From: Oscillospiraceae bacterium
GTDB taxonomy: Bacteria; Bacillota; Clostridia; Oscillospirales; Ruminococcaceae
Length of the DNA stretch: 64,000 nucleotides
NCBI GenBank assembly: GCA_015067175.1
Contig: SVMX01000005.1
Span: forward strand, 1 to 64,000
Reading direction: 5' to 3'
Both the position numbers and the translations under genes were made by a program. Below are positions 1 through 64,000 of the stretch, piece after piece. The notes below the pieces were generated by a model that made no database searches, was not told where the DNA came from, and saw nothing but the letters and a program-made list of their open reading frames with translations. Every line of letters starts with the position of its first letter. Position 1 is the stretch's first letter.

Positions 1-317
1 ATAACTTAAATGTTAAGACCGGCGATAAGGTAAAGGTTATCAGCGGTCACCACAAGGGCGAGTCCGGTAAGATTGTCGGCGTTTCCGCAAAGGAAGGCAA
101 GGTTATCGTTGAAGGCGTAAACATGGTTACAAAGCATGTTAAGCCCAAGCAGGCCGGACAGCTCGGCGGCAGAGTACAGGCTGAGGGTGCTATGTATGCT
201 TCCAAGGTCATGCTTGTTTGCCCCAAGTGCGATAAGACTACAAGAGTAGCTCATAAGATTGAGGATGGCAAGAAGATCAGAGTTTGCAAGCACTGCGGAG
301 CAGAGCTGAAATACTGA
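1..317 (+). CDS. rplX: 50S ribosomal protein L24 (5' truncated by window edge)
   Basis: The reading frame is open from base 3 to the TGA at 315-317, giving 104 residues; the N-terminus lies before the window. The start of the visible part (GDKVKVISGHHKGESGKI) is the KOW motif of L24, a protein that binds 23S rRNA and helps start 50S assembly. The C-terminal half carries CPKCDKTTR and CKHCGAELKY, a four-cysteine zinc ribbon seen in many bacterial L24 proteins. It is followed 97 bp later by rplE, the normal spc order. Confidence 0.96.
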   Translation, partial: NLNVKTGDKVKVISGHHKGESGKIVGVSAKEGKVIVEGVNMVTKHVKPKQAGQLGGRVQAEGAMYASKVMLVCPKCDKTTRVAHKIEDGKKIRVCKHCGAELKY

Positions 318-414
318 TATTGCCCGAGAGATAGGTCGGATATAAGAAATGCTAAGCGGTCGTAACCGACCGCATACAGCATTAAAATCCGGCTGTCAGA
401 TAGGAGTAATAACA

Positions 415-954
415 ATGGCAAGAATGAAGACATTCTACAAGGAGACCGTTGCTCCCGCACTGTTCAAGAAGTTTGGTTACAAGTCTGTTATGCAGACCCC
501 CAAGCTGGACAAGATCGTTGTAAACGTAGGCTGCGGTGAGGCAAAGGAAAACCAGAAGATCATAGAGAACGTTATGAACGAGCTTGGCATCATCACAGGT
601 CAGAAGCCTGTTGCTTGCCGCGCTAAGAAGTCTGTAGCTAACTTCAAGCTCAGAGAGGGTCAGATCATCGGCGTTAAGGTAACACTTCGCGGCGAGATTA
701 TGTACGAGTTCCTCGACAGACTGTTCAACGTTGCTCTTCCCCGTGTTCGTGACTTCAGAGGCATCAATCCCAACTCTTTCGATGGCAGAGGTAACTATTC
801 CATGGGTCTCAAGGAACAGCTTATCTTCCCCGAGATCGAGTATGACAAGATCGATGCTGTAAGAGGTATGGACATCAACTTCATCACAACTGCAAAGACT
901 GATGAAGAGGCAAGAGAGCTGCTCGCACTGATGGGCGCTCCGTTTGAGAAGTAA
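415..954 (+). CDS. rplE: 50S ribosomal protein L5
   Basis: This 179-residue protein binds 5S rRNA and forms part of the central protuberance of the 50S subunit. Length and motifs ([14 protein letters not shown] near the start, [20 protein letters not shown] near the end) are typical. The frame is open back to an ATG at 349, but the ATG at 415 preceded by TAGGAGTAATAAC is chosen because [10 protein letters not shown] matches the usual L5 N-terminus. It lies between rplX and rpsN in the spc operon. Confidence 0.97.
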
Positions 955-974
955 GAAAGGACGAAGGAAAACTT

Positions 975-1160
975 ATGGCAAAGAAGTCAATGATTGCTAA
1001 GCAGCAGAGAGCTCCCAAATTTTCCACCCGTGCCTACAACAGATGCAAGATTTGCGGCAGACCCCATGCATACCTTCGCAAGTTCGGTATCTGCAGAATC
1101 TGCTTCAGAGAGCTTGCTTACAAGGGTCAGATTCCCGGTGTGAAGAAGGCTAGCTGGTAA
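975..1160 (+). CDS. rpsZ: 30S ribosomal protein S14, zinc-binding type Z
   Basis: A 61-residue small-subunit protein with four zinc ligands, C24, C27, C40 and C43. This is the short zinc-dependent (C+) S14 of Firmicutes rather than the about 100-residue zinc-free form. RBS AAAGGACGAAGG lies just upstream. The gene is 20 bp after rplE but is followed by an unusually long 220-bp gap before rpsH. Confidence 0.97.
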
Positions 1161-1380
1161 GCTGCACAGGAACGCCGATAAAAAATATCAGGTTCCACAG
1201 ATTTGTTCCCTCGCCGGGCGGGTTTTTGGCTACGAATAAAGCTCGGCTTTGCGGGACACGGGATGTGTCTGAGATGCTACAGATGCAAACTGGTTCCGAA
1301 TATACAGCCCGAAAGGGTAGATCATGACAGTACGACGGACAATTTGAATCCGTAACGGCTATCAAACAGGAGGTAAACGA
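1161..1380 (+). other. Unusually long spacer inside the spc operon with hairpins
   Basis: There is no convincing ORF in these 220 bases between rpsZ and rpsH, where most Firmicutes have only a few tens of bases. The region begins with a potential hairpin: GGAAC at 1169-1173 with GTTCC at 1192-1196, and an inner GATA (1177-1180) with TATC (1186-1189). A smaller GC-rich hairpin near 1208-1224 is followed by TTTTT. The last bases contain the rpsH RBS AGGAGG. It could be an RNA control element or an internal processing or attenuation site; function unknown. Confidence 0.4.
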
Positions 1381-1779
1381 ATGCAGATCACTGATACTAT
1401 CGCAGATATGCTGACACGAATCCGTAACGCAAACTCTGCGAAGCACGCTTCGGTAGATATCCCCGCTTCCAACATGAAGAAGCAGATCGCTCAGATCCTT
1501 CTTGATGAGGGCTACATCAAGAACTTCAAGGTTATTGATGACAACAAGCAGGGTATCATCAGAGTAACACTCAAGTACACAGACACTAAGGCTCAGGTTA
1601 TCACAGGTCTTCGCCGTGTATCCAAGCCCGGTCTGAGAATCTATTCTAACTGCAAGGATATGCCTAAGGTTATGAAGGGTCTTGGTATCGCTATCATTTC
1701 CACTTCCAAGGGCATCATGACCGACAAGAAGGCTCGCGAGCTGAATGTCGGCGGCGAAGTTCTTGCATTCATCTGGTAA
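1381..1779 (+). CDS. rpsH: 30S ribosomal protein S8
   Basis: This 132-residue protein is of normal length for S8, which binds the 16S rRNA central domain. Hallmarks are [18 protein letters not shown] at the N-terminus and the C-terminal [20 protein letters not shown] segment. RBS AGGAGG ends a few bases before the ATG. It is followed after 13 bp by rplF. In E. coli S8 represses the spc operon; no matching S8-binding mimic was identified here. Confidence 0.97.
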
Positions 1780-1792
1780 GGAGGAAAGTAAC

Positions 1793-2338
1793 ATGTCAAG
1801 AATTGGTAATAAGCCTGTTGCTATCCCCGCCGGTGTAGATGTTAAGATCGACGGTTCTGTAGTAACAGTAAAGGGCCCCAAGGGCACACTCACAAGAGAG
1901 TTCAACAGCCGCATGGCAATTTCTCAGGAAGGCGCTGAGATCATCGTTAAGCGCCCCAACGATGAGAATGTAAACAAGTCCCTCCACGGACTTACAAGAA
2001 CACTTATCAACAACATGGTAATCGGTGTTACCGAGGGCTACGCTAAGGAGCTCGAGGTAAACGGCGTAGGTTTCAGATGCCAGAAGAACGGCAAGGACGT
2101 TGTAATGAACCTTGGCTTCTCTCACAATGTTGTTGTATCCGATACCGAGGATATCACACTGGAAGTTCCCGCTCCCAATAAGATCATCGTTAAGGGTATC
2201 GACAAGCAGAAGGTTGGTCAGATGGCTTCTGAGATCAGAAGCAAGCGTCCCCCCGAGCCTTACAAGGGCAAGGGCATTAAGTACGCCAACGAAGTTATCC
2301 GCCGCAAGGAAGGTAAAGCCGGCAAGGGTAAGAAGTAA
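1793..2338 (+). CDS. rplF: 50S ribosomal protein L6
   Basis: A 181-residue protein with the L6 signature [25 protein letters not shown] at the C-terminus. L6 sits at the base of the L7/L12 stalk near the GTPase centre. The start is the ATG at 1793 ([23 protein letters not shown]); an upstream in-frame ATG at 1745 lies inside rpsH and is not used. Confidence 0.97.
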
Positions 2339-2365
2339 TTCCCAGAATGAAAGGACTGAAAATAA

Positions 2366-2725
2366 ATGGTTAAAGTTATCGACAAGAACAAGAGCAGACT
2401 TCGCCGTCACAAGCGTGTCCGCGCTAAGATCAATGGTACTGCAGAGTGCCCGCGTCTTAATGTTTTCCGTTCTTCACAGCACATTTACGCTCAGATCATT
2501 GACGACGTAAAGGGTGTTACACTCGCGGCTGCTTCCTCTACCGAGAAGGGTTTTGAGGGCTTCGGCGGCAACTGCGAGGCTGCTAAGAAGGTTGGCCTGA
2601 TGATCGCCGAAAAGGCAAAGGCAGCAGGCATCACCGATGTCGTATTCGACAGAGGCGGCTATGTGTACCACGGCAGAGTTGCTGCTCTCGCCGAGGGCGC
2701 TAGAGAAGGCGGACTTAATTTCTAA
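2366..2725 (+). CDS. rplR: 50S ribosomal protein L18
   Basis: This 119-residue 5S-rRNA-binding protein has the standard [20 protein letters not shown]-terminus and the [26 protein letters not shown]-terminus. RBS AAAGGAC is upstream. It lies between rplF and rpsE as expected. Confidence 0.97.
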
Positions 2726-2743
2726 GAAGGAGGGACTAACACT

Positions 2744-3241
2744 TTGGCACTTTTAGATGCAAATAATTACGAGCTTGCCGAAAAGGTAGTTGCTATAAAC
2801 CGTGTATCCAAGACAGTTAAGGGCGGACGTATCATGAAGTTCTCCGCACTGGTAGTTGTTGGCGACGGCAACGGTGTAGTAGGTTTCGGCATGGGCAAAT
2901 CAAACGAAGTTCCCGACGCAATCCGCAAGGGCATTGAGGACGCTAAGAAGAATCTTCATAAGATCGCTCTTAAGGGAACAACAATTCCTCACGAGGTTAC
3001 AGGTAAATTCGGTGCAGGCGCAGTTCTGATGCGTCCCGCTCCCGAGGGTACAGGCGTTATCGCAGGCGGCCCCGTTCGTGCAGTCATCGAGATGGCTGGT
3101 ATCAAGAACATTCGTACAAAGTCCCTGCGTTCCAACAACCCCTGCAACGTTGTTCGTGCAACAATGGCAGGTCTTACATCTCTCAGAACAGCTGAAGAAG
3201 TTGCTGCTCTCAGAGGCAAGACTGTTAAGGAAATCTTATAA
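2744..3241 (+). CDS. rpsE: 30S ribosomal protein S5 (TTG start)
   Basis: A 165-residue S5 with the double-stranded RNA-binding-like N-domain ([20 protein letters not shown]) and the typical C-domain. S5 contributes to decoding accuracy and the mRNA entry site. The only sensible start is TTG at 2744, placed after AAGGAGGGACTAACACT; there is no in-frame ATG at the right place. The 19-bp gap from rplR fits translational coupling. Confidence 0.96.
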
Positions 3242-3264
3242 GCAGAACGAAAGGAAGTATTACA

Positions 3265-3441
3265 ATGGCTCTTAAAATCACACTTGTACGCTCGCTCAAC
3301 AGCTGCAAGAAGAATCAGATTGCCACTGCGTATTCCCTTGGTCTGCGCAAGGTAAATTCTGTAACAACACAGCCCGACAACGCGGCTACAAAAGGTAAAA
3401 TCAAGACTATCGCTCACCTTGTAAAGGTTGAAGAGGTTTGA
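3265..3441 (+). CDS. rpmD: 50S ribosomal protein L30
   Basis: This short ORF encodes 58 residues starting MALKITLVRSLNSCKKNQ, with the L30 core LGLRKVNSVTTQPDN. RBS AAAGGAAG precedes the ATG at 3265 and TGA is at 3439-3441. It occupies the invariant rpsE-rpmD-rplO position. Confidence 0.95.
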   Translation: MALKITLVRSLNSCKKNQIATAYSLGLRKVNSVTTQPDNAATKGKIKTIAHLVKVEEV

Positions 3442-3493
3442 TAAGTATCCACACATTAAATTCTAATACCAAATTACTAGGGGGTGCAAAGTA

Positions 3494-3937
3494 ATGAAGC
3501 TTTACGAATTACAGCCCGCAGCAGGTTCTGTAAAGGACGTTAAGCGTATCGGTCGTGGCCACGGTTCCGGTTCCGGTAAGACAGCCGGCAAGGGTCACAA
3601 GGGTCAGAAGGCTCGCTCCGGCGGCTCCATCAGACCCGGTTTTGAAGGCGGTCAGATGCCTCTGCAGAGAAGAATGCCCAAGAGAGGCTTTAACAACATC
3701 TTCGCAACAGAGTATGCTACCGTAAACGTATCTGCACTTGAAGAGCGCTTCGAGGCAGGCGCAACTGTTGATGCTGAAGCACTGAAGGCTTGCGGTCTTG
3801 TAAAGGACGCTAAGGACGGCATCAAAATCCTCGGTAACGGCGAGCTCACAAAGAGCCTTACAGTAAAGGCTGCTAAGTTCACCGCTTCCGCTCAGGAAAA
3901 AATTGAAAAGGCAGGCGGAAAGGCAGAGGTGATCTAA
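3494..3937 (+). CDS. rplO: 50S ribosomal protein L15
   Basis: A 147-residue protein with the glycine/arginine-rich L15 N-terminal extension ([20 protein letters not shown]) that threads into 23S rRNA. RBS TAGGGGGTG. Its stop codon overlaps the secY start (TAATG at 3935-3939), which suggests translational coupling of L15 and SecY synthesis. Confidence 0.97.
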
Positions 3938-5262
3938 TGTTTCAAGTCTTCCGTAATGCATGGGTAGATATCCAGCTGCGTAAAAAGATTTTGTACACAC
4001 TTTTTATCATCATTCTGTTCCGTTTAGGCTCTAATATCATCGTTCCCTTTGTTGACAGCGCTGCTGTTCAGTCAATGGTCGGCGGCGTTTCCTTGCTGAA
4101 CTACCTCGATGTAATGACAGGTGGCTCGCTCAGTAAGGGCACACTGCTTGCAATGTCGATCACGCCTTATATCAATGCGTCGATCATCATTCAGCTTCTG
4201 ACTGTCGCAATCCCTCCCTTGGAGAAGCTTTCCAAGGAAGGCGATGTGGGAAGAAAAAAGATCAACATGATCACGAAGTTTACTTCGCTCGGTATTGCAC
4301 TGTTCCAGGCGATCGCATTCTATTTCACGCTTGCGGGCTCCGCTGACGAGGCAGGCAACCCCGTTCTGAAGTACTGTGCGGCCAACAAGTCGGACGATTT
4401 CTCGATCCTGCTTTCCGCAATAGTTATCGTGGCTTGTTTTGTAGCGGGTGCTTCGCTTATTATTTGGCTTGGCGACCGCATTAACGAAAAGGGTCTCGGC
4501 AACGGTATCTCTATGATACTGTTTGCAGGTATCATTTCCAACCTCCCCGGCGTAGTTGATTACTTTGTAAAGCTGTGCGCAAGTGATATGAAGAATATCA
4601 TTTGGGTACTTGTTACAATAATCATATTCCTCGCGCTGGTATGGTTCGTTATCCTCATGACAAACGCAGAGCGTCGTATTCCCGTACAGTATGCTAAGCG
4701 CGTTGTCGGCAGAAAGATGTATGGCGGTCAGTCCACTCACATTCCGATCAAGGTTGCGATGGCCGGCGTTATGCCTATCATCTTTGCAATGTCGCTGATG
4801 AGCCTTCCCCAGACCATCTGTTACTTCTTCGGTATCGATGGTACAGGTGATTCCTTCTGGGACGGTTTTGTAAGATTGTTCAGCCAGACAAGTCCCTTGT
4901 ATGCTGTGATCTACTTCCTGCTCATCATCGCATTTAACTATTTCTATGTATCCATTCAGTACAATCCTGTTGAGATCGCGAATAACCTGAAGAAGAACAA
5001 CGGTGCTATCCCCGGTTACAGACCCGGCAAGCCCACTTCCGATTTTATTCACAACTCTCTCAATAAGATAACACTGGTAGGCGCGATATTCCTCGGAATC
5101 ATCGCCGTATTCCCTGTCATCCTTTCGATGTGCGCTCCCGCTCTCAGCGGCGTAAGCCTCGGCGGTACTACACTGCTGATCGTTGTTAGCGTTTGCCTTG
5201 AGACGGTACGTTCTCTCGAAAGCCAGATGATGATGCGTCACCACAAGGGCTTCCTTGAATGA
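3937..5262 (+). CDS. secY: Protein translocase subunit SecY
   Basis: A 441-residue polytopic membrane protein with ten predicted transmembrane segments. It forms the channel of the Sec translocon, with SecE and SecG encoded elsewhere. Recognisable parts are the N-terminal LRKKILYTLFIIILFRLGSN, the plug region and the cytoplasmic loop ERRIPVQYAKR. The start overlaps the rplO stop by one base. Confidence 0.98.
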   Translation: MFQVFRNAWVDIQLRKKILYTLFIIILFRLGSNIIVPFVDSAAVQSMVGGVSLLNYLDVMTGGSLSKGTLLAMSITPYINASIIIQLLTVAIPPLEKLSKEGDVGRKKINMITKFTSLGIALFQAIAFYFTLAGSADEAGNPVLKYCAANKSDDFSILLSAIVIVACFVAGASLIIWLGDRINEKGLGNGISMILFAGIISNLPGVVDYFVKLCASDMKNIIWVLVTIIIFLALVWFVILMTNAERRIPVQYAKRVVGRKMYGGQSTHIPIKVAMAGVMPIIFAMSLMSLPQTICYFFGIDGTGDSFWDGFVRLFSQTSPLYAVIYFLLIIAFNYFYVSIQYNPVEIANNLKKNNGAIPGYRPGKPTSDFIHNSLNKITLVGAIFLGIIAVFPVILSMCAPALSGVSLGGTTLLIVVSVCLETVRSLESQMMMRHHKGFLE

Positions 5263-5295
5263 TCCTGAAAGACAATTTGTGAATAGGAGAACATT

Positions 5296-5928
5296 ATGAA
5301 TCTGATTTTTTTAGGTGCTCCGGGTGCGGGTAAAGGTACTCAGGCAGAGGTTGTTTGCAACGAGCTGAATATCCCCGCAATCTCTACAGGCAATATGCTC
5401 CGCGAGGCAGTTAAGAACGGCACACCTGCCGGTCTTGCAGCTAAGGAGTGCATGGATAAGGGCGACCTTGTTCCCGATGAGATCGTGATCGGTATTCTCA
5501 AGGACAGAATTGCTCAGGACGACGCAAAGAACGGCTTCATTCTTGACGGCTTCCCCAGAACTGTTTCTCAGGCTGAGGCGCTTGAAAAGATGGGCGTTCA
5601 GATCGACAAGGTAGTTGAGATCCACGTTGCTGACGAGAAGATCACAGCAAGAATGTCCGGCAGACGCGTTTGCGAGGGCTGCGGCAACTCTTACCACATT
5701 GAGTTCAAGCCCACAAAGGTTGAGGGCGTTTGCGACGCTTGCGGCGCAAAGGTCGTTCAGAGAGTTGACGACAAGCCCGAAACAGTTCTCAGCCGTCTTG
5801 AAACCTATCACGAAAAGACAGCTCCCCTCAAGGATTTCTATGCTGCAAAGGGTAAGCTGGTAACAGTAGAGGGTCAGGACGAGATCGCTGACACCTCCAA
5901 GCTGACTCTGGCTGCTATCAAGGGCTGA
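5296..5928 (+). CDS. adk: Adenylate kinase, zinc-LID form
   Basis: This 210-residue enzyme interconverts ATP + AMP and 2 ADP. The P-loop GAPGAGKGT is at residues 7-15 and the AMP-binding DGFPR follows in mid-protein. The long-type LID carries four cysteines (C126, C129, C146, C149), the structural zinc site common in Gram-positive adenylate kinases. It sits between secY and map, the standard Firmicutes order. RBS TAGGAGAAC. Confidence 0.98.
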   Translation: MNLIFLGAPGAGKGTQAEVVCNELNIPAISTGNMLREAVKNGTPAGLAAKECMDKGDLVPDEIVIGILKDRIAQDDAKNGFILDGFPRTVSQAEALEKMGVQIDKVVEIHVADEKITARMSGRRVCEGCGNSYHIEFKPTKVEGVCDACGAKVVQRVDDKPETVLSRLETYHEKTAPLKDFYAAKGKLVTVEGQDEIADTSKLTLAAIKG

Positions 5929-5944
5929 TAAGAGGCGTGATAGC

Positions 5945-6700
5945 ATGATCCAGATCAAAAATCCAACCGAACTGAAGCTTATGCTTAAGGCAGGCGAACT
6001 TGCCGCGCAGGCTCTTGAGCTTGCAGGCAAGAATGCCGTTGCCGGTATATCCACCTGGGAGCTTGATAGGATCGTTGCTGATTATATCAAGTCAAAGGGC
6101 GGAAGCTGCCCGTGCAAGGGCTACGGCGGATTCCCCGCGCACAACTGCTTTTCCATCAATGAGGAGCTTATTCACGGCATCGCGTCCAAGAATAGGATAC
6201 TCAAGGAGGGCGACATAATCTCCTGCGATATCGTTGCTGAGCTTAACGGCTTTATGGGCGATAACACTAAGACTTTCAAGGTCGGCAAGGTTTCGGAAGA
6301 GGCCGAGCGTATCATGAAAGCTACTGAAGAGGCTCTGTACAAGGGCATCGAACAGGCGGTGGCAGGAAACAGAGTGGGCGATATCTCCAACGCAGTTCAG
6401 CAGCACGTTGAGTCCTACGGCTATGCGGTAGTACGCAAGTTCATAGGACACGGCGTGGGTAGAGATATGCACGAGGACCCCGAGGTTCCGAATTTCGGAA
6501 AAGCGGGCAGAGGTCCGAGACTTACTCCCGGCATGACGATCGCAATCGAGCCGATGGTCAACACCAACTTCCCCGAGGTCAATATCCTTGGTGACAAGTG
6601 GACGGTAGTAACAACGGACGGAAGTCTGAGCTGTCATTTTGAGCATACCGTTGCCATCACTAATGACAAGGCGCTCATACTGACGCTTCCCGAGCATTGA
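5945..6700 (+). CDS. map: Methionine aminopeptidase, type I
   Basis: A 251-residue cytosolic enzyme that removes the initiator methionine from nascent proteins. The five metal ligands can be placed: D in SCDIVAE, D in GDNTKTF, H in GHGVGRDMHE, E in IEPMVN and E in HFEHT. The gene follows adk by 16 bp and overlaps the next start region by a few bases, so it is part of the spc operon. Confidence 0.97.
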   Translation: MIQIKNPTELKLMLKAGELAAQALELAGKNAVAGISTWELDRIVADYIKSKGGSCPCKGYGGFPAHNCFSINEELIHGIASKNRILKEGDIISCDIVAELNGFMGDNTKTFKVGKVSEEAERIMKATEEALYKGIEQAVAGNRVGDISNAVQQHVESYGYAVVRKFIGHGVGRDMHEDPEVPNFGKAGRGPRLTPGMTIAIEPMVNTNFPEVNILGDKWTVVTTDGSLSCHFEHTVAITNDKALILTLPEH

Positions 6701-6702
6701 AC

Positions 6703-6972
6703 ATGAAATTTGCTTCAGGTATGGTTGTTATAAGCTCCGCGGGGCACGACAGCGGCAATTGGTTCGTTGTCACGGGAGCTGATGAGCGGTATGTGTATAT
6801 CGCCGACGGTAAAGAGCGCAAGCTCAGCGCCCCGAAACGCAAAAATATAAAACATATCCGTAAGACCGAATTGACGGTAACTCTTACCGACATGACGGAT
6901 AAAGCGCTTCGACGTGCGTTGAACGCACTGAGTAAGCAAAGCATCGCCGAGGAGAGTGAAAAGCTTGTCTAA
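6703..6972 (+). CDS. KOW domain-containing RNA-binding protein (L14e-like)
   Basis: An 89-residue basic protein. Residues 5-40 ([20 protein letters not shown] onward) form a KOW fold like that of eukaryotic L14e/L6e. A homologue sits between map and infA in many Clostridia and Bacilli, where it is a presumed ribosome-associated protein of unknown role. The ATG at 6703 starts 2 bp after the map stop. Its end overlaps the infA start by 8 bp. Confidence 0.85.
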
Positions 6973-7183
6973 AGAAGATGTATTGGAAGTTGAAGGCGTA
7001 ATTCTTGAGGCTCTTCCCAACGCACAGTTCAAGGTAGAGCTTTCAAACGGTCATAAGATATTGGCTCACATCAGCGGCAAGCTGAGAATGAATTTCATTC
7101 GAATCCTGCCCGGTGACAAAGTGACCGTTGAAATGTCGCCTTACGACCTGACAAAGGGCAGAATCACATGGCGTGCCAAGTGA
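6965..7183 (+). CDS. infA: Translation initiation factor IF-1 (TTG start)
   Basis: A 72-residue OB-fold protein that occupies the A site of the 30S subunit during initiation. The sequence [10 protein letters not shown] to GRITWRAK is typical. TTG at 6965 gives the canonical length and is 10 bases after GAGGAG (6949-6954); a GTG at 6956 is possible but too close to that RBS. It overlaps the KOW gene by 8 bp. Confidence 0.96.
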
Positions 7184-7223
7184 TTGCGGCAAAGTAAACA
7201 AACCTATAAGGAGGGTTATTTAA

Positions 7224-7337
7224 ATGAAAGTAAGACCTTCAGTTAAGCCCATTTGCGACAAGTGCAAGGTTATCAAGCGCAAGGGCAGAGTTATGGTTAT
7301 TTGTGTTGAACCTAAACACAAGCAGAGACAGGGCTAA
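7224..7337 (+). CDS. rpmJ: 50S ribosomal protein L36
   Basis: A 37-residue zinc protein ([20 protein letters not shown]) with ligands C11, C14, C27 and H32, the zinc-containing form of L36. RBS AAGGAGGG precedes the ATG. It lies in the invariant infA-rpmJ-rpsM position. Confidence 0.97.
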
Positions 7338-7371
7338 TAAGCCTTAATCCCAATTAAGAGGAGGAAAAAGT

Positions 7372-7740
7372 ATGGCAAGAATTGCTGGTGTAGACCTGCC
7401 TAAGGAAAAGCGCGTTGAAATAGGTCTGACCTATGTATACGGCATCGGCAGAAAGTCTGCAAATGATATTCTGGCTAAGGCGGGCGTAAATCCTGACACA
7501 CGCGTTAAGGATCTTACCGACGACGAAGAGAACAGAATTCGTGAAGTTATCGACCAGGGTTATGTTGTAGAGGGTGACCTCAGAAGAACAGTAGCACTCA
7601 ACATCAAGCGTCTGGTTGAGATCAACTGCTATCGCGGTACTCGTCATCGCAAGGGTCTTCCCTGCCGCGGTCAGCGTACAAAGACCAACGCAAGAACTCG
7701 CAAGGGTCCTAAGAAGACTATTGCAAACAAGAAGAAGTAA
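7372..7740 (+). CDS. rpsM: 30S ribosomal protein S13
   Basis: This 122-residue protein contains the helix-two-turns-helix region and the basic C-terminal tail ([21 protein letters not shown]) that contacts P-site tRNA and bridges to the 50S subunit. RBS GAGGAGG. It begins the alpha-operon part of the cluster. Confidence 0.97.
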
Positions 7741-7764
7741 TCACACGAGAAAGGTGGTATTTTA

Positions 7765-8160
7765 ATGGCAACTAAGGGCAAGCAGGTAGTTCGCAGACGC
7801 CGCGAGCGCAAGAACATTGAGAACGGCGCTGCTCATATCCAGTCCACATTTAATAATACGATCGTTACCATCACCGACCTTCAGGGCAATGCTCTTTCTT
7901 GGGCAAGCGCAGGCGGACTCGGCTTCAGAGGCTCCAGAAAGTCCACTCCCTTCGCAGCTCAGACAGCAGCAGATGTTGCAGCTAAGGCAGCTATGGAACA
8001 CGGTCTTAAGACAGTTGAAGTATTCGTAAAGGGTCCCGGTGCAGGTCGTGAGGCAGCTATCAGAGCGCTTCAGGCAGCAGGCCTTGAGGTTAAGCTCATC
8101 AAGGACGTTACACCTATCCCCCACAACGGATGCCGTCCCCCCAAGAGAAGACGTGTATAA
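7765..8160 (+). CDS. rpsK: 30S ribosomal protein S11
   Basis: A 131-residue S11 with the conserved [16 protein letters not shown] core and the C-terminal [18 protein letters not shown]. It forms the 30S platform. RBS GAAAGGTGG. It is followed by an 82-bp gap with two perfect hairpins before rpsD. Confidence 0.97.
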
Positions 8161-8164
8161 CAGA

Positions 8165-8215
8165 TGAAACCGAGCTTTCGTTTGCTCGGCGTCGGCAGCT
8201 ACAGTGCCGATACTA
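8165..8215 (+). promoter_or_regulatory. Tandem hairpins before rpsD, candidate r-protein leader
   Basis: Two perfect 6-bp hairpins lie between rpsK and rpsD. CCGAGC (8170-8175) pairs with GCTCGG (8184-8189), and TCGGCA (8192-8197) pairs with TGCCGA (8205-8210). There is no T-tract, so this is not a simple terminator. S4 is a known autoregulator in several bacteria, so a translational control site is plausible but not shown. Confidence 0.4.
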
Positions 8216-8242
8216 ATTTTTGAATAACGGAGGAAATTTACA

Positions 8243-8839
8243 ATGGCAGTTAATCGTGATCCGATTTTAAAGAAGTGCAGAGCACTTGACCTCAGCCCCG
8301 CAGTTCTCGGCTATGACAAGAAGTCTAGGAGAAACCCCGGCGGCAACAGAAGAAAGAAGGAGTCCGAGTACGGAATGCAGCTGAAGGAGAAGCAGAAGCT
8401 GAAGTTCGTTTACGGCGTTTCCGAGAAGCAGTTCTACCACTACTATGAGCTCGCTACAAAGATGGAAGGTATCGCCGGCGAGAACCTCATCAAGCTCCTT
8501 GAGTCCCGTCTTGACAACATCGCTTTCAGAATGGGTCTTGCTTGCACACGCCGCGAGGCTAGACAGCTGGTTTCCCACGGTCATTTCTGTGTGAACGGCA
8601 AGAGAGTTGATATCCCCTCCTACAGAGTTAAGGTTGGCGATGTTATCTCCCTGAAGGAGAACAGCAAGAAGAGCAAGAAGTTTGAGCAGATCGCTGAGGT
8701 TGCAGGCGGCAGAATCACTCCCCTGTGGCTCGAAGTAAATAAGGAAGCAAGCACCGCAAAGGTACTCCGTGCATTCCAGCGTGAGGAACTCGATTTCGAG
8801 ATCGCTGAGCACTTAATTATCGAGTTGTATTCTAAATAA
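8243..8839 (+). CDS. rpsD: 30S ribosomal protein S4
   Basis: A 198-residue S4. Its S4 RNA-binding domain (LDNIAFRMGLACTRREARQLVSHGHFCVNGKRVDIPSY) is central. S4 nucleates 30S assembly. RBS GGAGG. The zinc-ligand cysteines of some S4 proteins are absent from the N-terminus (C- form). Placement between rpsK and rpoA is the clostridial arrangement; in Bacillus rpsD is elsewhere. Confidence 0.97.
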   Translation: MAVNRDPILKKCRALDLSPAVLGYDKKSRRNPGGNRRKKESEYGMQLKEKQKLKFVYGVSEKQFYHYYELATKMEGIAGENLIKLLESRLDNIAFRMGLACTRREARQLVSHGHFCVNGKRVDIPSYRVKVGDVISLKENSKKSKKFEQIAEVAGGRITPLWLEVNKEASTAKVLRAFQREELDFEIAEHLIIELYSK

Positions 8840-9026
8840 TAGCCTTTGGGCATACAGATATTTAGTGCAGTTATTTTTAATTCATGATCTGCTACCGCTG
8901 TTTATTTTCCGCGGACTGTGCCAATACTTAAATGTAAAGGCACAGGCAGAGTGTGATTTAAAATTAACAGCGAATACGACAGTAAGCACAGGATAATTAA
9001 CAGACGAGAACTTGTGGAGGGTTACC
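8840..9026 (+). other. rpsD-rpoA intergenic region with a hairpin
   Basis: This 187-bp gap has no ORF. A perfect 7-bp inverted repeat, CTGTGCC (8916-8922) and GGCACAG (8939-8945), could form a hairpin with a 16-nt loop. No convincing sigma-A promoter was found, so rpoA is probably read from upstream. The last bases hold the rpoA RBS GGAGG (9016-9020). Confidence 0.4.
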
Positions 9027-9986
9027 ATGCTTGAAAAAATCGAAAAGCTCAATATCGAGACCTCGAAATTAAGGTCTGACGGAACTTATGGAATGTTCGT
9101 TCTGGAGCCGCTCCAGAGCGGATACGGAAACACCTTGGGCAACAGCCTGAGAAGGGTTTTACTCTCCTCGTTACCGGGTGTTGCTGCAACATCTGTCAAG
9201 ATCGACGGTGTTCAGCATGAATTTTCGACTATTCCCGGAGTTAAAGAAGATGTTACAGAAATAATCCTCAACATCAAGGGACTCAGAGCTAAGATGTACG
9301 GCGAGGCTCCCAAGACCATCTACATCGAGGCTGAGGGCGAGGGCGTAGTTACTGCCGGCGATATCAAGACCGACAGCGAGGTCGAGATACTTGACCCCGG
9401 TATGCACATCGCAACACTCAGCGCAGGTGCAAAGCTGTACATGGACATTTCACTTGACAGAGGAAGAGGCTATGTTTCTGCTGAGCAGAACAAAGAGCAG
9501 CTTCAGCCTGCTATCGGCGTTATCCCGATCGATAGCATCTACACTCCCGTGCTCAAGTGCAATTACACTGTAGAAAATACCCGTGTTGGTCAGAGAACAG
9601 ACTACGAGAAGCTTATCATCGAGATCTGGACTGACGGCACTATCTCCGCTAAGGAGGCTGTTTCCTACGCAGCAAAGATACTCATTGAAAGACTGAAGCT
9701 TTTTGCAGAGCTGTCCGATGATTCGGAGCAGCCCGAGCTGATGGTTGAGAAGGAAGAGAACCGCAAGGACAAGCTGCTTGAGATGACTATCGAAGAGCTT
9801 GAGCTTTCCGTTCGTTCTTTCAACTGCCTGAAGAGAGCAGGAATCAACACAGTTGACGACCTTATCAACAAGTCCCCTGAGGATATGATGAAGGTTAGAA
9901 ACCTTGGTAAGAAGTCCTTCGACGAGGTTAAGGCTAAGCTCAATTCCCTTGGATTTGACTTAACACCATCTGAAGATAGCAACTGA
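9027..9986 (+). CDS. rpoA: DNA-directed RNA polymerase alpha subunit
   Basis: A 319-residue protein. The N-terminal dimerisation/assembly domain contains [24 protein letters not shown] linker of about 20 residues leads to the C-terminal domain from about residue 250 ([22 protein letters not shown]), which contacts UP elements and activators. The ATG at 9027 lies 6 bases after GGAGG. A TTG at 9012 in frame is upstream of that RBS and is rejected. Confidence 0.98.
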
Positions 9987-10034
9987 TATACGGTTGGCAA
10001 ATAAAACCGAATTCCTATTGAAAGGAGAATAAAA

Positions 10035-10376
10035 ATGCCAGGTACAAGAAAGCTGGGCAGACCCAGCGACCACAGAAAAGCAATGCTCAGAGGCATGGTA
10101 ACATATCTGCTGGAGAATGGCAAGATTGAGACCACTGTTACTCGTGCAAAGGAAGTTCGCGCAGAGGCTGAGAAGATGATCACCCTCGGCAAGGCTAACA
10201 CACTGCACACAAAGCGTCAGGTTCTTTCCTACGTTACTAAGGAAGATGTTGCGAAGAAGGTATTCGACGAGATCGCTCCCAAGTACGCAGACAAGAACGG
10301 CGGTTACACAAGAATTTACAAGATCGGCCCCCGCCGCGGCGACGCAGCTGAGATGGCTATCATTGAGCTTGTTTAA
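10035..10376 (+). CDS. rplQ: 50S ribosomal protein L17
   Basis: The 113-residue short form of L17, with [17 protein letters not shown] at the N-terminus and [22 protein letters not shown] at the end. RBS AAAGGAG. It is the last gene of the operon and is directly followed by a strong terminator. Confidence 0.97.
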
Positions 10377-10390
10377 TTTCAGTTTAAAAA

Positions 10391-10418
10391 ATCCCTCCGA
10401 AAACTCGGAGGGATTTTT
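10391..10418 (+). terminator. Rho-independent terminator of the ribosomal protein operon
   Basis: A perfect 10-bp stem, ATCCCTCCGA (10391-10400) with TCGGAGGGAT (10405-10414), loop AAAC, followed by TTTT. It ends the spc-alpha transcript 15 bp after rplQ. Confidence 0.93.
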
Positions 10419-10448
10419 GCTGTCTAAAATTTTTAATAAACAGAATAT

Positions 10449-10464
10449 AATTCCGAGCGGAATT
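10449..10464. repeat. Perfect palindrome upstream of the carboxypeptidase gene
   Basis: AATTCCG and CGGAATT are separated by AG, giving a 16-bp palindrome 66 bp before the carboxypeptidase start. It could be an operator or a small hairpin. No clear sigma-A promoter was found beside it. Confidence 0.3.
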
Positions 10465-10530
10465 TGCATTGTCATGTAATAATCCGCCGCTTGCTCCATA
10501 TATTAAACTAGATAGTATGGAGGAATGTCT

Positions 10531-11667
10531 ATGAAAAAACTGATATCAATGTTGATTGCGATGAGCCTTATTTTTGCGACAGTGCCGCTTTCACGCACCG
10601 CACACGCCGAGGGCGGCGCAAAGGCTGAAATACTGATAGAAGCCGACACGATGCAGGTGTTGTCGTCAAAGAATGCTGACGCAAAGCTTCCCATGGCGTC
10701 AGTCACCAAGATGATGTCGCTTTTGCTTTGGGCGGAAGCTATTGAAGACGGCAAGCTGTCGCTTGATGAAACAGTAAAAGCGACCTCGGCGGTGCAGGAA
10801 GCGGACGGCTCGATAATTTGGCTCGTTTCAGGCGAAGAAATGACCGCGGCAGAGCTTCTTGAGGCTGTCATAGTAGCCTCAGCAAACGACGCGTGCATAG
10901 CTCTTGCAGAGCACACCGCAGGCAGCGAGGCGCAGTTTGTGAAACTTATGAACAAGCGCGCCAAGGAGCTTGGAATGACAAATACGCACTATACAAACTG
11001 TGTTGGCTATGATGAAAGCGGACACTACACAACAGCGCGCGATATTGCAATAGTAACCGCGGAGCTTATGCGGCATGAGGTGTATCGCGGCTGGTTTTTG
11101 ACTTGGATGGACTATCTTCGCGGCGGTGAAACGCAGCTTGTGAACACCAACAAGATGGTGCGTTATTATGATGGCTTAGTCGGCGGCAAGACAGGCACTA
11201 CCGACAATGCAGGCTGCTGTCTGTCCGTTTGCGCAGAGCGCGGAGATATGCGGCTGATATCTGTCGTTCTCGGCTGCGAGGACGATGACAGCCGCTTTGA
11301 CGCGGCAGAGGCGCTGCTAGACTATGGCTTTGAGAGCTTTCAGAAATTCACACCCGAGATAGACAGCACAAAGCTTTTGCCGATAACCGTCACACGCGGC
11401 ACAAAAAGTTCCGTAATGCCAGTTGTAGAGCAAAACGGCAGCGAGTGTATCATCAAAAAAGGAACAGCGGCGGCAGTAGAGTATGAATACACCTTTGTGG
11501 AGCAGATGGAAGCTCCTGTCGAAAAGGGAGATTTCCTCGGCGAATACCTTGTGACGGCTGACGGCGTGGAGGTTTTTCGCTCCGATATAGTTGCGGCAGA
11601 GGAGATACCGCAGATATCGTTCTGGTATTGTCTTATGGAGATACTTGGTCAGCTGTTCAGTATGTAA
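10531..11667 (+). CDS. D-alanyl-D-alanine carboxypeptidase (DacA/DacF type)
   Basis: A 378-residue exported penicillin-binding protein (peptidase S11) that trims the terminal D-Ala of peptidoglycan stem peptides. It has a signal peptide ending near TAHA/EGG. The serine-protease-like motifs are S57-V-T-K60, S117-A-N119 and K220-T-G222. A C-terminal beta domain is followed by a hydrophobic or amphipathic end (SFWYCLMEILGQLF) that may bind the membrane. The ATG at 10531 lies 7 bases after GGAGG; the ATG at 10525 is too close to it. The gene is monocistronic. Confidence 0.92.
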   Translation: MKKLISMLIAMSLIFATVPLSRTAHAEGGAKAEILIEADTMQVLSSKNADAKLPMASVTKMMSLLLWAEAIEDGKLSLDETVKATSAVQEADGSIIWLVSGEEMTAAELLEAVIVASANDACIALAEHTAGSEAQFVKLMNKRAKELGMTNTHYTNCVGYDESGHYTTARDIAIVTAELMRHEVYRGWFLTWMDYLRGGETQLVNTNKMVRYYDGLVGGKTGTTDNAGCCLSVCAERGDMRLISVVLGCEDDDSRFDAAEALLDYGFESFQKFTPEIDSTKLLPITVTRGTKSSVMPVVEQNGSECIIKKGTAAAVEYEYTFVEQMEAPVEKGDFLGEYLVTADGVEVFRSDIVAAEEIPQISFWYCLMEILGQLFSM

Positions 11668-11674
11668 GTCATAT

Positions 11675-11700
11675 AAAAAAGGGCACGCTACACCGTGCCC
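11675..11700 (-). terminator. Terminator of the DUF5713-dcd transcript
   Basis: A 7-bp stem, GGGCACG (11681-11687) with CGTGCCC (11694-11700). On the minus strand it is followed by six T residues (AAAAAA at 11675-11680 on the plus strand). It may also help stop the convergent carboxypeptidase transcript. Confidence 0.8.
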
Positions 11701-11709
11701 CTTACTTAT

Positions 11710-12039
11710 TCACCAATCTCTTTCAGCGATAGCAGTTTCAATATCTATATCGATATCGAACCATTTCAGCACATACTCGATCGTTTCGCCAATGCTGTCC
11801 CTTGCGGCGGTCTCGATCTCGCTGTCGTTATCTTCAAACTCCTCTTGAAGATCGTTTATTGCGAGCGTCATCTTGTCAAGCGCCTTTTGCACTGTGTCAA
11901 GATTCTTTTCGCCGCCCTCTAAAAGCGTGATGACCCCTTTGATAAGCGCCTCGACCTTATCCACAAGGAACTCGGGGAAATACTCATCATGCCGCATATC
12001 GGAAAGCAGTATATAATTTTCGTCGAATTTTTTCATCAT
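11710..12039 (-). CDS. DUF5713 family protein
   Basis: A 109-residue acidic, probably all-helical cytosolic protein. The segment MRHDEYFPEFLVDKVEALIKG is the hallmark of DUF5713, a family of unknown function common in Clostridia. Its start overlaps the dcd stop by 4 bp (ATGA), so it is probably translated with dcd. Confidence 0.75.
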   Translation of the reverse strand: MMKKFDENYILLSDMRHDEYFPEFLVDKVEALIKGVITLLEGGEKNLDTVQKALDKMTLAINDLQEEFEDNDSEIETAARDSIGETIEYVLKWFDIDIDIETAIAERDW

Positions 12040-12569
12040 TTATCACCGTCCATAAATACTCTTGAACCTGTTGCACCTGTTTGTCCCTGATATTTGCCGT
12101 TATAGGGATTCAGCGCGTGGTCGTCAAGCTTTGCAAACACAAGCTGTCCCACACGTCGGCCTGCTTTAAGTTCAATAGCGCAGCGGTTTGCGTTGAAAAG
12201 CTCCAGCGTTATCTCTCCCTCAAACCCCGGGTCTACCCAGCCTGCATTCTGAATGAAAAGACCCATTCGGCCGAGGGAGCTTCTGCCTTCAACGAAAGCG
12301 GTAAGGTCGTCAGGCAGCTTGAAATACTCCATTGTAGTAGCGAGCACGAACTGTCCCGGAAGCAGCAGATAGGTATCGGTCTTTATTGTTTTATAGCTTA
12401 TCTTGCTGTCAAGAGTTATTATTCCCGAGGAGCTGTCCTCAACCACGCTAAAGGTATCGCCAAGCCTGATATCAACGCTTGCGGGCTGTATCTGTTCGGG
12501 CATAAGAGGAGCTATACCGAGCGTGCTGTTTTGCAGCATTTTGTTTATTGTTTTGTCGGAAAGTATCAT
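12036..12569 (-). CDS. dcd: dCTP deaminase
   Basis: A 177-residue enzyme of the dCTP deaminase/dUTPase fold, making dUTP (or directly dUMP in bifunctional members) from dCTP. The signature VEGRSSLGRMGLFIQNAGWVDPGFEGEITLE includes the catalytic glutamate region, and the C-terminus has YQGQTGATGSR, which closes over the nucleotide. RBS GGAGGCG. It is first in a two-gene minus-strand unit with the DUF5713 gene. Confidence 0.93.
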   Translation of the reverse strand: MILSDKTINKMLQNSTLGIAPLMPEQIQPASVDIRLGDTFSVVEDSSSGIITLDSKISYKTIKTDTYLLLPGQFVLATTMEYFKLPDDLTAFVEGRSSLGRMGLFIQNAGWVDPGFEGEITLELFNANRCAIELKAGRRVGQLVFAKLDDHALNPYNGKYQGQTGATGSRVFMDGDK

Positions 12570-12701
12570 TATTTCGCCTCCGTTGTTTGATAATTATATT
12601 TTACCATATATATAAAATCTCGTCAATTCGTCATAATAGCTTATTTTTGCGCCGCAAATACCAAATATTGACCAAATAATTCTTAATTTTTGCCAAAGGA
12701 C

Positions 12702-12730
12702 TTGACATTAGGTGAAAAATAGGTTAAAAT
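12702..12730 (+). promoter_or_regulatory. Strong sigma-A promoter without an ORF downstream
   Basis: The -35 TTGACA (12702-12707) and -10 TAAAAT (12725-12730) are separated by exactly 17 bp. Transcription would start near 12737 and run away from dcd into a region with no supported gene. Confidence 0.75.
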
Positions 12731-12736
12731 AAAAGC

Positions 12737-13210
12737 GGATAAGCTGTAAGGCTTTATGATCCGCGCATTATCGGGAATGTCGCTGTTTATAAATGCGGCA
12801 CGGCAAGTCCAACTTTGCCCGATTTACGATGCTGTGGCAGAGTATGCAAAGCACATTAAGCGCCGAAGATCAATTTCTTGATTTTCAGCTATCACAACCT
12901 TAATGCAAAGTCCCGCAAGACAGGTGACGGCGCAGGGCAGTGTAAAGCAGAAACAGCAGCAGTTGACTGATGTAGGGCGTCACTCTTTAAGAGCTGATTA
13001 GATCAAACGCGAAAAAATTGGTCTTTAGCACGATACGGTGCAGTAGCCTCGCGCGAAAACGTTACGGTTTCACCGCCCCGATTGGGTAAACCTTCTGATT
13101 TACAGCGTTTCATTTATTCGGCGTATATAAAAAAAGATCACAGTGACCTTTCTTTATTTTAAGAGAGGCTGTATGACGAACACCGATACGGTAATCGTGA
13201 TACAGCCTCT
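12737..13210 (+). ncRNA. Candidate structured non-coding RNA of about 0.4-0.5 kb
   Basis: The stretch lies between a consensus promoter and two terminator-like hairpins and has no good ORF. Visible hairpins include GCGGAT/ATCCGC with an inner AAGC/GCTT (12734-12763), ATCGGG near 12770 with CCCGAT near 12818-12823, GCAC/GTGC near 13028-13044 and GTAAA/TTTAC near 13086-13103. It does not match RNase P, tmRNA, SRP RNA or a riboswitch I recognise. Exact ends and function are unknown. Confidence 0.45.
13133..13160 (+). terminator. Possible terminator of the candidate RNA
   Basis: AAAGATCA (13133-13140) can pair with TGACCTTT (13144-13151) across a 3-base loop with one G-T pair. It is followed by CTTTATTTT. 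It is weaker than the hairpin that follows. Confidence 0.4.
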
Positions 13211-13215
13211 TTTTC
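13164..13215 (+). terminator. Strong hairpin terminator
   Basis: A perfect 11-bp outer stem, AGAGGCTGTAT (13164-13174) with ATACAGCCTCT (13200-13210). The loop contains further short pairs (CGA/TCG, CCG/CGG), and TTTTCT follows on the plus strand. The only visible plus-strand transcript it could end is the one from the promoter at 12702. Confidence 0.7.
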
Positions 13216-13241
13216 TCGTCTAAAATTACATAATATATCGC

Positions 13242-13270
13242 AAAAAGCGGAGCAATATGCTCCGCTTTTT
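13242..13270 (-). terminator. Terminator of the 13.3-19.1 kb minus-strand gene block
   Basis: GCGGAGC (13247-13253) pairs with GCTCCGC (13259-13265), flanked by AAAAA and TTTTT, directly after the stop codon of the YgjP-like gene. It is symmetrical and could act in both directions. Confidence 0.85.
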
Positions 13271-13951
13271 CTATTTTAAAAGTCCGTTCCATTTGCGGTA
13301 TTCGGGGAAAAAACGCTCCACAAAGGCGTAAAACCTCGCAGAGTGGTCGTGGTGCCAATAGTGCGCATATTCATGCCAAAGCACCGACAGCACCGTTTCC
13401 TCGGGGTATGCCATCAGCCGTACGTTTATCGAGATGTGCCCGCGCGTGTAGGAGCAGCTTCCCCAGCGCGTTTTCATGTCCTTTATGGATATTCGTGTTG
13501 GCGGCGGTGTAAGCCTTGCTTTTTGCAAAGCTTCTCGCACCTCGGAGTTAAGCTTGTCGATAAGTTCCGAAAAGCGGTCGTTTACCCACTCGGAAAGCAT
13601 TTCCTGAGCCGTTTCGGGGTGCGCCGTGAACACACGCAGCTCGTTCTCTTCTAAAGCCACACGCTCGCTCAGATTGCGTATCACGCGAACAGGGTATTCT
13701 TTGCCGAGCCAACGCATTTTCTCAGCGGTTATCTCGCTGCGGCTTTCTCGCGCTTTAAGTTGCTCGGCGGCTTTGAATATAAACTCCGCGCGCTCTGTGA
13801 GTATCTCCTCAATGTATTTTACGCTTACCCTCGTGCTTGCCGAAACGTGCACGACACCGTCGGCTTTCACGCGCATATTGATGTTTTTCACGCGCTTTCG
13901 GGTAAGCTCATAGACTATCTCCCGTCCGTCGGGGAGGCTAAGTGTTTTCAT
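13271..13951 (-). CDS. YgjP-like (DUF45/M48-type) metallopeptidase
   Basis: A 226-residue protein of the YgjP/DUF45 family. The zinc motif HEYAH is at residues 193-197 and is preceded by the family signature KTRWGSCSYTRGHISINVRL. No signal peptide or membrane segment is seen, so it should be cytosolic. The substrate of this family is not established. It abuts the preceding GNAT gene (1-bp overlap), making it the last gene of the block. Confidence 0.82.
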   Translation of the reverse strand: MKTLSLPDGREIVYELTRKRVKNINMRVKADGVVHVSASTRVSVKYIEEILTERAEFIFKAAEQLKARESRSEITAEKMRWLGKEYPVRVIRNLSERVALEENELRVFTAHPETAQEMLSEWVNDRFSELIDKLNSEVREALQKARLTPPPTRISIKDMKTRWGSCSYTRGHISINVRLMAYPEETVLSVLWHEYAHYWHHDHSARFYAFVERFFPEYRKWNGLLK

Positions 13952-14412
13952 TAGTTCTCCTGCTCAAAATATTTATAAAACGAAACATGGTCGGTGAGTT
14001 CCGAAAATCCGTTTTTGCGGTAAAAACCGTATGCGGGCACAGTGCGCTCGGTCTGCAGAAAGATGTGAGTTGCGCCCTTTGTCTTGGCATGCTCCTCTGC
14101 CATTTTCAAAAACGCAGTACCCGCGCCTTTTCCCTGCCTGTCTGTCTTTATGCAGAACTCGAAAATATAGTATTCCGTGCCTGTGTACCAGTGCATTATG
14201 CTGCCCAGCGACAGACCTATCAGCTCGCCGTCCTCATACAGCCCGAGCGACAGGGAATTTCTGTTTCCGATAAGGTCGGTTATGTATTCATGAAGCTGCG
14301 TTTCATCGCTCCAGTCGTCATTCCAAGGCTCGTTTGTGAATATGTCGAAAAACAGCGCTTTTATTTCGCTGATGTTGTTGATACTAAGCTCTTTTATGCT
14401 AAGCTCGGACAT
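13951..14412 (-). CDS. GNAT family N-acetyltransferase
   Basis: A 153-residue acetyl-CoA-dependent acyltransferase fold. The CoA-binding motif A region reads FCIKTDRQGKGAGTAFLKMAEEHAK, followed by VPAYGFYRKNGFSE. The substrate cannot be predicted. The ATG at 14412 has GGAAAGGG 8 bases upstream and is preferred; an ATG at 14433 overlapping the previous stop (ATGA) is an alternative that adds 7 residues. Confidence 0.8.
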   Translation of the reverse strand: MSELSIKELSINNISEIKALFFDIFTNEPWNDDWSDETQLHEYITDLIGNRNSLSLGLYEDGELIGLSLGSIMHWYTGTEYYIFEFCIKTDRQGKGAGTAFLKMAEEHAKTKGATHIFLQTERTVPAYGFYRKNGFSELTDHVSFYKYFEQEN

Positions 14413-14429
14413 ATTTATTTCCCTTTCCG

Positions 14430-15152
14430 TCATTTCGACAGCTTGTATTTCTTTCCGACTATGATCGCCACGATAGCCGCTGAGCCGAGTATCGGCAGTG
14501 CGATATCGGTTATTGCGGCGGCTGTATCAGACAGTGAAACCGCAAGCGTCAGCAGATTGTTCAGCGCGTGGATCACTATACACGGGATAATACTGCCGCA
14601 CCGCTGTGCGGTTATTGCAAGGCAAAAGCCAAGTGCGAATGTGTACGGAAGCTGTGCAAGGCTCATGTGATATGCGGCGAACAATGCCGCCGAAATAAGC
14701 GCGGCGCTGTAGCCCTCGAATGAGCGTCTCAGCCGCGCCAAAGCTGCACCCCTGAAAGCGATCTCCTCCGCAAGCGGCGAAAGTATAACGGTATACAAGG
14801 CATATAGAGCGAGGTCTGCTCCCTTCGGCATGATGGATATGGTCTGCTGTGCGCCGATAAGCCTTGTGAGATATCCCGCAAGGCACGAGAGAAATACTGC
14901 CGCAAACAGCCATGCAGAAAGCTCCCAAGGCGCAAAACCCTTGCTTTTTTCGGGTAGCTTGCCTCTGCCGCAGATGATAACGAAAGCTGCAACATTCGCG
15001 CCAAGCACGCAGACTGCGTTCAGCAGAATGTTGTACCAATATGCGTCAAAAAGCCCTCGTAGGAGGTGTATCAGAACTATTCCGATAAGCTGAGCCGCAG
15101 AAAAAGCGGCAAGCACTTTAAACAGGTCGTGTATCTTGCTTGTATGGCTCAT
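14430..15152 (-). CDS. CPBP family intramembrane metalloprotease
   Basis: A 240-residue polytopic membrane protein with the CPBP/Abi (CAAX protease-like) motifs EEIAFRG and AAYHMSLAQLPYTFALG, plus a C-terminal IPCIVIHALNN. The conserved Glu-Glu, Arg and His residues form the presumed metal site. Family members act in CAAX processing, bacteriocin immunity or stress; the role here is unknown. It overlaps the next upstream gene, another CPBP protein, by 4 bp. Confidence 0.83.
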   Translation of the reverse strand: MSHTSKIHDLFKVLAAFSAAQLIGIVLIHLLRGLFDAYWYNILLNAVCVLGANVAAFVIICGRGKLPEKSKGFAPWELSAWLFAAVFLSCLAGYLTRLIGAQQTISIMPKGADLALYALYTVILSPLAEEIAFRGAALARLRRSFEGYSAALISAALFAAYHMSLAQLPYTFALGFCLAITAQRCGSIIPCIVIHALNNLLTLAVSLSDTAAAITDIALPILGSAAIVAIIVGKKYKLSK

Positions 15153-16189
15153 AGCGTACCCGTGATAAGCTTATAGATAGTTGTCGGGATAAAGCGGAAT
15201 GTCAGCGTATCGGCGGCGAGTATCAGCATGACTATAACGGTTACGCGCGACAGGAAGATGCCCCAGCGCCGCGCCGCGCTGTATTCCCACACCTTTTCGA
15301 CGCGGTAGCGGCGTATCCTGCGCAGCTTCCATATCGCCATAAATACACCGACCAGCAGAAACGTCAATACAAAGAACATATACACAAGGAAAGCAATGAC
15401 AACAGGGTCGTTTTCCGTTCCCTTGCCCATCAGATATTTTTGCACAGGGTCGAGCGAAAAGAATAAAAGCAGTATGCCTGATATGCTGTTAAGTATCGCG
15501 TGCATTATCGTGGTTGCAACGATAGAGCGGGTATTTACTGCGACATAGCCGAGGCAGATTCCGATAACGGTTGTGTAGAAAAGCTGACCGAGGTTTGCGT
15601 GAGTAAGTCCGAACAGCAGTGCGGAAACAAATATCGCAAAGCCGTTTCCGTAGGGCTTAAGGCTTTCCATTACAATACCGCGGAACCAGAATTCCTCAAA
15701 TATTGGGGCTATGACCGCAAGCTGCACGAACAGTATAACAGCAGACCCCAAGCTGTCGGGCGCAAGCTCGTTTACTGTATTGAACGACTCGTTGAGGTCA
15801 GTGCGGCTGAACAGGCTTGATATCAGCACAGTGATAAGATTTGTGAATATCGCAAGCCCGTAAAACGCGGGGAACATACCCATAGCGTCCCCGAAATACA
15901 GCGGCTTTTTGTAAACATTGCTGCACATTTTTTTCGGCTTCAGCAGTGCCGCTGCAACAGTTATCGGTATGATATACAAAAACACGAAAGATATCAGCGA
16001 CTCGATAAGGTAGCTCAGCGTACCGTCAAGAGCGTCAAGCGAGGGATACAGCAGCGACAGCACAACGCTTGCGGCGGTCCTTGATACAAACACCGCCGTC
16101 ATCATTATTCCAAGGCGCAGGCACACCTTTTTGAAGCCCTGCTTTTTCTCCTCGTCGGATACAGTATTCAGTGCGATATCATCTGACAT
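15149..16189 (-). CDS. CPBP family intramembrane metalloprotease
   Basis: A 346-residue membrane protein, about 100 residues longer than its neighbour at 14430-15152. It has the motifs FEEFWFRGIVMESLKPYG, LLFGLTHANLGQLFYTTVIG and IMHAILNSISG. The extra length is in N-terminal membrane segments and a C-terminal basic cytoplasmic stretch followed by one more helix. The 4-bp overlap suggests a coupled pair. Confidence 0.84.
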   Translation of the reverse strand: MSDDIALNTVSDEEKKQGFKKVCLRLGIMMTAVFVSRTAASVVLSLLYPSLDALDGTLSYLIESLISFVFLYIIPITVAAALLKPKKMCSNVYKKPLYFGDAMGMFPAFYGLAIFTNLITVLISSLFSRTDLNESFNTVNELAPDSLGSAVILFVQLAVIAPIFEEFWFRGIVMESLKPYGNGFAIFVSALLFGLTHANLGQLFYTTVIGICLGYVAVNTRSIVATTIMHAILNSISGILLLFFSLDPVQKYLMGKGTENDPVVIAFLVYMFFVLTFLLVGVFMAIWKLRRIRRYRVEKVWEYSAARRWGIFLSRVTVIVMLILAADTLTFRFIPTTIYKLITGTL

Positions 16190-16191
16190 GA

Positions 16192-16707
16192 TTACTCCTT
16201 TGATACAAGCCTGTGGTAGTCGGCTATCTCAGTCACAGTTTCCTCTAAAGTCTTTCCGAGGCAGTCTATAGTTATATCGGCGTATTCCTCGTAGAGTGCG
16301 CGGCGGCGGTCGAATACCTGCGCGATAGTGTCGCCTTTACGCATTGCGATACCGCGGCTTTTGATGTTGTATAGCCTTTTCTCTACCTCGGGCACAGGAA
16401 GCGACAGATAGTATATCAGCCCATGCTCTTTGAGGTGCAGCATAGCTGAGCGCGAATACACAGCGCTGCCGCCTGTTGCAATAACGCAGCCGCCCTGCTC
16501 GTTTACGGAGCAGATAGCGCGCTCCTCTGCGATACAAAAGGCGTCAAGCCCCTCGTTGTCGATTATGTCCTGTAAAAGCCGTCCGGTGTCGTTTTGTATA
16601 ACGATGTCGGTGTCTATAAAGCGGTAGCCCATCGCCTTTGCAAGAAGCACTCCGATAGTGGATTTGCCGCAGGCGGGCATACCTATGAGAACTATGTTTT
16701 TCTGCAT
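16192..16707 (-). CDS. aroK: Shikimate kinase
   Basis: A 171-residue P-loop kinase that phosphorylates shikimate in chorismate synthesis. The Walker A GMPACGKST is at residues 9-17, with IDTD (substrate-binding Asp) and ATGGSAV following. The ATG at 16707 has the RBS AAAGGAAAAG; an in-frame ATG at 16749 lies inside the upstream gene. It stands apart from other aro genes, between an acetyltransferase and a CPBP gene. Confidence 0.88.
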   Translation of the reverse strand: MQKNIVLIGMPACGKSTIGVLLAKAMGYRFIDTDIVIQNDTGRLLQDIIDNEGLDAFCIAEERAICSVNEQGGCVIATGGSAVYSRSAMLHLKEHGLIYYLSLPVPEVEKRLYNIKSRGIAMRKGDTIAQVFDRRRALYEEYADITIDCLGKTLEETVTEIADYHRLVSKE

Positions 16708-16735
16708 TGTCTTTTCCTTTGTTCTGTTTTGTAAA

Positions 16736-17353
16736 TTAGAATAATCCATTTTTGCGGTATATCGAGTCCTCCTCGGTTATCTCACGAATGACCTTGCAAG
16801 GCACGCCTGCCGCGAAAACGCCGTCGGGGATATCGCGCGTAACAACGCTTCCTGCGCCGATAACGCAGTTTTTGCCTATCGTAACACCGCCGCAAACGGT
16901 AACGTTTGAAGCAAGCCAACAACCGTCGCCTATGGTTATGGGAGCGGCGTATTCAAGGTCGTAGGCGGTGCCGTCCTCCTTGAAGCGCAGCTTTCTTTCC
17001 TCTGAGATAAGCGGGTGTATAGGCGCAGCAAGCGTGCAGTTAGGCCCGAAGAAAACATCGTTTCCTATCGTTATCGGACAGCAGTCCAGCACCGTGAGAT
17101 TGAAGTTTGCAAAGCAATTTTCGCCGAATGTGGTATAGCAGCCGTAATCGAATTGTATCGGTCCCTGAACATAAGAGCCCTTGCCTAAGTTCGGCAGCAG
17201 CTTTTTAAGTATCTCGGCGCGCTTTTCCTCCTCGTCCTCGTAGGTGTCGTTGTAGTCCTTTGAGAGCTTGTGCGCAAGCGTGCGGCGCTTTGCAAGCTCT
17301 TTGTCAGACGTATCGTAGATCATGCCCGAGAGCATTTTTTCGGTTTCGGTCAT
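16736..17353 (-). CDS. Sugar O-acetyltransferase (maltose/galactoside type)
   Basis: A 205-residue left-handed beta-helix acetyltransferase of the Maa/LacA/NodL class. It has the N-terminal Mac domain (MTETEKMLSGMIYDTSDKELAKRR), a hexapeptide repeat region and the C-terminal GAGSVVTRDIPDGVFAAGVPCKVIR. It transfers acetyl from acetyl-CoA to a sugar hydroxyl; the exact sugar is unknown. It starts 1 bp after the tsaD stop. Confidence 0.9.
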   Translation of the reverse strand: MTETEKMLSGMIYDTSDKELAKRRTLAHKLSKDYNDTYEDEEEKRAEILKKLLPNLGKGSYVQGPIQFDYGCYTTFGENCFANFNLTVLDCCPITIGNDVFFGPNCTLAAPIHPLISEERKLRFKEDGTAYDLEYAAPITIGDGCWLASNVTVCGGVTIGKNCVIGAGSVVTRDIPDGVFAAGVPCKVIREITEEDSIYRKNGLF

Positions 17354-17354
17354 A

Positions 17355-18368
17355 TTAATAAACCACCTTGTCCAATTTCATAGTCGCCACCGCATTGAGG
17401 TCAGTGCCGCCCCTTACTCCTGCCAGATACTCATAATAGCCTTGACAGCCTATCATAGCCGCGTTGTCACCGCACAGCGACAGCGGCGGCACATACAGCT
17501 TCATGCCGTTTTTGGCGGCTTTTTCTTCAAGTATCTCGCGCAGACCGCTGTTAGCGGCAACGCCGCCCGCAAGGGCTATAGTCTTGTAGCCGCTGTCAAG
17601 CGCCGCCTGAACGAATTTCGAGGTGAGTATATCGCTTACGGTAAACTGAAAGCTTGCGGCAAGGCTGTTTATGTCAAGCTCTTCACCTTTCTGCTTTGCG
17701 TTGTGGATAAGGTTAATTACAGACGTTTTCAGTCCCGAAAAGCTGAAGTCATACGGGTTTGCGGTCTTTGGGTGCGGAAGCTTGTATTTAAGCTTATCGC
17801 CGAGCTTTGCGGCTTTGTCGATGTGAACTCCTCCAGGATACGGGAATCCCATCGCGCGCGCCGCCTTGTCGAATGCCTCGCCTGCCGCGTCGTCTACCGT
17901 TCTGCCGATAGTTTCAAACTCGGTGTAGCCCTTAACCTTTACGATATGGCTGTGACCGCCCGATGCAACAAGACAAATGTAGGGCGGCTCTAATTCTGCG
18001 TGAGCAAGGTAATTTGCCGCGATGTGTCCGCGGATATGATGCACAGGGATAAGCGGCTTGTTCAGCGAAAACGCAAGTCCCTTTGCGAAATTAACGCCAA
18101 CAAGCAGTGCGCCGATAAGCCCCGGCGCGTAGGTGACGGCGATAGCGTCTATCTCAGCGGCGGTCTTGCCTGCCTTTTCGAGAGCCTCATTTACAACGCC
18201 GACTATGCTCTCGCAGTGGCGGCGGCTTGCTATCTCGGGAACTACGCCGCCGTATAATTTATGCTCCTCTATCTGCGTTGCGACAACGGAGGAGATTATC
18301 TCCCTGCCATCTCGGATAACGGCTGCGGCAGTTTCGTCGCAGGAGCTTTCTATTGCTAAAATATCCAT
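17355..18368 (-). CDS. tsaD: tRNA N6-adenosine threonylcarbamoyltransferase
   Basis: A 337-residue protein of the Kae1/TsaD family. With TsaB and TsaE (encoded elsewhere) it makes t6A37 in ANN-decoding tRNAs. The N-terminus MDILAIESSCDETAAAVI and the metal-binding HIRGH (H111, H115) are characteristic. It is followed by the sugar acetyltransferase gene with almost no gap. Confidence 0.96.
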   Translation of the reverse strand: MDILAIESSCDETAAAVIRDGREIISSVVATQIEEHKLYGGVVPEIASRRHCESIVGVVNEALEKAGKTAAEIDAIAVTYAPGLIGALLVGVNFAKGLAFSLNKPLIPVHHIRGHIAANYLAHAELEPPYICLVASGGHSHIVKVKGYTEFETIGRTVDDAAGEAFDKAARAMGFPYPGGVHIDKAAKLGDKLKYKLPHPKTANPYDFSFSGLKTSVINLIHNAKQKGEELDINSLAASFQFTVSDILTSKFVQAALDSGYKTIALAGGVAANSGLREILEEKAAKNGMKLYVPPLSLCGDNAAMIGCQGYYEYLAGVRGGTDLNAVATMKLDKVVY

Positions 18369-18436
18369 TTTGCCTTTTCCTTTATCTATACATAAAATTA
18401 CGTCGGGACGAGGATGCCCCGCCCCGTGTTATTGAA

Positions 18437-19141
18437 TTATTTTACATCAGGCTTGCGCGATGTAAGGAACTCTATCGCTCTTTCGATAGAATTTCGAACG
18501 TGCTCCATATCCTCGTTGTGGAGCTTGCCTGCGTTGCGGTAGTCAAAGCTGTTGCAGAACGCTTCAACGTCCTCGTTAAGCTCCTTTATGTAGTTTTCGA
18601 TAAGCTTGTCAGTCGCGTCGATAAACGCTTTCTGGTCGCCCTTTGCAAGCTTTGTCGGAACGTGCGACATAAGCAGATTGTAGTGAGGAATACAGATGTA
18701 TTTCTGGGAACAATAAAGGTTGCGGAACTTCTGGTCATCGCGGAACATGGTGAATACCGTTTCCAGCATATGCTCAACGCCCCAGTCTACCTTGCTGCAT
18801 ACAAAGCAGGTGTCCTCCATCTCGCTGCATTTTTTAGCCTTTGCGCCCTTTGTGAAGAATATGCCTTTTTTCTCAAACACGTTTGCTCTTGCGGATTGCA
18901 GATATGTGTTCAGCATAAGACCAAGTGAAAGGCGGTTGTTCTGCTTTAAAAGCGAGTTGAAATGCGTGTGGCAGAAGCCCAGTCTGTTTGTTTCGATGCG
19001 TACATCAGGCTCCATCATAGCAGCGCCCATGATGTACTCGGAGATGTGCTCCTCAACGGTGTTGCGCATTGCGCAGATAGGGCAGCCCTCCTTAGGCTCA
19101 AACACTTCGTTTATCGGTATTGTAAGAATACTTTCGCGCAT
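18437..19141 (-). CDS. DUF6062 family protein
   Basis: A 234-residue soluble protein with paired cysteine motifs (CPICAMR near residue 20, GFCHTHF near residue 75, CFVCSKVDWG in mid-protein, CIPHYN later) that suggest metal binding. The arrangement matches DUF6062, a clostridial family of unknown function. It is first in the minus-strand block and has its own promoter. Confidence 0.7.
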   Translation of the reverse strand: MRESILTIPINEVFEPKEGCPICAMRNTVEEHISEYIMGAAMMEPDVRIETNRLGFCHTHFNSLLKQNNRLSLGLMLNTYLQSARANVFEKKGIFFTKGAKAKKCSEMEDTCFVCSKVDWGVEHMLETVFTMFRDDQKFRNLYCSQKYICIPHYNLLMSHVPTKLAKGDQKAFIDATDKLIENYIKELNEDVEAFCNSFDYRNAGKLHNEDMEHVRNSIERAIEFLTSRKPDVK

Positions 19142-19202
19142 GATAATGTCCTCTCTTTTTGAAAAAAGTAAGTGATGAAAATCTGAAATTCCGCAGTTTT
19201 GC

Positions 19203-19231
19203 TTGATTTTATATTTATATTGTATTATAAT
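19203..19231 (+). promoter_or_regulatory. Promoter of the DNA glycosylase gene
   Basis: -35 TTGATT (19203-19208) and -10 TATAAT (19226-19231) with a 17-bp spacer, lying on top of the divergent DUF6062 promoter. Confidence 0.55.
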
Positions 19232-19247
19232 TAAGGTAAATAATCAA
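19219..19247 (-). promoter_or_regulatory. Promoter of the DUF6062 gene
   Basis: On the minus strand, -35 TTGATT (plus positions 19242-19247) and -10 TACAAT (19219-19224) with a 17-bp spacer. It overlaps the divergent promoter of the glycosylase gene. Confidence 0.6.
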
Positions 19248-19266
19248 GGGGTTTACAAAAAAATCA

Positions 19267-20070
19267 ATGGATTTCTTAATCAAAACGAGAAGCTTTGATA
19301 TAAAGCGCACATTCATGTGCGGGCAGTGCTTTCGTTGGAGCGAGGGCGCGGACGGCAGTTTTTCGGGCATTGCGGGAGGACGCTGGCTTACTGTTTCGCA
19401 GTGCGAGGACGGAGTTATGCTGCACGATATTGCTGAAGCGGATATCCCGTTCTGGGAGGAGTATTTCGACATCTCTACCGATTATGACGAGCTGGTGTCG
19501 CGCCTGTCAGCGGACGAAACGCTCGGCAAAGCGTGTCAAAGCAGCGCAGGAATAAGGATACTTCGGCAGGAGCCGTTTGAGGCGCTTATAAGCTTTATCA
19601 TCAGCCAAAACAACAATATTCCTCGCATTTCGGGGATAATCGCGCGGCTTTGCGAAAGCTTTGGCGAGGACATCGGCAGCGGTTATACATTCCCTACGGC
19701 GGAAAAACTCCGTGGAGTTACTCCTGAGCAGCTTGCGCCGCTTCGCGCAGGCTTTCGCGCGAGGTATATCTGCGACGCGGTGAATAAGGTGAACAGCGGT
19801 GAGGTCGATTTTGCCGAGATAAAGGCGCTTCCGCTCGACGAGGCGCGCGAAAAGCTGAAATGCATAGTGGGTGTTGGAGATAAGGTCGCAGATTGTGTTT
19901 TGCTGTTTGGCTTTGCAAAATACGACGCGTTTCCGCGCGATGTGTGGGTAAAGCGGCTTATGGCGGAGTTTTATCCCGATGGACTTCCCGAATGTACTAA
20001 AGGCATAGAGGGAATAGCGCAGCAATATCTTTTTGATTATGTCCGCAATAACGGCGGATTGAATACATAA
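19267..20070 (+). CDS. 8-oxoguanine DNA glycosylase / AP lyase (Ogg1 type)
   Basis: A 267-residue HhH-GPD glycosylase. It has an N-terminal Ogg-like domain (FDIKRTFMCGQCFRW) and a helix-hairpin-helix with catalytic K206 in VGVGDKVADC, followed by D225 in FPRDVWVKR. It should remove 8-oxoG opposite C and cut the backbone. The C-terminal FCL-type iron-sulfur cluster of MutY/Nth is absent, as expected. A possible RBS AAGGGG is rather far (15 bases) from the ATG. Confidence 0.88.
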   Translation: MDFLIKTRSFDIKRTFMCGQCFRWSEGADGSFSGIAGGRWLTVSQCEDGVMLHDIAEADIPFWEEYFDISTDYDELVSRLSADETLGKACQSSAGIRILRQEPFEALISFIISQNNNIPRISGIIARLCESFGEDIGSGYTFPTAEKLRGVTPEQLAPLRAGFRARYICDAVNKVNSGEVDFAEIKALPLDEAREKLKCIVGVGDKVADCVLLFGFAKYDAFPRDVWVKRLMAEFYPDGLPECTKGIEGIAQQYLFDYVRNNGGLNT

Positions 20071-20111
20071 AGTTAAAAACAAATCAAATACAACTGAAAG
20101 GAATACAATTT

Positions 20112-20513
20112 ATGTATTGTAATCAATGTGGAAATATCGTTCCCGAGGGAGGCGCATTCTGCACCTTCTGCGGAGCAAAATGTGAAGCGTCCACCGAAAA
20201 GCAGAGTGCACCGGAAACTGCAATTGTGCAGGCGACGCCTGCGCAGCCCCCTAAGCCTATCGAGGAAACAACGCCTGTTTCTGCACCAATTGCTGAAGTG
20301 GTTGAACCTGTTTCCGAGGCAAGTATGCCTGTTCGCGAGGCTTCTGTGCCTATTCCCGAGGCAATACCGCTCGAGCCTGTCAAAAAGCCCAGAAAGGCAA
20401 AGCAGGAGAAATACTATACGCGCGGACATATCGTGTTCTGTCTTATCGTAAACGGAATACTCGCAATCGCAACAGGAGTTTTCGCAGGACTTTATTTCAC
20501 AACGGTATTATAA
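20112..20513 (+). CDS. Zinc-ribbon single-pass membrane protein
   Basis: A 133-residue protein. The N-terminal ribbon has YCNQCG and CTFCGAKC (two CxxC knuckles), then a proline/alanine/glutamate-rich linker of about 70 residues. It ends with a basic patch (KPRKAKQEKYYTRGH) and one transmembrane helix (IVFCLIVNGILAIATGVFAGLYF). The same plan appears in larger form in the next gene. Function unknown. Confidence 0.75.
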   Translation: MYCNQCGNIVPEGGAFCTFCGAKCEASTEKQSAPETAIVQATPAQPPKPIEETTPVSAPIAEVVEPVSEASMPVREASVPIPEAIPLEPVKKPRKAKQEKYYTRGHIVFCLIVNGILAIATGVFAGLYFTTVL

Positions 20514-20532
20514 ATGTTGAAAAAATGTAAAA

Positions 20533-20565
20533 AACGTTGTCCTTATCAGGGGACAGCGTTTTTTT
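20533..20565 (+). terminator. Terminator after the small zinc-ribbon gene
   Basis: AACGTTGTCC (20533-20542) pairs with GGACAGCGTT (20551-20560) with one T-G pair, followed by TTTTT. Confidence 0.85.
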
Positions 20566-20577
20566 GCTTTGGATTGT

Positions 20578-20619
20578 GATAATAATGCACAAATGGACTT
20601 ATGCATTGTTATCTCTTTT
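20578..20619 (+). terminator. Second, AU-rich hairpin, possible tandem terminator
   Basis: GATAATAATGCA (20578-20589) pairs with TGCATTGTTATC (20602-20613) with one G-T pair, followed by TCTTTTTT. It could back up the terminator at 20533 or be a separate control element. Confidence 0.45.
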
Positions 20620-20641
20620 TTACAATATTGCATTAAGATAA

Positions 20642-20709
20642 TTGACTTTTCTTGGGCTATATAGTATACTAAAGAATGGATTGTAATGCTATTATTATAT
20701 TTAGTATAC
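20642..20709 (+). promoter_or_regulatory. Promoter with inverted-repeat operator for the 971-aa zinc-ribbon gene
   Basis: -35 TTGACT (20642-20647), 17-bp spacer, -10 TATACT (20665-20670). A perfect 10-bp inverted repeat overlaps it: GTATACTAAA (20664-20673) covers the -10 and TTTAGTATAC (20700-20709) lies downstream of the start site. Such a pair could bind a repressor or fold in the 5' leader. Confidence 0.6.
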
Positions 20710-20735
20710 GTAAAAAATAGGCAGGAGGATAATTT

Positions 20736-23651
20736 ATGTTTTGCGAGAATTGCGGCAAAAGTCTGATAAGAGGATATCAGTTCTGTCTTGAATGCGGCAC
20801 TCCCGTTCCACAGCAGCCTTCGGAGGAGGAGCAGGCTTCCGCTTCTGCGCCCGAAGCTGAGGGTATGCCCGGCGTCGAGCCTCTTAACAGCGAGGAGGGC
20901 ACTCTTGTTTTCTGCCCTACCTGCGGTATGCATATGCAGAAATCCGGTGCATTTTGTGAAAAGTGCGGCATGAAGCTGCAGAGCAATTCCAACGATCAGT
21001 ATAACAATCTCCCCAAAAACGGCAGCGTTCCGCTTTGGAACACCGAGAGCGAGGACTATGGCTATGCCAATATGACCGAGGGCGAGATCGAGCAGATCAA
21101 TAAATTTATGAGCGGCGGCGGAATTTCCGCGCCCGACGACTATGGCGACGGAGCTTCTGTTCAGCCTGTCGATGATTTTGGCGGTGCTGACAGCTTTGGC
21201 GGCAGTGTTGCGGATACTTCCGAGATCGAAGCTATCACAGCGCAGTTTTCGAATATGTATCCTGCTACAAACAGCGAGATGCCTGAAATAGGCGCAGTTG
21301 TTAAGCAGAGCAGCTCCGGCGAGCGCATGATGGACAATTTCGCGATGGAGTCTACAGGCGTAGATGATGAATATGTTGCAAGCGGTAGTCTGCCTGTTGT
21401 AGAGGGTGCGTCTATGGAGTACGACCCCGACGAGCCCGAGCCTGAGGATCCCAATGCGTTCCTTATGACAGAGGAAGCTATTGAGGATATCACTCCCACA
21501 TACGAGGAGCCTGTTGCAGAGGAAGTTTCCGCATGCGAAGAACCTGCTGCAGAAGAAGTTCCCGCATACGAAGAGCCTGTCGCAGAGGAAGTTCCCACAT
21601 ACGAAGAACCCGTCGCAGAAGAAGTTCCTACATACGAAGAGTCCGTTGCAGAGGAAGTTCCCACATACGAAGAACCCGTTGCAGAGGAAGTTCCCGCATA
21701 CGAAGAGCCCGTTGCAGAGGAAGTTCCCACATACGAGGAGCCTGTTGCAAGCGAGCCCGAATATTCTATCCCTGTTTACAGCGATGATGACACCGCTGCA
21801 GAGGAAAGCTATTCTTACTCCGACAATGAGCAGAGCGCGTCTGCGTTGGCGGATATACCCTATTACGAAGAGCCTGAGGCTGAACAAAAAGAGGAGCAGG
21901 AGGAAGAGCCCGCTGTTACTCCGTTTATGGCTGCAAGTGCTGCTGCCGCTGTTGCAGCAGAGGCAGCAACAAGTCCCGCTTCGGCATATTCTGTGTCCGA
22001 AGCAGAGGCTATGCCCGCTATAGGCAGAGCTGCAAGCGCTCCCGCTGTCGAGGACATGGCGCTTGTTTCGGCTGCTGAGGAGACTGCGCCTGTTTCCGAT
22101 TATGGATTTGCGGCTGCAAGCGCGCCTGCACCTGTTCGGGAAGAGCCTGTCAGCGAAAAAGCTCCCGAGCAGCCCGAGGTCGATCTCGGCCGTCTTATCT
22201 ACTGCCGCAACTGCGGACAGGATATGTACGAAAAGGAGCTTGTTTGTCAGAACTGCGGCGCACCCAAGCGCCCCGAATATCAGCGTCCTTCTCAGCGAAA
22301 GGTGCAAAGCAAGAGCCACGAGCCGATCAAGATTTTCGGCTTCCTGCCGCTGCCTGCTCTTATCGGAGCAGTTGCGGTCATTGCGCTCGCTGCGTTTATT
22401 CTTGTTCCCTCGCTGCTTAACGGTAAGGACGATATCACCGATAGTGGCTCAAAGACAACATCGTCTGCAACGACAAGCGCTGCTGACGACGAAATGAATG
22501 CAGGCGGAACAGACGTTACCACTGACGGCAATGATCCCGTGGAGATCGAAACCACAGAGCCTGCCCAGTCTACTGACAGCACCATGTCTGAGCCTCAGCC
22601 TGACGTAACGGAGCCTGTTGAGTCCGATACCTCCAAGCCCGAAGAAACACCTGATAACACAACAGCTTCGACACCTGCCACAACAACATCGAAGCCTGCT
22701 ACCACCACTTCAAAGCCCGCAACGACTACATCTAAGCCCGCGACAACTACTACCACGAAGCCCGCTACAACTACATCTAAGCCTTCGTCATCGTATTCTC
22801 CGTCGTCAACGATAGTATCTCAGAATAAGCAGCGTGACAAGCTCATAAGCGCCTACGAAACGATCACAGGCGAGGTTGGAAAGCTTGACGCATTTGCAAG
22901 AAACGCTGCTTATGCGATAATGTTCGACTCCAGAGATACCAATACCGCAGGTAAGTCTTTCTATGCGAGCGAGCTTGGTAAGACAATGCTCAGCAAGATA
23001 AAGAGCGGTAAGGCTACTGTAGCTTCCGCTGTAAGCGGTGCAAAGCCCACTATCTCCGAACTCAGCGCTGCATATAATGCGCTGTGCATACTTGAGGACA
23101 AATATCTCGAGTATTATGATTATGTAGTTAATGCTTCCAGCTTTGGCAGCTTTGAGAGCAAGTGCGACAAATATCTCAGCAATATTTCAAGCTATGCTTC
23201 TTCTAAGTTCAAGCTGTCCGTTCTGAACACTTCGGCTCAGACTACAACTGATAAGAATGAGTATTACGCTGATGTTCTCAGCCAGGCGGTTGAGGCTGCG
23301 GAAAACGCTTCCGCTGCATACAGCACACTGCGAACAAAGATATCCGCTCTTAGCGAAAGCACATTCAGCTCAAAGTTTGCAGGTACTATGAAAGACAATA
23401 TCAGCACTTATCTTAAGGCAGCTCAGTACACACAGGCAGTAGAGGCTTACTGTGATATACTTGCTTCTGCTCCCTCCGCTTATTCTTCGGCGTACAAAAA
23501 CCTGAAGTCCGCTTGTGCAAGCCTTAAGGACACCGCTGATGTGTTCTATCTTGCAAGATTTGATAACACTCTGGAAAACTTTAAGTCCACCACAAGCAGC
23601 AATCTTAACGCTGTGGCTTCTTATGTGAAGAAGATAAAGAATGCGCTGTAA
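20736..23651 (+). CDS. Large zinc-ribbon membrane protein with tandem repeats
   Basis: A 971-residue protein. Two zinc ribbons lie near the N-terminus (C3/C6/C17/C20 and about residues 59-83). An acidic region at about 250-340 carries seven 11-residue EEPVAEEVPTY-type repeats and a degenerate eighth. A third ribbon is at about 486-512 (YCRNCG...CQNCG), followed by a basic stretch and one transmembrane helix at about 535-558. A threonine-rich spacer with ATTTSKP repeats (about 645-690) leads to a helical C-terminal domain of about 270 residues, probably outside the cell. No enzymatic motif is seen. RBS GGAGG. Confidence 0.7.
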   Translation: MFCENCGKSLIRGYQFCLECGTPVPQQPSEEEQASASAPEAEGMPGVEPLNSEEGTLVFCPTCGMHMQKSGAFCEKCGMKLQSNSNDQYNNLPKNGSVPLWNTESEDYGYANMTEGEIEQINKFMSGGGISAPDDYGDGASVQPVDDFGGADSFGGSVADTSEIEAITAQFSNMYPATNSEMPEIGAVVKQSSSGERMMDNFAMESTGVDDEYVASGSLPVVEGASMEYDPDEPEPEDPNAFLMTEEAIEDITPTYEEPVAEEVSACEEPAAEEVPAYEEPVAEEVPTYEEPVAEEVPTYEESVAEEVPTYEEPVAEEVPAYEEPVAEEVPTYEEPVASEPEYSIPVYSDDDTAAEESYSYSDNEQSASALADIPYYEEPEAEQKEEQEEEPAVTPFMAASAAAAVAAEAATSPASAYSVSEAEAMPAIGRAASAPAVEDMALVSAAEETAPVSDYGFAAASAPAPVREEPVSEKAPEQPEVDLGRLIYCRNCGQDMYEKELVCQNCGAPKRPEYQRPSQRKVQSKSHEPIKIFGFLPLPALIGAVAVIALAAFILVPSLLNGKDDITDSGSKTTSSATTSAADDEMNAGGTDVTTDGNDPVEIETTEPAQSTDSTMSEPQPDVTEPVESDTSKPEETPDNTTASTPATTTSKPATTTSKPATTTSKPATTTTTKPATTTSKPSSSYSPSSTIVSQNKQRDKLISAYETITGEVGKLDAFARNAAYAIMFDSRDTNTAGKSFYASELGKTMLSKIKSGKATVASAVSGAKPTISELSAAYNALCILEDKYLEYYDYVVNASSFGSFESKCDKYLSNISSYASSKFKLSVLNTSAQTTTDKNEYYADVLSQAVEAAENASAAYSTLRTKISALSESTFSSKFAGTMKDNISTYLKAAQYTQAVEAYCDILASAPSAYSSAYKNLKSACASLKDTADVFYLARFDNTLENFKSTTSSNLNAVASYVKKIKNAL
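21500..21760 (+). repeat. 33-bp tandem repeat inside the zinc-ribbon gene
   Basis: About eight in-frame copies of a 33-base unit encode the 11-residue EEPVAEEVPxY repeat. Copies differ mostly at third positions, with a few residue changes (for example P to S, T to A). Such arrays can expand or contract by slippage or recombination. Confidence 0.85.
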
Positions 23652-23687
23652 TTTTACATAAGCGCTCTCGCTTTCAGCAAAAAATAT

Positions 23688-23724
23688 AACCCGTGAAGAA
23701 TCATCGTTCTTCACGGGTTATTTT
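23688..23724. terminator. Bidirectional terminator between convergent genes
   Basis: A perfect 13-bp stem, AACCCGTGAAGAA (23688-23700) with TTCTTCACGGGTT (23707-23719), loop of 6, followed by ATTTT on the plus strand. It lies between the 971-aa gene and the convergent NERD gene. Confidence 0.9.
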
Positions 23725-23757
23725 AATTATTGAGTTTTGTCTTTTGCTGTGGGCTTG

Positions 23758-24495
23758 TTATTGACCTGAAGCTTTTTTAAGGATATCTGCGATATTTCTC
23801 ATGTAGGACATAGAAAGCGTTTCGCCGCCCTCGTATTCCTCAAGGAAATTGATAAGCTCCGCTTCGCTGGAGCATACATAATCGCTTTCTCTGAGCGACA
23901 GTCTGAGCTTTGCGCTGGGCGAGGAAAAGAACAGTACGGTATCTATCCATACATTTTCGCCTGCGGCAAGCAGGATACTTTTCACGATATCACGCTGTCT
24001 GCGCATTTGCTTGATGGGATTGTCCATCTCCTGCTGAGTTGTCTTTCCGTCGCGGTAGAATTTTTTCTGCGTCCACTTGTCGGCTTTCCAGCTTCCGAAA
24101 ATGGTGCCCGAGTGGTTTTTCACCTCAACGATAATTATTCCTCTGTGGCTGATTATCAGCAGGTCAAGCTCCGAGCGACCTTTTTTGTAGCGCACAGGCA
24201 GATTTCGGAATATTATGTTGTTTCCGCCAAGCCTTTTTACAGCGCGGTACAGCCGTTTTTCGCCCTTTATGCCTGAGTGAAGCACGTTGTATCGCCTGCC
24301 AAGCACCATATACACGATGTTGCAAGCAAAAATAAGCAGAATAAAAACGATCGCAACGATCTGAATGTTATAAAGCTGCAGCCACACAAACAATATTAGC
24401 AGTATCACAGGCATAACACCCACAATGACCTGCGCAACGAAAAGCCCCACGACCTTTTTGTTGTTTGTGTTGCTGCCGTTTATGACCTTGTTCAT
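23758..24495 (-). CDS. NERD domain-containing membrane protein
   Basis: A 245-residue protein. Two hydrophobic helices occupy residues 15-65, then a NERD nuclease-related domain (GIKGEKRLYRAVKRLGG, SELDLLIISHRGIIIVEVKNHSGTIFGSW) covers about 75-190. The conserved E-D-VEVK pattern is of the restriction-endonuclease fold. It lies 25 bp after ychF in the same direction. The cellular role of NERD proteins is unsettled. Confidence 0.85.
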   Translation of the reverse strand: MNKVINGSNTNNKKVVGLFVAQVIVGVMPVILLILFVWLQLYNIQIVAIVFILLIFACNIVYMVLGRRYNVLHSGIKGEKRLYRAVKRLGGNNIIFRNLPVRYKKGRSELDLLIISHRGIIIVEVKNHSGTIFGSWKADKWTQKKFYRDGKTTQQEMDNPIKQMRRQRDIVKSILLAAGENVWIDTVLFFSSPSAKLRLSLRESDYVCSSEAELINFLEEYEGGETLSMSYMRNIADILKKASGQ

Positions 24496-24520
24496 TTATG
24501 TCCCCTTGCAGTTGTCGAGA

Positions 24521-25615
24521 TCAAACGTTGAAACGGAACAGCGTAACATCGCCGTCTTTCATAACGTATTCCTTGCCCTCAAGGCGCACAAGACCTTTTT
24601 CCTTTGCGGCTGCCATGCTTCCGCAGGAAACGAGGTCGTCGAATGCCACTATCTCGGCACGGATAAAGCCCTTTTCAAAGTCGGTGTGTATCTTGCCCGC
24701 TGCCTGAGGAGCCTTGGTACCATCGGTGATTGTCCAAGCGCGAACCTCCTGCGGTCCTGCGGTGAGGTAGGAGATAAGACCCAGCAGACGGTAGCCTGTC
24801 TTGATTATTCTTGCAAGACCCGACTGGTCGAGATTGAGGTCGGATAAGAACATAGCCTTGTCCTCATCGCTCATGTCGGAAATCTCAGCCTCTATCTGTG
24901 CGCAGATAGGAAGCACCTCGGAGTGCTCCTCCTCTGCTATGGCGCAGACAGCCTTGTATTCTGCATTGTTATTGATATCGCCTGTGAAGTCTGCCTCAGA
25001 CATATTTGCTGCATAGATAACGGGCTTGTTTGACAGCAGAGGGCAGGTCTTTATTATCTCGCGCTCGTCGTCGGAGAAGTCATAGCTTCTTGCGCTCTTT
25101 CCGTTGCTGAGATGCTCAATGAGCGATTCGAGGAAATCCACCTCTTTTTGCAGGCTCTTGTCGCCTTTCATAAGCTTCTTTGTGCGGTCGAGGCGGCGCT
25201 CAAGTATCTCAATATCGGAGAAGATAAGCTCAAGATTTATCGTTTCAATATCTCTTGCTGCGCCGATGCTTCCGTCAACGTGGACGATGTTGTCGTCGTT
25301 GAAGCAGCGCACAACATGAACTATAGCGTCCACCTCGCGGATATTGGAAAGGAACTTGTTTCCGAGACCCTCGCCCTTAGACGCGCCCTTAACAAGTCCT
25401 GCGATATCCACGAACTCCAGTGTTGCGGGAGTGAATTTTTCGGGGGAATACATCTTTGCAAGAACATCAAGCCTTTCGTCGGGAACGGAAACTATACCGA
25501 CATTCGGCTCTATTGTACAGAACGGATAGTTCGCGGACTCTGCTCCTGCGTTTGTAAGCGCGTTGAACAGCGTACTTTTGCCAACGTTGGGCAGACCTAC
25601 CATACCTAATTTCAT
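24521..25615 (-). CDS. ychF: Redox-regulated ATPase YchF (Obg family)
   Basis: A 364-residue Obg-like protein. The P-loop GLPNVGKST is near residue 8, with the YchF-specific PNVGIVSVPD segment and a C-terminal TGS domain ending in FRFNV. YchF prefers ATP over GTP and binds ribosomes; it acts in stress and translation control. It starts from a divergent promoter and is followed by the NERD gene. Confidence 0.96.
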   Translation of the reverse strand: MKLGMVGLPNVGKSTLFNALTNAGAESANYPFCTIEPNVGIVSVPDERLDVLAKMYSPEKFTPATLEFVDIAGLVKGASKGEGLGNKFLSNIREVDAIVHVVRCFNDDNIVHVDGSIGAARDIETINLELIFSDIEILERRLDRTKKLMKGDKSLQKEVDFLESLIEHLSNGKSARSYDFSDDEREIIKTCPLLSNKPVIYAANMSEADFTGDINNNAEYKAVCAIAEEEHSEVLPICAQIEAEISDMSDEDKAMFLSDLNLDQSGLARIIKTGYRLLGLISYLTAGPQEVRAWTITDGTKAPQAAGKIHTDFEKGFIRAEIVAFDDLVSCGSMAAAKEKGLVRLEGKEYVMKDGDVTLFRFNV

Positions 25616-25659
25616 ATCAAAAAAGACCTCTTTCTTTATAAAATATATCTCAATTATCT

Positions 25660-25688
25660 ATTCTATCATCTTTTGCGCTTTTTTGCAA
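25660..25688 (-). promoter_or_regulatory. Promoter of ychF
   Basis: On the minus strand, -35 TTGCAA (25683-25688) and -10 TAGAAT (25660-25665) with a 17-bp spacer, about 45 bp before the ATG. Confidence 0.55.
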
Positions 25689-25695
25689 GTACCTT

Positions 25696-25730
25696 TTGTC
25701 TGAAAGCGCTTTTGCGTGGCGTTCAGACAA
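25696..25730. promoter_or_regulatory. Inverted repeat with an embedded cre-like site
   Basis: A 9-bp perfect inverted repeat, TTGTCTGAA (25696-25704) and TTCAGACAA (25722-25730). It encloses TGAAAGCGCTTTTG (25701-25714), which fits 12 of 14 positions of the CcpA cre consensus. A second AAGCGCTT lies at 25819-25826, just before the -35 of the solute-binding protein promoter. Sugar control of the divergent genes is possible. Confidence 0.45.
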
Positions 25731-25848
25731 TTTGCTTTACTAAAATTAATTATGCTTTAAATTATTTTGCTTAATTTACTTAAATTAAGCTTCGCCGCCT
25801 ATGCGATATTGCACAAAAAAGCGCTTGGAATACTGTACGAAATAAATA

Positions 25849-25877
25849 TTGCATTTCGCGGCGAATTGCTGTATAAT
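25849..25877 (+). promoter_or_regulatory. Promoter of the solute-binding protein gene
   Basis: -35 TTGCAT (25849-25854) and -10 TATAAT (25872-25877) with a 17-bp spacer, about 66 bp before the ATG. Confidence 0.65.
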
Positions 25878-25943
25878 AATTCTATAAAGGCAAAGTTTTC
25901 ATATGTTTTTCACAAAACTAATTTTACTTTATGGAGGTACACC

Positions 25944-27494
25944 ATGAAAAAGTTGAAAGCTACACTTGCCGTTGTACTTGCAGCTGCGTCTATTCTCTCG
26001 CTCTCAGGCTGTGCAGAGGATACCGCACCCGCAGCAAGCCAAGGCGGCGGCGACAACATTACAACACAGGGCACTAATGCTATCCCTGCTACCAGTGTTA
26101 CCACTACTCGTCACTCTGAGAATGAGGCTGTTAAGGATGCTATCCACAATATGGATGTTACTAAGCTTGACAACCCCGACCTCGAGGTTAAGAAGAGAGT
26201 TAAGTGGATGGCATGGAACGGCTGGATAATCGACGAAACTCTTCCTGCAGCAGAGCTGTTCAAGGAAGTATACGGCGTTCCCACAACGGGCGATGACCCC
26301 GAGTATGACGGCTACTGCTTCGAGTACATCGATACAGCTTACGCAACTCGTTATGAGAACCTTGCTACTCTGATCTCTTCGGGTAACTCTCCTGATATGT
26401 TCCCGTTTGAGATCCGTGACTTCCCGTATGGTGTTATCAAGGGCAGATACCAGCCCGTAAGCGATATCATCGACGTTGAAGGTCCCAAGTGGGACGGTGC
26501 AAGAGATCTGATGGAGCAGTTCCGCTTCGGCGATGACTACTACTGCGCATTCTATGAGATCTCTCTTGAGAACGTTCTTTACTACCGCAAGAGCATGATC
26601 GAGGAGATCGGCGCTGATGATCCCAGAACACTGTTTGAAGAAGGCAAGTGGGATTGGGACGCATTCCTCGAGATCTCCCGTAAGTGGCAGAACAGCGGCA
26701 ACCAGGACGGCATTGTTGACAACGACGATGACAGATATTGCATCGACGGTTACAACCCCGAGGATCAGATCGTTATTTCCACAGGTGTTCCGATTGTAAG
26801 CAACAACGGTACAGCTCTTGTAAACAACCTGCATGATCCCGCTGTTGAGCGTGCTGAGCAGCTGCTTGCAACTCTGCAGAAGGAAAATCTGCGCTTCCCC
26901 AGACACGTGCTCTCCGGCTACAGCACCAAGCCCGCTGCTTGGGCAGCAGGACAGACTCTGTTCTATGGCGATGGCGCTCTGTGGGTATATGAGTCTACAC
27001 TTCGTCCCTATGCTAAGCGTTTCGGCTGGGCAGAGGATGAGATCGTTATGGTTCCCTTCCCCAAGGATCCCCAGGCTGACGCACACTATGTAACCTGTAA
27101 GCAGGATTCCTACATGTACGTTGTAGGTTCTGAGAACGGTGCAGGTGTTGCTGCATGGATCGATTGCTGCGTAACCGCTGCATCTGATCCCGAGGTTTCC
27201 AAGGCAGCAAGACAGCAGCAGAAGGAGAACTACGGTTGGTCTGACTACAACCTCGACGCTTACTATGATGAGTGGGTAACACTTGATGGCAGCAGCCCGC
27301 TGACATTCATCATCGACTATAAGGCCGGTCTTGGTGATGTTTCCAATGGTAACGACGTTAATGCTCCTGTTCAGTCCCTCACAAACCTTGTTTACCTGAC
27401 AGGCGACAAGACATTTGCTCAGCTTCGTGCAGAGCATGAGCCTCAGATCCAGGCAGCTATCGACGAGATCAACACAAAGCTCGGCGATCTGTAA
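25944..27494 (+). CDS. Extracellular solute-binding lipoprotein (family 1, sugar type)
   Basis: A 516-residue secreted lipoprotein. The signal peptide ends in the lipobox LSLSGC with Cys near residue 23. The mature part resembles the family 1 sugar-binding components of ABC importers (for example NSGNQDGIVDNDDDRYCIDGY and EEGKWDWDAFLEISRKWQ). There are no permease or ATPase genes beside it, so it would have to work with a distant transporter. The ATG at 25944 follows GGAGG; the longer frame upstream is spurious. Confidence 0.85.
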   Translation: MKKLKATLAVVLAAASILSLSGCAEDTAPAASQGGGDNITTQGTNAIPATSVTTTRHSENEAVKDAIHNMDVTKLDNPDLEVKKRVKWMAWNGWIIDETLPAAELFKEVYGVPTTGDDPEYDGYCFEYIDTAYATRYENLATLISSGNSPDMFPFEIRDFPYGVIKGRYQPVSDIIDVEGPKWDGARDLMEQFRFGDDYYCAFYEISLENVLYYRKSMIEEIGADDPRTLFEEGKWDWDAFLEISRKWQNSGNQDGIVDNDDDRYCIDGYNPEDQIVISTGVPIVSNNGTALVNNLHDPAVERAEQLLATLQKENLRFPRHVLSGYSTKPAAWAAGQTLFYGDGALWVYESTLRPYAKRFGWAEDEIVMVPFPKDPQADAHYVTCKQDSYMYVVGSENGAGVAAWIDCCVTAASDPEVSKAARQQQKENYGWSDYNLDAYYDEWVTLDGSSPLTFIIDYKAGLGDVSNGNDVNAPVQSLTNLVYLTGDKTFAQLRAEHEPQIQAAIDEINTKLGDL

Positions 27495-27533
27495 TAGCTC
27501 TCTGATACCGCTTGACGGTACGGCATAAATGAT

Positions 27534-27568
27534 AAGCCACCTTTGAATTATCAAAGGTGGCTTTTTGT
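27534..27568 (+). terminator. Terminator after the solute-binding protein gene
   Basis: A perfect 13-bp stem, AAGCCACCTTTGA (27534-27546) with TCAAAGGTGGCTT (27551-27563), loop ATTA, then TTT. It may also serve the convergent queT transcript. Confidence 0.92.
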
Positions 27569-27577
27569 TGTGATTTA

Positions 27578-28084
27578 TCAGTTGTCGGCGTTTTTCTTCG
27601 ACCCCATTATTTTCATGAAGCGTTTATTTTTTTGCAGAACAAACCGAAACAGCGGGCAGCCGACAAAGGTTATAACGATGAGCTCTCCCGCGCCGACAGT
27701 AAGCATTCCGAGCCATAGCGGCTGACTGAACGCGATATAAAGCTCCGCTCCGATAATAACGGCATTGCTGACCACAGGAAGCAGCGAAGCGAGCCAAATA
27801 TTTTTAAGCGAAAACATCGGGATAACAGCGAGCGCTGTCGCAAGTGTACCGAACACCATGTCCATAAGCGCCATAGGACTGAAGCAGTTTGCGATGAAGC
27901 AGCCGAAGATAAGCGCTATACTGTAATCTCTGCGGTAAAAGCACAGCAGCACCAGTATTTCGGAAAAACGAAGCTGTACAAGCCCGAATGATATCGGCTG
28001 AAGCGCTATAGTCAGCGCGGCATACAAAGCGGCAATTGCCGCAAGTCGTGCAATGGTCTGCACATTGAGTTTGTTTTTTTGCAT
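27578..28084 (-). CDS. queT: QueT family queuosine-precursor transporter
   Basis: A 168-residue membrane protein with five to six helices. LYAALTIALQPISFGLVQLRFSEILVLLCFYRR is the QueT hallmark. It is thought to be the substrate-binding membrane subunit of an ECF importer for preQ1/preQ0 or queuine. The upstream preQ1 riboswitch supports this directly. Confidence 0.9.
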   Translation of the reverse strand: MQKNKLNVQTIARLAAIAALYAALTIALQPISFGLVQLRFSEILVLLCFYRRDYSIALIFGCFIANCFSPMALMDMVFGTLATALAVIPMFSLKNIWLASLLPVVSNAVIIGAELYIAFSQPLWLGMLTVGAGELIVITFVGCPLFRFVLQKNKRFMKIMGSKKNADN

Positions 28085-28091
28085 AAAAAAA

Positions 28092-28133
28092 TCTCCTTGT
28101 TTTTTAACGGTGGTTAGGCAAAGAAAACACCGT
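28092..28133 (-). promoter_or_regulatory. preQ1-I riboswitch controlling queT
   Basis: On the minus strand, stem P1 is ACGGTG (plus 28128-28133) with CACCGT (plus 28107-28112). It is followed by the A-rich tail TAAAAAACAAGGAG, typical of the compact preQ1-I fold. CTTTG in the loop can pair with CAAGG in the tail, making the pseudoknot and covering the queT RBS, so control would be translational. Confidence 0.75.
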
Positions 28134-28151
28134 ATTTAATTGGCAGTAATC

Positions 28152-28180
28152 AGTATAGCACAAAATCCCGCAAAAATCAA
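28152..28180 (-). promoter_or_regulatory. Promoter of queT
   Basis: On the minus strand, -35 TTGATT (28175-28180) and -10 TATACT (28152-28157), 17-bp spacer. It overlaps the terminator of the upstream AraC gene. Confidence 0.65.
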
Positions 28181-28193
28181 GTGTTTGCGGGAT
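28161..28193 (-). terminator. Terminator of the AraC-family gene
   Basis: On the minus strand a 10-bp stem, ATCCCGCAAA (28184-28193) with TTTGCGGGAT (28165-28174), then TTTTG, immediately after the AraC stop codon. Confidence 0.75.
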
Positions 28194-28197
28194 ATTA

Positions 28198-28965
28198 TTA
28201 GCGTTTCGTGCTTCTGTATTCGGTTGCGGTCATGCCGTTTCGCTTTTTGAATTGCCTGATAAAATGCACATCGTTCTCAAAGCCGCACAGCTCCGCTATT
28301 TTTTTTATCGGCAGCGCAGTGCTGCTGAGGTAGTATTTTGCGGTCTCGTGGCGCGCGGCGAGGATATCCTCATAGCAGCTCACGCCGAATTCGCTTTTGT
28401 ATAGGTGCTGAAATCTGGACGGACTTAGCGCGAGCCGTGCCGCAAGCTCGTCAATGCTGCGTGTGGAGGCAGGATTTCTGTAGATCGCGGCGCGAAGCTC
28501 TCTCAGCGCTCCGCAGTATGGTGTGCTTTCGCCTCTGCCCGAGCCGTCTGCAAGCTTTGTCAGCAACAGTCGAAGCAGCAGGTCTGCGCTTTCGTTGGAG
28601 TTTTGCTGCGGTGATACCGACTCGACGCTCAGCAGCTCCAGCACGCGCTCTGCCGCAGTTATGTCAGGCGGCGTTATCAGCGTATTAAAACGAAGTCCGA
28701 TGCGCTGCAAAAAAGCGTCGTCGCCCTCAAAGTCGAAATGTACCCAGTGGTTTATGTATTCCTCGCCGCACGCGCCGTAGTGCTGATGATATTCGGGCGA
28801 GAATACGACAGCGCTTCCCACAGGTGCGACAAAAGCATCATTGTTCAGCTTTATCGAAGCGGCAGTCTTGAATATCAGCGCAAGGCAGTCGCCCGAGCCG
28901 TTTGGGCGGTCTATAATAAATTCCGCGTCGTGACGCGTGCCTATTCCGAGTGCGTGCAGCTTCAT
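28198..28965 (-). CDS. AraC family transcriptional regulator
   Basis: A 255-residue regulator with an N-terminal cupin-like sensing domain (about 1-150, including VFSPEYHQHYGACGEEYINHWVHF) and a C-terminal double helix-turn-helix (LALSPSRFQHLYKSEFGVSCYEDI, IKKIAELCGFENDVHFIRQFKK). It is divergent from the GH51 arabinofuranosidase with 114 bp between them, so it probably controls that gene in response to a plant-cell-wall sugar. Confidence 0.9.
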   Translation of the reverse strand: MKLHALGIGTRHDAEFIIDRPNGSGDCLALIFKTAASIKLNNDAFVAPVGSAVVFSPEYHQHYGACGEEYINHWVHFDFEGDDAFLQRIGLRFNTLITPPDITAAERVLELLSVESVSPQQNSNESADLLLRLLLTKLADGSGRGESTPYCGALRELRAAIYRNPASTRSIDELAARLALSPSRFQHLYKSEFGVSCYEDILAARHETAKYYLSSTALPIKKIAELCGFENDVHFIRQFKKRNGMTATEYRSTKR

Positions 28966-29017
28966 AAGCTCTCCTTTTGGTAGCAGGATATATCAGTCTT
29001 ATCAATATGATACATCA

Positions 29018-29045
29018 TTGAAATTATTCTGTCAAGTGGTAAAAT
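29018..29045 (+). promoter_or_regulatory. Putative promoter of the arabinofuranosidase gene
   Basis: -35 TTGAAA (29018-29023) and -10 TAAAAT (29040-29045) with a 16-bp spacer, inside the AraC-abfA intergenic region. Confidence 0.5.
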
Positions 29046-29079
29046 ATAAGTAACATAATTTTCGGAAAGGACACCTCTT

Positions 29080-30561
29080 ATGAAAACTTTAAAGCTAACC
29101 CTTAACCCTCTCGACAGAAAAAGCAAGATAAACCGCGAGATCTACGGAAATTTCTCCGAGCATCTCGGACGCTGCATCTACGATGGCATCTATGTAGGCG
29201 AAAACAGCGATATACCGAATATCGAGGGCTTCCGCAAGGACGTTGTTGAGGCTTTCAGACAGATAAAGCTTCCTGTACTTCGTTGGCCCGGCGGCTGCTT
29301 TGCCGACGCTTATCACTGGAAAGACGGCATAGGCGACAAGGCTTCCCGCAAAAAGATGATAAATATTCACTGGGGCGGCGTTGTTGAGGACAACAGCTTC
29401 GGCACACATGAGTTTCTCAGATTGTGCGAGCTTGTCGGCTGTGAGCCTTATATCGCGGGAAATGTCGGCAGCGGCACTGTAGAAGAGATGGCAGAGTGGA
29501 TAGAATACATGACCTTTGACGGCGTTTCTCCCATGGCGGAGCTGCGCAGAAAGAACGGCAGAGAGCAGCCGTGGAAGCTGAAATACCTCGGCATAGGAAA
29601 CGAGAACTGGGGCTGCGGCGGAAATATGACGCCCGAGTATTATTGCGACACCTACCGCAGATATCAGGGCTATTGCCGCGATTTCAGCGGTAATCAGCTC
29701 TATAAAATAGCTTGCGGACCCAACGCCTATGACTACAATTGGACTGAGGTATGCATGAAAAACATCGGCACTTGGCACATGAAAGGTCTGTCGCTGCATT
29801 ACTATACCGTGCCCTACGGTAACTGGGAGCACAAGGGAGATGCAGTAGATTTCACCGATGCTGAATACTATGAAACGATAAATTCCACGCTGCAGATGGA
29901 AACGCTCGTTACCCGTCACAGCGAGATAATGAACCGTTACGACCCCGAAAAGAAAGTAGGACTTATCGTTGACGAGTGGGGCTGCTGGTTTGATGTTGAG
30001 GAGGGCACTAACCCGGGCTTCCTTTATCAGCAGAACACCATGCGTGACGCTATCATTGCGGCAATAAACCTCAACATATTCAACACCCATTCAGACCGCG
30101 TGTTCATGGCGAATATCGCGCAGGCCGTAAACGTTCTGCAGGCGATACTTCTCACCGAAGGTGGGGTAACTGTGAAAACTCCCACATATCATGTGTTCGA
30201 CCTGTATAAAGGCCATCAGGAGGCTACCCTCATCTACAGCCATATCGACAACGACAAGGCGGATTGCGAAAATGATATTCCCTGCATAAGTCATTCCGCG
30301 TCTGTTGATGAAAACGGCGATATATTGCTGACCCTCTCCAACTGCGCACTTAATAAGGAATACGAGATAGATTGCGCGAGCGCATTCGGCGAGATAAAGA
30401 GCGCAGAGGCAAGAATACTCACTGGTGACGCGCATGACCACAACACCTTTGACGATACCGACAAGGTGAATATAAAGCCGCTCGAAGTCAAGTGCGAAAA
30501 CGGCAGAGCTATCGTTAAGCTTCCCGCGTGCAGCGTAGCTGCGATAACCCTCAAGGTATGA
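29080..30561 (+). CDS. abfA: Alpha-L-arabinofuranosidase, GH51
   Basis: A 493-residue (beta/alpha)8 glycoside hydrolase plus a C-terminal beta domain. The acid/base is E175 in [11 protein letters not shown] and the nucleophile is E299 in [27 protein letters not shown] is another family signature. There is no signal peptide, so it acts inside the cell on imported arabino-oligosaccharides, releasing L-arabinose from arabinan or arabinoxylan fragments. The divergent AraC gene is its likely regulator. Confidence 0.95.
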
Positions 30562-30818
30562 TGTACGGAAAAAAGCCCTGCACCCGCTGTCTGTTAGAGG
30601 AAGCAGGCAAGCAGGACGTGTATGCTTCCATACAGCGCTGTATTGAGAAGATTCCCGCTTCTCAGCGCACGGAAAGCGCGGAATACGACCGCCGCCTGAA
30701 GCTTTGCAGAGAATGCGAGCACATAAGCGAGGGCACTTGTCTTAAATGCGGCTGCTATGCGGAGCTTCGCGCAGCAAAAACGGACGCACACTGCCCTTTG
30801 AAAAGCAGAAAGTGGTGA
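30558..30818 (+). CDS. DUF6171 family cysteine-rich small protein
   Basis: An 86-residue protein. CTRCLLEE near the N-terminus and [23 protein letters not shown] near the C-terminus form probable zinc knuckles, as in DUF6171, a clostridial family of unknown function. The start overlaps the abfA stop by 4 bp (ATGA), so it is probably co-translated with abfA; an ATG three bases later is an alternative. Confidence 0.7.
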
Positions 30819-30823
30819 AAAAA

Positions 30824-30858
30824 CTCCCGAGAATGTGATGTTCTCGGGAGCTTTGTTT
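30824..30858 (+). terminator. Terminator of the abfA-DUF6171 transcript
   Basis: A perfect 10-bp stem, CTCCCGAGAA (30824-30833) with TTCTCGGGAG (30841-30850), then CTTTGTTT. It is also placed to serve the convergent htpG. Confidence 0.85.
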
Positions 30859-30870
30859 ATTTATCGGTAA

Positions 30871-32754
30871 TTATTTTGCCATTATCTCACACAGCTTGTT
30901 TGTAAAGCCAACGGGGTCGTCTATTGCCATGCCCTCGATAAGCAGCGCCTGTGTGTACAGTATATCCGCGTAGCTTGCGACAGCGTCCTTGTCGGTTTCG
31001 TACAGGGATTTCAGCTTAGCGAAAATGGGGTGCTCTGCGTTTATCTCCAGTATCTTCTGAGCCTTTGCGGAGCGCGCCTGCTCCTCGGGCATTGCGGAAA
31101 GCACCTTTTCCATCTCAACGGAGAGCATACCCTCGCTCGTGATGCAGACAGGGTGAGTTTTAAGGCGCTGCGACAGCTTTACAGCCTTGACCTTGCCCGA
31201 AAGCTTTTCGGTCATGAAGTCAAACAGCTCCTTGTTGTCCTCCTCGGTCTTTTTCAGTTCTTCCTTTTCTGCCTCTGTTTCAAGTCCGAGGTCGTCTGCG
31301 GAAACAGACTTGAACTCCTTACCGCTGTAGTCATGCATCATCTGAATGGTGAACTCGTCCACATGGTCGGTGAAATAAAGTATCTCATAGCCCTTGTCCT
31401 TAACCATTTCGGTCTGGGGGAGCGCCTCTATTCTTGCAACGGACGAGCCGCTTGCGAAGTAGATGTACTTCTGCTCCTCTTTCATACGGGAAACGTATTC
31501 CTCAAGCGTTGTGTAGGTGCCGAAGCTGCTCTTGAACATCAGAAGCTCCTGCAGGCTGTCCTTGTTTGCGCCAAAGCTTTCGTAAATGCCGTATTTTATC
31601 TGTGTGCCGAATGCGTCAAAGAACTTTTCATACTTCTCGCGGTCGTTCTTCTGCAGCTTTTTCAGCTCGTTCTTGATGGATTTTTCAAGGCTCTTTGCGA
31701 TAAGCTTCAGCTGTCTGTCGTGCTGGAGCATCTCACGGGAGATGTTGAGCGAAAGGTCCTCGCTGTCAACAAGACCGCGCACAAAGCTGAAGTAGTCGGG
31801 AAGCAGGTCGGCGCACTTCTCCATTATCATAACGCCGCTTGAATACAACGTCAGTCCCTTTTCGTAGTTCTTGGAGTAGTAATCATAAGGCGCTTTTGCG
31901 GGGATATACATCAGCGCGGTGTAGGTCGCTGTGCCCTCTGTGCGTGTGTGGATATGCGCAAGCGGCTCGTCGTAGTCGTAATACTTGTCCTTGTAGAAGC
32001 CGTTGTATTCTTCGTCGGTTATCTCACTCTTTGCTTTCTTCCAGATGGGAGTCATGCTGTTGAGTGTTTCGGTAACGATCTCCTTTTCGTACTCGTTCTC
32101 GCTGCCCTCTTTCAGCTTTTCGTGCTCTGTATCCATCATGATAGGATAGCGGATATAGTCGGAATACTTGCGGATAAGGCTCTTTATCTTGAACGGAGTG
32201 AGGAACTCGTCGTAGTTCTCCTCCTCTGCGTTGTCCTTTATTTCAAGAATTATCTGCGTACCGTAGGAGCTTTTTTCAGCCTCCTCGATGGTGTAGCCGT
32301 CAACGCCCTCGCTTTTCCAGATGTAAGCCTCGTCGCTGCCGTAAGCCTTGGAGATCACAGTCACCTTTTTAGCTACCATAAACGCAGAGTAGAAGCCGAC
32401 GCCGAACTGACCGATTATATTCACATCTTCGGTCTTTTCGTTCTCGGTCTTGAATGCGAGAGAGCCGCTCTTTGCGATAGTTCCGAGGTTGTTTTCAAGC
32501 TCCTCCTTGGTCATGCCGATACCGTTGTCGGTGATGGTGAGGGTGCGAGCGTCCTTGTCAGCCTCGATCTTTATCGCCATATCGGAGCGTGTGATGCCGA
32601 TATTCTCGCTCATGGATTTGAAATACAGCTTGTCCATAGCGTCGCTTGCGTTTGAGATAAGCTCGCGCAGGAATATTTCCTTGTGAGTGTAGATGGAGTT
32701 TATCATCATCTCAAGCAGTCGCTTTGACTCCGCCTTAAACTTCTTTGTTGCCAT
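30871..32754 (-). CDS. htpG: Molecular chaperone HtpG (Hsp90)
   Basis: A 627-residue cytosolic Hsp90. The GHKL ATPase domain shows [24 protein letters not shown] and [13 protein letters not shown]. The middle domain has [10 protein letters not shown]. The dimerising C-domain is normal in length and has no eukaryotic MEEVD tail. A perfect CIRCE operator precedes it, placing it under HrcA. Confidence 0.97.
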
Positions 32755-32798
32755 TTACAGGTCATCTCCTTATATTTTATGTATTAATTACAAAAGTT

Positions 32799-32825
32799 TT
32801 AGCACTCTCATATCAAGAGTGCTAA
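32799..32825 (-). promoter_or_regulatory. CIRCE operator (HrcA binding site) of htpG
   Basis: TTAGCACTC (32799-32807), nine bases, GAGTGCTAA (32817-32825): a perfect match to the CIRCE consensus. It lies at the expected transcription start, between the promoter and the RBS. Confidence 0.95.
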
Positions 32826-32829
32826 AATC

Positions 32830-32857
32830 ATTATATCACATTTTCAGAAAAAATCAA
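32830..32857 (-). promoter_or_regulatory. Promoter of htpG
   Basis: On the minus strand, -35 TTGATT (32852-32857) and -10 TATAAT (32830-32835) with a 16-bp spacer. Transcription would start within or next to the CIRCE element. Confidence 0.65.
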
Positions 32858-32890
32858 GGGGTAAAAGAAAAAATCCACAAATGTGTCACA

Positions 32891-33427
32891 TTAGCCAAAA
32901 TGTCTGATACAGACTAATACAATCAGCAAAATCACGATTACGCCGCATACTATGGGACAAACGAGCTTTTGTATCTTATATGCTGTTTTTGATGTTCTGT
33001 ACTTTGATTTAATCATCTGTAATCCATTCACAGCATATTTAGCCTTAATTGGCGATTCGCCGCTGTATACAAACGCGATAAAATCGCTTATTACCATGAA
33101 GAGCGTTATAATTATAAGAGTGCCGCCTACATAATTATTAACAAAGTAAGTATTATTAAAAGCCCAACACAATAAAAAGTGTGAACCATATGTCAAAATG
33201 TTCGCAATAATCCATTTTACGGCTGCAATTGATGCCTTGTCGCTAATCATAGCATAGCCCGAAATCACGCTGATAATCACAGTTGTTATAAACAGACCCG
33301 TAGCCGACGGATCTATGGCAAATTTATACTCGGCATATCCATATGCATACGCCACAGGCATACGAAGCACCGCCATATATAAACCGCAAAGCAGGATATC
33401 AATTATATCTCTCGTCTTTTCAGACAT
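32891..33427 (-). CDS. Unknown multi-pass membrane protein
   Basis: A 178-residue protein with five or six hydrophobic segments (for example VLRMPVAYAYGYAEY, ATGLFITTVIISVISGYAMI, VGGTLIIITLFMVISDFIAFVY, LVCPIVCGVIVILLIVLVCI). A basic loop sits before the last helix. I do not recognise the family. The coding sequence looks more AT-rich than its neighbours, which may point to recent acquisition. RBS AGGAGGTG is good. It is a single gene between htpG and the divergent AEC transporter. Confidence 0.6.
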   Translation of the reverse strand: MSEKTRDIIDILLCGLYMAVLRMPVAYAYGYAEYKFAIDPSATGLFITTVIISVISGYAMISDKASIAAVKWIIANILTYGSHFLLCWAFNNTYFVNNYVGGTLIIITLFMVISDFIAFVYSGESPIKAKYAVNGLQMIKSKYRTSKTAYKIQKLVCPIVCGVIVILLIVLVCIRHFG

Positions 33428-33554
33428 ACCGCACCTCCTAAAAGTTTACTGCTTTAATCATACACCTGTTCAACAAAAAAATCAATACACATATTGAAAA
33501 ACCGTCCGAAAAGTAGTATAATTATCCTGCAACAAAACCTTGAAAGGAACAACT

Positions 33555-34517
33555 ATGGACTCGGCTCAGATAATCGCATTTCAGGCAGTGGTGATGTTTA
33601 TACTGCTGTTTTTCGGATATTTCCTCTATAAAAGAAAAATGCTTTCGAATGAGAGCACAAAGCAGCTTTCTGCGATAACTCTCTCGATAGTAAACCCGAT
33701 CGTCATCTTCAATTCCTACATGATGGAGTTTGATACAACGCTGCTCTTGGGTCTTGGAATTGCGGCAGGTCTTGCCGCGGCAGCTCATCTTGCTTTGATG
33801 GCGGCGGCTTATATCGCTGTGAGAAAGGGCAGAAAAAACGCCCAGATAGAGCGCTTTGCGATAATCTATGCAAACTGCGGTTTTATGGGTATTCCGCTTG
33901 TGAATGCGACCTTTGGCTCTGAGGGCGTGTTTTATCTGACGGGCTTTATCACGATGTTCAACCTTTTCATGTGGACTCACGGCACCATAATGATGAGCGG
34001 CAAAAAGACCTCGGGCTTTAAGGACACCGCAAAAAACATCGGCAAGGTGCTGCTTTCTCCTGCGATAATCGCGATAGCGCTTGGAATGGTGTTTTTTTTC
34101 ACAGGACTGCGGCTGCCCGATGTGGTCCAGACACCGCTTGATTACATAGGAAGCCTTAATACTCCGCTTGCTATGATAGTATCGGGCGCGACCATAGCAA
34201 AGGCAGGGCTTCTGCGCGGCTTCAAGTGCGGCAGAGTTTATTATATCCAGATCTTCAAGCTTGCTTTAGTCCCTGCACTGCTGACGCTTGCTTTTGTGCC
34301 GCTTGCAAAGCTAGGCGTTTCCATGACAGTAATAAACACTATCCTTATCGCGTCAAGCGCTCCCACGGCTTCGGCAACTATTATGTTCTCCTACCGCCAC
34401 GGCAAGGACGAAGCCTACGCCTCAGGGCACTTTGCAGTGTCTACCATAGCAAGCATGGCGACCATGCCGCTGGTGCTTATGCTGTCGGCTTTCTGGGCAG
34501 GTCTGTTGGGCGTATAA
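33555..34517 (+). CDS. AEC family transporter (auxin efflux carrier-like)
   Basis: A 320-residue membrane protein with about ten helices and the family segments YANCGFMGIPLVNATFGSEGVFYLTGF and SSAPTASATIMFSYRHGKDEAYASGHF. Bacterial members export or exchange organic acids such as malate; the substrate here is unknown. The ATG at 33555 follows AAAGGAACAACT; a TTG at 33540 in frame is less likely. Confidence 0.85.
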   Translation: MDSAQIIAFQAVVMFILLFFGYFLYKRKMLSNESTKQLSAITLSIVNPIVIFNSYMMEFDTTLLLGLGIAAGLAAAAHLALMAAAYIAVRKGRKNAQIERFAIIYANCGFMGIPLVNATFGSEGVFYLTGFITMFNLFMWTHGTIMMSGKKTSGFKDTAKNIGKVLLSPAIIAIALGMVFFFTGLRLPDVVQTPLDYIGSLNTPLAMIVSGATIAKAGLLRGFKCGRVYYIQIFKLALVPALLTLAFVPLAKLGVSMTVINTILIASSAPTASATIMFSYRHGKDEAYASGHFAVSTIASMATMPLVLMLSAFWAGLLGV

Positions 34518-34596
34518 TCAGCAAAGTTTTTAACTCTTAGTAAAACCGCACACAAAATATACAATTTCAAAGCCGTAATTTTGGTTGTTTTGTTAG

Positions 34597-34625
34597 TTGA
34601 AAAAAAAGCATTATAATGTTATAAT
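34597..34625 (+). promoter_or_regulatory. Promoter upstream of the VWA lipoprotein region
   Basis: -35 TTGAAA (34597-34602), 17-bp spacer, -10 TATAAT (34620-34625). The start would be near 34632, about 265 bp before the next start codon. Confidence 0.65.
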
Positions 34626-34631
34626 TAAGAA

Positions 34632-34788
34632 GTAATAAATTTGCAAGACAGTATTGTGGTCGTATGACCAACATACTTCTTAATATATTTTCCCCAATTA
34701 TTTTGCCGTACAAAACCGCTTTTCCCCAAGCGGACGGCGCACTGATTTCAGTTACCGCAGACACCCCCTTGTCTGCGGGATTTTTTTT
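34632..34788 (+). ncRNA. Candidate small RNA or attenuated leader
   Basis: The start at 34632 is inferred from the promoter. The region holds a 9-bp stem TAAGAAGTA/TACTTCTTA (34626-34634 with 34675-34683) enclosing GGTC/GACC, a CCGCTT/AAGCGG hairpin near 34720-34737, and a terminator. No ORF with an RBS is present. It may be a free RNA of about 155 nt or the terminated form of the leader of the VWA lipoprotein gene. Confidence 0.45.
34755..34788 (+). terminator. Rho-independent terminator in the VWA gene leader
   Basis: A 9-bp stem, CCGCAGACA (34755-34763) with TGTCTGCGG (34770-34778), followed by eight T residues. It is strong and sits between the promoter at 34597 and the lipoprotein gene at 34898. 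Confidence 0.85.
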
Positions 34789-34809
34789 GAAAAAATTTTT
34801 CCTTTGCCG

Positions 34810-34843
34810 TGCAACCTTTTTGCGCGGCACTTTGTTTTATTAG
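34810..34843 (+). terminator. Second hairpin with T-rich tail in the same leader
   Basis: GCCGTGCAA pairs with TTGCGCGGC (one T-G pair) at about 34808-34831, followed by ACTTTGTTTT. Together with the stronger terminator 20 bp upstream it suggests tandem termination before the lipoprotein gene. Confidence 0.5.
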
Positions 34844-34897
34844 CAGAATGAAGTCTACAGCAAATAAAACATTTTGATCATGAAAGGGGTATTTATT

Positions 34898-36361
34898 ATG
34901 AAAAAGTATTTATCTATGATGCTTGCTTGCGCAATGCTCGCTTCTCTTGCAGGCTGTGCGTCCAATTCTGCGACAGACTCTTCTGCGGCTTCGGGCGGCG
35001 AGCTTGTAAATTCCGCAGATATCGGCACAGGTGCGGCTTCCGAGCCTGAAACAGCAGTCGGCGGAAGCTCTGCTGACGACACAGCACCTACCGCAACAGC
35101 GGCGCCCACGACTACTGCGGCGGCAGTTGACAGATCTGAGGGTGAAACGGGCGCATTTGAAGATTTCGACATTGTTGCTGACAGCGCTACAGGCGACTCG
35201 TTTGATGTTATGACAAAGGACGACTATGCGTCGGTTGACGGCTTTGGCGGGGCAGAAGCTCCCACAGAAGGCGTCGTAGCAACTACTGTATGGGACGATG
35301 AATATATTGAGGAGCCCTATATCCAACCCGAGGCGGGTATGCTTACAGGCGGCGAGTGGAACGACAACGAGAACTGGAACGCATGGGTTTCTCTCTATCA
35401 GACACATGAGGAGTGGGAATTCTACCGCGAGGAATGGCAGATAGATTTCGATGTTCGCCATGAGGTAATAGTCACTGCTTTCGGCAAGCCGCTTGAGGGC
35501 GCAAAGGTAACTCAGCGCGGCTGCGGCGATATCGGTGTTACCTCTGCCGTTACCGACAACGAGGGCAAGGCGTACCTTTTCCTTGATGAGTGCGGCGACG
35601 ATATGGAGCACGTTATTGATGTGACCTACGGCGAAGTGAATATGACCATTGAGGGCGTAGATCCTGCAAAAAGCGGCACATATACCGTTGACTTTGAAAA
35701 CTCCTCGCTCGCACAAGGAGAGGTAGATGCTTCGGAGGCGCTGGAGCTTATGCTGATGATAGACACCACAGGTTCTATGTGGGACGAGCTTCAATATCTC
35801 CAGCAGGAGCTGAAAGATGTTATCACCCGCGTAAAGCAGGAGAATGCTAATATTCCGATAAGAGTGAGCGTGAACTTCTACCGCGACGAGGGCGACGAGT
35901 ATGTTATCCGCGAGTTTGATTTTACTGAGGATATAGAATCTGCGCTTTCTGATCTTGCAGCACAGGAGGCTGACGGTGGCGGAGATTTCCCCGAGGCTGT
36001 TCACACCGCTCTTGACAGCGCAGTTAAAGGCCACGAGTGGAAAAGCAACGCGACAAAGCTGATGTTCTTTGTGCTTGACGCTCCTCCTCACAGCGATATG
36101 CAGATAATAGATCAGGTGAACGACAGTGTTGAGATAGCCGCGGCAAACGGTATCCGTATCATTCCTGTTGCCTCCAGCGGCATAGATAAGACTACAGAAT
36201 ACCTGCTCAGGACTATGGCGTTCAGAACAGGCGGCACATATACGTTCCTTACTGATGACAGCGGCATTGGCGGCGGTCATATAGAGCCGACTATCGGCGA
36301 TTATGAGGTTGAAAAGCTCAATGACCTCATGGTCAGAGTTATCGGCGAATACCTCCAATAA
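34898..36361 (+). CDS. VWA domain-containing lipoprotein
   Basis: A 487-residue lipoprotein with lipobox LASLAGC. A low-complexity Ser/Ala/Thr region is followed by a carboxypeptidase-regulatory-like beta domain (VTAFGKPLEGAKVTQRGCGDIGV, about residues 190-265) and a von Willebrand factor A domain from about 284. The MIDAS motif is D289-T-T-G-S293. Further VWA-like segments are EADGGGDFPEAV and FFVLDAPPHSD. It is probably an extracytoplasmic metal-dependent adhesion or assembly protein. The ATG at 34898 has RBS GAAAGGGG. No partner genes are adjacent. Confidence 0.83.
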   Translation: MKKYLSMMLACAMLASLAGCASNSATDSSAASGGELVNSADIGTGAASEPETAVGGSSADDTAPTATAAPTTTAAAVDRSEGETGAFEDFDIVADSATGDSFDVMTKDDYASVDGFGGAEAPTEGVVATTVWDDEYIEEPYIQPEAGMLTGGEWNDNENWNAWVSLYQTHEEWEFYREEWQIDFDVRHEVIVTAFGKPLEGAKVTQRGCGDIGVTSAVTDNEGKAYLFLDECGDDMEHVIDVTYGEVNMTIEGVDPAKSGTYTVDFENSSLAQGEVDASEALELMLMIDTTGSMWDELQYLQQELKDVITRVKQENANIPIRVSVNFYRDEGDEYVIREFDFTEDIESALSDLAAQEADGGGDFPEAVHTALDSAVKGHEWKSNATKLMFFVLDAPPHSDMQIIDQVNDSVEIAAANGIRIIPVASSGIDKTTEYLLRTMAFRTGGTYTFLTDDSGIGGGHIEPTIGDYEVEKLNDLMVRVIGEYLQ

Positions 36362-36409
36362 ACAGCTTACCCCCGTTTTTATCTTTTTTGTTCTCCTAAT
36401 TTCATTTTG

Positions 36410-36440
36410 CCCGTCAAGATGTACCTTGGCGGGTACTTTT
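36410..36440 (+). terminator. Terminator after the VWA lipoprotein gene
   Basis: CCCGTCAAG (36410-36418) pairs with CTTGGCGGG (36425-36433) with one T-G pair, followed by TACTTTT. Confidence 0.7.
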
Positions 36441-36446
36441 CTGCAT

Positions 36447-36476
36447 AAAAAGACACCGCCTATACTTGGCGGTGTC
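36447..36476 (-). terminator. Terminator of the rsgA-GNAT transcript
   Basis: GACACCGCC (36452-36460) and GGCGGTGTC (36468-36476) form a 9-bp stem. On the minus strand it is followed by TTTTTATG. Confidence 0.85.
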
Positions 36477-36511
36477 GCAGGCTATCGATAAACAATGCCA
36501 ATGCGAGTACA

Positions 36512-37480
36512 TCAGTTGTGCGACATTGTTTCAATTCGCTCGTCAAGATGTCTTGCGAATGAATAAGTGTAGGGCGTGAAATATTTGCCCCAGAAGTTCA
36601 GCGCCGTGGGGTTCATGGTCTCGCAGTCAACGCCGAGGTGCGTTATGCCCTCGCCGCTCAGAGTATCGCGGATATGCGAAAGCAGAGCTTGAGCTATCCC
36701 CTTTCCACGGCAGTTTTCGTCAAAATAAGCGCCGCAGATATTTGCCATCTTGTCGTGCTCTGTGATGAAGTTTTCGGCGGTCACGTCTACCGAGATAAAT
36801 CCTATCAGCTTTTCGCCCGATACAGCGGCAAACACACGCATACTTTCCTTGTGAAACCAGTGCTTGTAGCGTTCCATATCCGTTGGGCAGAAGATCGGAG
36901 CTTTTTCGAGATGCTTTACCAAACCCATTTGCAGTGCGCTCACTTTTTCAAACTCTCCAAATGTAAGCTCAATAAAGCTCACGTCGTCTGCGCTATGTTG
37001 CAGTGAAAGCTCAGAGATCCTGCGCACCGCGTCACTGCAACGTATACCGAAGCCGTTGAAAACAAACGCTCTTGCAGTGTCCTCGTCGTGAGCGTATCTT
37101 GTAACGGCGCAGCTGAACACGCGATTTTGAACGAATTCCTGTGCTGTGCTTTCAAAAAGCATGGAAGCAAGTCTTTGGCGGTCTGCGTATTCGTAAGAAA
37201 ACGCACTTCCGCCAAGCGGTGAGTATACACCTTTTACGTTTCCGAAAAAGCCGTCCCACGGGCCGCCGAAAAGAAGATAGCCGACCATTTTTCCGCCGCA
37301 GAAAGCCGCCTTTCCTATCGGCTGAGAGCTGAGCCATGTCAGCATTCCGTTGAGCTTTTCCGAAAAATCGCCGTTTGGGATATCGGGGCATGAGCTTCTC
37401 TCTGCTTCAAGCTCGGATAGTGCAAGATTTACCGCTTCGTCAATATGTTTTTCTGTGAATTTTTCAAATATAATGTTCAT
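36512..37480 (-). CDS. GNAT family N-acetyltransferase, two-domain
   Basis: A 322-residue protein with two GNAT-like halves. The C-terminal half has the clearer CoA-binding segment (ANICGAYFDENCRGKGIAQALLSHIRDTL) and ends LNFWGKYFTPYTYSFARHLDERI. The N-terminal half is degenerate. The substrate is unknown. It overlaps the rsgA stop by 4 bp and is likely co-translated with rsgA. Confidence 0.75.
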   Translation of the reverse strand: MNIIFEKFTEKHIDEAVNLALSELEAERSSCPDIPNGDFSEKLNGMLTWLSSQPIGKAAFCGGKMVGYLLFGGPWDGFFGNVKGVYSPLGGSAFSYEYADRQRLASMLFESTAQEFVQNRVFSCAVTRYAHDEDTARAFVFNGFGIRCSDAVRRISELSLQHSADDVSFIELTFGEFEKVSALQMGLVKHLEKAPIFCPTDMERYKHWFHKESMRVFAAVSGEKLIGFISVDVTAENFITEHDKMANICGAYFDENCRGKGIAQALLSHIRDTLSGEGITHLGVDCETMNPTALNFWGKYFTPYTYSFARHLDERIETMSHN

Positions 37481-38430
37481 TTTCTATACCCCGCTTTCAT
37501 TCTCTTTGCTTTGAAATTTTCGTCATAAAGCCTTTGGTACAGCCGCCAGCGCTTTTCGTTCAGCTCGCCTGCTTCTAGAGCTTTTTTTACTGCGCAATTC
37601 GGCTCGGTGTCGTGTCTGCAATTGCTGAAACGACACTGCGAAAACAGATCGGTGATATCGGAAAAGGTGTTGTCAATGCCCTCGTCGATATCGCAGACGC
37701 CTATCTCTCTCATTCCCGGAGTGTCGATGACAGTAACGCCGTTATCAAGCTTGAAAAGGTGTCGGTATGTCGTGGTGTGGCGGCCTTTTCCGTCCTCCTC
37801 TCGGATACTGCTTGTTTTCATGACCTCTTTGCCTGCGATAGCGTTCAGCATAGTGGATTTACCCACGCCCGATGAGCCGATAAGCGCGATAGTAACTCCG
37901 CTTCTGAAATACTTCTGCAGCTCCGACATACCCGCGCCTGTAACAGAGCTTATTGCTATTACATCGGTCTTGTCTGAAACGCTTTTCACCTCTGCGATAT
38001 ATCCGCTCACATTTTCGCACAGGTCAGCCTTGCTGAGTATCACCACAGGCGTGCCGCCGCCTTGTACGGTTATTGCGATGTAGCGCGCAATTCTGCCTGC
38101 GTTGAAATTCTGATTGAGCGAGGTCACAATAAACACATAGTCGAAATTTGCCGCCATAGGCTGCTCGACCAGTGTTTTTACATATCCGTCCGCATGGCCG
38201 CTTCGGTCGGGACGGGAAAGATACGTTTTTCTTTCGAGTATTTTCTCTATGAGCGAGTCGCCGTAGGGGTTGAATATCACCTCAACATAATCGCCCACAA
38301 CGGGATATTCACCGCTGTTATAAAGATTGCCTTTAAGCTTTGCGTCTATCTCGCCCATTTCGCCTATCAAGGTGTAGCGTTCACGCTGCACCTCTGATAC
38401 TCGCATGATATTATTTTCGTTAGTTTTCAT
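37477..38430 (-). CDS. rsgA: Ribosome small subunit-dependent GTPase A
   Basis: A 317-residue circularly permuted GTPase that checks late 30S maturation. It has an N-terminal OB fold (about 10-70), the G4 motif LSKAD (132-136), then the P-loop GSSGVGKS (185-192) and G3 DTPG (236-239). The zinc ligands C266, C271, H273 and C279 follow. The ATG at 38430 has AAAGGA about 12 bases upstream; a long in-frame N-terminal extension reaching 38610 runs through leader hairpins and is not used. It is preceded by an apparent attenuator. Confidence 0.94.
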   Translation of the reverse strand: MKTNENNIMRVSEVQRERYTLIGEMGEIDAKLKGNLYNSGEYPVVGDYVEVIFNPYGDSLIEKILERKTYLSRPDRSGHADGYVKTLVEQPMAANFDYVFIVTSLNQNFNAGRIARYIAITVQGGGTPVVILSKADLCENVSGYIAEVKSVSDKTDVIAISSVTGAGMSELQKYFRSGVTIALIGSSGVGKSTMLNAIAGKEVMKTSSIREEDGKGRHTTTYRHLFKLDNGVTVIDTPGMREIGVCDIDEGIDNTFSDITDLFSQCRFSNCRHDTEPNCAVKKALEAGELNEKRWRLYQRLYDENFKAKRMKAGYRK

Positions 38431-38490
38431 TGTAATAACCATTCCTTTCAATTCGAAGCTTGGGCGGTGTTGCCCTTGTTTTTTCTTAGC

Positions 38491-38644
38491 ATTACCTCGG
38501 CAGTATCCCGAGAAACAAAGCTGCGGCATAGAAAAGAACGGACAGCCCAAAATCTGATTTTGGGCGCAAAAAAGCCGCAGCAAAATTCGCTGCGGCATAA
38601 ACATTTTCACACAAAAATGGTTACTTCAATACTGCCGAGGTAAT
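38491..38644 (-). promoter_or_regulatory. Putative attenuator/antiterminator leader of rsgA
   Basis: On the minus strand, the 3' end of a small leader ORF contains ATTACCTCGGCAGTAT (plus 38629-38644), perfectly complementary over 16 bp to ATACTGCCGAGGTAAT (plus 38491-38506) just before the rsgA RBS region. Enclosed are a terminator (38568-38596), a 9-bp hairpin GCCCAAAAT/ATTTTGGGC (about 38543-38563) and a second GCCGCAGC (38520-38527) that could pair with the terminator's 3' arm instead. This is the layout of ribosome-controlled attenuation. Confidence 0.6.
38568..38596 (-). terminator. Terminator inside the rsgA leader
   Basis: On the minus strand, GCCGCAGC (plus 38589-38596) pairs with GCTGCGGC (plus 38574-38581) and is followed by six T residues (plus 38568-38573). 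It lies between the leader ORF and rsgA, so read-through must be allowed under some condition. Confidence 0.85.
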
Positions 38645-38686
38645 TCTGCTCTCACTGTTAAATTTTCTTGTCATTGTGTAGGTCAT
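38621..38686 (-). CDS. Putative 21-residue leader peptide of rsgA
   Basis: A small ORF from ATG (plus 38684-38686) to TAA (plus 38621-38623). The peptide begins MTYTMTRKF and ends ITSAVLK. GAGG lies 8 bases before the ATG, and the ORF is about 60 nt after the predicted transcription start. Its last third is one arm of the 16-bp inverted repeat, so a translating or stalled ribosome would change folding of the leader. There is no run of a single amino acid codon, which argues for stalling by drug or ribosome state rather than classical amino-acid attenuation. Confidence 0.55.
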   Translation of the reverse strand: MTYTMTRKFNSESRITSAVLK

Positions 38687-38749
38687 CTTGTTTACCTCGC
38701 TTTCTTGATTTTTATGGATATAAAACAGGTGTTTTCGTATCCGCTTATT

Positions 38750-38778
38750 AGTATATCACCTGAAAACGGATTTGTCAA
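38750..38778 (-). promoter_or_regulatory. Strong promoter of the rsgA leader
   Basis: On the minus strand, -35 TTGACA (38773-38778), 17-bp spacer, -10 TATACT (38750-38755). The start is near 38743, giving a 5' leader of about 310 nt before rsgA. Confidence 0.8.
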
Positions 38779-38897
38779 TAGCTTTGATAAATTTTAATTA
38801 TTGAGCTTTAAAAATGTAAAAGTTCATTTATTGTATTTTAAATATAAGGCATTTACGCTGATTTTCCTTTAATTTCACAAAAAAGCGCGTTTCTCGG

Positions 38898-38926
38898 TTG
38901 CATTTCTGTGCGGATTATGGTATACT
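38898..38926 (+). promoter_or_regulatory. Promoter of the RING-like membrane protein gene
   Basis: -35 TTGCAT (38898-38903), 17-bp spacer, -10 TATACT (38921-38926), about 48 bp before the ATG. Confidence 0.65.
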
Positions 38927-38974
38927 GAATAATGTATATGTATGTCTTATAAAAGTATCTGGAAAGGATAAGGA

Positions 38975-39961
38975 ATGTCAAGATTTTTCAATAAGCTCTG
39001 TCCTGTTTGCAGGCAGCACTTTAATGAATCGGACGATATCGTCGTATGCCCCGAATGCGGTACGCCGCACCACAGGGCTTGTTATAATAAGCTTGGTACC
39101 TGCGGCGTGGAGAGCGCTCATGCAGAGGGCTTTGAGTGGAATGGAAAGCTCCCCGACGAGCAGCCCGAACAGCAGCCTGAAGCTGAGCAGAATGCGGCAG
39201 TACAGGAGCCGAGCGTTTTTTCGGCAGAGAACGTAGACCCTCACCACGCGGAATATCCGGGCGGTATCGGATATTCGAATACTTCCGATGAGGGTGATAA
39301 CAACAGCGAGGCAAATAGCGAACCTTATAATGATATGCAAGGACACCCCTTTGCTGAGTTTTACAGTCATATGCAGGAGCTTACAAGCGACGAAACACGC
39401 GGCGCTGACGGCGTTTCCAGCAAAGAGCTGAGTCATTTTGTGGGCACTTCGGTGTTCCACTATGGGCAGGCTTTTTCCGCATTTCGCACAGGCGTGCACA
39501 AAAACGGCACTATCCAGCCTGTGAAGCTGTTTTTGAACTTCTGCGCGGGTTTTTTCAAGCCTGTACATCAGTTCTACCGCAGAATGGACGCTCTTGCAAT
39601 TGCGGTGCTGCTTCTTGAGGGTATTATGCTTATCCCCGATGTTCTGCTGTATTACTATCCCAAATCTGCGCTCACCATCAGTATGCAGTCTACTCTTCAG
39701 ACGTTGTCGGTAGTGGGTACGGTTTTAAGCGTGGGACTTACTATACTGCTGTGCGTTTTCGGGGATTATTTATACTACAGGTTCTGCGTGCGCAGGATAA
39801 AAAAGATACGCCAAAGCTATGACGACGGCAAAGCAGAGGGCTACTATGAGGCGCTGACCGAGTGCGGCAGACCTTCAAAGCTGAGAGCTGTTATCGGTAT
39901 CCTTGCAAGCCTTATTGTAAACCAGCTCGTGCTGCGTTTGCCAGGGCAGTTCCTGATGTAA
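38975..39961 (+). CDS. RING-finger-like zinc membrane protein
   Basis: A 328-residue protein. The N-terminus has a treble-clef/RING-like zinc site: CPVC (about residues 9-12), CPECGTPHHRACY (about 26-38) and a further Cys, like the prokaryotic RING family. An acidic Gln/Glu-rich linker is followed by two membrane helices (AIAVLLLEGIMLIPDVLLYYY and LSVVGTVLSVGLTILLCVFGDYLYY) and a cytosolic tail. It could scaffold ubiquitin-like or degradation functions, but no activity is shown. It has its own promoter and is followed 15 bp later by a GT2 gene. Confidence 0.7.
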   Translation: MSRFFNKLCPVCRQHFNESDDIVVCPECGTPHHRACYNKLGTCGVESAHAEGFEWNGKLPDEQPEQQPEAEQNAAVQEPSVFSAENVDPHHAEYPGGIGYSNTSDEGDNNSEANSEPYNDMQGHPFAEFYSHMQELTSDETRGADGVSSKELSHFVGTSVFHYGQAFSAFRTGVHKNGTIQPVKLFLNFCAGFFKPVHQFYRRMDALAIAVLLLEGIMLIPDVLLYYYPKSALTISMQSTLQTLSVVGTVLSVGLTILLCVFGDYLYYRFCVRRIKKIRQSYDDGKAEGYYEALTECGRPSKLRAVIGILASLIVNQLVLRLPGQFLM

Positions 39962-39976
39962 AAAAAGGACGATATA

Positions 39977-40978
39977 ATGAAGCTTATAATTCAGATACCT
40001 TGTTATAACGAGGCGGAAACTCTTGAAGTTACGATAAACGACCTTCCGCGCCATATAGACGGTATCGACGAGATAGAGTATCTTATAATCGACGACGGAA
40101 GCACCGACGGCACAGCGCAGCGCGCTAAGGAGCTTGGAGTGCATCACATCGTTGGATTTACGCATAACCGCGGACTTGCCAAAGGCTTTATGGCGGGAAT
40201 AGACGCGTGTTTAAGACTTGGCGCGGATATCATAGTGAACACCGACGCCGACAATCAGTACAGCGGTCACGATATAGAGAAGCTTGTGCGTCCCTTGCTT
40301 GAGGGAAAAGCTACTATGGTGATAGGAAACCGCCGCACCGATGACATACAGCATTTTTCGCCAATGAAGAAAAAGCTGCAAAAGCTTGGCAGCAGCGTTG
40401 TGAGAAAAGCAAGCGGCACCGATGTCGTTGACACGACCAGCGGATTTCGCTCCTACACAAGAGAAGCGGCGATGCGGCTAAACGTGCTGTCGGATTACAC
40501 CTACACGCTAGAAACGATAATCACCGCGGGCGCTGACAGGGCAAAGATATTGTCGGTGGACATAGACACCAATCCCGAGCTGAGAAAGAGCCGTTTATTC
40601 AAGTCGATGTGGGGCTATATCAAGCGCTCAAGCGGCACTATCATCAGAAACTATGTTATGAGAAAGCCGCTGAAGACCTTTCTCGCTATTGCGGCGGTGT
40701 TTATTGCCGCGGCGCTTGTGCTTGGCGTTAGATTTATCGTCTATATGTGCCTTGGCGAGGGCGGTGGCCATATCCAGTCGCTCGTGCTTATGGCGGTGCT
40801 TGCTATCGTGGGTTTTCAGATAGGCATATTCGGGCTTGTGGCGGACGCTATCTCAGGCTGCCGCAGAGTGATGGACGAAACTCTTTTCCATGTAAAAAGG
40901 ATAGAATACAACAATACAAATGACGGCTGTAAGAACTACAACGTTTGCAGCTATTCAAAAGAGGAAATTACTAAGTAA
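39977..40978 (+). CDS. Family 2 glycosyltransferase (dolichyl-phosphate mannosyltransferase-like)
   Basis: A 333-residue GT-A transferase. It has IPCYNEAETLEVTINDLP, the D-x-D-type NTDADNQYSGHDIEKLV and a C-terminal pair of membrane helices. It probably loads a sugar onto a polyprenyl phosphate. The next two genes look like membrane transferases that could use such a lipid-linked donor, and the stop overlaps the next start (TAATG). Confidence 0.87.
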   Translation: MKLIIQIPCYNEAETLEVTINDLPRHIDGIDEIEYLIIDDGSTDGTAQRAKELGVHHIVGFTHNRGLAKGFMAGIDACLRLGADIIVNTDADNQYSGHDIEKLVRPLLEGKATMVIGNRRTDDIQHFSPMKKKLQKLGSSVVRKASGTDVVDTTSGFRSYTREAAMRLNVLSDYTYTLETIITAGADRAKILSVDIDTNPELRKSRLFKSMWGYIKRSSGTIIRNYVMRKPLKTFLAIAAVFIAAALVLGVRFIVYMCLGEGGGHIQSLVLMAVLAIVGFQIGIFGLVADAISGCRRVMDETLFHVKRIEYNNTNDGCKNYNVCSYSKEEITK

Positions 40979-42828
40979 TGAAGAAAAAACTTGAGCGTTT
41001 TTATTCGACGTTCGGCGACAGAGGCGTGATGTTCGTGCTGTTCGCCTTCTCGGTGGTGGTGCACGCGCTGCTTTCTCTTATGATGGAGCTCCCCGCGGTA
41101 AACCCCGATGAGATAGGCGTTGCAAGCATAACCGCATTCTATACGGGCAGGGACTGGTCAGGCCTTATGGGAGCGGTTGGCTACTACTACGGCTATATTC
41201 AGGCGCTGCTTTATGTTCCGCTTGCGCTGGTGTTTGGCTCGCCCTATGCGCTGTATAAGGCAATGCTCGTGATGAACGGCATTATCATAAGCTTTATCCC
41301 GATGATAGCCTATCATCTTGCTTCAAAGCTCGGCATACCAAAGGTGAGCCAGAAGATAGTAATAGCGTTCTCCTGCGGCTTCTACACCACTTATGTTGCA
41401 CACTCTAAGTTTATATGGAACGAGGCTATATCCAGCATGCTTCCGTGGGTGTTGGTGTGGTGCGTTTACATGGCGTGGGACAGAAAGAACAGATATTCGC
41501 GTTTTACATTCTCCGTGCTTACGGGCTTTATGTGCGCGGTATGCTACGCGGCACATTCGCGTCTTATCGCGGTGGTTATCGCATTGATAATCACTCTGCT
41601 CATCTCGCGCATTGTATTCAGAGAGAAGATACTCAATCTCCCCACGTTCTTTTTGACACTTGGCGTATCGTTTTTCGCGGAGCATCTGCTGCGCGCCTCG
41701 ATCGAGGTTGCCGTCTGGGACGGCGCTGCGCGCGGAAATACCGTTGAGGGCGGCATTGAAAGGCTGGGTGGTCTGCTGTCATCGAGCGGCTTGGATAGAT
41801 TTCTTGCAGCGCTGTTCGGACATCTGTACACATTCTTTACATCTACACTTGGAATCGGCGCGATGGCGGTTGCGATCTTCATAATAATCTGCGCAAAGCG
41901 CTGCAGCGAGTGGTTCAGCCAACGCAGAAAGCTTCACGAGGACGGCACGCGCGTTTATGAGCCTGCAAAGCACAAATACAGCACGCGTATCACGGTGTTT
42001 GGAGTGTTTGGCTTTTTCGCGGTTGGAGGCTCTCTGCTGCTTTCCGTGCTGTATAAATTCAATTCATCCCAGTTTGGAGAGATAAAAGATCTTGTTATCT
42101 TTGGCCGCTATACCGACAGCGTGGCGCCGCTTGCGATATTTTTCGTGCTGACGTTTTTGTTCACCTATGGTTATACGATAAAGACCGTTATCGGCAGCGC
42201 GTCCATCTACGCTTATGTATGCTTTGGCTTTTCGCTTACGGCTTACGGTTATCTTGAAATCGGCTCATACCGCGAGTCGCCGATACTGGGTCTGCTTCCG
42301 TGGAGGATAGGCGAAAGCTACGGCGAGGATTTCACAGAGATGAGCTTTGTGATAATGTCGTCGATGGTGTTCACGATGTTTTCTGCGCTGATAATTGGCG
42401 CGGCTTGCACAAGGCGTTTTCCTACGCAGCTTGCGTCGGGACTTATATGCGCCGTGTTTATCTACACGACAGGTTTTACGGCGTTTTCGTATCTCCCTAT
42501 GAGAGCCGAGGAAAATGCGGTTAAGACCGCGCCCGCAAAGGCTGTCTGCGAGCTGCTGTATGATGACCCGAAATCTCCTGCTGTGGCGGCATACAAGACA
42601 GGATCGCGCACCGCGGGACTGGTGCAGTTCCTCATGCCGCAGACGACGGTGCTGCTTATAAACAACGAAAACAATCTGCCCGAAACGGGTATCATCATCA
42701 TAGAAAACGGAACAACGATACCGTTTTCGCCCGAGCACTACGACCTTATCGGTGTGACCTCCGACCACACGGTGCTGGCATACGGCACTGCCGCGAGGGA
42801 CTACATCAGATATAAGCAGCTCGGCTGA
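40978..42828 (+). CDS. GT-C-like membrane glycosyltransferase (ArnT/PMT-like), first paralogue
   Basis: A 616-residue protein with about twelve transmembrane helices. An acidic NPDE motif sits in the first external loop (VNPDEIGVASITAFYTGRDWSG), as in GT39/GT83-type enzymes that use polyprenyl-phosphate sugars. The C-terminus (LLYDDPKSPAVAAYKTGSRTAG onward) forms an external soluble domain. It shares the TPDE/NPDE-GLDWS-YYGYLQ pattern with the next gene. The acceptor is unknown; a cell-wall polymer is likely. Confidence 0.75.
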   Translation: MKKKLERFYSTFGDRGVMFVLFAFSVVVHALLSLMMELPAVNPDEIGVASITAFYTGRDWSGLMGAVGYYYGYIQALLYVPLALVFGSPYALYKAMLVMNGIIISFIPMIAYHLASKLGIPKVSQKIVIAFSCGFYTTYVAHSKFIWNEAISSMLPWVLVWCVYMAWDRKNRYSRFTFSVLTGFMCAVCYAAHSRLIAVVIALIITLLISRIVFREKILNLPTFFLTLGVSFFAEHLLRASIEVAVWDGAARGNTVEGGIERLGGLLSSSGLDRFLAALFGHLYTFFTSTLGIGAMAVAIFIIICAKRCSEWFSQRRKLHEDGTRVYEPAKHKYSTRITVFGVFGFFAVGGSLLLSVLYKFNSSQFGEIKDLVIFGRYTDSVAPLAIFFVLTFLFTYGYTIKTVIGSASIYAYVCFGFSLTAYGYLEIGSYRESPILGLLPWRIGESYGEDFTEMSFVIMSSMVFTMFSALIIGAACTRRFPTQLASGLICAVFIYTTGFTAFSYLPMRAEENAVKTAPAKAVCELLYDDPKSPAVAAYKTGSRTAGLVQFLMPQTTVLLINNENNLPETGIIIIENGTTIPFSPEHYDLIGVTSDHTVLAYGTAARDYIRYKQLG

Positions 42829-42848
42829 TTTTTACGGAGAACTAAGGT

Positions 42849-45092
42849 ATGAATTCAATGGCAGTGAAGCAAACACGGATAAACACCGATATATTTATCA
42901 TGCTTGGCATATATTTCGGTGCGCTTGCCATTCACCTTTTGCTTATTCAATGTGCTACCATATTCAACCTCACTCCCGATGAATACAGCGTTTCTGCTAT
43001 CGCCGCGTATGTAAACGGACTTGATTGGTCGTCTACCGTTTCCGAGGGCGGCTATTACGGATATCTACAGGGACTTTTGTATGCTCCCGTTTTTGTCATA
43101 ACAGACGACCCGTATCTGCGATACGACCTTATGCTTGCAATAAACGGCGCGCTGATAAGCTTTGCGCCCGTTATCGCATACTATCTCGGCAGGAGTGTGT
43201 TCGGGATTAAAAAAGGAGCTGCGGTGCTGTTTGCGCTTATCAGCGGACTTTATCCCAGCTATATGCTGCTGACGAAATTCACTTGGAATGAGACTCTATG
43301 CGATATTATACCGTGGGTGTTTCTGCTGCTTGTGTACAAGGCGCTTTCGTGCGGGGGCGCAAAAAAGCAGGTGCTTTCGGTGCTCGGCGGACTTACGCTT
43401 ATCGCAGGCTATGCCGCACACGGACGTATGCTCGCGCTTATGGCGGGCGGTATTGCGCTCATGCTTATCGTGCATTTTGTGATGAAAAGAAAAATATTCG
43501 GTTTTATCGGATTTTTTTCGGGCATCGGCGCAGGGCTTGCGGCTGATATCGTGCTTAAAAAAGTGTTTCAGAATGCGTTGTGGCTTGTGGAGCAAACAGG
43601 CTCAGCGCCAACCAACACGCTTGAAAACACGCTGTCAAGGATATTTTCCGCGGGCGGCGAAATAGTATCAAATTTTTTCAAAACGCTTATCGGACATCTG
43701 TTCTATTTTATAACCTCCACATGGGGCTTCGGCGCGGTTTGCATCGTAGTGATAATCAGCGTGCTGTGGAAGTATTTCAGAGCACTGATAAAGGCAAAAA
43801 AGACAGCCCACACCGAAAAAACGGAGATTTTATCCGATAACGAGGCGATACTTTCGCTGTTCACTTTGCTTGTGATGGTTGCGGTTTTTGCTGTAAGCGC
43901 GGCATTCAAATGCACCTCTCCTCACCTTGAGGCGCGCTGCGATACGCTGATATACGGCCGCTATACCGAGGTGTTTTATCCTATTGCGATATTTGCGGCG
44001 CTTGTGCTTATTCGGCGCGGCTGTTATACCTTGTTTCATTCGCTTGCGGCGCTGTGCAGTGCCGCGGTGATAAACGTGCTGACAGTCGCTTTGGTGGTGC
44101 CGTCTGTCGTTTCGGGCACGCGCATGACCTCTGCAATGATAATGGGGCTTGCGCCTATACGCTACGGCGAAAAGATGAAATCGCTTCCGACAGAGCAGTC
44201 TTTCATCAAGATGATGGCAACAACGATGATAATTCTGATGGCGCTGCTGCTGATACAGTTTATCATCAAAAAAAGCGGCCGTATATATCTGTTGTATTTG
44301 CTGACGCTTTCGGCAGGGCTGCTGTACACCAATGTTTATTGCTATTTCAATTACAATGTAACACAGGGCAAAAACGCACTTGTCGGCGCTGAACGCATGG
44401 AGCAGGCTCTCAGCATGGTGCAGGGAAGCGGACTTTACACAGTTTGCTTTTATGACCTTGCTTCCGAGCGCTATATAAAGGGACAGTTCATTCTTCCCGA
44501 GGGAGAGATAACGCTTGCGGACAGCTTCTATGACCTTGCAGACCTTACAGAACGCCCGCATTTCATGGTTGCCGACCGCGAGGACAATCTTCACGCGTGG
44601 ATAGATGATGTTTACCTTGTGGGAAGCATAAACAACAATATGCAGCTTTACGCCTGCACCGATGAAGCGCGCGAATGGGCGCGTTCACAGGGCTACAGCC
44701 TTAGCGAAAACGGCGCTGTGAGATATTCGGGCGCAGAGCTTACAGCGAGCAAGACCGCTTCTTACGAAGACGGACGGGTGATATGTCCTACAGGCGCAAG
44801 CGCCTATACAAATTACCTTACGCTGTACAACGCGGGAACATACCGCATAACCGTCACAGGCGAAGGCACAGACCTCGGACGTACTCTGATAAATCTCACT
44901 GCTTCTAAGGGAGAGCGAATGCTCGATTATATCATAACCGAGCGGAGCGGCGGAGTTCTTGTGATAGAATTTACCGTCGAGCAAAAGCTTGAGGGCGTTC
45001 GGTTTGAGCTTAGCAACAGCAACACCGAAGCGCTTGTGATAGAAAGCCTTGTTATAGAGTGCGAGGATACAACACTGCACCCGCTTGCATAG
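42849..45092 (+). CDS. GT-C-like membrane glycosyltransferase, second paralogue
   Basis: A 747-residue protein homologous to the preceding one (FNLTPDEYSVSAIAAYVNGLDWSSTVSEGGYYGYLQGLLYAPV). It has about twelve helices in the first 500 residues and an external C-terminal region of about 230 residues, which includes a beta-rich end (TVEQKLEGVRFELSNSNTEAL) that may bind carbohydrate. It lies 20 bp downstream of its paralogue and is probably co-transcribed with the GT2. Confidence 0.72.
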   Translation: MNSMAVKQTRINTDIFIMLGIYFGALAIHLLLIQCATIFNLTPDEYSVSAIAAYVNGLDWSSTVSEGGYYGYLQGLLYAPVFVITDDPYLRYDLMLAINGALISFAPVIAYYLGRSVFGIKKGAAVLFALISGLYPSYMLLTKFTWNETLCDIIPWVFLLLVYKALSCGGAKKQVLSVLGGLTLIAGYAAHGRMLALMAGGIALMLIVHFVMKRKIFGFIGFFSGIGAGLAADIVLKKVFQNALWLVEQTGSAPTNTLENTLSRIFSAGGEIVSNFFKTLIGHLFYFITSTWGFGAVCIVVIISVLWKYFRALIKAKKTAHTEKTEILSDNEAILSLFTLLVMVAVFAVSAAFKCTSPHLEARCDTLIYGRYTEVFYPIAIFAALVLIRRGCYTLFHSLAALCSAAVINVLTVALVVPSVVSGTRMTSAMIMGLAPIRYGEKMKSLPTEQSFIKMMATTMIILMALLLIQFIIKKSGRIYLLYLLTLSAGLLYTNVYCYFNYNVTQGKNALVGAERMEQALSMVQGSGLYTVCFYDLASERYIKGQFILPEGEITLADSFYDLADLTERPHFMVADREDNLHAWIDDVYLVGSINNNMQLYACTDEAREWARSQGYSLSENGAVRYSGAELTASKTASYEDGRVICPTGASAYTNYLTLYNAGTYRITVTGEGTDLGRTLINLTASKGERMLDYIITERSGGVLVIEFTVEQKLEGVRFELSNSNTEALVIESLVIECEDTTLHPLA

Positions 45093-45114
45093 GTGTGATA
45101 TTTCGGAGGATATA

Positions 45115-46467
45115 ATGCCGATACTGAATAAAAACGTAAAAAAGATCTCACCCGCAAGAACGCTGGTGTTGGGATTTTTAATAATAATCCTTGTCGGCAC
45201 GCTGCTGCTGTTTTTGCCGTTTGCGTCTGCCGACGGCACTTCGGCTGATTTTTCCGAGTGTCTGTTCACCGCTACCTCAGCAACCTGTGTCACGGGCATA
45301 ACAGTGGCGGATACATATTCAAGCTGGAGCCTTTTCGGTCAGATAGTGATCGCACTGCTTATACAGATAGGCGGTCTTGGCTTTGTTTCGATAATCACCT
45401 TTTTCAATATTGCCGCAGGAAAAAAGCTCGGCTTTCGCACTCTCGCAAACGCTGCTGACGGACTTACCGAAAACAGCTTTGTCGGCGGCCGCAGCATATT
45501 TGTGAGCATAATCAAATACTCGCTTATAATCGAGCTTGTCGGCGCTGTTATACTGGGCTTTGCATTCGTGCCGAAATACGGCGCATACGGCGTGTGGGTA
45601 AGCATTTTCATGAGCATATCGGCGTTCTGCAACGCAGGCTTTGACCTTATGGGACAAGCGGATGGCGTATCGAGCCTTATCGGCTTCAGCAATCAGCCGC
45701 TTGTGCTTATCACAATCGCATTGCTTATAACCATCGGCGGTCTTGGCTTTGTCGTTTGGGAGAACTTTCTTAATATCCGCAAGGTAAGAAAGCTGAGCCT
45801 GCACACACGCGCAGTGCTTCTTATGACAGCGATACTTGTGGTTGGCGGAACGATATTCTACCTAGCATCTGAGTGGAGCAATCCTGCCACTATCGGAGAT
45901 ATGGATTTCGGACAAAAGCTGCTGAATGCATTTTTTAGCAGCGTTTCCAACCGCTCGGCAGGCTTCAGCAGCATTGATGTCGCAGAAATGACGAGCTTCT
46001 CGCAGCTTGGAACTATGCTGCTTATGATGATAGGCGTAGCTCCTGCGTCAACAGGCGGCGGCATTAAGGTAACAACGCTGCTGGTGCTGGTGATGACAGT
46101 TGTTTCCTACATAAAAAACAAGAATGATGTGGAGATATTCCGCCATAAGATAGATAAGCTCACAGTATACCGTACGCTAGTCATAACAACGCTTACGATG
46201 TCGGCTGTGATGGTATGCTTTACGGTTATCTATTGCTTTACTTCCTTTGACGCGCTTCAATGCCTTTTCGAATCGGTAGCCGCCTGCTCTACGGCGGGAC
46301 TTTCGCTTGGCGTTTCGTCAGCGGCGGGATTTGGCGGTAAAGCTGTTATAATGCTGTTTATGTTCTGCGGACGTATCGGTCCGGTATCGCTGATAATGTC
46401 GCTTACTCTAAACAGCAGCAAACGAAAAAATCTTGTCGTCCCCGACGGACAGATATTTATAGGATAA
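45115..46467 (+). CDS. TrkH/KtrB family potassium transporter
   Basis: A 450-residue membrane protein with four P-loop-helix repeats; filter-like segments include SATCVTGITV, FCNAGFDLMG, NRSAGFSSID and CSTAGLSLGV. The GxxxG-type filters and MIGVAPASTGGGIKVTTLLVL match KtrB more than E. coli TrkH. Its cytosolic partner KtrA/TrkA is not in the window. The ATG at 45115 follows GGAGGATATA. It is 22 bp after the second GT-C gene. Confidence 0.92.
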   Translation: MPILNKNVKKISPARTLVLGFLIIILVGTLLLFLPFASADGTSADFSECLFTATSATCVTGITVADTYSSWSLFGQIVIALLIQIGGLGFVSIITFFNIAAGKKLGFRTLANAADGLTENSFVGGRSIFVSIIKYSLIIELVGAVILGFAFVPKYGAYGVWVSIFMSISAFCNAGFDLMGQADGVSSLIGFSNQPLVLITIALLITIGGLGFVVWENFLNIRKVRKLSLHTRAVLLMTAILVVGGTIFYLASEWSNPATIGDMDFGQKLLNAFFSSVSNRSAGFSSIDVAEMTSFSQLGTMLLMMIGVAPASTGGGIKVTTLLVLVMTVVSYIKNKNDVEIFRHKIDKLTVYRTLVITTLTMSAVMVCFTVIYCFTSFDALQCLFESVAACSTAGLSLGVSSAAGFGGKAVIMLFMFCGRIGPVSLIMSLTLNSSKRKNLVVPDGQIFIG

Positions 46468-46492
46468 AAAACACAGAAAGGACTGAAATGTT

Positions 46493-47197
46493 ATGGAGAC
46501 CTTTGCCCTCGGTAAGATTACCATGTACGTTTCCGATGACCACCGCTTCGGAACAGACGCTTTTCTTCTCGCGTATTATGCAGGAGTGCGCCCCGACAGC
46601 GTCGTGTGCGACCTGTGCACAGGCTGCGGAATTATTCCGCTCATCTTCTGCAAGAACGTTATGCCGCGCCTTGTATATGCGATAGATATACAAGAGGAGG
46701 CTATTGAGCTTCTGAATATGTCGGTCAAGAAGAACGGGCTTGAAAACACAGTTGCGCCTATTCTGACAGACCTGCGAGAGCTTGACCAGAAGATGCTTGC
46801 GTTTGAGTCTGTTGACATCGTGACCGCAAATCCGCCCTATATGACCAGCGGCAGCGGCTTTGAAAAGACTTCACGCCCGCAGGCTATTGCGCGGCATGAG
46901 CTTATGTGCACCGTTGACGATGTATGCAAGGCTGCGGGAAAGCTGCTTAAATACGGCGGACTTTTGAAGATGTGTCACCGTCCCGAGCGCCTTGCTGATG
47001 TAATAAACTCCATGCGTGAAAACAAGATAGAGCCTAAGAGCATCACATTCGTTCACAACAGTATCCTTGATAAGCCGTGGCTTTTCCTCATAACGGGAAA
47101 GAAAGGCGCAAAATCGGGCATGATAGTTGAGAAGCCTATGATACTGCGCAATGACGATAAATCCTACACAGAGGAGTATTCGCGTCTTTATGAATGA
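46493..47197 (+). CDS. trmN6: tRNA1(Val) (adenine37-N6)-methyltransferase-like protein
   Basis: A 234-residue SAM-dependent methyltransferase. Motif I (VCDLCTGCGIIPLIF) binds SAM and motif IV NPPY (TANPPYMTSGSGF) marks N6-adenine or similar N-methylation. The TrmN6/YfiC family modifies A37 of tRNA-Val. It overlaps rsmI by 8 bp, a common pairing in Firmicutes. Confidence 0.87.
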   Translation: METFALGKITMYVSDDHRFGTDAFLLAYYAGVRPDSVVCDLCTGCGIIPLIFCKNVMPRLVYAIDIQEEAIELLNMSVKKNGLENTVAPILTDLRELDQKMLAFESVDIVTANPPYMTSGSGFEKTSRPQAIARHELMCTVDDVCKAAGKLLKYGGLLKMCHRPERLADVINSMRENKIEPKSITFVHNSILDKPWLFLITGKKGAKSGMIVEKPMILRNDDKSYTEEYSRLYE

Positions 47198-48026
47198 TAC
47201 GGGAAAGCTTTACGTTGTCGGCACGCCGATAGGAAATCTTTCGGATTTCAGTCCGCGCGGTATTGAAACGCTTGAAAAAGTGGACTATATCGCGGCAGAG
47301 GACACGCGCGTAACGCTGCGGCTGATGACGCATTTCGGGATAAAAAAGCCGATGCTTAGCTACTACAAGCCGCATGAGGCTGAAAAAAGCGCGAAGATAC
47401 TCGCTCTGCTTGCAGAGGGTAATTCCGTGGCGCTTGTGTCGGATGCGGGAATGCCGTGCATCTCCGACCCCGGAGTGTATCTTGTGCAGAAATGCTATGA
47501 GCAGGGAACGCCTGTTGAGGTGATACCAAGCTGCAATGCTGCGATAGCGGCGGTTGCGATAAGCGGAATAGACACCATGCGATTTGCGTTTGAGGGCTTT
47601 TTGCCTGTTCCTAAAAAAGAGCGCGCCGCACGTCTTGATGAGATAAAGAACCTGCCGCACACGCTGATATTTTATGAGGCGCCGCATAAGCTGATAAAAA
47701 CGCTTGAAGATATGAAGACATCATTCGGCGGCGACAGATACTGCGCACTCTGCCGTGAGCTTACAAAGCTCCATGAAGAAGTCATCAGAGGCACGCTTGA
47801 TGAACTGTGCGGCTATTATGAAACTACCGAGCCGCGCGGCGAGTATGTTATAGTTGTTGCGGGTGCGGAAAAGACAGCCGCCGAGGAGCTTACGATAGAG
47901 CAAGCGGCAGAGCTTGCAAGGCAGCTCGTGCTTGGCGGAGAGAAGATGTCCGAAGCCTGCAAAAAAGCGGCAAAGGAAACAGGTTTTCCGAAACAGGAGA
48001 TATACAAGCTTTTGCTTGACGAATAA
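47190..48026 (+). CDS. rsmI: 16S rRNA (cytidine1402-2'-O)-methyltransferase
   Basis: A 278-residue tetrapyrrole-methylase-fold enzyme that 2'-O-methylates C1402 of 16S rRNA. Signatures are LYVVGTPIGNLSDFSPRGIETL, AAEDTRVT and VSDAGMPCISDPG. The ATG at 47190 gives the proper N-terminus; the upstream extension lies inside trmN6. Confidence 0.96.
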   Translation: MNDTGKLYVVGTPIGNLSDFSPRGIETLEKVDYIAAEDTRVTLRLMTHFGIKKPMLSYYKPHEAEKSAKILALLAEGNSVALVSDAGMPCISDPGVYLVQKCYEQGTPVEVIPSCNAAIAAVAISGIDTMRFAFEGFLPVPKKERAARLDEIKNLPHTLIFYEAPHKLIKTLEDMKTSFGGDRYCALCRELTKLHEEVIRGTLDELCGYYETTEPRGEYVIVVAGAEKTAAEELTIEQAAELARQLVLGGEKMSEACKKAAKETGFPKQEIYKLLLDE

Positions 48027-48048
48027 TTAAAAAGAGAGGTATTTTACT

Positions 48049-48207
48049 ATGAACAAGAAGAACAGTCCCTTTACATCGATAGTTCTGCCCATTCTCGGCG
48101 CTGTTGTTATAGTTGCAGGCGCTGTTGCATTTATCTGCATGAAGCTTGCAGAGGAGATGCGATACAACGAGAAGTGGAAGGATTATGACGAGTGCGGCTG
48201 GCACTAA
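48049..48207 (+). CDS. 52-residue single-pass membrane microprotein
   Basis: A short ORF with RBS AAAGAGAGG and ATG at 48049. It encodes a basic start (MNKKNSPFTS), one transmembrane helix (IVLPILGAVVIVAGAVAFIC) and a charged tail ending DYDECGWH. It starts 22 bp after rsmI and is probably translated from the same mRNA. No known family is recognised. Confidence 0.65.
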   Translation: MNKKNSPFTSIVLPILGAVVIVAGAVAFICMKLAEEMRYNEKWKDYDECGWH

Positions 48208-48208
48208 A

Positions 48209-48358
48209 CGAAATACCTGCGATAAATTTCCATATGCTTCGTCACCTGCGGCTTGACGTGCAGAAAGCACGCCCGCGCCTTGGTTCCTAGCCTATGAAAA
48301 TTTCTCTTGGTATTTCGGGCTTGGCGCGACAGATTTCCATAAGCTGCGTCACCTGTGG
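48209..48358 (+). repeat. Structured intergenic element with imperfect repeats
   Basis: A large hairpin can form. CGAAATACC (48209-48217) pairs with GGTATTTCG (48309-48317), AAATTTCCATA (48224-48234) pairs with TATGAAAATTT (48293-48303) with one mismatch, and CGTGC/GCACG (48257-48271) forms an inner hairpin. A 26-base direct repeat, 48226-48251 and 48333-48358, matches at 23 positions. No ORF fits. It may be an RNA control element for the following gene. Confidence 0.5.
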
Positions 48359-48397
48359 TATGAAGTACAACACCATCTTTGAGAGGGGGTAATCCCT

Positions 48398-49678
48398 ATG
48401 GTCTGCGGAAGATGCGGACGTGAATTTGACAGCAAGGCGCAGGATTACTGCGGCTTTTGCAAGACTGTGCACACAGCGGAGGGCGAGCCTATCCGCGACA
48501 TAGTGGGCATAGTCGGCTATATTGCGCAGCGCTTCGGCAAGGAAACGCTGCTTGACAGGCGCAAAACAGACGCGCTTATTGCGGATATATTCCCTAAAGA
48601 AAACGCGGTGCGCAGGCTTGTGTATGTGGCGCTGTATGACGGTTGTGCAAAAAAGCTTGCGGGAGTATGCGGCAAGCCCTTTGAGGTGCGCTGTGCGGCT
48701 GCTGCAAGGTGCGTTAAATCCCTGCGCGATGAGATAGGTCTGAAAGGAAAGAGTGCCGCTGACGCAGTTGAGGCTATCGGTCAAGCGCTTGGCTGTGAGA
48801 TAGCTTTCAGACGTCCCGCGGAAACGCCTGTTTCGGTGACTGAAAGTAAAAAGAACATCACCGATGCGGCGGAACAATACAGCCTCGGCAGACATTTCGA
48901 CCGTATCAAGGATTATTCCAAGGCGATGTACTGGTTTGAGCAGTCGGCTTTGCAGGACTGCGGCGAAGCGCAGTATTATGTCGGATTTTATCGTCTTGAG
49001 GGCAGAGGCTGTCAGCAGGATGTCGAGCAGGCATGGGAGTGGTTTTTACGCGGTGCGGAGAACAACATTCCCGCGGCGCAGTACATGACGGCGCAGTTCC
49101 TTGCCGAGGGACTTTTCTGCGAAAGGAACGAGCAGGCGGCGTTCAACTGGTTTATGGAAGCGGCACGCGCAGGCTATGATGACGCAGTGAACGTTATCGC
49201 GCTGTGCTATGAAAACGGCGTTTATGTGGCGAAAAATCCCGAGATAGCCGCGAAATGGCGCGGCGGCTTTGCCGAGCAGGAGCAGTATACAGAGGAGCTT
49301 CCCGAGCAGCCTCAGCCGCTTTCTGACGACGGCGAGGAGCTGTATCAATCAGCACGCCGCTGTCTTGCGGAGCAGGACTACGAGGGTGCTGCGATGTTTT
49401 ACAAGCGCGCTGCGGAGATGGGTCACGCAAGGGCGCAGTGCAGCTACGGCAAATGTCTGTACATAGGCAGCGGTATTGCGAAAAATCCCGCGGGAGCGTT
49501 TGCGTGGTTTGCAAAGGCGGCGGAGCAAAATCTCGATATCGCGCAATACAATCTCGGCATAATGTACCTAAAAGGCGTATACGTTGAGAAAAATATTGAC
49601 GAAGCAAAGCGATTTTTCACGCTTGCTATGGAAAACGGTCACCCCGAAGCGGGTAAAATATTAGCAAAGCTTAAATAA
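48398..49678 (+). CDS. Sel1-repeat protein with N-terminal zinc ribbon
   Basis: A 426-residue protein. It opens with a zinc ribbon (C3, C6, C18, C21), then a helical domain to about 145, then two blocks of Sel1/TPR-like repeats (for example AMYWFEQSALQDCGEAQYYVG, AFAWFAKAAEQNLDIAQYNLG). Such repeats bind other proteins. It precedes the TerY-C and kinase genes by a few tens of bases and may be the adaptor of that group. RBS GAGAGGGGG. Confidence 0.8.
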   Translation: MVCGRCGREFDSKAQDYCGFCKTVHTAEGEPIRDIVGIVGYIAQRFGKETLLDRRKTDALIADIFPKENAVRRLVYVALYDGCAKKLAGVCGKPFEVRCAAAARCVKSLRDEIGLKGKSAADAVEAIGQALGCEIAFRRPAETPVSVTESKKNITDAAEQYSLGRHFDRIKDYSKAMYWFEQSALQDCGEAQYYVGFYRLEGRGCQQDVEQAWEWFLRGAENNIPAAQYMTAQFLAEGLFCERNEQAAFNWFMEAARAGYDDAVNVIALCYENGVYVAKNPEIAAKWRGGFAEQEQYTEELPEQPQPLSDDGEELYQSARRCLAEQDYEGAAMFYKRAAEMGHARAQCSYGKCLYIGSGIAKNPAGAFAWFAKAAEQNLDIAQYNLGIMYLKGVYVEKNIDEAKRFFTLAMENGHPEAGKILAKLK

Positions 49679-49702
49679 ATTTTATAAACGGAGGAAGCAA
49701 CA

Positions 49703-50056
49703 ATGCTTACAGCAGCAGTAATTCTTACAAAATGCAAACAGGACCACAAGCTTTTCGGCATACGCACCGAGCAGCGCGAGGACGGCGCATGGTATGCTAC
49801 ATGGGCGTTCAAGGTATCCGAGCAGACCGCAAGCCGCGAGAAGTTCGGCGATACAAAGATAAGCGGCAATATTTATGTCACAACGGAATATCCCACCTGC
49901 CCCTACTGTGGAGCAAAGGGCTTTTTCCAGTGTGCAGACTGCGGCAAGACAAGCTGCTGGAACGGCGAGGCTGAAACGATATGCGAGTGGTGCGGAAACT
50001 CTGCGGAAACGGCTGCGGAGGAGAAATTTGACGCTATAAGCGGAGGCGGCTTCTGA
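49703..50056 (+). CDS. TerY-C-like zinc-binding protein
   Basis: A 117-residue protein. The C-terminal half carries seven cysteines in ribbon spacing (C66, C69, C77, C80, C85, C94, C97), resembling the TerY-C metal-binding domain normally fused to VWA proteins of tellurite-resistance/stress (Ter) systems. The N-terminal half (KCKQDHKLFGIRTEQREDG) fits the same family. No VWA domain is fused here. RBS GGAGG. Its stop overlaps the kinase start by one base. Confidence 0.7.
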   Translation: MLTAAVILTKCKQDHKLFGIRTEQREDGAWYATWAFKVSEQTASREKFGDTKISGNIYVTTEYPTCPYCGAKGFFQCADCGKTSCWNGEAETICEWCGNSAETAAEEKFDAISGGGF

Positions 50057-51333
50057 TGATAAAGGTCGGAGATAAGATACCGCTGGAGCTTGGCGGCTTC
50101 GCTGAAATAAAGGCGGTCCTCGGCTCGGGCGGACAGGGAACGGTATACCGTGTTTCATATCGCGACAAGGAATACGCGCTGAAGATGTATTTTAAGAACA
50201 AGCTGAAGCGCCCCGATATATTTAGGGATAACCTTGCTCTGCTTGCTGACGGAAGTACTGACAGCGGCTGCTTTGTCATGCCGCTTATGCTGACAGAGGA
50301 AACAAAGGACGGCTTCGGCTTTCTTATGGAGCTTATCCCGCCCGAATACAAGCCGTTTTCCGATATCCTTAATGCGCGAGTACGCTTTTCGGGGCTGTAT
50401 CCCATCGTAAACGCTGCTATCCGCATAGCTATGGCGTTCCGTGAGCTTCACAACAGCGGCAAGAGCTATCAGGACTTAAACGACGGCGGCTTTTTCATTC
50501 GTCCCTCGGACGGAGATGTGAAGATATGCGACTGTGATAACATCGCGCCTTACGGCGAGCATCTCGGAATTGCGGGCAAGCCCGGCTACATGGCGCCCGA
50601 GATTGTTCGCGGCGAAAAAGCGCCCGACAAGCTTACAGACCGCTATTCATTGGCGGTGCTTCTGTTCAGACTACTGCTTCGCGGCGACCCATTGGAGGGC
50701 AGCCGTGTGCTTAAAAGCGTATGTCTTACAGAGGAGGCTGAGCGGCGCCACTACGGTTTTGAGCCGATGTTTGTTTACGACCCAGACAACGACAGCAACC
50801 GTCCTGTGCGCGGCGTTCACAACAACATAATAAAGTTTTGGCGCATAATGCCCGAATATATCAGAGAGGCATTTACATATTCGTTTACCGTTGGACTTGA
50901 CCAGCCCGAAAAGCGCCTTATCGAAAAGCAGTGGCTTGACCTGCTTATAAGACTTCGCGGAGATATCTGCGCTTGCACCTGCGGCGCACAGAGTTTTGCA
51001 GAGGCTTATGAAAAGGACGATGAGGGCAGGTTTATTTGTCCGTGTTCGGCTCATTTCACACCACCCTTGCAGCTTACCGACGGAAAAAAGCGCGTGCTTC
51101 TTTCGGACGGCACAAAGCTGTTTTCAGAGGACATCTCAGTGATTGCCGAGGTCGTACGCAACAAGCTTAATCCCTCTTTGTGGGGAATAAAGAATCTTTC
51201 TGCCGAGTCTTGGGAATGTACGCTTCCCAATGGACAGGAAAAGCAGATACCCACAGATGGCGCAGCACCTATCTTTGTTGGAACAAAGCTTACGATAGGC
51301 GGAGTGGCTTACGAGATAAAGGAGTTTTCGTAA
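50056..51333 (+). CDS. Protein kinase-like protein with C-terminal zinc ribbon
   Basis: A 425-residue soluble protein. The kinase fold shows a glycine loop GSGGQGTVYR (23-32), K43 in ALKMYF, catalytic-loop D140 and N142 (YQDLNDGGFF, without the usual HR before D), metal Asp D159 in ICDCDN instead of DFG, and APE at 180-182. The C-terminal part (about 305-335) has CACTCG and CPCSAHF, a probable zinc site. The variant motifs resemble the kinases of TerY-P phosphorylation triads. The one-base overlap with the TerY-C gene suggests a functional pair. Confidence 0.78.
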   Translation: MIKVGDKIPLELGGFAEIKAVLGSGGQGTVYRVSYRDKEYALKMYFKNKLKRPDIFRDNLALLADGSTDSGCFVMPLMLTEETKDGFGFLMELIPPEYKPFSDILNARVRFSGLYPIVNAAIRIAMAFRELHNSGKSYQDLNDGGFFIRPSDGDVKICDCDNIAPYGEHLGIAGKPGYMAPEIVRGEKAPDKLTDRYSLAVLLFRLLLRGDPLEGSRVLKSVCLTEEAERRHYGFEPMFVYDPDNDSNRPVRGVHNNIIKFWRIMPEYIREAFTYSFTVGLDQPEKRLIEKQWLDLLIRLRGDICACTCGAQSFAEAYEKDDEGRFICPCSAHFTPPLQLTDGKKRVLLSDGTKLFSEDISVIAEVVRNKLNPSLWGIKNLSAESWECTLPNGQEKQIPTDGAAPIFVGTKLTIGGVAYEIKEFS

Positions 51334-51363
51334 CAGCCGTGAAAGCTTAATTTAGCAATAAAT

Positions 51364-51397
51364 ATCCCCCTGAAAAGCGATGGCTCTTCAGGGGGAT
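51364..51397. terminator. Hairpin between convergent genes
   Basis: A perfect 11-bp stem, ATCCCCCTGAA (51364-51374) with TTCAGGGGGAT (51387-51397). No T-tract is present on either side, so termination efficiency is uncertain. Confidence 0.6.
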
Positions 51398-51412
51398 CGT
51401 GCTATTTAAATA

Positions 51413-52603
51413 TTACTCAACGATCTCAAAATCGTTTATTTCAAGCTCTGTTTTCTGTTCAACAAACACATCAAGCTCGTTGTTTACGCCCAGAACATAC
51501 CAGCTCATAGCGTATACCTCGGCAGGATCCATCATGCTTGACTGCTGTATCATAATGTTTCCCGATGTATTCTTCAGCTCGCCTTTGAATATATAGGCGT
51601 CGCCTGTCGCAAGCTTTGGAAGAAGTGCATTGATGATATCCTGTGTGCCGTCCTTTGCGCAGTCCTGTGCGGCGGAAACAGCAACCGCTCCGTTTGCAAC
51701 AGTTCCAACGAAAGTTTCCGGCTCCCATGTTTCGAGATCCATCTGCTTGAACTGAGCAAGATAGAAGCTGTCGTGGTCGGGATAGACGGTAAGCAGCAGG
51801 TTGTCATAGTTTTCTGTATCAGCGCCGTAGTCGTGATTGCCTATTACCTTTATACCCTTTTTCTCGCAGTATTCTACGGTTTCGGGGGATTCGGTATAGC
51901 TGATGATGACATCGCAGCCCTTTTTGTAAAGTGCGTCAACAGCCTTATGTATCTCGTCATCTTCAGAAGCGAAAGCAGTCACAAGCTCGCCGTCGGTGTA
52001 TACAAGCTGTATTCCAAGCGCTGCTGCGTTGATTACGGGTGTGGTGTAGAGCATTTCGGGGTCAACGACTATGCCGACCTTTTCGTTGTTGGAGTTATAC
52101 GCTGCTGCCATTCCCGCAACGTAAGCGCCTTCATACATCTGATCGGTGTATGCGTACACGTTCACTGTGCGTATCCTTGCGCCGTAGCTTATGAAGTTGA
52201 TGTTCATGTTCTTTCCTGCAACATCTGTAAGAACGTTGGTAAAGCGGGGGCTTGCGGAAACTATGTATGTGCAGCCGTATTCAACCAGCTTGTCCACAGC
52301 CTTGGGGAAGTCTGTTATCGTCACATTGTCGATGTAGTATGACTTAACATCGGTGTGAGCGCAGGCAGCGATCCTTTGTATGTTGTCGCGCGCCGCGGTT
52401 CCTTCGTCGTCGCAGTCGCCCATGAAGATATAGCCGACCTTAACGACCTCTTTTTCTTCGGCTTCGGAAGTGCTCGCCTCTCCTGTTTCTCCGGTTTCGG
52501 CTGTGCCCTCAGTGGGAGCTTCGCCGCCGCACGCGGAAAAGCAGCCTATCGTCATGCATAGCGCAAGTATTGCAGATATTTTTTTAAGCCATCCAGCAGT
52601 CAT
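51413..52603 (-). CDS. BMP/PnrA-like substrate-binding lipoprotein
   Basis: A 396-residue lipoprotein with lipobox CFSAC and a threonine/glutamate-rich linker. The Bmp (PnrA/Med) periplasmic-binding fold shows KVGYIFMGDCDDEGTAARDNI, AYVAGMAAAYNS and VEYCEKKGIKVIGNHDYG. The family typically binds nucleosides for ABC uptake. No permease genes are adjacent. The ATG at 52603 has RBS GGAGG; an ATG 30 bp upstream is not used. Confidence 0.83.
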   Translation of the reverse strand: MTAGWLKKISAILALCMTIGCFSACGGEAPTEGTAETGETGEASTSEAEEKEVVKVGYIFMGDCDDEGTAARDNIQRIAACAHTDVKSYYIDNVTITDFPKAVDKLVEYGCTYIVSASPRFTNVLTDVAGKNMNINFISYGARIRTVNVYAYTDQMYEGAYVAGMAAAYNSNNEKVGIVVDPEMLYTTPVINAAALGIQLVYTDGELVTAFASEDDEIHKAVDALYKKGCDVIISYTESPETVEYCEKKGIKVIGNHDYGADTENYDNLLLTVYPDHDSFYLAQFKQMDLETWEPETFVGTVANGAVAVSAAQDCAKDGTQDIINALLPKLATGDAYIFKGELKNTSGNIMIQQSSMMDPAEVYAMSWYVLGVNNELDVFVEQKTELEINDFEIVE

Positions 52604-52787
52604 TTTTGATAACCTCCGGTATAAAAATTTCAAAACATACTCATGGTATTTGAATTTGCGCGCACACTGTTACAGGGCGCAGTAGTCTTATTATCATTAT
52701 AGCATATTTTAAAGAAAAAAAACATCACTTTTTCAGAAATATTTCAGAATATATTCAACTTTTTATATTTCTTTTTTTCGTAATGTA

Positions 52788-52796
52788 TGATATAAT
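52788..52796 (+). promoter_or_regulatory. Extended -10 promoter candidate for the foldase gene
   Basis: TGA directly followed by TATAAT (52791-52796) forms an extended -10 element without a clear -35. The surrounding 52604-52861 region is AT-rich and otherwise featureless. Confidence 0.45.
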
Positions 52797-52861
52797 GTTA
52801 TTGTGTATAATTGGATAAGTATCGTTATGAACTATCCTTTGGCAAAAAAGAAAGGAAATAT

Positions 52862-54187
52862 ATGAAATTATTAAAGCTCTTAAGTATTTTGACAGCCTGC
52901 ACTGCGGCAGTGTCTATGGCGGGCTGTTCATTCAAAACAGGAACAAGTAAATTTTCTTCGATAATATCCTCGGTAAGTCTGAGCGATGACGCTGTGCTTG
53001 CTCATCCCACAGGCGAGGGCATAGATAACGCAGACAGCCTTTCGATATCCTATGCGGATTTCAAGAAAGAGTATCTGTACAAGCTGAAAAACTACAATGC
53101 GACCTATGGCGTTACCTCTGATACTCAAGAGGAATATGACGCGGTTTTTGACGGTATTCGACTGTCGATAATCAGCTATATGGTAGAAGAGCAGATAACT
53201 CTTGACAAGGCTAAGGAATACGGCGCAGATGTGCTCACCGACGAGGAGCTTGACGCGCTCGAAGCCGATTATCAGGCAAACCTTAAATCACAGTATGAAT
53301 ATTTCGGCACAAAGGCAGACTACGGCACGCTTGAAGAGGGCGTTACGATAAGCGAAGAAGAAAAGCTTAAGCGCGGCGAGGAGGAGTTTGACAAATACCT
53401 TGCCGACTGCGGACTTACAAAGGACGACCTGCTCGTATGGCAGCGCAGCGCTGTTATAGCTAAAAAGCTCAAGGAAGCGGTTACAAAGGATATCGTGATA
53501 GAGCGCAACGAGGCTGTTGATGTTTTAAATGATTATATCGACAGTGTTAAGGAGATATATGCGTCTGACCCCGCTGAATACGAGAATGGTTCTTACTCTG
53601 TGCTGTGGGTGCCCGAGGAAGCGCGCAACATAAAGCATATCCTTATTGCTCTTGAGGAAAAGGACAGTGACGAGATAATGAGCCTCAGAAAAAGCGGCGA
53701 TATCGAGACCGCAGATAAGCTTCTTCAGGAGAAGCTTGCACCGCTTGAGGAAAAAGCAAACGAGGTCATGGCAAAGCTTGACGGCGGCGCGGATTTTGAC
53801 CAGCTTATACAGGAATACAGCGCGGACGCAGCCGCAGCCGAGGTATATCCCGACGGATATATGATAATTCCCGACAGCAAGATGTATGTTGAGGGCTTTG
53901 TAAAGGGCGCTTTCATGATGGATAACATCGGCGACTATGTACTTGCTTCCTCTGATTTCGGCTGGCATATAATGCTTTACGCTTCCGACCCTGAGATATC
54001 TCAGGAGGTAATGGACGAAAATATCGACTATATCCTCGAAACACTGGTGACCTCTGCAAAGGACGAAAAGTATTCTCAGACTGTAAAGCAGTGGCTTGAT
54101 GAATATGACTACGAAATAGATTACAAGGCGCTGAATGTTGAGGCTCCCGTTCAGACCGAGGAGGCTTCCTCGGCAGCGGAATCATAA
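52862..54187 (+). CDS. PrsA-like parvulin lipoprotein (foldase)
   Basis: A 441-residue lipoprotein with lipobox SMAGC. An N-terminal SurA/PrsA-type helical region (to about 260) is followed by a parvulin-like domain. Its markers are IKHILIALEEKDSDE, DFDQLIQEYSADAAAAEVYPDGYMI and SSDFGWHIMLYASD. It should assist folding of exported proteins outside the membrane. The ATG at 52862 follows AAAGGAAAT. Confidence 0.8.
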   Translation: MKLLKLLSILTACTAAVSMAGCSFKTGTSKFSSIISSVSLSDDAVLAHPTGEGIDNADSLSISYADFKKEYLYKLKNYNATYGVTSDTQEEYDAVFDGIRLSIISYMVEEQITLDKAKEYGADVLTDEELDALEADYQANLKSQYEYFGTKADYGTLEEGVTISEEEKLKRGEEEFDKYLADCGLTKDDLLVWQRSAVIAKKLKEAVTKDIVIERNEAVDVLNDYIDSVKEIYASDPAEYENGSYSVLWVPEEARNIKHILIALEEKDSDEIMSLRKSGDIETADKLLQEKLAPLEEKANEVMAKLDGGADFDQLIQEYSADAAAAEVYPDGYMIIPDSKMYVEGFVKGAFMMDNIGDYVLASSDFGWHIMLYASDPEISQEVMDENIDYILETLVTSAKDEKYSQTVKQWLDEYDYEIDYKALNVEAPVQTEEASSAAES

Positions 54188-54309
54188 TCAAGTCTGCTGA
54201 AAAATTCTATTGTGCTCGCATGAGCGTTTGACCGCGCATTATCCCATTATCACTTAACAAGGACTTAACGGCAGAGTGGTCTGCCGAAAAATACGAATGG
54301 AGTAATTGT

Positions 54310-55599
54310 ATGAATACACCGATTTCTGATTTCTTGGAGAAGTACACCACTAGCGGCGCGCTGCGTCTGCATATGCCCGGCCATAACGGTGCAAATCCGC
54401 ATGACATCACCGAGATCGAGGGCGCCGACAGCCTGTATGAAACTGACCGCACCAAGAGCATAATAGGCGAGAGCGAGAAGAATGCGGCGGAGCTTTTCGG
54501 CGCAGACAGAACTTGCTATTCCTGCGGCGGCAGCACTCTTGCGATACAGACTGCGCTTGCACTGCTCAAAGCACAGGGCTGCAAGACCATTGCGGCTTCG
54601 CGTTATTCGCACAAGAGCCTTATTGCGGCGGCTTCTCTTCTGCACATGAACATCAAGTGGCTGTATCCTGAGGAATATCTCTGTGCTGATGTGGACTACA
54701 GCGAGGAAGCGCTTGAGGGTGCTGACGCAGTATTTATGACAAATATCGACTACCTCGGCGGAAGCAGCCGTATACCCAACACAAAGCTTCCAATCGTATG
54801 CGATAACGCTCACGGCGCATATCTCAGATTTGTTGACAAGGAAAAGTTCGGCAAGAATTATCTGCACCCCTCTGAGTTCGGTATACCTGTGATAAGCGCA
54901 GAGTCTGCACATAAGACCCTCCCTGTTCTTACAGGCGGCGCATATCTGCATTTCTATAAAGGCGCTGACTTCACACGCGCAAAGGAGCTTATGTCAGCAT
55001 TTGGCTCGTCAAGCCCGTCCTATCTTATGCTTGAGAGCCTTGACAAGTTCAACGAGTTCATCACAAAGCGCCCCGACGTTGTAAACAACGCGTGCGAATC
55101 TGTGGAATATCTCAAAAATAAGCTGATGGATTATGATATTCCGATAAAGCAGACCGACCCTCTGCGTGTTGTTGTAAAGGCTTACGAATACGGCTACAAC
55201 GGATTTAATTTCGCGGATAAGCTGCGCCAGAACGGCGTTGAGTGCGAGTACTCCGACCGCAACCATACAGTGCTGCTGTTCTCTGCGGCTTCCACTCATA
55301 GGGACGCACAGCGCGCGCTTACTGCGATGACGCTTATCCCCAAGAAAAAGCCTATTCCCTTGGCGAAGTATCCCACGCTTACTCCGAAAGTGGCGCTTCC
55401 CGCGTATGATGCGATGTTTATGCCGCAGAAGCGCGTGCCGCTTGCAAAGGCTATCGGATTTGTGTGCGGCGGTATCTTCACGCCCTGCCCTCCTTGTGTT
55501 CCTCCCGTTATGCCCGGTGAGATAATCAGCGATGATGCGGCAGAGGTGCTGCGCCTTTACAATGTAAAGGAAGTTTCCGTTATCACAAAAGTTCGCTGA
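54310..55599 (+). CDS. Orn/Lys/Arg decarboxylase-family PLP enzyme
   Basis: A 429-residue fold-type I PLP protein. HMPGHNG at residues 21-27, D165 in CDNAHGA (binds the PLP ring nitrogen) and K202 in SAESAHKTLPVLTGGA (Schiff base) are the hallmarks of this class (SpeA/YaaO type). It lacks the response-regulator-like N-domain of the large inducible enzymes. Substrate (arginine, lysine or ornithine) is not decided; polyamine synthesis is the likely role. It overlaps the convergent PH-domain gene by 17 bp at the 3' end. Confidence 0.85.
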   Translation: MNTPISDFLEKYTTSGALRLHMPGHNGANPHDITEIEGADSLYETDRTKSIIGESEKNAAELFGADRTCYSCGGSTLAIQTALALLKAQGCKTIAASRYSHKSLIAAASLLHMNIKWLYPEEYLCADVDYSEEALEGADAVFMTNIDYLGGSSRIPNTKLPIVCDNAHGAYLRFVDKEKFGKNYLHPSEFGIPVISAESAHKTLPVLTGGAYLHFYKGADFTRAKELMSAFGSSSPSYLMLESLDKFNEFITKRPDVVNNACESVEYLKNKLMDYDIPIKQTDPLRVVVKAYEYGYNGFNFADKLRQNGVECEYSDRNHTVLLFSAASTHRDAQRALTAMTLIPKKKPIPLAKYPTLTPKVALPAYDAMFMPQKRVPLAKAIGFVCGGIFTPCPPCVPPVMPGEIISDDAAEVLRLYNVKEVSVITKVR

Positions 55600-56785
55600 G
55601 CTTCGCGTAATACATATTTTTAAGCTTCAGCTTGAGCTTTCCGCGGCAGAATATGCAAACATCGCATAGTCCCGTGAAAGTTTGAAAGATATTGCGGTCA
55701 AAGCGGCGGTATTCCGCAGCTTTCGGAAGTGTCAGCGTATGAAGTGCTGTGCCCTTTCGTGCGGATATGACCAGCATACTGTGCGTTTTTGAAACGCCCG
55801 ATTGCCGCATATACAAAAAATAAAGAATACAATACCACAGGCTTAGGCTCAGTCCGCTCCACAAAACGGTGCGGAGTATGGGGTCTGAGCCTGTTATACA
55901 GCAAAGGAAAAGCAGCAGGGCATTTGCCGCCGACCACCACAGCGGACATGAGATGTGTCCGAGCAGCGCTCTTTTCGGAGGAGCTGCTTCAAGAGCTGCG
56001 GGCGGTTTTGTGCCGAGGAATATCCTCAGCAGACTGCGGCGCTTTTTCTCTTTTAGTGCAGGAAATAAAAGCGTACCGAAGCAATACATCGGAGCTGCTT
56101 TAAAAGCGAGCGTTGAGGCGGTTCGGCGTGTCAGTACAGCTCCTAGGTCATTTGTCACAAGCACTTCTTCATATAATGTAAAAGTGCCGTGAGAGGTCTT
56201 TGCAAAACCCTCGGAGAGCGTCAGGCAAAATCGGCTCAGTTTCAGCAGATTGTTTATGAAAGCGAACAGCCACGCCGCGCCTGTGAACACCGCAATAACG
56301 GTCGTTATGCGCGGCACGGTTATACGAAGCGAGTCAAGAAAGTCGCTTAGTCCTACCGCGGTCTGCTCTATCGCAGCGATAATTCCGTTGTAGTAGCCGC
56401 TGCCAAGCACGCTTCCAACGCGTGATATTGCGGCGGCAAAGACTACTGCTGCGCCAAGTGCGCGCGTGTGAGTGAACGCGCAGAGCGCCGACGAGCCGAA
56501 GCGAGCGCGAAGCTTTACCTTTGTTTTAGGTTTTGGAAGCGGGTCAAAACGCTCATAGCTGCGCAGATAAAATGAGATCTTTCCCGAAAGCGTACGGACG
56601 GTCACTTTTCTTGCGCGAAGAAGCCGCAGCAGCGGCGTGCGCTTTTGCGATATTACAGTAACCGAGCTTATTGGTACATAATAAATACGGCGAAATATCA
56701 GACCTTTGCGGAGGATCAACCTCTCGCTGTCGGTTTGTAACGATATAAAAAAACGGCGTAATATAAAGTAAAAAATAAATTCCAT
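55583..56785 (-). CDS. Bacterial PH-domain (YdbT-like) membrane protein
   Basis: A 400-residue protein. A bacterial PH domain near the N-terminus (RLILRKGLIFRRIYYVPISSVTVISQKRTPLLR) is followed by membrane segments, and a second PH-like region lies near the C-terminus (SMLVISARKGTALHTLTLP). YdbS/YdbT homologues protect against some antimicrobial peptides; the role here is unknown. It is divergent from glmU with 24 bp between the start codons. Confidence 0.72.
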   Translation of the reverse strand: MEFIFYFILRRFFISLQTDSERLILRKGLIFRRIYYVPISSVTVISQKRTPLLRLLRARKVTVRTLSGKISFYLRSYERFDPLPKPKTKVKLRARFGSSALCAFTHTRALGAAVVFAAAISRVGSVLGSGYYNGIIAAIEQTAVGLSDFLDSLRITVPRITTVIAVFTGAAWLFAFINNLLKLSRFCLTLSEGFAKTSHGTFTLYEEVLVTNDLGAVLTRRTASTLAFKAAPMYCFGTLLFPALKEKKRRSLLRIFLGTKPPAALEAAPPKRALLGHISCPLWWSAANALLLFLCCITGSDPILRTVLWSGLSLSLWYCILYFLYMRQSGVSKTHSMLVISARKGTALHTLTLPKAAEYRRFDRNIFQTFTGLCDVCIFCRGKLKLKLKNMYYAKLSELL

Positions 56786-56809
56786 AATGAGAGGCTGGTA
56801 GTTATTCAG

Positions 56810-58174
56810 ATGAAAACAGGTTGTGTTATCCTTGCGGGCGGTGCGGGAACGCGCATGAAGTCAGAGCGCCCTAAGGTGCTTGCGGAGGTGCTGTGCAAGC
56901 CCATGCTGGGCTGGGTGCTGGACGCCTGCGGAAAGTTCGGCTTTGACAAGACTGTTGTTGTCACGGGCTTTAAAACAGAGCTTACCGAGGCATACATAAA
57001 TTCTCGAAACGAGGGTATCCTCACTGCGCTTCAAAAGGAGCAGAAAGGCACAGGCGACGCAGTTAAGTGCGCCGCAGAGCTTATCGCGGATATGGACGCG
57101 GTTTGCGTGCTTAACGGTGACGCGCCCTTTATTGACTGCGAAACGCTGAAAAGCTCGCTCGCATACCACACCGAAAACGGTGCAGAGGTCACTGTGATAA
57201 CCGCCGAGATAGTGCAGCCGCAGGGCTACGGCAGGATAATCCGCAAAAACGGCGAGTTTTCCGCAATACGCGAACAAAAGGATTGTTCCCCCGAGGAGGC
57301 GGAAATATCCGAGGTAAACAGCGGCGCATACTGGTTCAGTGGCAAAAAGCTGCTTGAAACGCTGCCGAAGCTTTCCACAAACAATGCGGCGGGCGAATAT
57401 TATCTCACCGACTGCGTGGAGCTTATGGATAAGCGTGTTGCGTACAAGTCGGATAACTCAGATATTGTTCTCGGCGCAAATACCAGAAAAGCGCTGTTTG
57501 AGCTTAATACTATCGCAAGAAATGCCGTTATTGAAAAGCACATGGACAACGGCGTAAGCTTTATCTCCACCGATGGTATCATCATCGGCACAGATGTTGA
57601 GATTGGCTGCGACACCACCGTAATGCCGAATACCGTTATCCTTGGCAGCACAAAGATTGGCAAGGGCTGCAATATCGGTGCAAACTGCCATATCGAAAAC
57701 TGCGTTATCGGAGATAATGTTACTTTCGACAATGTACACGCTTACGACTCTGTTGTGGAGGAGAATGTGAAGATAGGCCCGTTTGCACATCTTCGCCCCG
57801 GTACAACTATCCGCACAGGCGTAAAAATAGGCAATTTTGTTGAGATAAAGAACTCGGATATCGGCATGAACACCTGTGCGGCGCACCTCACCTATGTGGG
57901 CGACAGCGATGTCGGCAGAGGTGTAAATTTCGGCTGCGGAAGTATCACCGCAAATTATGACGGAATAAACAAGTACCGCACGAAGATAGGCGACCATGCG
58001 TTTATCGGCTCCAACACAAACCTTATCGCACCTGTTGAGATAGGCGCAAACGCTACCACAGCGGCAGGCTCCACAGTCACAAAGAACGTCCCCGAAAACG
58101 CGCTTTTTGTGGAGCGCGGAGCTACTCGCGTAAAGGAAAACTGGGAGAAGAATTTCAAGCGCAAAAAGAAATAA
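56810..58174 (+). CDS. glmU: Bifunctional UDP-GlcNAc pyrophosphorylase / GlcN-1-P acetyltransferase
   Basis: A 454-residue enzyme for the last two steps of UDP-GlcNAc synthesis. The N-terminal uridyltransferase has LAGGAGTRMKSERPK (8-22) and LNGDAPFI. The C-terminal left-handed beta helix (from about 250) acetylates glucosamine-1-phosphate, with KNSDIGMNTCAAHLTYVGD and GCGSITANYDGINKYRT. It supplies peptidoglycan precursor. Confidence 0.96.
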   Translation: MKTGCVILAGGAGTRMKSERPKVLAEVLCKPMLGWVLDACGKFGFDKTVVVTGFKTELTEAYINSRNEGILTALQKEQKGTGDAVKCAAELIADMDAVCVLNGDAPFIDCETLKSSLAYHTENGAEVTVITAEIVQPQGYGRIIRKNGEFSAIREQKDCSPEEAEISEVNSGAYWFSGKKLLETLPKLSTNNAAGEYYLTDCVELMDKRVAYKSDNSDIVLGANTRKALFELNTIARNAVIEKHMDNGVSFISTDGIIIGTDVEIGCDTTVMPNTVILGSTKIGKGCNIGANCHIENCVIGDNVTFDNVHAYDSVVEENVKIGPFAHLRPGTTIRTGVKIGNFVEIKNSDIGMNTCAAHLTYVGDSDVGRGVNFGCGSITANYDGINKYRTKIGDHAFIGSNTNLIAPVEIGANATTAAGSTVTKNVPENALFVERGATRVKENWEKNFKRKKK

Positions 58175-58246
58175 TCACGCCCAAAACAGCAATAATATTA
58201 AAACCCGAATGGTTTTATCAGATGGTAAAGTGAAAAGGAAAAGGTA

Positions 58247-59692
58247 ATGATAAACGAACAGAACTGCTCCATGCTGTGCGACTTCTATCAGCTTACGATG
58301 GGCAACGGCTATTTCAAAACAAAATATGCCGAGCGTATCGCGTATTTTGATATGTTCTTCCGCCGCGTTCCCGATGGCGGAGGCTTTGCTATCGCCGCAG
58401 GACTGGAGCAGGTGGTGGAGTACATCAACAGCCTGCATTTCAGCGAGGAGGATATAGCGTTTCTTCGCGGCAAGGGCATATTTGACGAGGGATTTCTCGG
58501 CTATCTGCGCGATTTTAAATTCACAGGCGATATCTGGGCTGTTCCCGAGGGAACTCCCGTGTTCCCGAACGAGCCGCTTCTCACTGTGCGCGCTCCCGCT
58601 ATACAGGCGCAGCTTATCGAAACGATGGTGCTGCTTCTTATTAACCATCAGTCCCTTATCGCGACAAAAGCAAGCCGTATCGTAAGATCGGCTGACGGAC
58701 GCGCGGTGTCGGAGTTCGGCTCAAGACGAGCACAAGGCGCAAGCGGTGCGCTTCTCGGCGCGAGGGCTGCTTATATCGCGGGCTGTACGGGTACTGCCTG
58801 TGTGATGGCTGATGAGCTTTACGGTGTTCCCTCAACGGGCACGATGGCGCACTCCTGGGTGCAGATGTTCGACAGCGAGCTTGAAGCTTTTGAAGAATAC
58901 TGCCGCGTTTATCCCGACAGCGTTACGCTGCTTGTGGATACCTACAACGTGCTTAAAAGCGGCGTTCCCAATGCGATAAAGGCGTTTGACAATATACTGA
59001 AGCCGCTCGGCGCAAGACCCAAAGGAATACGTCTTGACTCGGGCGATATCGCATACCTTTCCATCGAAGCAAGGAAAATGCTGGACGAAGCAGGCTATCA
59101 TGATTGCAAGATAGTCGCATCAAACAGCCTTGACGAATATATAATCTCTGACCTGCTGAAGCAGGGTGCGAAGATAGACCTTTTCGGCGTGGGCGAGCGC
59201 CTTATAACCGCAAAGAGCGAGCCTGTTTTCGGCGGCGTGTACAAGCTTGTCGCGACAGAAGAAAACGGCGAGATAAACCCTAAGATAAAGATATCGGAGA
59301 ACGTTGCGAAGATAACCAATCCGCATTATAAAAAGCTGTATCGCTTGTATGACAACGAAACAGGCAAGGCAGTCGCAGACCAGCTTTGCGTTTATGACGA
59401 GGTCATCGACGATACTAAGCCGCTTACGATATTCGACCCCGACTTCACATGGAAGAAAAAGACGGTGACGGATTTCACCGCAAGAGAGCTTCAGGTGCCT
59501 GTGTTTATCGGAGGAAAGCAGGTGTATCAGCTTCCGAAGCTTTGTGATATACGCGCCTACTGTGCTTCGCAGCTTGGTACGCTCTGGGGCGAGATAAAGC
59601 GCTTTGAAAATCCGCATAAATATTACGTTGACCTGTCCGAAAGCCTTTGGACGATAAAGCACGGACTGCTCGGCGGTAAGGGGGGACTTTAA
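58247..59692 (+). CDS. pncB: Nicotinate phosphoribosyltransferase
   Basis: A 481-residue NAD-salvage enzyme that converts nicotinate and PRPP to nicotinate mononucleotide. Recognisable are the N-terminal MLCDFYQLTMGNGYF, the active-site EFGSRRAQG and the phosphate-binding GIRLDSGDIAYLS. The stop overlaps the next start by one base (TAATG). Confidence 0.95.
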   Translation: MINEQNCSMLCDFYQLTMGNGYFKTKYAERIAYFDMFFRRVPDGGGFAIAAGLEQVVEYINSLHFSEEDIAFLRGKGIFDEGFLGYLRDFKFTGDIWAVPEGTPVFPNEPLLTVRAPAIQAQLIETMVLLLINHQSLIATKASRIVRSADGRAVSEFGSRRAQGASGALLGARAAYIAGCTGTACVMADELYGVPSTGTMAHSWVQMFDSELEAFEEYCRVYPDSVTLLVDTYNVLKSGVPNAIKAFDNILKPLGARPKGIRLDSGDIAYLSIEARKMLDEAGYHDCKIVASNSLDEYIISDLLKQGAKIDLFGVGERLITAKSEPVFGGVYKLVATEENGEINPKIKISENVAKITNPHYKKLYRLYDNETGKAVADQLCVYDEVIDDTKPLTIFDPDFTWKKKTVTDFTARELQVPVFIGGKQVYQLPKLCDIRAYCASQLGTLWGEIKRFENPHKYYVDLSESLWTIKHGLLGGKGGL

Positions 59693-60915
59693 TGCTTGAA
59701 ACTATAAACGACTTCGGCAGAAAGGTCACTGCCCTTTACGAGGCGGGGCATTATTGCAGCTTTGCACCGCCCGAGGAAACTATCGGCGTTATCGACACAT
59801 CTCCCGAGCATGACGGCAGCCGCGGAATTGCTTTTTTATGCGATGAGATACGCACCTGCTTTGCAGGAGTGATATCCCGCGTGGGATATAAGCAGGTGTG
59901 CTCGGTAAGGATCGTTAAAAGCTATGAAACGACATTTGACGACGAGCTTGAGATAGAGGCCCCGAATTGCTGTATAAGGATAACGGATTGCTCGCTGAAC
60001 AAGTTCTTTCTGCGTCAGCTTATAAACTCCATGTGCCGCATTTACTACACCATGCGTGAGGAGCAGCGGCAGAAGCTTCACGAGGACTGCACTGCGGCAG
60101 CCGCGGAGCATTTTTCGGGCGAGATACCGCAGATTGAGGTTGAGATACCCGAGGCAGATCCCTTAAAACCCGCACCGCCGCCTCCCACCCCCGAGCCGTC
60201 GAAGATACCCGAGGGCGAAATACGCTGGCTTTCCACTGCGCCAGAGGTGCCTGAGCCTGAAAAGCCTGCTGAGGAAGAAAAGCCCGAAGCACAGGACAAG
60301 CCTACAAAAAGCAAGGAAGACGAGCTTTTGTCGGGCAACGAGCTTCCCGAGGATATGACCCGCGACGAAGCGATGTCGTACCTTGTGGACTCTATTAACG
60401 AGATAAACTCTGATATTAGCGAGGACGAAGCAGAAGAAAACGCTCCCGAAGCCGATGTGGAAGCCGCAAAAGAGGAGCAGCCCGAAGAAGAGCTTCCCCC
60501 TGTTCCGCAGCTTACCGAGGAGCCGCAGCTTGATGATGTTTACATAAAAGCAAGCCGCAGATTAAGGCTATGCTGTATGGAGCGGCTTCTTACCATGGAG
60601 CAGATAGAGCAGGCGGTAAAGGAGAATATGGTCGCTACCGCGGAGATATACTCAAATCTTGCCGCAGAAAAAGAGATACCGCAGAACATAGTAGAGCGCA
60701 CCGAAGCGCTTAAGATAGCTACCGACCGCCTTGCGGAATATTTTGCGCTTGGCGAGGACATCGCAGCGAGAGTGATGTTTTTCATGCTGTATCAGATGCT
60801 CAGCTACTCCGATAGGATCTCCGAGCAGCCTGAGACCAAGGAGCGCCTGAACGACTTTTTTCGCCGCTACGGCTCAGCGGCAATGGCGCTGTCTCTGCTT
60901 GACAGTGGAATATGA
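59692..60915 (+). CDS. Unknown acidic protein
   Basis: A 407-residue protein I do not recognise. Residues 1-130 look globular (with ITDCSLNKFFLRQLINSMCRIYYTM). A Pro/Glu-rich disordered linker of about 150 residues follows. The helical C-terminal domain (about 280-407, with CCMERLLTMEQIEQAVKENM and MFFMLYQMLSYSDRI) has no clear membrane helix. It is translationally linked to pncB (TAATG) and ends 9 bp before a GT2 gene. Confidence 0.6.
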   Translation: MLETINDFGRKVTALYEAGHYCSFAPPEETIGVIDTSPEHDGSRGIAFLCDEIRTCFAGVISRVGYKQVCSVRIVKSYETTFDDELEIEAPNCCIRITDCSLNKFFLRQLINSMCRIYYTMREEQRQKLHEDCTAAAAEHFSGEIPQIEVEIPEADPLKPAPPPPTPEPSKIPEGEIRWLSTAPEVPEPEKPAEEEKPEAQDKPTKSKEDELLSGNELPEDMTRDEAMSYLVDSINEINSDISEDEAEENAPEADVEAAKEEQPEEELPPVPQLTEEPQLDDVYIKASRRLRLCCMERLLTMEQIEQAVKENMVATAEIYSNLAAEKEIPQNIVERTEALKIATDRLAEYFALGEDIAARVMFFMLYQMLSYSDRISEQPETKERLNDFFRRYGSAAMALSLLDSGI

Positions 60916-60924
60916 GGTGATGAT

Positions 60925-61893
60925 GTGCAGCCAAGACTTATAATAGTTATTCCTTGCTACAATGAGCAGGAGGTGCTTCCTGTTACCGCTCCGATGTTTT
61001 TGAACAAGCTTGAGTCGCTTATCGCTGCGGAGAAGATATCGCCCGACAGCCGAATTATGTTCGTGAATGACGGCAGCAAGGACGACACATGGGAGATAAT
61101 ATCCCGACTTGCCGAGCAGGACGAGCACTATATCGGCATCTGTCAGAGCCGCAACCGCGGTCATCAGAACGCGGTGCTTGCAGGTCTTATGGAGGCAAAG
61201 GACATCTGCGATATAACCATCAGCATCGACTGCGACGGTCAGGACGATATAAACGCCATGGACAAGATGGTAGACGAATATCTCGGCGGCTGTGAGATAG
61301 TATACGGAGTGCGCTCCAGCCGAAAGACGGACAGCTTTTTCAAGCGCACCACTGCACAGGGATTTTACAAGCTGCTGAACGCTATGGGCGCGGAGGTAGT
61401 GTATAATCATGCGGACTATCGCCTTGTAAGCAGCAGAGTTTTGAAAGAGTTTGCAAATTACAAGGAAGTAAATCTGTTTTTGCGTGGAATGTTCCCGCTT
61501 GTGGGCTTTAAAAGCACCAGTGTTTATTACGAGCGCAGCGAGCGCCTTGCAGGCAAGAGCCACTATCCGCTCAGTAAGATGCTGAGCCTTGCTTTTGACG
61601 GAATAACCAGTCTTTCGATAAAGCCGATAAAGCTGATATTCGGTTTAGGCATGGTGATAGCTACCATAAGCTTTGTGGGCGTTATATGGGCGATAGTCGA
61701 AGCGCTTCTCGGCAACACCGCAAGCGGCTGGGCGTCCACTATCTGTATAATCTGCTTTTTGAGCGGAATACAGCTTATCTCCATCGGCGTTATAGGACAG
61801 TATATCGGAAAGATATACATGGAGGTAAAGCAGCGACCGCGATATATCATCAGTGAGAGGACGTATGACAGGAGGGAGCGCGACAATGAGTGA
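60925..61893 (+). CDS. Family 2 glycosyltransferase, GtrB-like (GTG start)
   Basis: A 322-residue GT-A enzyme with IPCYNEQEVLPVTAPMFL, a DxD-type SIDCDGQDD and QSRNRGHQNAV. Two C-terminal membrane helices follow (LIFGLGMVIATISFVGVIWAIVEAL, TICIICFLSGIQLISIGVIGQYIGKIY). This is the GtrB/DPMS architecture that makes polyprenyl-phosphate sugars. GTG at 60925 follows GAGGTGAT. The end overlaps the MazG-like gene by 8 bp. Confidence 0.88.
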   Translation: MQPRLIIVIPCYNEQEVLPVTAPMFLNKLESLIAAEKISPDSRIMFVNDGSKDDTWEIISRLAEQDEHYIGICQSRNRGHQNAVLAGLMEAKDICDITISIDCDGQDDINAMDKMVDEYLGGCEIVYGVRSSRKTDSFFKRTTAQGFYKLLNAMGAEVVYNHADYRLVSSRVLKEFANYKEVNLFLRGMFPLVGFKSTSVYYERSERLAGKSHYPLSKMLSLAFDGITSLSIKPIKLIFGLGMVIATISFVGVIWAIVEALLGNTASGWASTICIICFLSGIQLISIGVIGQYIGKIYMEVKQRPRYIISERTYDRRERDNE

Positions 61894-62212
61894 CTTTTCG
61901 ATAAACGAAATGATCTCCATGCAGGAGCAGCTTCAGGAAAAATACAAAGATAAGTGGGAGACTATTTCTCCCGAGGCAGGCAAGCACAAGCTGCTGTGGC
62001 TGATAGGCGAGATCGGTGAGGTCGTTGATATCGTCAAGAAAAATGGAGACAGAAATGTCTGCGAAAACGAGGGTATCAGGAGAGCGCTTGTTGAAGAAAT
62101 GGCTGACGTGCTTATGTATTACAATGATGTTCTGCTTTGCTACGGCATTAACGCCGATGAACTTAGGCAGGCTTATATTGGAAAATTTGAGAAAAACATG
62201 AAACGCTGGTAA
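61886..62212 (+). CDS. MazG-like nucleotide pyrophosphohydrolase
   Basis: A 108-residue all-alpha protein with the metal-binding pairs EIGEVVD and EEMADVL of the MazG/dUTPase-2 class. It would hydrolyse NTPs to NMP and PPi, possibly house-cleaning damaged nucleotides. The ATG at 61886 has RBS GGAGGG; the 11 residues upstream in frame are within the GT gene. Confidence 0.83.
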   Translation: MSDFSINEMISMQEQLQEKYKDKWETISPEAGKHKLLWLIGEIGEVVDIVKKNGDRNVCENEGIRRALVEEMADVLMYYNDVLLCYGINADELRQAYIGKFEKNMKRW

Positions 62213-62217
62213 ATACA

Positions 62218-62248
62218 AAAAATCCGCACAGCCGAAAACTGTGCGGAT
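62218..62248 (-). terminator. Terminator of RNase P RNA (also faces the MazG-like gene)
   Basis: A 10-bp stem, ATCCGCACAG (62222-62231) with CTGTGCGGAT (62239-62248). On the minus strand it is followed by a T run (AAAAA at 62218-62222 on the plus strand). On the plus strand it is followed by ATCTTATTT and may end the MazG transcript too. Confidence 0.85.
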
Positions 62249-62264
62249 ATCTTATTTAAAAAAA

Positions 62265-62612
62265 GTGACTCCATCGATAAGCCGAGTTCTGTCGTGTATG
62301 ACCATCTATCTAGCCCTGCCGTCGCCGACAGGGTCAAGCCACCTTACAACGGGGCGCGCCGAGCAGACGCGTTGTCCCCCGCACCAATCGGTGTTGCATC
62401 GGATAGGGTTTACATGGCAGTGCAGTCACCTGCACCCCGGTGAGCTCTTACCTCGCCTTTCCACCCTTACAGGAGTGCGATGCTCCTGCGGTATATCTCT
62501 GTTGCACTAGCCCTAAGGTCGCCCTCGGCTGACGTTATCAGCTACCCTGCTCTATGATGCTCGGACTTTCCTCATTGCACTTTCGTGCCCCGCGGTCATA
62601 TAATGAAGTCAC
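62265..62612 (-). ncRNA. rnpB: RNase P RNA, bacterial class A-like
   Basis: On the minus strand the conserved segments appear in order: GAGGAAAGTCCGAGC (CR I), CGAGGGCGACC, GGGTGGAAAGGCGAGGTAAG and, near the 3' end, ACAGAACTCGGCTTAT (CR V). The ends pair as P1: GTGACTTCAT (plus 62603-62612) with ATGGAGTCAC (plus 62265-62274). The length is about 348 nt. With RnpA it matures the 5' ends of tRNAs. Its promoter and terminator are visible. Confidence 0.95.
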
Positions 62613-62619
62613 GAAGCTA

Positions 62620-62648
62620 AGTATACCACAGTTTTCGGAAAAAATCAA
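62620..62648 (-). promoter_or_regulatory. Promoter of rnpB
   Basis: On the minus strand, -35 TTGATT (62643-62648), 17-bp spacer, -10 TATACT (62620-62625), with the RNA starting about 8 bases downstream. Confidence 0.8.
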
Positions 62649-62700
62649 GCCGATTATACCGAGAGGATAAATATTTTTTGCTAAAATGCGGCTCCCCCTC

Positions 62701-62729
62701 TTGACAAACGCTTTAAAGCGTTGTATAAT
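62701..62729 (+). promoter_or_regulatory. Promoter of the T-box-like leader, with a palindrome in the spacer
   Basis: A consensus -35 TTGACA (62701-62706), 17-bp spacer, -10 TATAAT (62724-62729). The spacer contains the perfect 16-bp palindrome AACGCTTTAAAGCGTT (62707-62722), a likely operator, possibly for the XRE-cupin protein encoded downstream. Confidence 0.8.
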
Positions 62730-62736
62730 CAAACCA

Positions 62737-62984
62737 TAACCTATAAAAATGCGTTGATGGGTGCGGTCTTTCCGCTGTGTGCTCAACCACCCTTTTCAGA
62801 GAGCTGCCGTTTGGTGCGAGGCAGTAAGGACAGTGTACATAATCCACCCGTAGCAGACTTCCCGAAATTTCACCAGTAGGGAGGTACGGATTTCCACCGT
62901 TAGAGGGAAGTGCATTGCTCGATGTACAGAGGCTGAGTTTCGCTTATACTTTCTCCCTCTTTCCATTGCGGTAAGGGGGATTTT
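62737..62984 (+). promoter_or_regulatory. T-box-like leader upstream of the XRE-cupin gene
   Basis: Several T-box Stem I and linker features are present. AGAGAG (62799-62804) is followed by the apical hairpin CTGCC/GGCAG with loop GTTTGGTGCGA. Downstream, AGTAGG, ACGG and CCGTTA occur in the order usual for stem II/III. A terminator closes the element at 62954-62984. AGAGGGA (62902-62908) can pair with TCCCTCT (62954-62960), which would disrupt the terminator. The usual TGGNACCGCG box is not recognisable. The specifier is uncertain; TAC (62836-62838) is one candidate. Confidence 0.55.
62954..62984 (+). terminator. Terminator of the T-box-like leader
   Basis: TCCCTCTTTCC (62954-62964) pairs with GGTAAGGGGGA (62970-62980) with one mismatch and one G-T pair, followed by TTTT. 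It lies about 85 bp before the XRE-cupin start codon. Confidence 0.7.
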
Positions 62985-63069
62985 CTGTATTTGACCTTAT
63001 GCCGCGTAATTACGGCACTGCTAATAAACCGAAATCTCTAAATATCACTGCTCAGAAAGGAATGATATT

Positions 63070-63633
63070 ATGGACTACAACATTAAAGAAGTATCCGACA
63101 GACTGCGCGCAACAAGAGAGGCGCTTGACTTCACTCCCGAATACATGGCGCAGCGCACGCAGGTGTCGCTTGAGGACTATATCGCCCTTGAAAACGGCGA
63201 GCGCGACCTTTCGCTGTCCTTTATGAACAACTGTGCGGAGGCGCTCGGCATTGAGCTTATCGCGCTGCTTACAGGTCAGTCACCGAAGCTTTCCACCTAT
63301 TCAGTGATAAGAAAGGGCGAGGGTCTGCGTATCGAGCGCCGCGAGCGTTTTGAATACTATCACCTTGCTTATACATTTAAAAACAAGTGTCTTGAGCCTA
63401 TGCTGGTAACCGCTCCCTATCTTGAGGAGCAGCAGAATGCGCCCATCAAGATGTCCTCCCACGAGGGACAGGAGTTTGACTATATCATCTCGGGTAAGAT
63501 GAAGTTTATAATCAACGGCCGCGAGGAGATACTCGGCCCAGGCGACGCGCTTTATCTTGACAGCAAAAATCCCCACGGAATGATAGCTGTCGGCGGCGAG
63601 GACTGCACATTTATCGCAATACTGGTATCTTAA
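63070..63633 (+). CDS. XRE family regulator with C-terminal cupin domain
   Basis: A 187-residue protein. An XRE helix-turn-helix (about 6-65: VSDRLRATREALDFTPEYMAQRTQVSLEDYIALENGE) is followed by a cupin barrel (about 100-187: EGQEFDYIISGKMKFIINGREEILGPGDALYLDSKNPHGM). Such proteins sense a small ligand and control nearby metabolic genes, here the acyl-CoA ligase 36 bp downstream. RBS AAAGGAATG. Confidence 0.88.
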   Translation: MDYNIKEVSDRLRATREALDFTPEYMAQRTQVSLEDYIALENGERDLSLSFMNNCAEALGIELIALLTGQSPKLSTYSVIRKGEGLRIERRERFEYYHLAYTFKNKCLEPMLVTAPYLEEQQNAPIKMSSHEGQEFDYIISGKMKFIINGREEILGPGDALYLDSKNPHGMIAVGGEDCTFIAILVS

Positions 63634-63669
63634 TATACATACAGAGAACAAGAAAGGAAGCAACGGACA

Positions 63670-64000
63670 ATGGACGTATCATCATATCACCTTAATTTCG
63701 TTGAAGATGGCTACGACGAAAATGGTATACTGAATAAATTCAAACTGAAATATCCCGATAATTTCAATTTCAGCTATGACATTATCGACAAATATGCAGA
63801 GCTTGAGCCTGAGCGCCGCGCTCTTATGTGGGTCGATCTCGAGGGCAACGAAAAGACGTTTACTTTCAGAGATCTTTCCAGACTTTCCACAAAGGCTGCG
63901 AATATGTTCCTTGATATGGGTATTAAAAAGGGCGACCATGTAATGTTGGTGCTGAAGCGTAACTATCAGTTCTGGTATGTTATCATGGCGCTGATAAAGA
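63670..64000 (+). CDS. AMP-dependent acyl-CoA synthetase/ligase (3' end outside window)
   Basis: Only the first 110 residues are in the window. They match the N-terminus of ANL-superfamily ligases close to medium-chain/aryl-acid ACSM-type enzymes (NFVEDGYDENGILNKFKLKYP, YAELEPERRALMWVDLEGNEKTFTFRDL, KKGDHVMLVLKRNYQFWYVIMAL). The enzyme should activate a carboxylic acid with ATP and CoA. The acid is unknown; the regulator and leader upstream suggest tight control by a metabolite. RBS GAAAGGAAG. Confidence 0.85.
   Translation, partial: MDVSSYHLNFVEDGYDENGILNKFKLKYPDNFNFSYDIIDKYAELEPERRALMWVDLEGNEKTFTFRDLSRLSTKAANMFLDMGIKKGDHVMLVLKRNYQFWYVIMALIK

Follow-up and report, generated by a model that had tools for sequence, protein, structure and literature searches.

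The window, the whole stretch of 64 kb that was studied, carries on its minus strand a gene for a 317-residue GTPase of the RsgA family (37477..38430; PF03193, E 3.5e-46) followed by a gene for a GNAT acetyltransferase (36512..37480; PF00583, E 4e-13), the start of which overlaps the stop codon of the GTPase gene. The GTPase clearly belongs to the RsgA/YjeQ family, as it scores 164.6 bits against TIGR00157 (cut-off 100) and its P-loop, HTTT, DTPG and Cys/His zinc site align with those of a solved RsgA (E 6.4e-36). A first-pass annotation had taken the gene for rsgA itself, encoding the 30S maturation GTPase, but this identity could not be upheld: a canonical copy, 34% identical to the window protein, resides elsewhere in the same genome (G000:C11), between genes that by eye resemble those for a PASTA kinase (upstream) and a thiamine pyrophosphokinase, and the window gene belongs neither to the canonical clade nor to the locus that housekeeping orthologs share. 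In a maximum-likelihood tree, the proteins of the window type (n=42) and canonical RsgA (n=26) separate into two clades with a branch support of 100/100. Judged by its sequence, the window gene is an accessory RsgA paralog and not the housekeeping rsgA, and we coin the name RsgA2 for its clade (and rsgA2 for the gene); the RNA leader upstream of it is referred to as the window leader.

A close form of rsgA2 was detected in 3 of 43 genomes of the genus, which fits the expectation for an accessory gene, and a search for related loci returned three, two of them the sequences of genomes G303 and G304 and the third a distant partial match. Further afield, an RsgA2 member with 42-52% identity is present in 16 of 196 other genomes of the family, while at the level of the order RsgA2 was found in 24 of 294 other genomes (E up to 1e-45). 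We also inspected the genes next to RsgA2 at 43 loci, a list that does not include the window itself and from which two loci (L012 and L097) were dropped. At 23 of the 41 evaluable loci a neighbour on the same strand starts within 160 nt, encoding a GNAT protein (7 loci), a methyltransferase (4), an APH-type kinase (2), an ABC ATPase (2), an RNHCP protein (1) or another or unknown product (7); among the GNATs, those of L091 and L092 were assigned via their likeness to that of L090, and that of L032 via its likeness to the window GNAT. A single protein of Roseburia sp. 831b combines RsgA2 with a GNAT domain.

Upstream of rsgA2, the first-pass annotation had described a promoter, a 21-codon open reading frame (ORF) preceded by GAGG and a terminator with a T run, all of which are indeed present on the minus strand. 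The promoter (38750..38778; TTGACA-17-TATACT) matches the consensus at 11 of 12 positions, has a TG before the second hexamer and scores highest among the promoter-like sites of a 6-kb region, the number of which (8 versus 7.1 expected) is at chance level. Near the expected transcript start, folding predicts a 5' hairpin (38716..38742). It is followed by the Shine-Dalgarno (SD) region of the leader, CGAGGUAA (38692..38699), which in the folds provides the 5' strand of a helix termed P1, and by the leader ORF encoding MTYTMTRKFNSESRITSAVLK (38621..38686), with the GAGG 8 nt before its ATG. Codons 14-20 of this ORF constitute what we call element 2 (38629..38646), which the folds and pairing counts portray as an anti-SD-like hub. 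Between the leader stop codon and the terminator, the folds place another hairpin (38597..38624) that would form the apical part of a proposed antiterminator, the 3' strand of which (38583..38597) pairs in the fold with 38646-38633. The intrinsic terminator (38568..38596) reads GCCGCAGCGA-ATT-TTGCTGCGGC, with 10 pairs, a loop of 3 and T6 followed by GCGCCC, and it heads the terminator-like sites listed for that 6-kb region, which number 14 against an expected 7.2. Downstream of the terminator lie a second GCCGCAGC (38520..38527) and the 3' strand of a 16-bp stem, P3 (38491..38506), a perfect inverted repeat of 38644-38629. The window leader thus displays the anatomy by which an attenuator is recognised, an SD-led leader ORF and an intrinsic terminator before the gene.

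The 16-bp repeat, already reported in the first-pass annotation, withstood a shuffling control: among 2000 dinucleotide-shuffled versions of the leader (314 nt), none reached 16 bp and the longest perfect inverted repeat measured 13 bp. The leader also folds better than its shuffles (z -4.87), including when it is taken up to the terminator only (z -4.65). Rfam at the gathering score has no match to the leader, its sole match in the window being RNase P (62262-62611), and a search of 17 loci with E up to 1 yielded only three chance-level matches. One of these chance-level matches, BSnc120 (23.6 bits versus a gathering score of 114), lies over the L033 leader on the opposite strand. No match to the window leader was found among plasmids by blastn.

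The leader-peptide attenuator that the first-pass annotation had proposed hinged on the ORF and the stems being kept in relatives, and they are kept in four leaders of the genus, once before a different gene. A DNA search of the 43 genus genomes matched six, four with the leader (the window, L032, L033 and L128) and two with stretches of 20-23 bases within other genes. L032 and L033 represent the G303 and G304 loci (the sequences are the same), and L128, from G302, is a fourth copy in the genus that is 75% identical; the window type is thus represented by just four leaders, of which three hardly differ around element 2 and the terminator. Applied to 297 genomes of the family, including 5 from the genus, a model of this leader (R2) returned its own sequence and two matches that cover the terminator hairpin only. 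The L128 leader directly precedes a gene for a GNAT that is 66% identical to the window GNAT, and RsgA2 is absent from G302 (92% complete), where the only match is the canonical copy, indicating that the leader travels with the operon and not with rsgA2 as such.

The four leader peptides (MTYTMTRKFNSESRITSAVLK, MTYTMMKNENRMGRITSAILK, MTYTMMKNENSMSRITSAVLK and MTYTTKNSNTISIITSVVLK) all begin with MTYT, with synonymous changes in codons 2 and 3, and all end in ITS[AV][VI]LK. An AAC codon in the variable middle of the ORF is kept in all four as well (codon 10; codon 9 in L128), as is the terminator along with the T6GCGCCC. The 5' hairpin is predicted in each of the four with a largely different sequence, the hairpin between stop codon and terminator is predicted with another sequence in L128 too, and by eye similar promoters of differing sequence lie upstream of the L032, L033 and L128 leaders.

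Element 2 can engage three partners: the leader SD (P1, 8-10 bp), the 5' arm of the terminator (the antiterminator) and the downstream copy (P3), the first two of which had been missed in the first-pass annotation. For P3, 60 of 64 cells are paired across the four leaders (counted directly from the sequences, since MAFFT misplaced the L128 half), 12 consecutive pairs form in all four, and two compensatory changes (one C-G to U-A, one G-C to A-U) accompany a loop that varies from 103 to 122 nt. P1 has 34 of 36 cells paired and one double change, and just 28 of 2000 shuffles match its duplex energy; the covariation control for P1 and the terminator is weak with four rows, as 132 of 500 shuffles equal it. 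The antiterminator combines CUCGGCA:UGCCGcAG with GAAUU:AAUUU; 27 of 28 cells of its core are paired, there is no double change and hence no covariation among the four leaders, and shuffled sequences often pair as strongly (316 of 2000 for the window leader, 29-32% of 1000 for each of L032, L033 and L128), which puts its energy within chance. On paired cells, double changes and shuffle results, P3 is the best supported helix, followed by P1 and then by the antiterminator, which for the window leader is plausible from these folds. The 3' half of P3 and the second GCCGCAGC cannot decide termination because both are downstream of the terminator. The 16-bp repeat was accordingly rejected as a termination switch, and so was the proposal that the second GCCGCAGC captures the terminator arm as an antiterminator: the segment exists where it had been described, but it lies behind the terminator and is absent from L128.

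We then folded the leaders with a ribosome on the ORF, truncating the RNA before the 3' arm of the terminator and masking a ribosome footprint of -15/+17; with two other footprint sizes the picture is the same, apart from a shift of one or two codons. In the free RNA, the probability of the antiterminator core is 0.02 for the window, 0.63 for L032, 0.01 for L033 and 0.42 for L128. Moving the P site to codons 10-11 (codons 8-10 for L128) lifts it above the free-RNA value in all four leaders, to 0.35-0.38 in the window, 0.89-0.90 in L032, 0.86-0.92 in L033 and 0.75-0.99 in L128, and from codon 12 onwards (codon 11 for L128) it is 0.00 in all four. Placing the P site at codons 1-3 gives 0.73-0.86 in the window (its maximum), 0.20-0.67 in L033 and 0.99 in L128, whereas L032 responds in the opposite direction (from 0.63 to 0.13-0.14). 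P1 has a probability in the free RNA of 0.94 in the window, 0.97 in L032 and 0.95 in L128, and of only 0.07 in L033; since P1 and the antiterminator core coexist in free L032 and L128, the two are not strictly exclusive. Once the whole terminator is transcribed, it dominates the equilibrium wherever the ribosome is placed (0.87-1.00), and the choice must therefore fall during transcription, as in a kinetic switch.

On balance, these sequence features make it probable, in our view, that the accessory rsgA2-GNAT operon, which would be of the stress- or antibiotic-defence type, is under the control of a ribosome-mediated transcription attenuator. In the free RNA, P1 would hold element 2 and the terminator would form (OFF). 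Early arrest of a ribosome, either on the start codon or once its P site has come to about codon 10-11, would break P1 but spare the antiterminator core; element 2 could then capture the terminator's 5' arm ahead of the synthesis of the 3' arm, and the polymerase would read through (ON). A ribosome running past about codon 12 would cover element 2 and bring about termination. Early arrest would in this way be translated into read-through, and completed translation into termination. P3 can form only in the read-through RNA, where it would sequester element 2 and leave the leader SD open, with RNA processing or the masking of a downstream start as equally open alternatives. The inducer would be a ribosome-targeting drug or another cause of arrest (no known arrest motif is found in the leader peptide), and RsgA2 would be a protection or rescue factor acting on the 30S subunit. 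Its family, its regulation and its neighbours, from which the function is deduced, suggest that RsgA2 may be an inducible ribosome-protection factor. The feedback loop on 30S maturation that the first-pass annotation had envisaged had family resemblance as its only basis and loses its support, as the leader precedes the accessory paralog and not the rsgA that serves 30S maturation.

Attenuator-like anatomy recurs, in leaders of other sequence, before other RsgA2 genes and is absent before the 25 housekeeping rsgA genes evaluated. By a strict rule, 19 of 40 RsgA2 genes have a terminator in the 420 nt that precede them, a low count because the rule misses leaders recognisable by eye (e.g. L003, L076, L084 and L085), versus none of 25 housekeeping rsgA genes; a terminator with an SD-led small ORF before it was found for 16 of the 40 and, again, for none of the 25. 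The RsgA2 set started from 45 loci, of which five were dropped (L033, L012, L013 and L080, with no ORF by motif, and L098, which is short), and the housekeeping set from 29, of which four were dropped (L021, L024 and L025, with no ORF, and L027, which is short). Almost all housekeeping rsgA genes (24/25) closely follow another gene, compared to 12/40 for RsgA2.

Leaders of other types are found in many relatives; that of the RsgA2 gene of Acetoanaerobium noterae, for instance, looks simple by eye. In a second leader type, family A, an SD-led ORF of about 9-15 codons, mostly of the form M[ST]V..V[IVA]xx-stop, is combined with an AAACYGAATA box, a ACCTTTCGTGAATACTG complementary to the leader SD and one or two terminators, several with T5GCGCCC. 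Family A shares with the window leader a short SD-led ORF, an SD-complementary segment, one or more terminators and RsgA2 downstream, but differs from it in sequence and peptide and in the position of the SD-complementary segment, which follows the ORF in family A and lies inside it in the window. The pattern ACCTTTCGTNAATACTG has two matches in 297 family genomes, both before RsgA2, and five in viral contigs, with no leader around any of them; blastn of one family-A leader against plasmids gave no match. For pairing folds of these leaders, terminator arms were named by hand, the automatic terminator finder having chosen wrong hairpins (for the window type). Placing a ribosome on the first codon increases the pairing of the terminator arm with upstream sequence in 10 of 12 family-A leaders and decreases it in 2; neither these folds nor inspection by eye resolved the exact antiterminator. 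In a further design, family B (L016-L018), inspection by eye places an anti-SD-like CACCTCCTTCC after the leader ORF and ahead of the gene's SD, an arrangement that looks like translational attenuation.

A covariance model of family A (R1), built from 13 leaders, detected 26 places in 22 of 295 order-level genomes, and four of these places (L099, L100, L102 and L103) are leaders used to build it; among the genomes searched, that of the window has no match. At 12 places R1 leads to an RsgA2 operon, directly at 7 and otherwise via RNHCP (3), APH (1) or methyltransferase genes (1). Other genes follow at 9 places, while 2 places run off contigs and 3 are unclear. These other genes encode two ABC exporters, MutS2 (485.6 bits versus a cut-off of 400), an APH kinase, a GNAT-like acyltransferase accompanied by a CotS-like kinase gene, a GNAT/beta-lactamase-fold protein, a CAAX protease, a P-loop ATPase and one unknown protein; the assignments of one ABC exporter, the APH kinase, the GNAT fusion and the P-loop ATPase are weak matches (E 2.5e-4 to 0.002).

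These data bear on several other explanations. The leader ORF could be a separate small gene with its own terminator, rsgA2 being served by constitutive partial read-through that involves no control by the ribosome. Such an arrangement would account for a strong terminator and for an antiterminator that stays within chance, yet P3 ties the ORF to the region just before the gene with compensatory changes, the leader precedes different genes and follows different upstream DNA, no minus-strand promoter-like site is listed between the terminator and rsgA2, and the combination of terminator and SD-led ORF is found before RsgA2 (16/40) and not before housekeeping rsgA (0/25). We hold this explanation to be unlikely, if still a serious one.

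Marginally less credible to us is that the leader senses 30S occupancy: a 30S subunit docking on the leader SD, rather than peptide-dependent arrest, would free element 2 and turn the switch ON. Element 2 presumably resembles the anti-Shine-Dalgarno tail of 16S rRNA, and an SD-complementary segment occurs as TTACCTC in the window type and as CCTTTCG and CACCTCCTTCC in two other designs. The folds also speak for occupancy sensing in that a ribosome at codon 1 raises the core from 0.02 to 0.86 in the window, where no other position gives a higher value, from 0.01 to 0.67 in L033 and from 0.42 to 0.99 in L128, as well as the upstream pairing of the terminator arm in the 10 of 12 family-A leaders, but the response is reversed in L032 (0.63 to 0.14) and in the two family-A leaders that fell, and the conserved ends of the peptide would be needless for an SD sensor. 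A classical amino-acid attenuator would have the same anatomy and could make use of the one invariant Asn codon (AAC) in the middle of the ORF, but we deem it very improbable, as no codon occurs more than twice in a row in the four ORFs and the controlled genes are not biosynthetic. Hardly worth entertaining is a reading of the leader as debris of a small transposon with the 16-bp repeat as its terminal repeat, for although the inverted repeat is perfect and its arms are 122 nt apart, the 43 genus genomes gave just the four leaders and the two 20-23-base stretches inside genes, the model found in 297 family genomes the window and two terminator-hairpin-only matches, and the stem covaries while its loop varies over 103-122 nt.

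The ribosome-mediated attenuator that we favour is akin to known systems, in which such leaders switch on antibiotic-defence genes upon ribosome stalling. In the antibiotic attenuators of erm, vmlR and msrD, the position of the ribosome on a leader ORF selects between RNA structures, and their targets are rRNA methylases or ABC-F proteins, unlike the RsgA2-GNAT operon. Macrolide leader peptides carry an R/K-X-R/K (+X+/RLR) arrest motif, which is present in none of the four window-type peptides; with neither this motif nor a codon run in the four ORFs, macrolide-type arrest and amino-acid attenuation were both rejected. Genes of the tet type are likewise controlled by attenuation, and the tet ribosome-protection leaders found in the same family (L059-L063) resemble the window leader by eye in having a very short SD-led ORF (MRQGILK), a downstream segment complementary to the ORF and then a terminator with a T run and ATGCCC or GCGCCC before the gene, but show no sequence similarity to it.

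The closest published parallel is the resistance gene hflXr (lmo0762) of Listeria monocytogenes, which encodes a paralog of a ribosome GTPase and is subject to transcription attenuation through its rli80 leader (PMC6310831). Both hflXr and rsgA2 are paralogs of a housekeeping ribosome-associated GTPase and share a short leader ORF and alternative RNA structures, whereas the rli80 peptide has 14 residues and an RLR motif and the window peptide has 21 and lacks RLR; a drug response is demonstrated for hflXr (PMC6310831) and would be a prediction for the window leader. The GTPase families differ as well, since HflX splits ribosomes and RsgA binds the 30S subunit. No attenuator of rsgA/YjeQ was among the literature matches listed, which cover few subscription papers, nor was an rsgA attenuator among the matches listed for HflXr and term-seq attenuators. 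Within the literature searched, the mechanism is thus of a known kind, while the target clade and the leader sequences appear to be undescribed.

Leader-peptide attenuators flag genes that are needed only when ribosomes are in trouble. Their occurrence before RsgA2, and not before the housekeeping rsgA, marks an uncharacterised clade as a probable inducible defence factor, comparable to HflXr, and the two leader families unmatched by Rfam 15 could be used to find ribosome-stress genes in gut Firmicutes. As a broader and decidedly tentative proposal, which we would not yet call probable, RsgA2 may represent an unrecognised class of inducible GTPases for protection or rescue of the small subunit, the 30S counterpart of HflXr, placed under leaders with an anti-SD hub of at least three designs, one of them a regulon. 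If this were true, the RsgA2 class would be scattered over several families of the order under three leader designs that are unlike in sequence, and one of these designs would define a regulon that also includes MutS2, ABC exporters, APH-type kinases and GNAT transferases.

Beside the window copy of RsgA2, an accessory clade of RsgA-family GTPases, the divergent neighbour (38975-39961, plus strand) encodes a protein that appears membrane-like by eye and carries a prokaryotic RING-finger domain (PF14446) at its N terminus. A class A RNase P RNA lies on the minus strand at 62262-62611 of the window (269 bits). Elsewhere, RsgA2 is adjoined by genes for RNHCP-domain proteins at four loci, an assignment made by a Pfam run for L112 and L081 and by likeness only for L114 and L115. 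On a Roseburia sp. 831b plasmid (L131:2371-3951) a GNAT domain and the RsgA2 GTPase are joined in a single protein of 526 aa, followed downstream by GntR and ABC transporter genes. Inspection by eye placed an SD-led short ORF immediately 5' of the RsgA2-clade genes in a Listeria monocytogenes record (L133, at about 2429) and in Acetoanaerobium noterae (L132, at about 2453), with a terminator-like hairpin 3' of the short ORF in the latter.

Five tet ribosome-protection loci from the same bacterial family (L059-L063) have MRQGILK as a common leader peptide, and a segment further downstream is complementary to its codons.

R1, our covariance model of family-A leaders, matched five loci (L105 and L121-L124) in one order-level genome, G381. 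These matches precede genes for MutS2, two ABC exporters, a P-loop ATPase, and a GNAT-like acyltransferase accompanied by a CotS-like kinase gene, the matches at the P-loop ATPase and one ABC exporter having E values of 2.5e-4 to 3e-4. MutS2 is a ribosome-collision rescue factor, and the five R1-led loci of G381 constitute a candidate ribosome-stress regulon.
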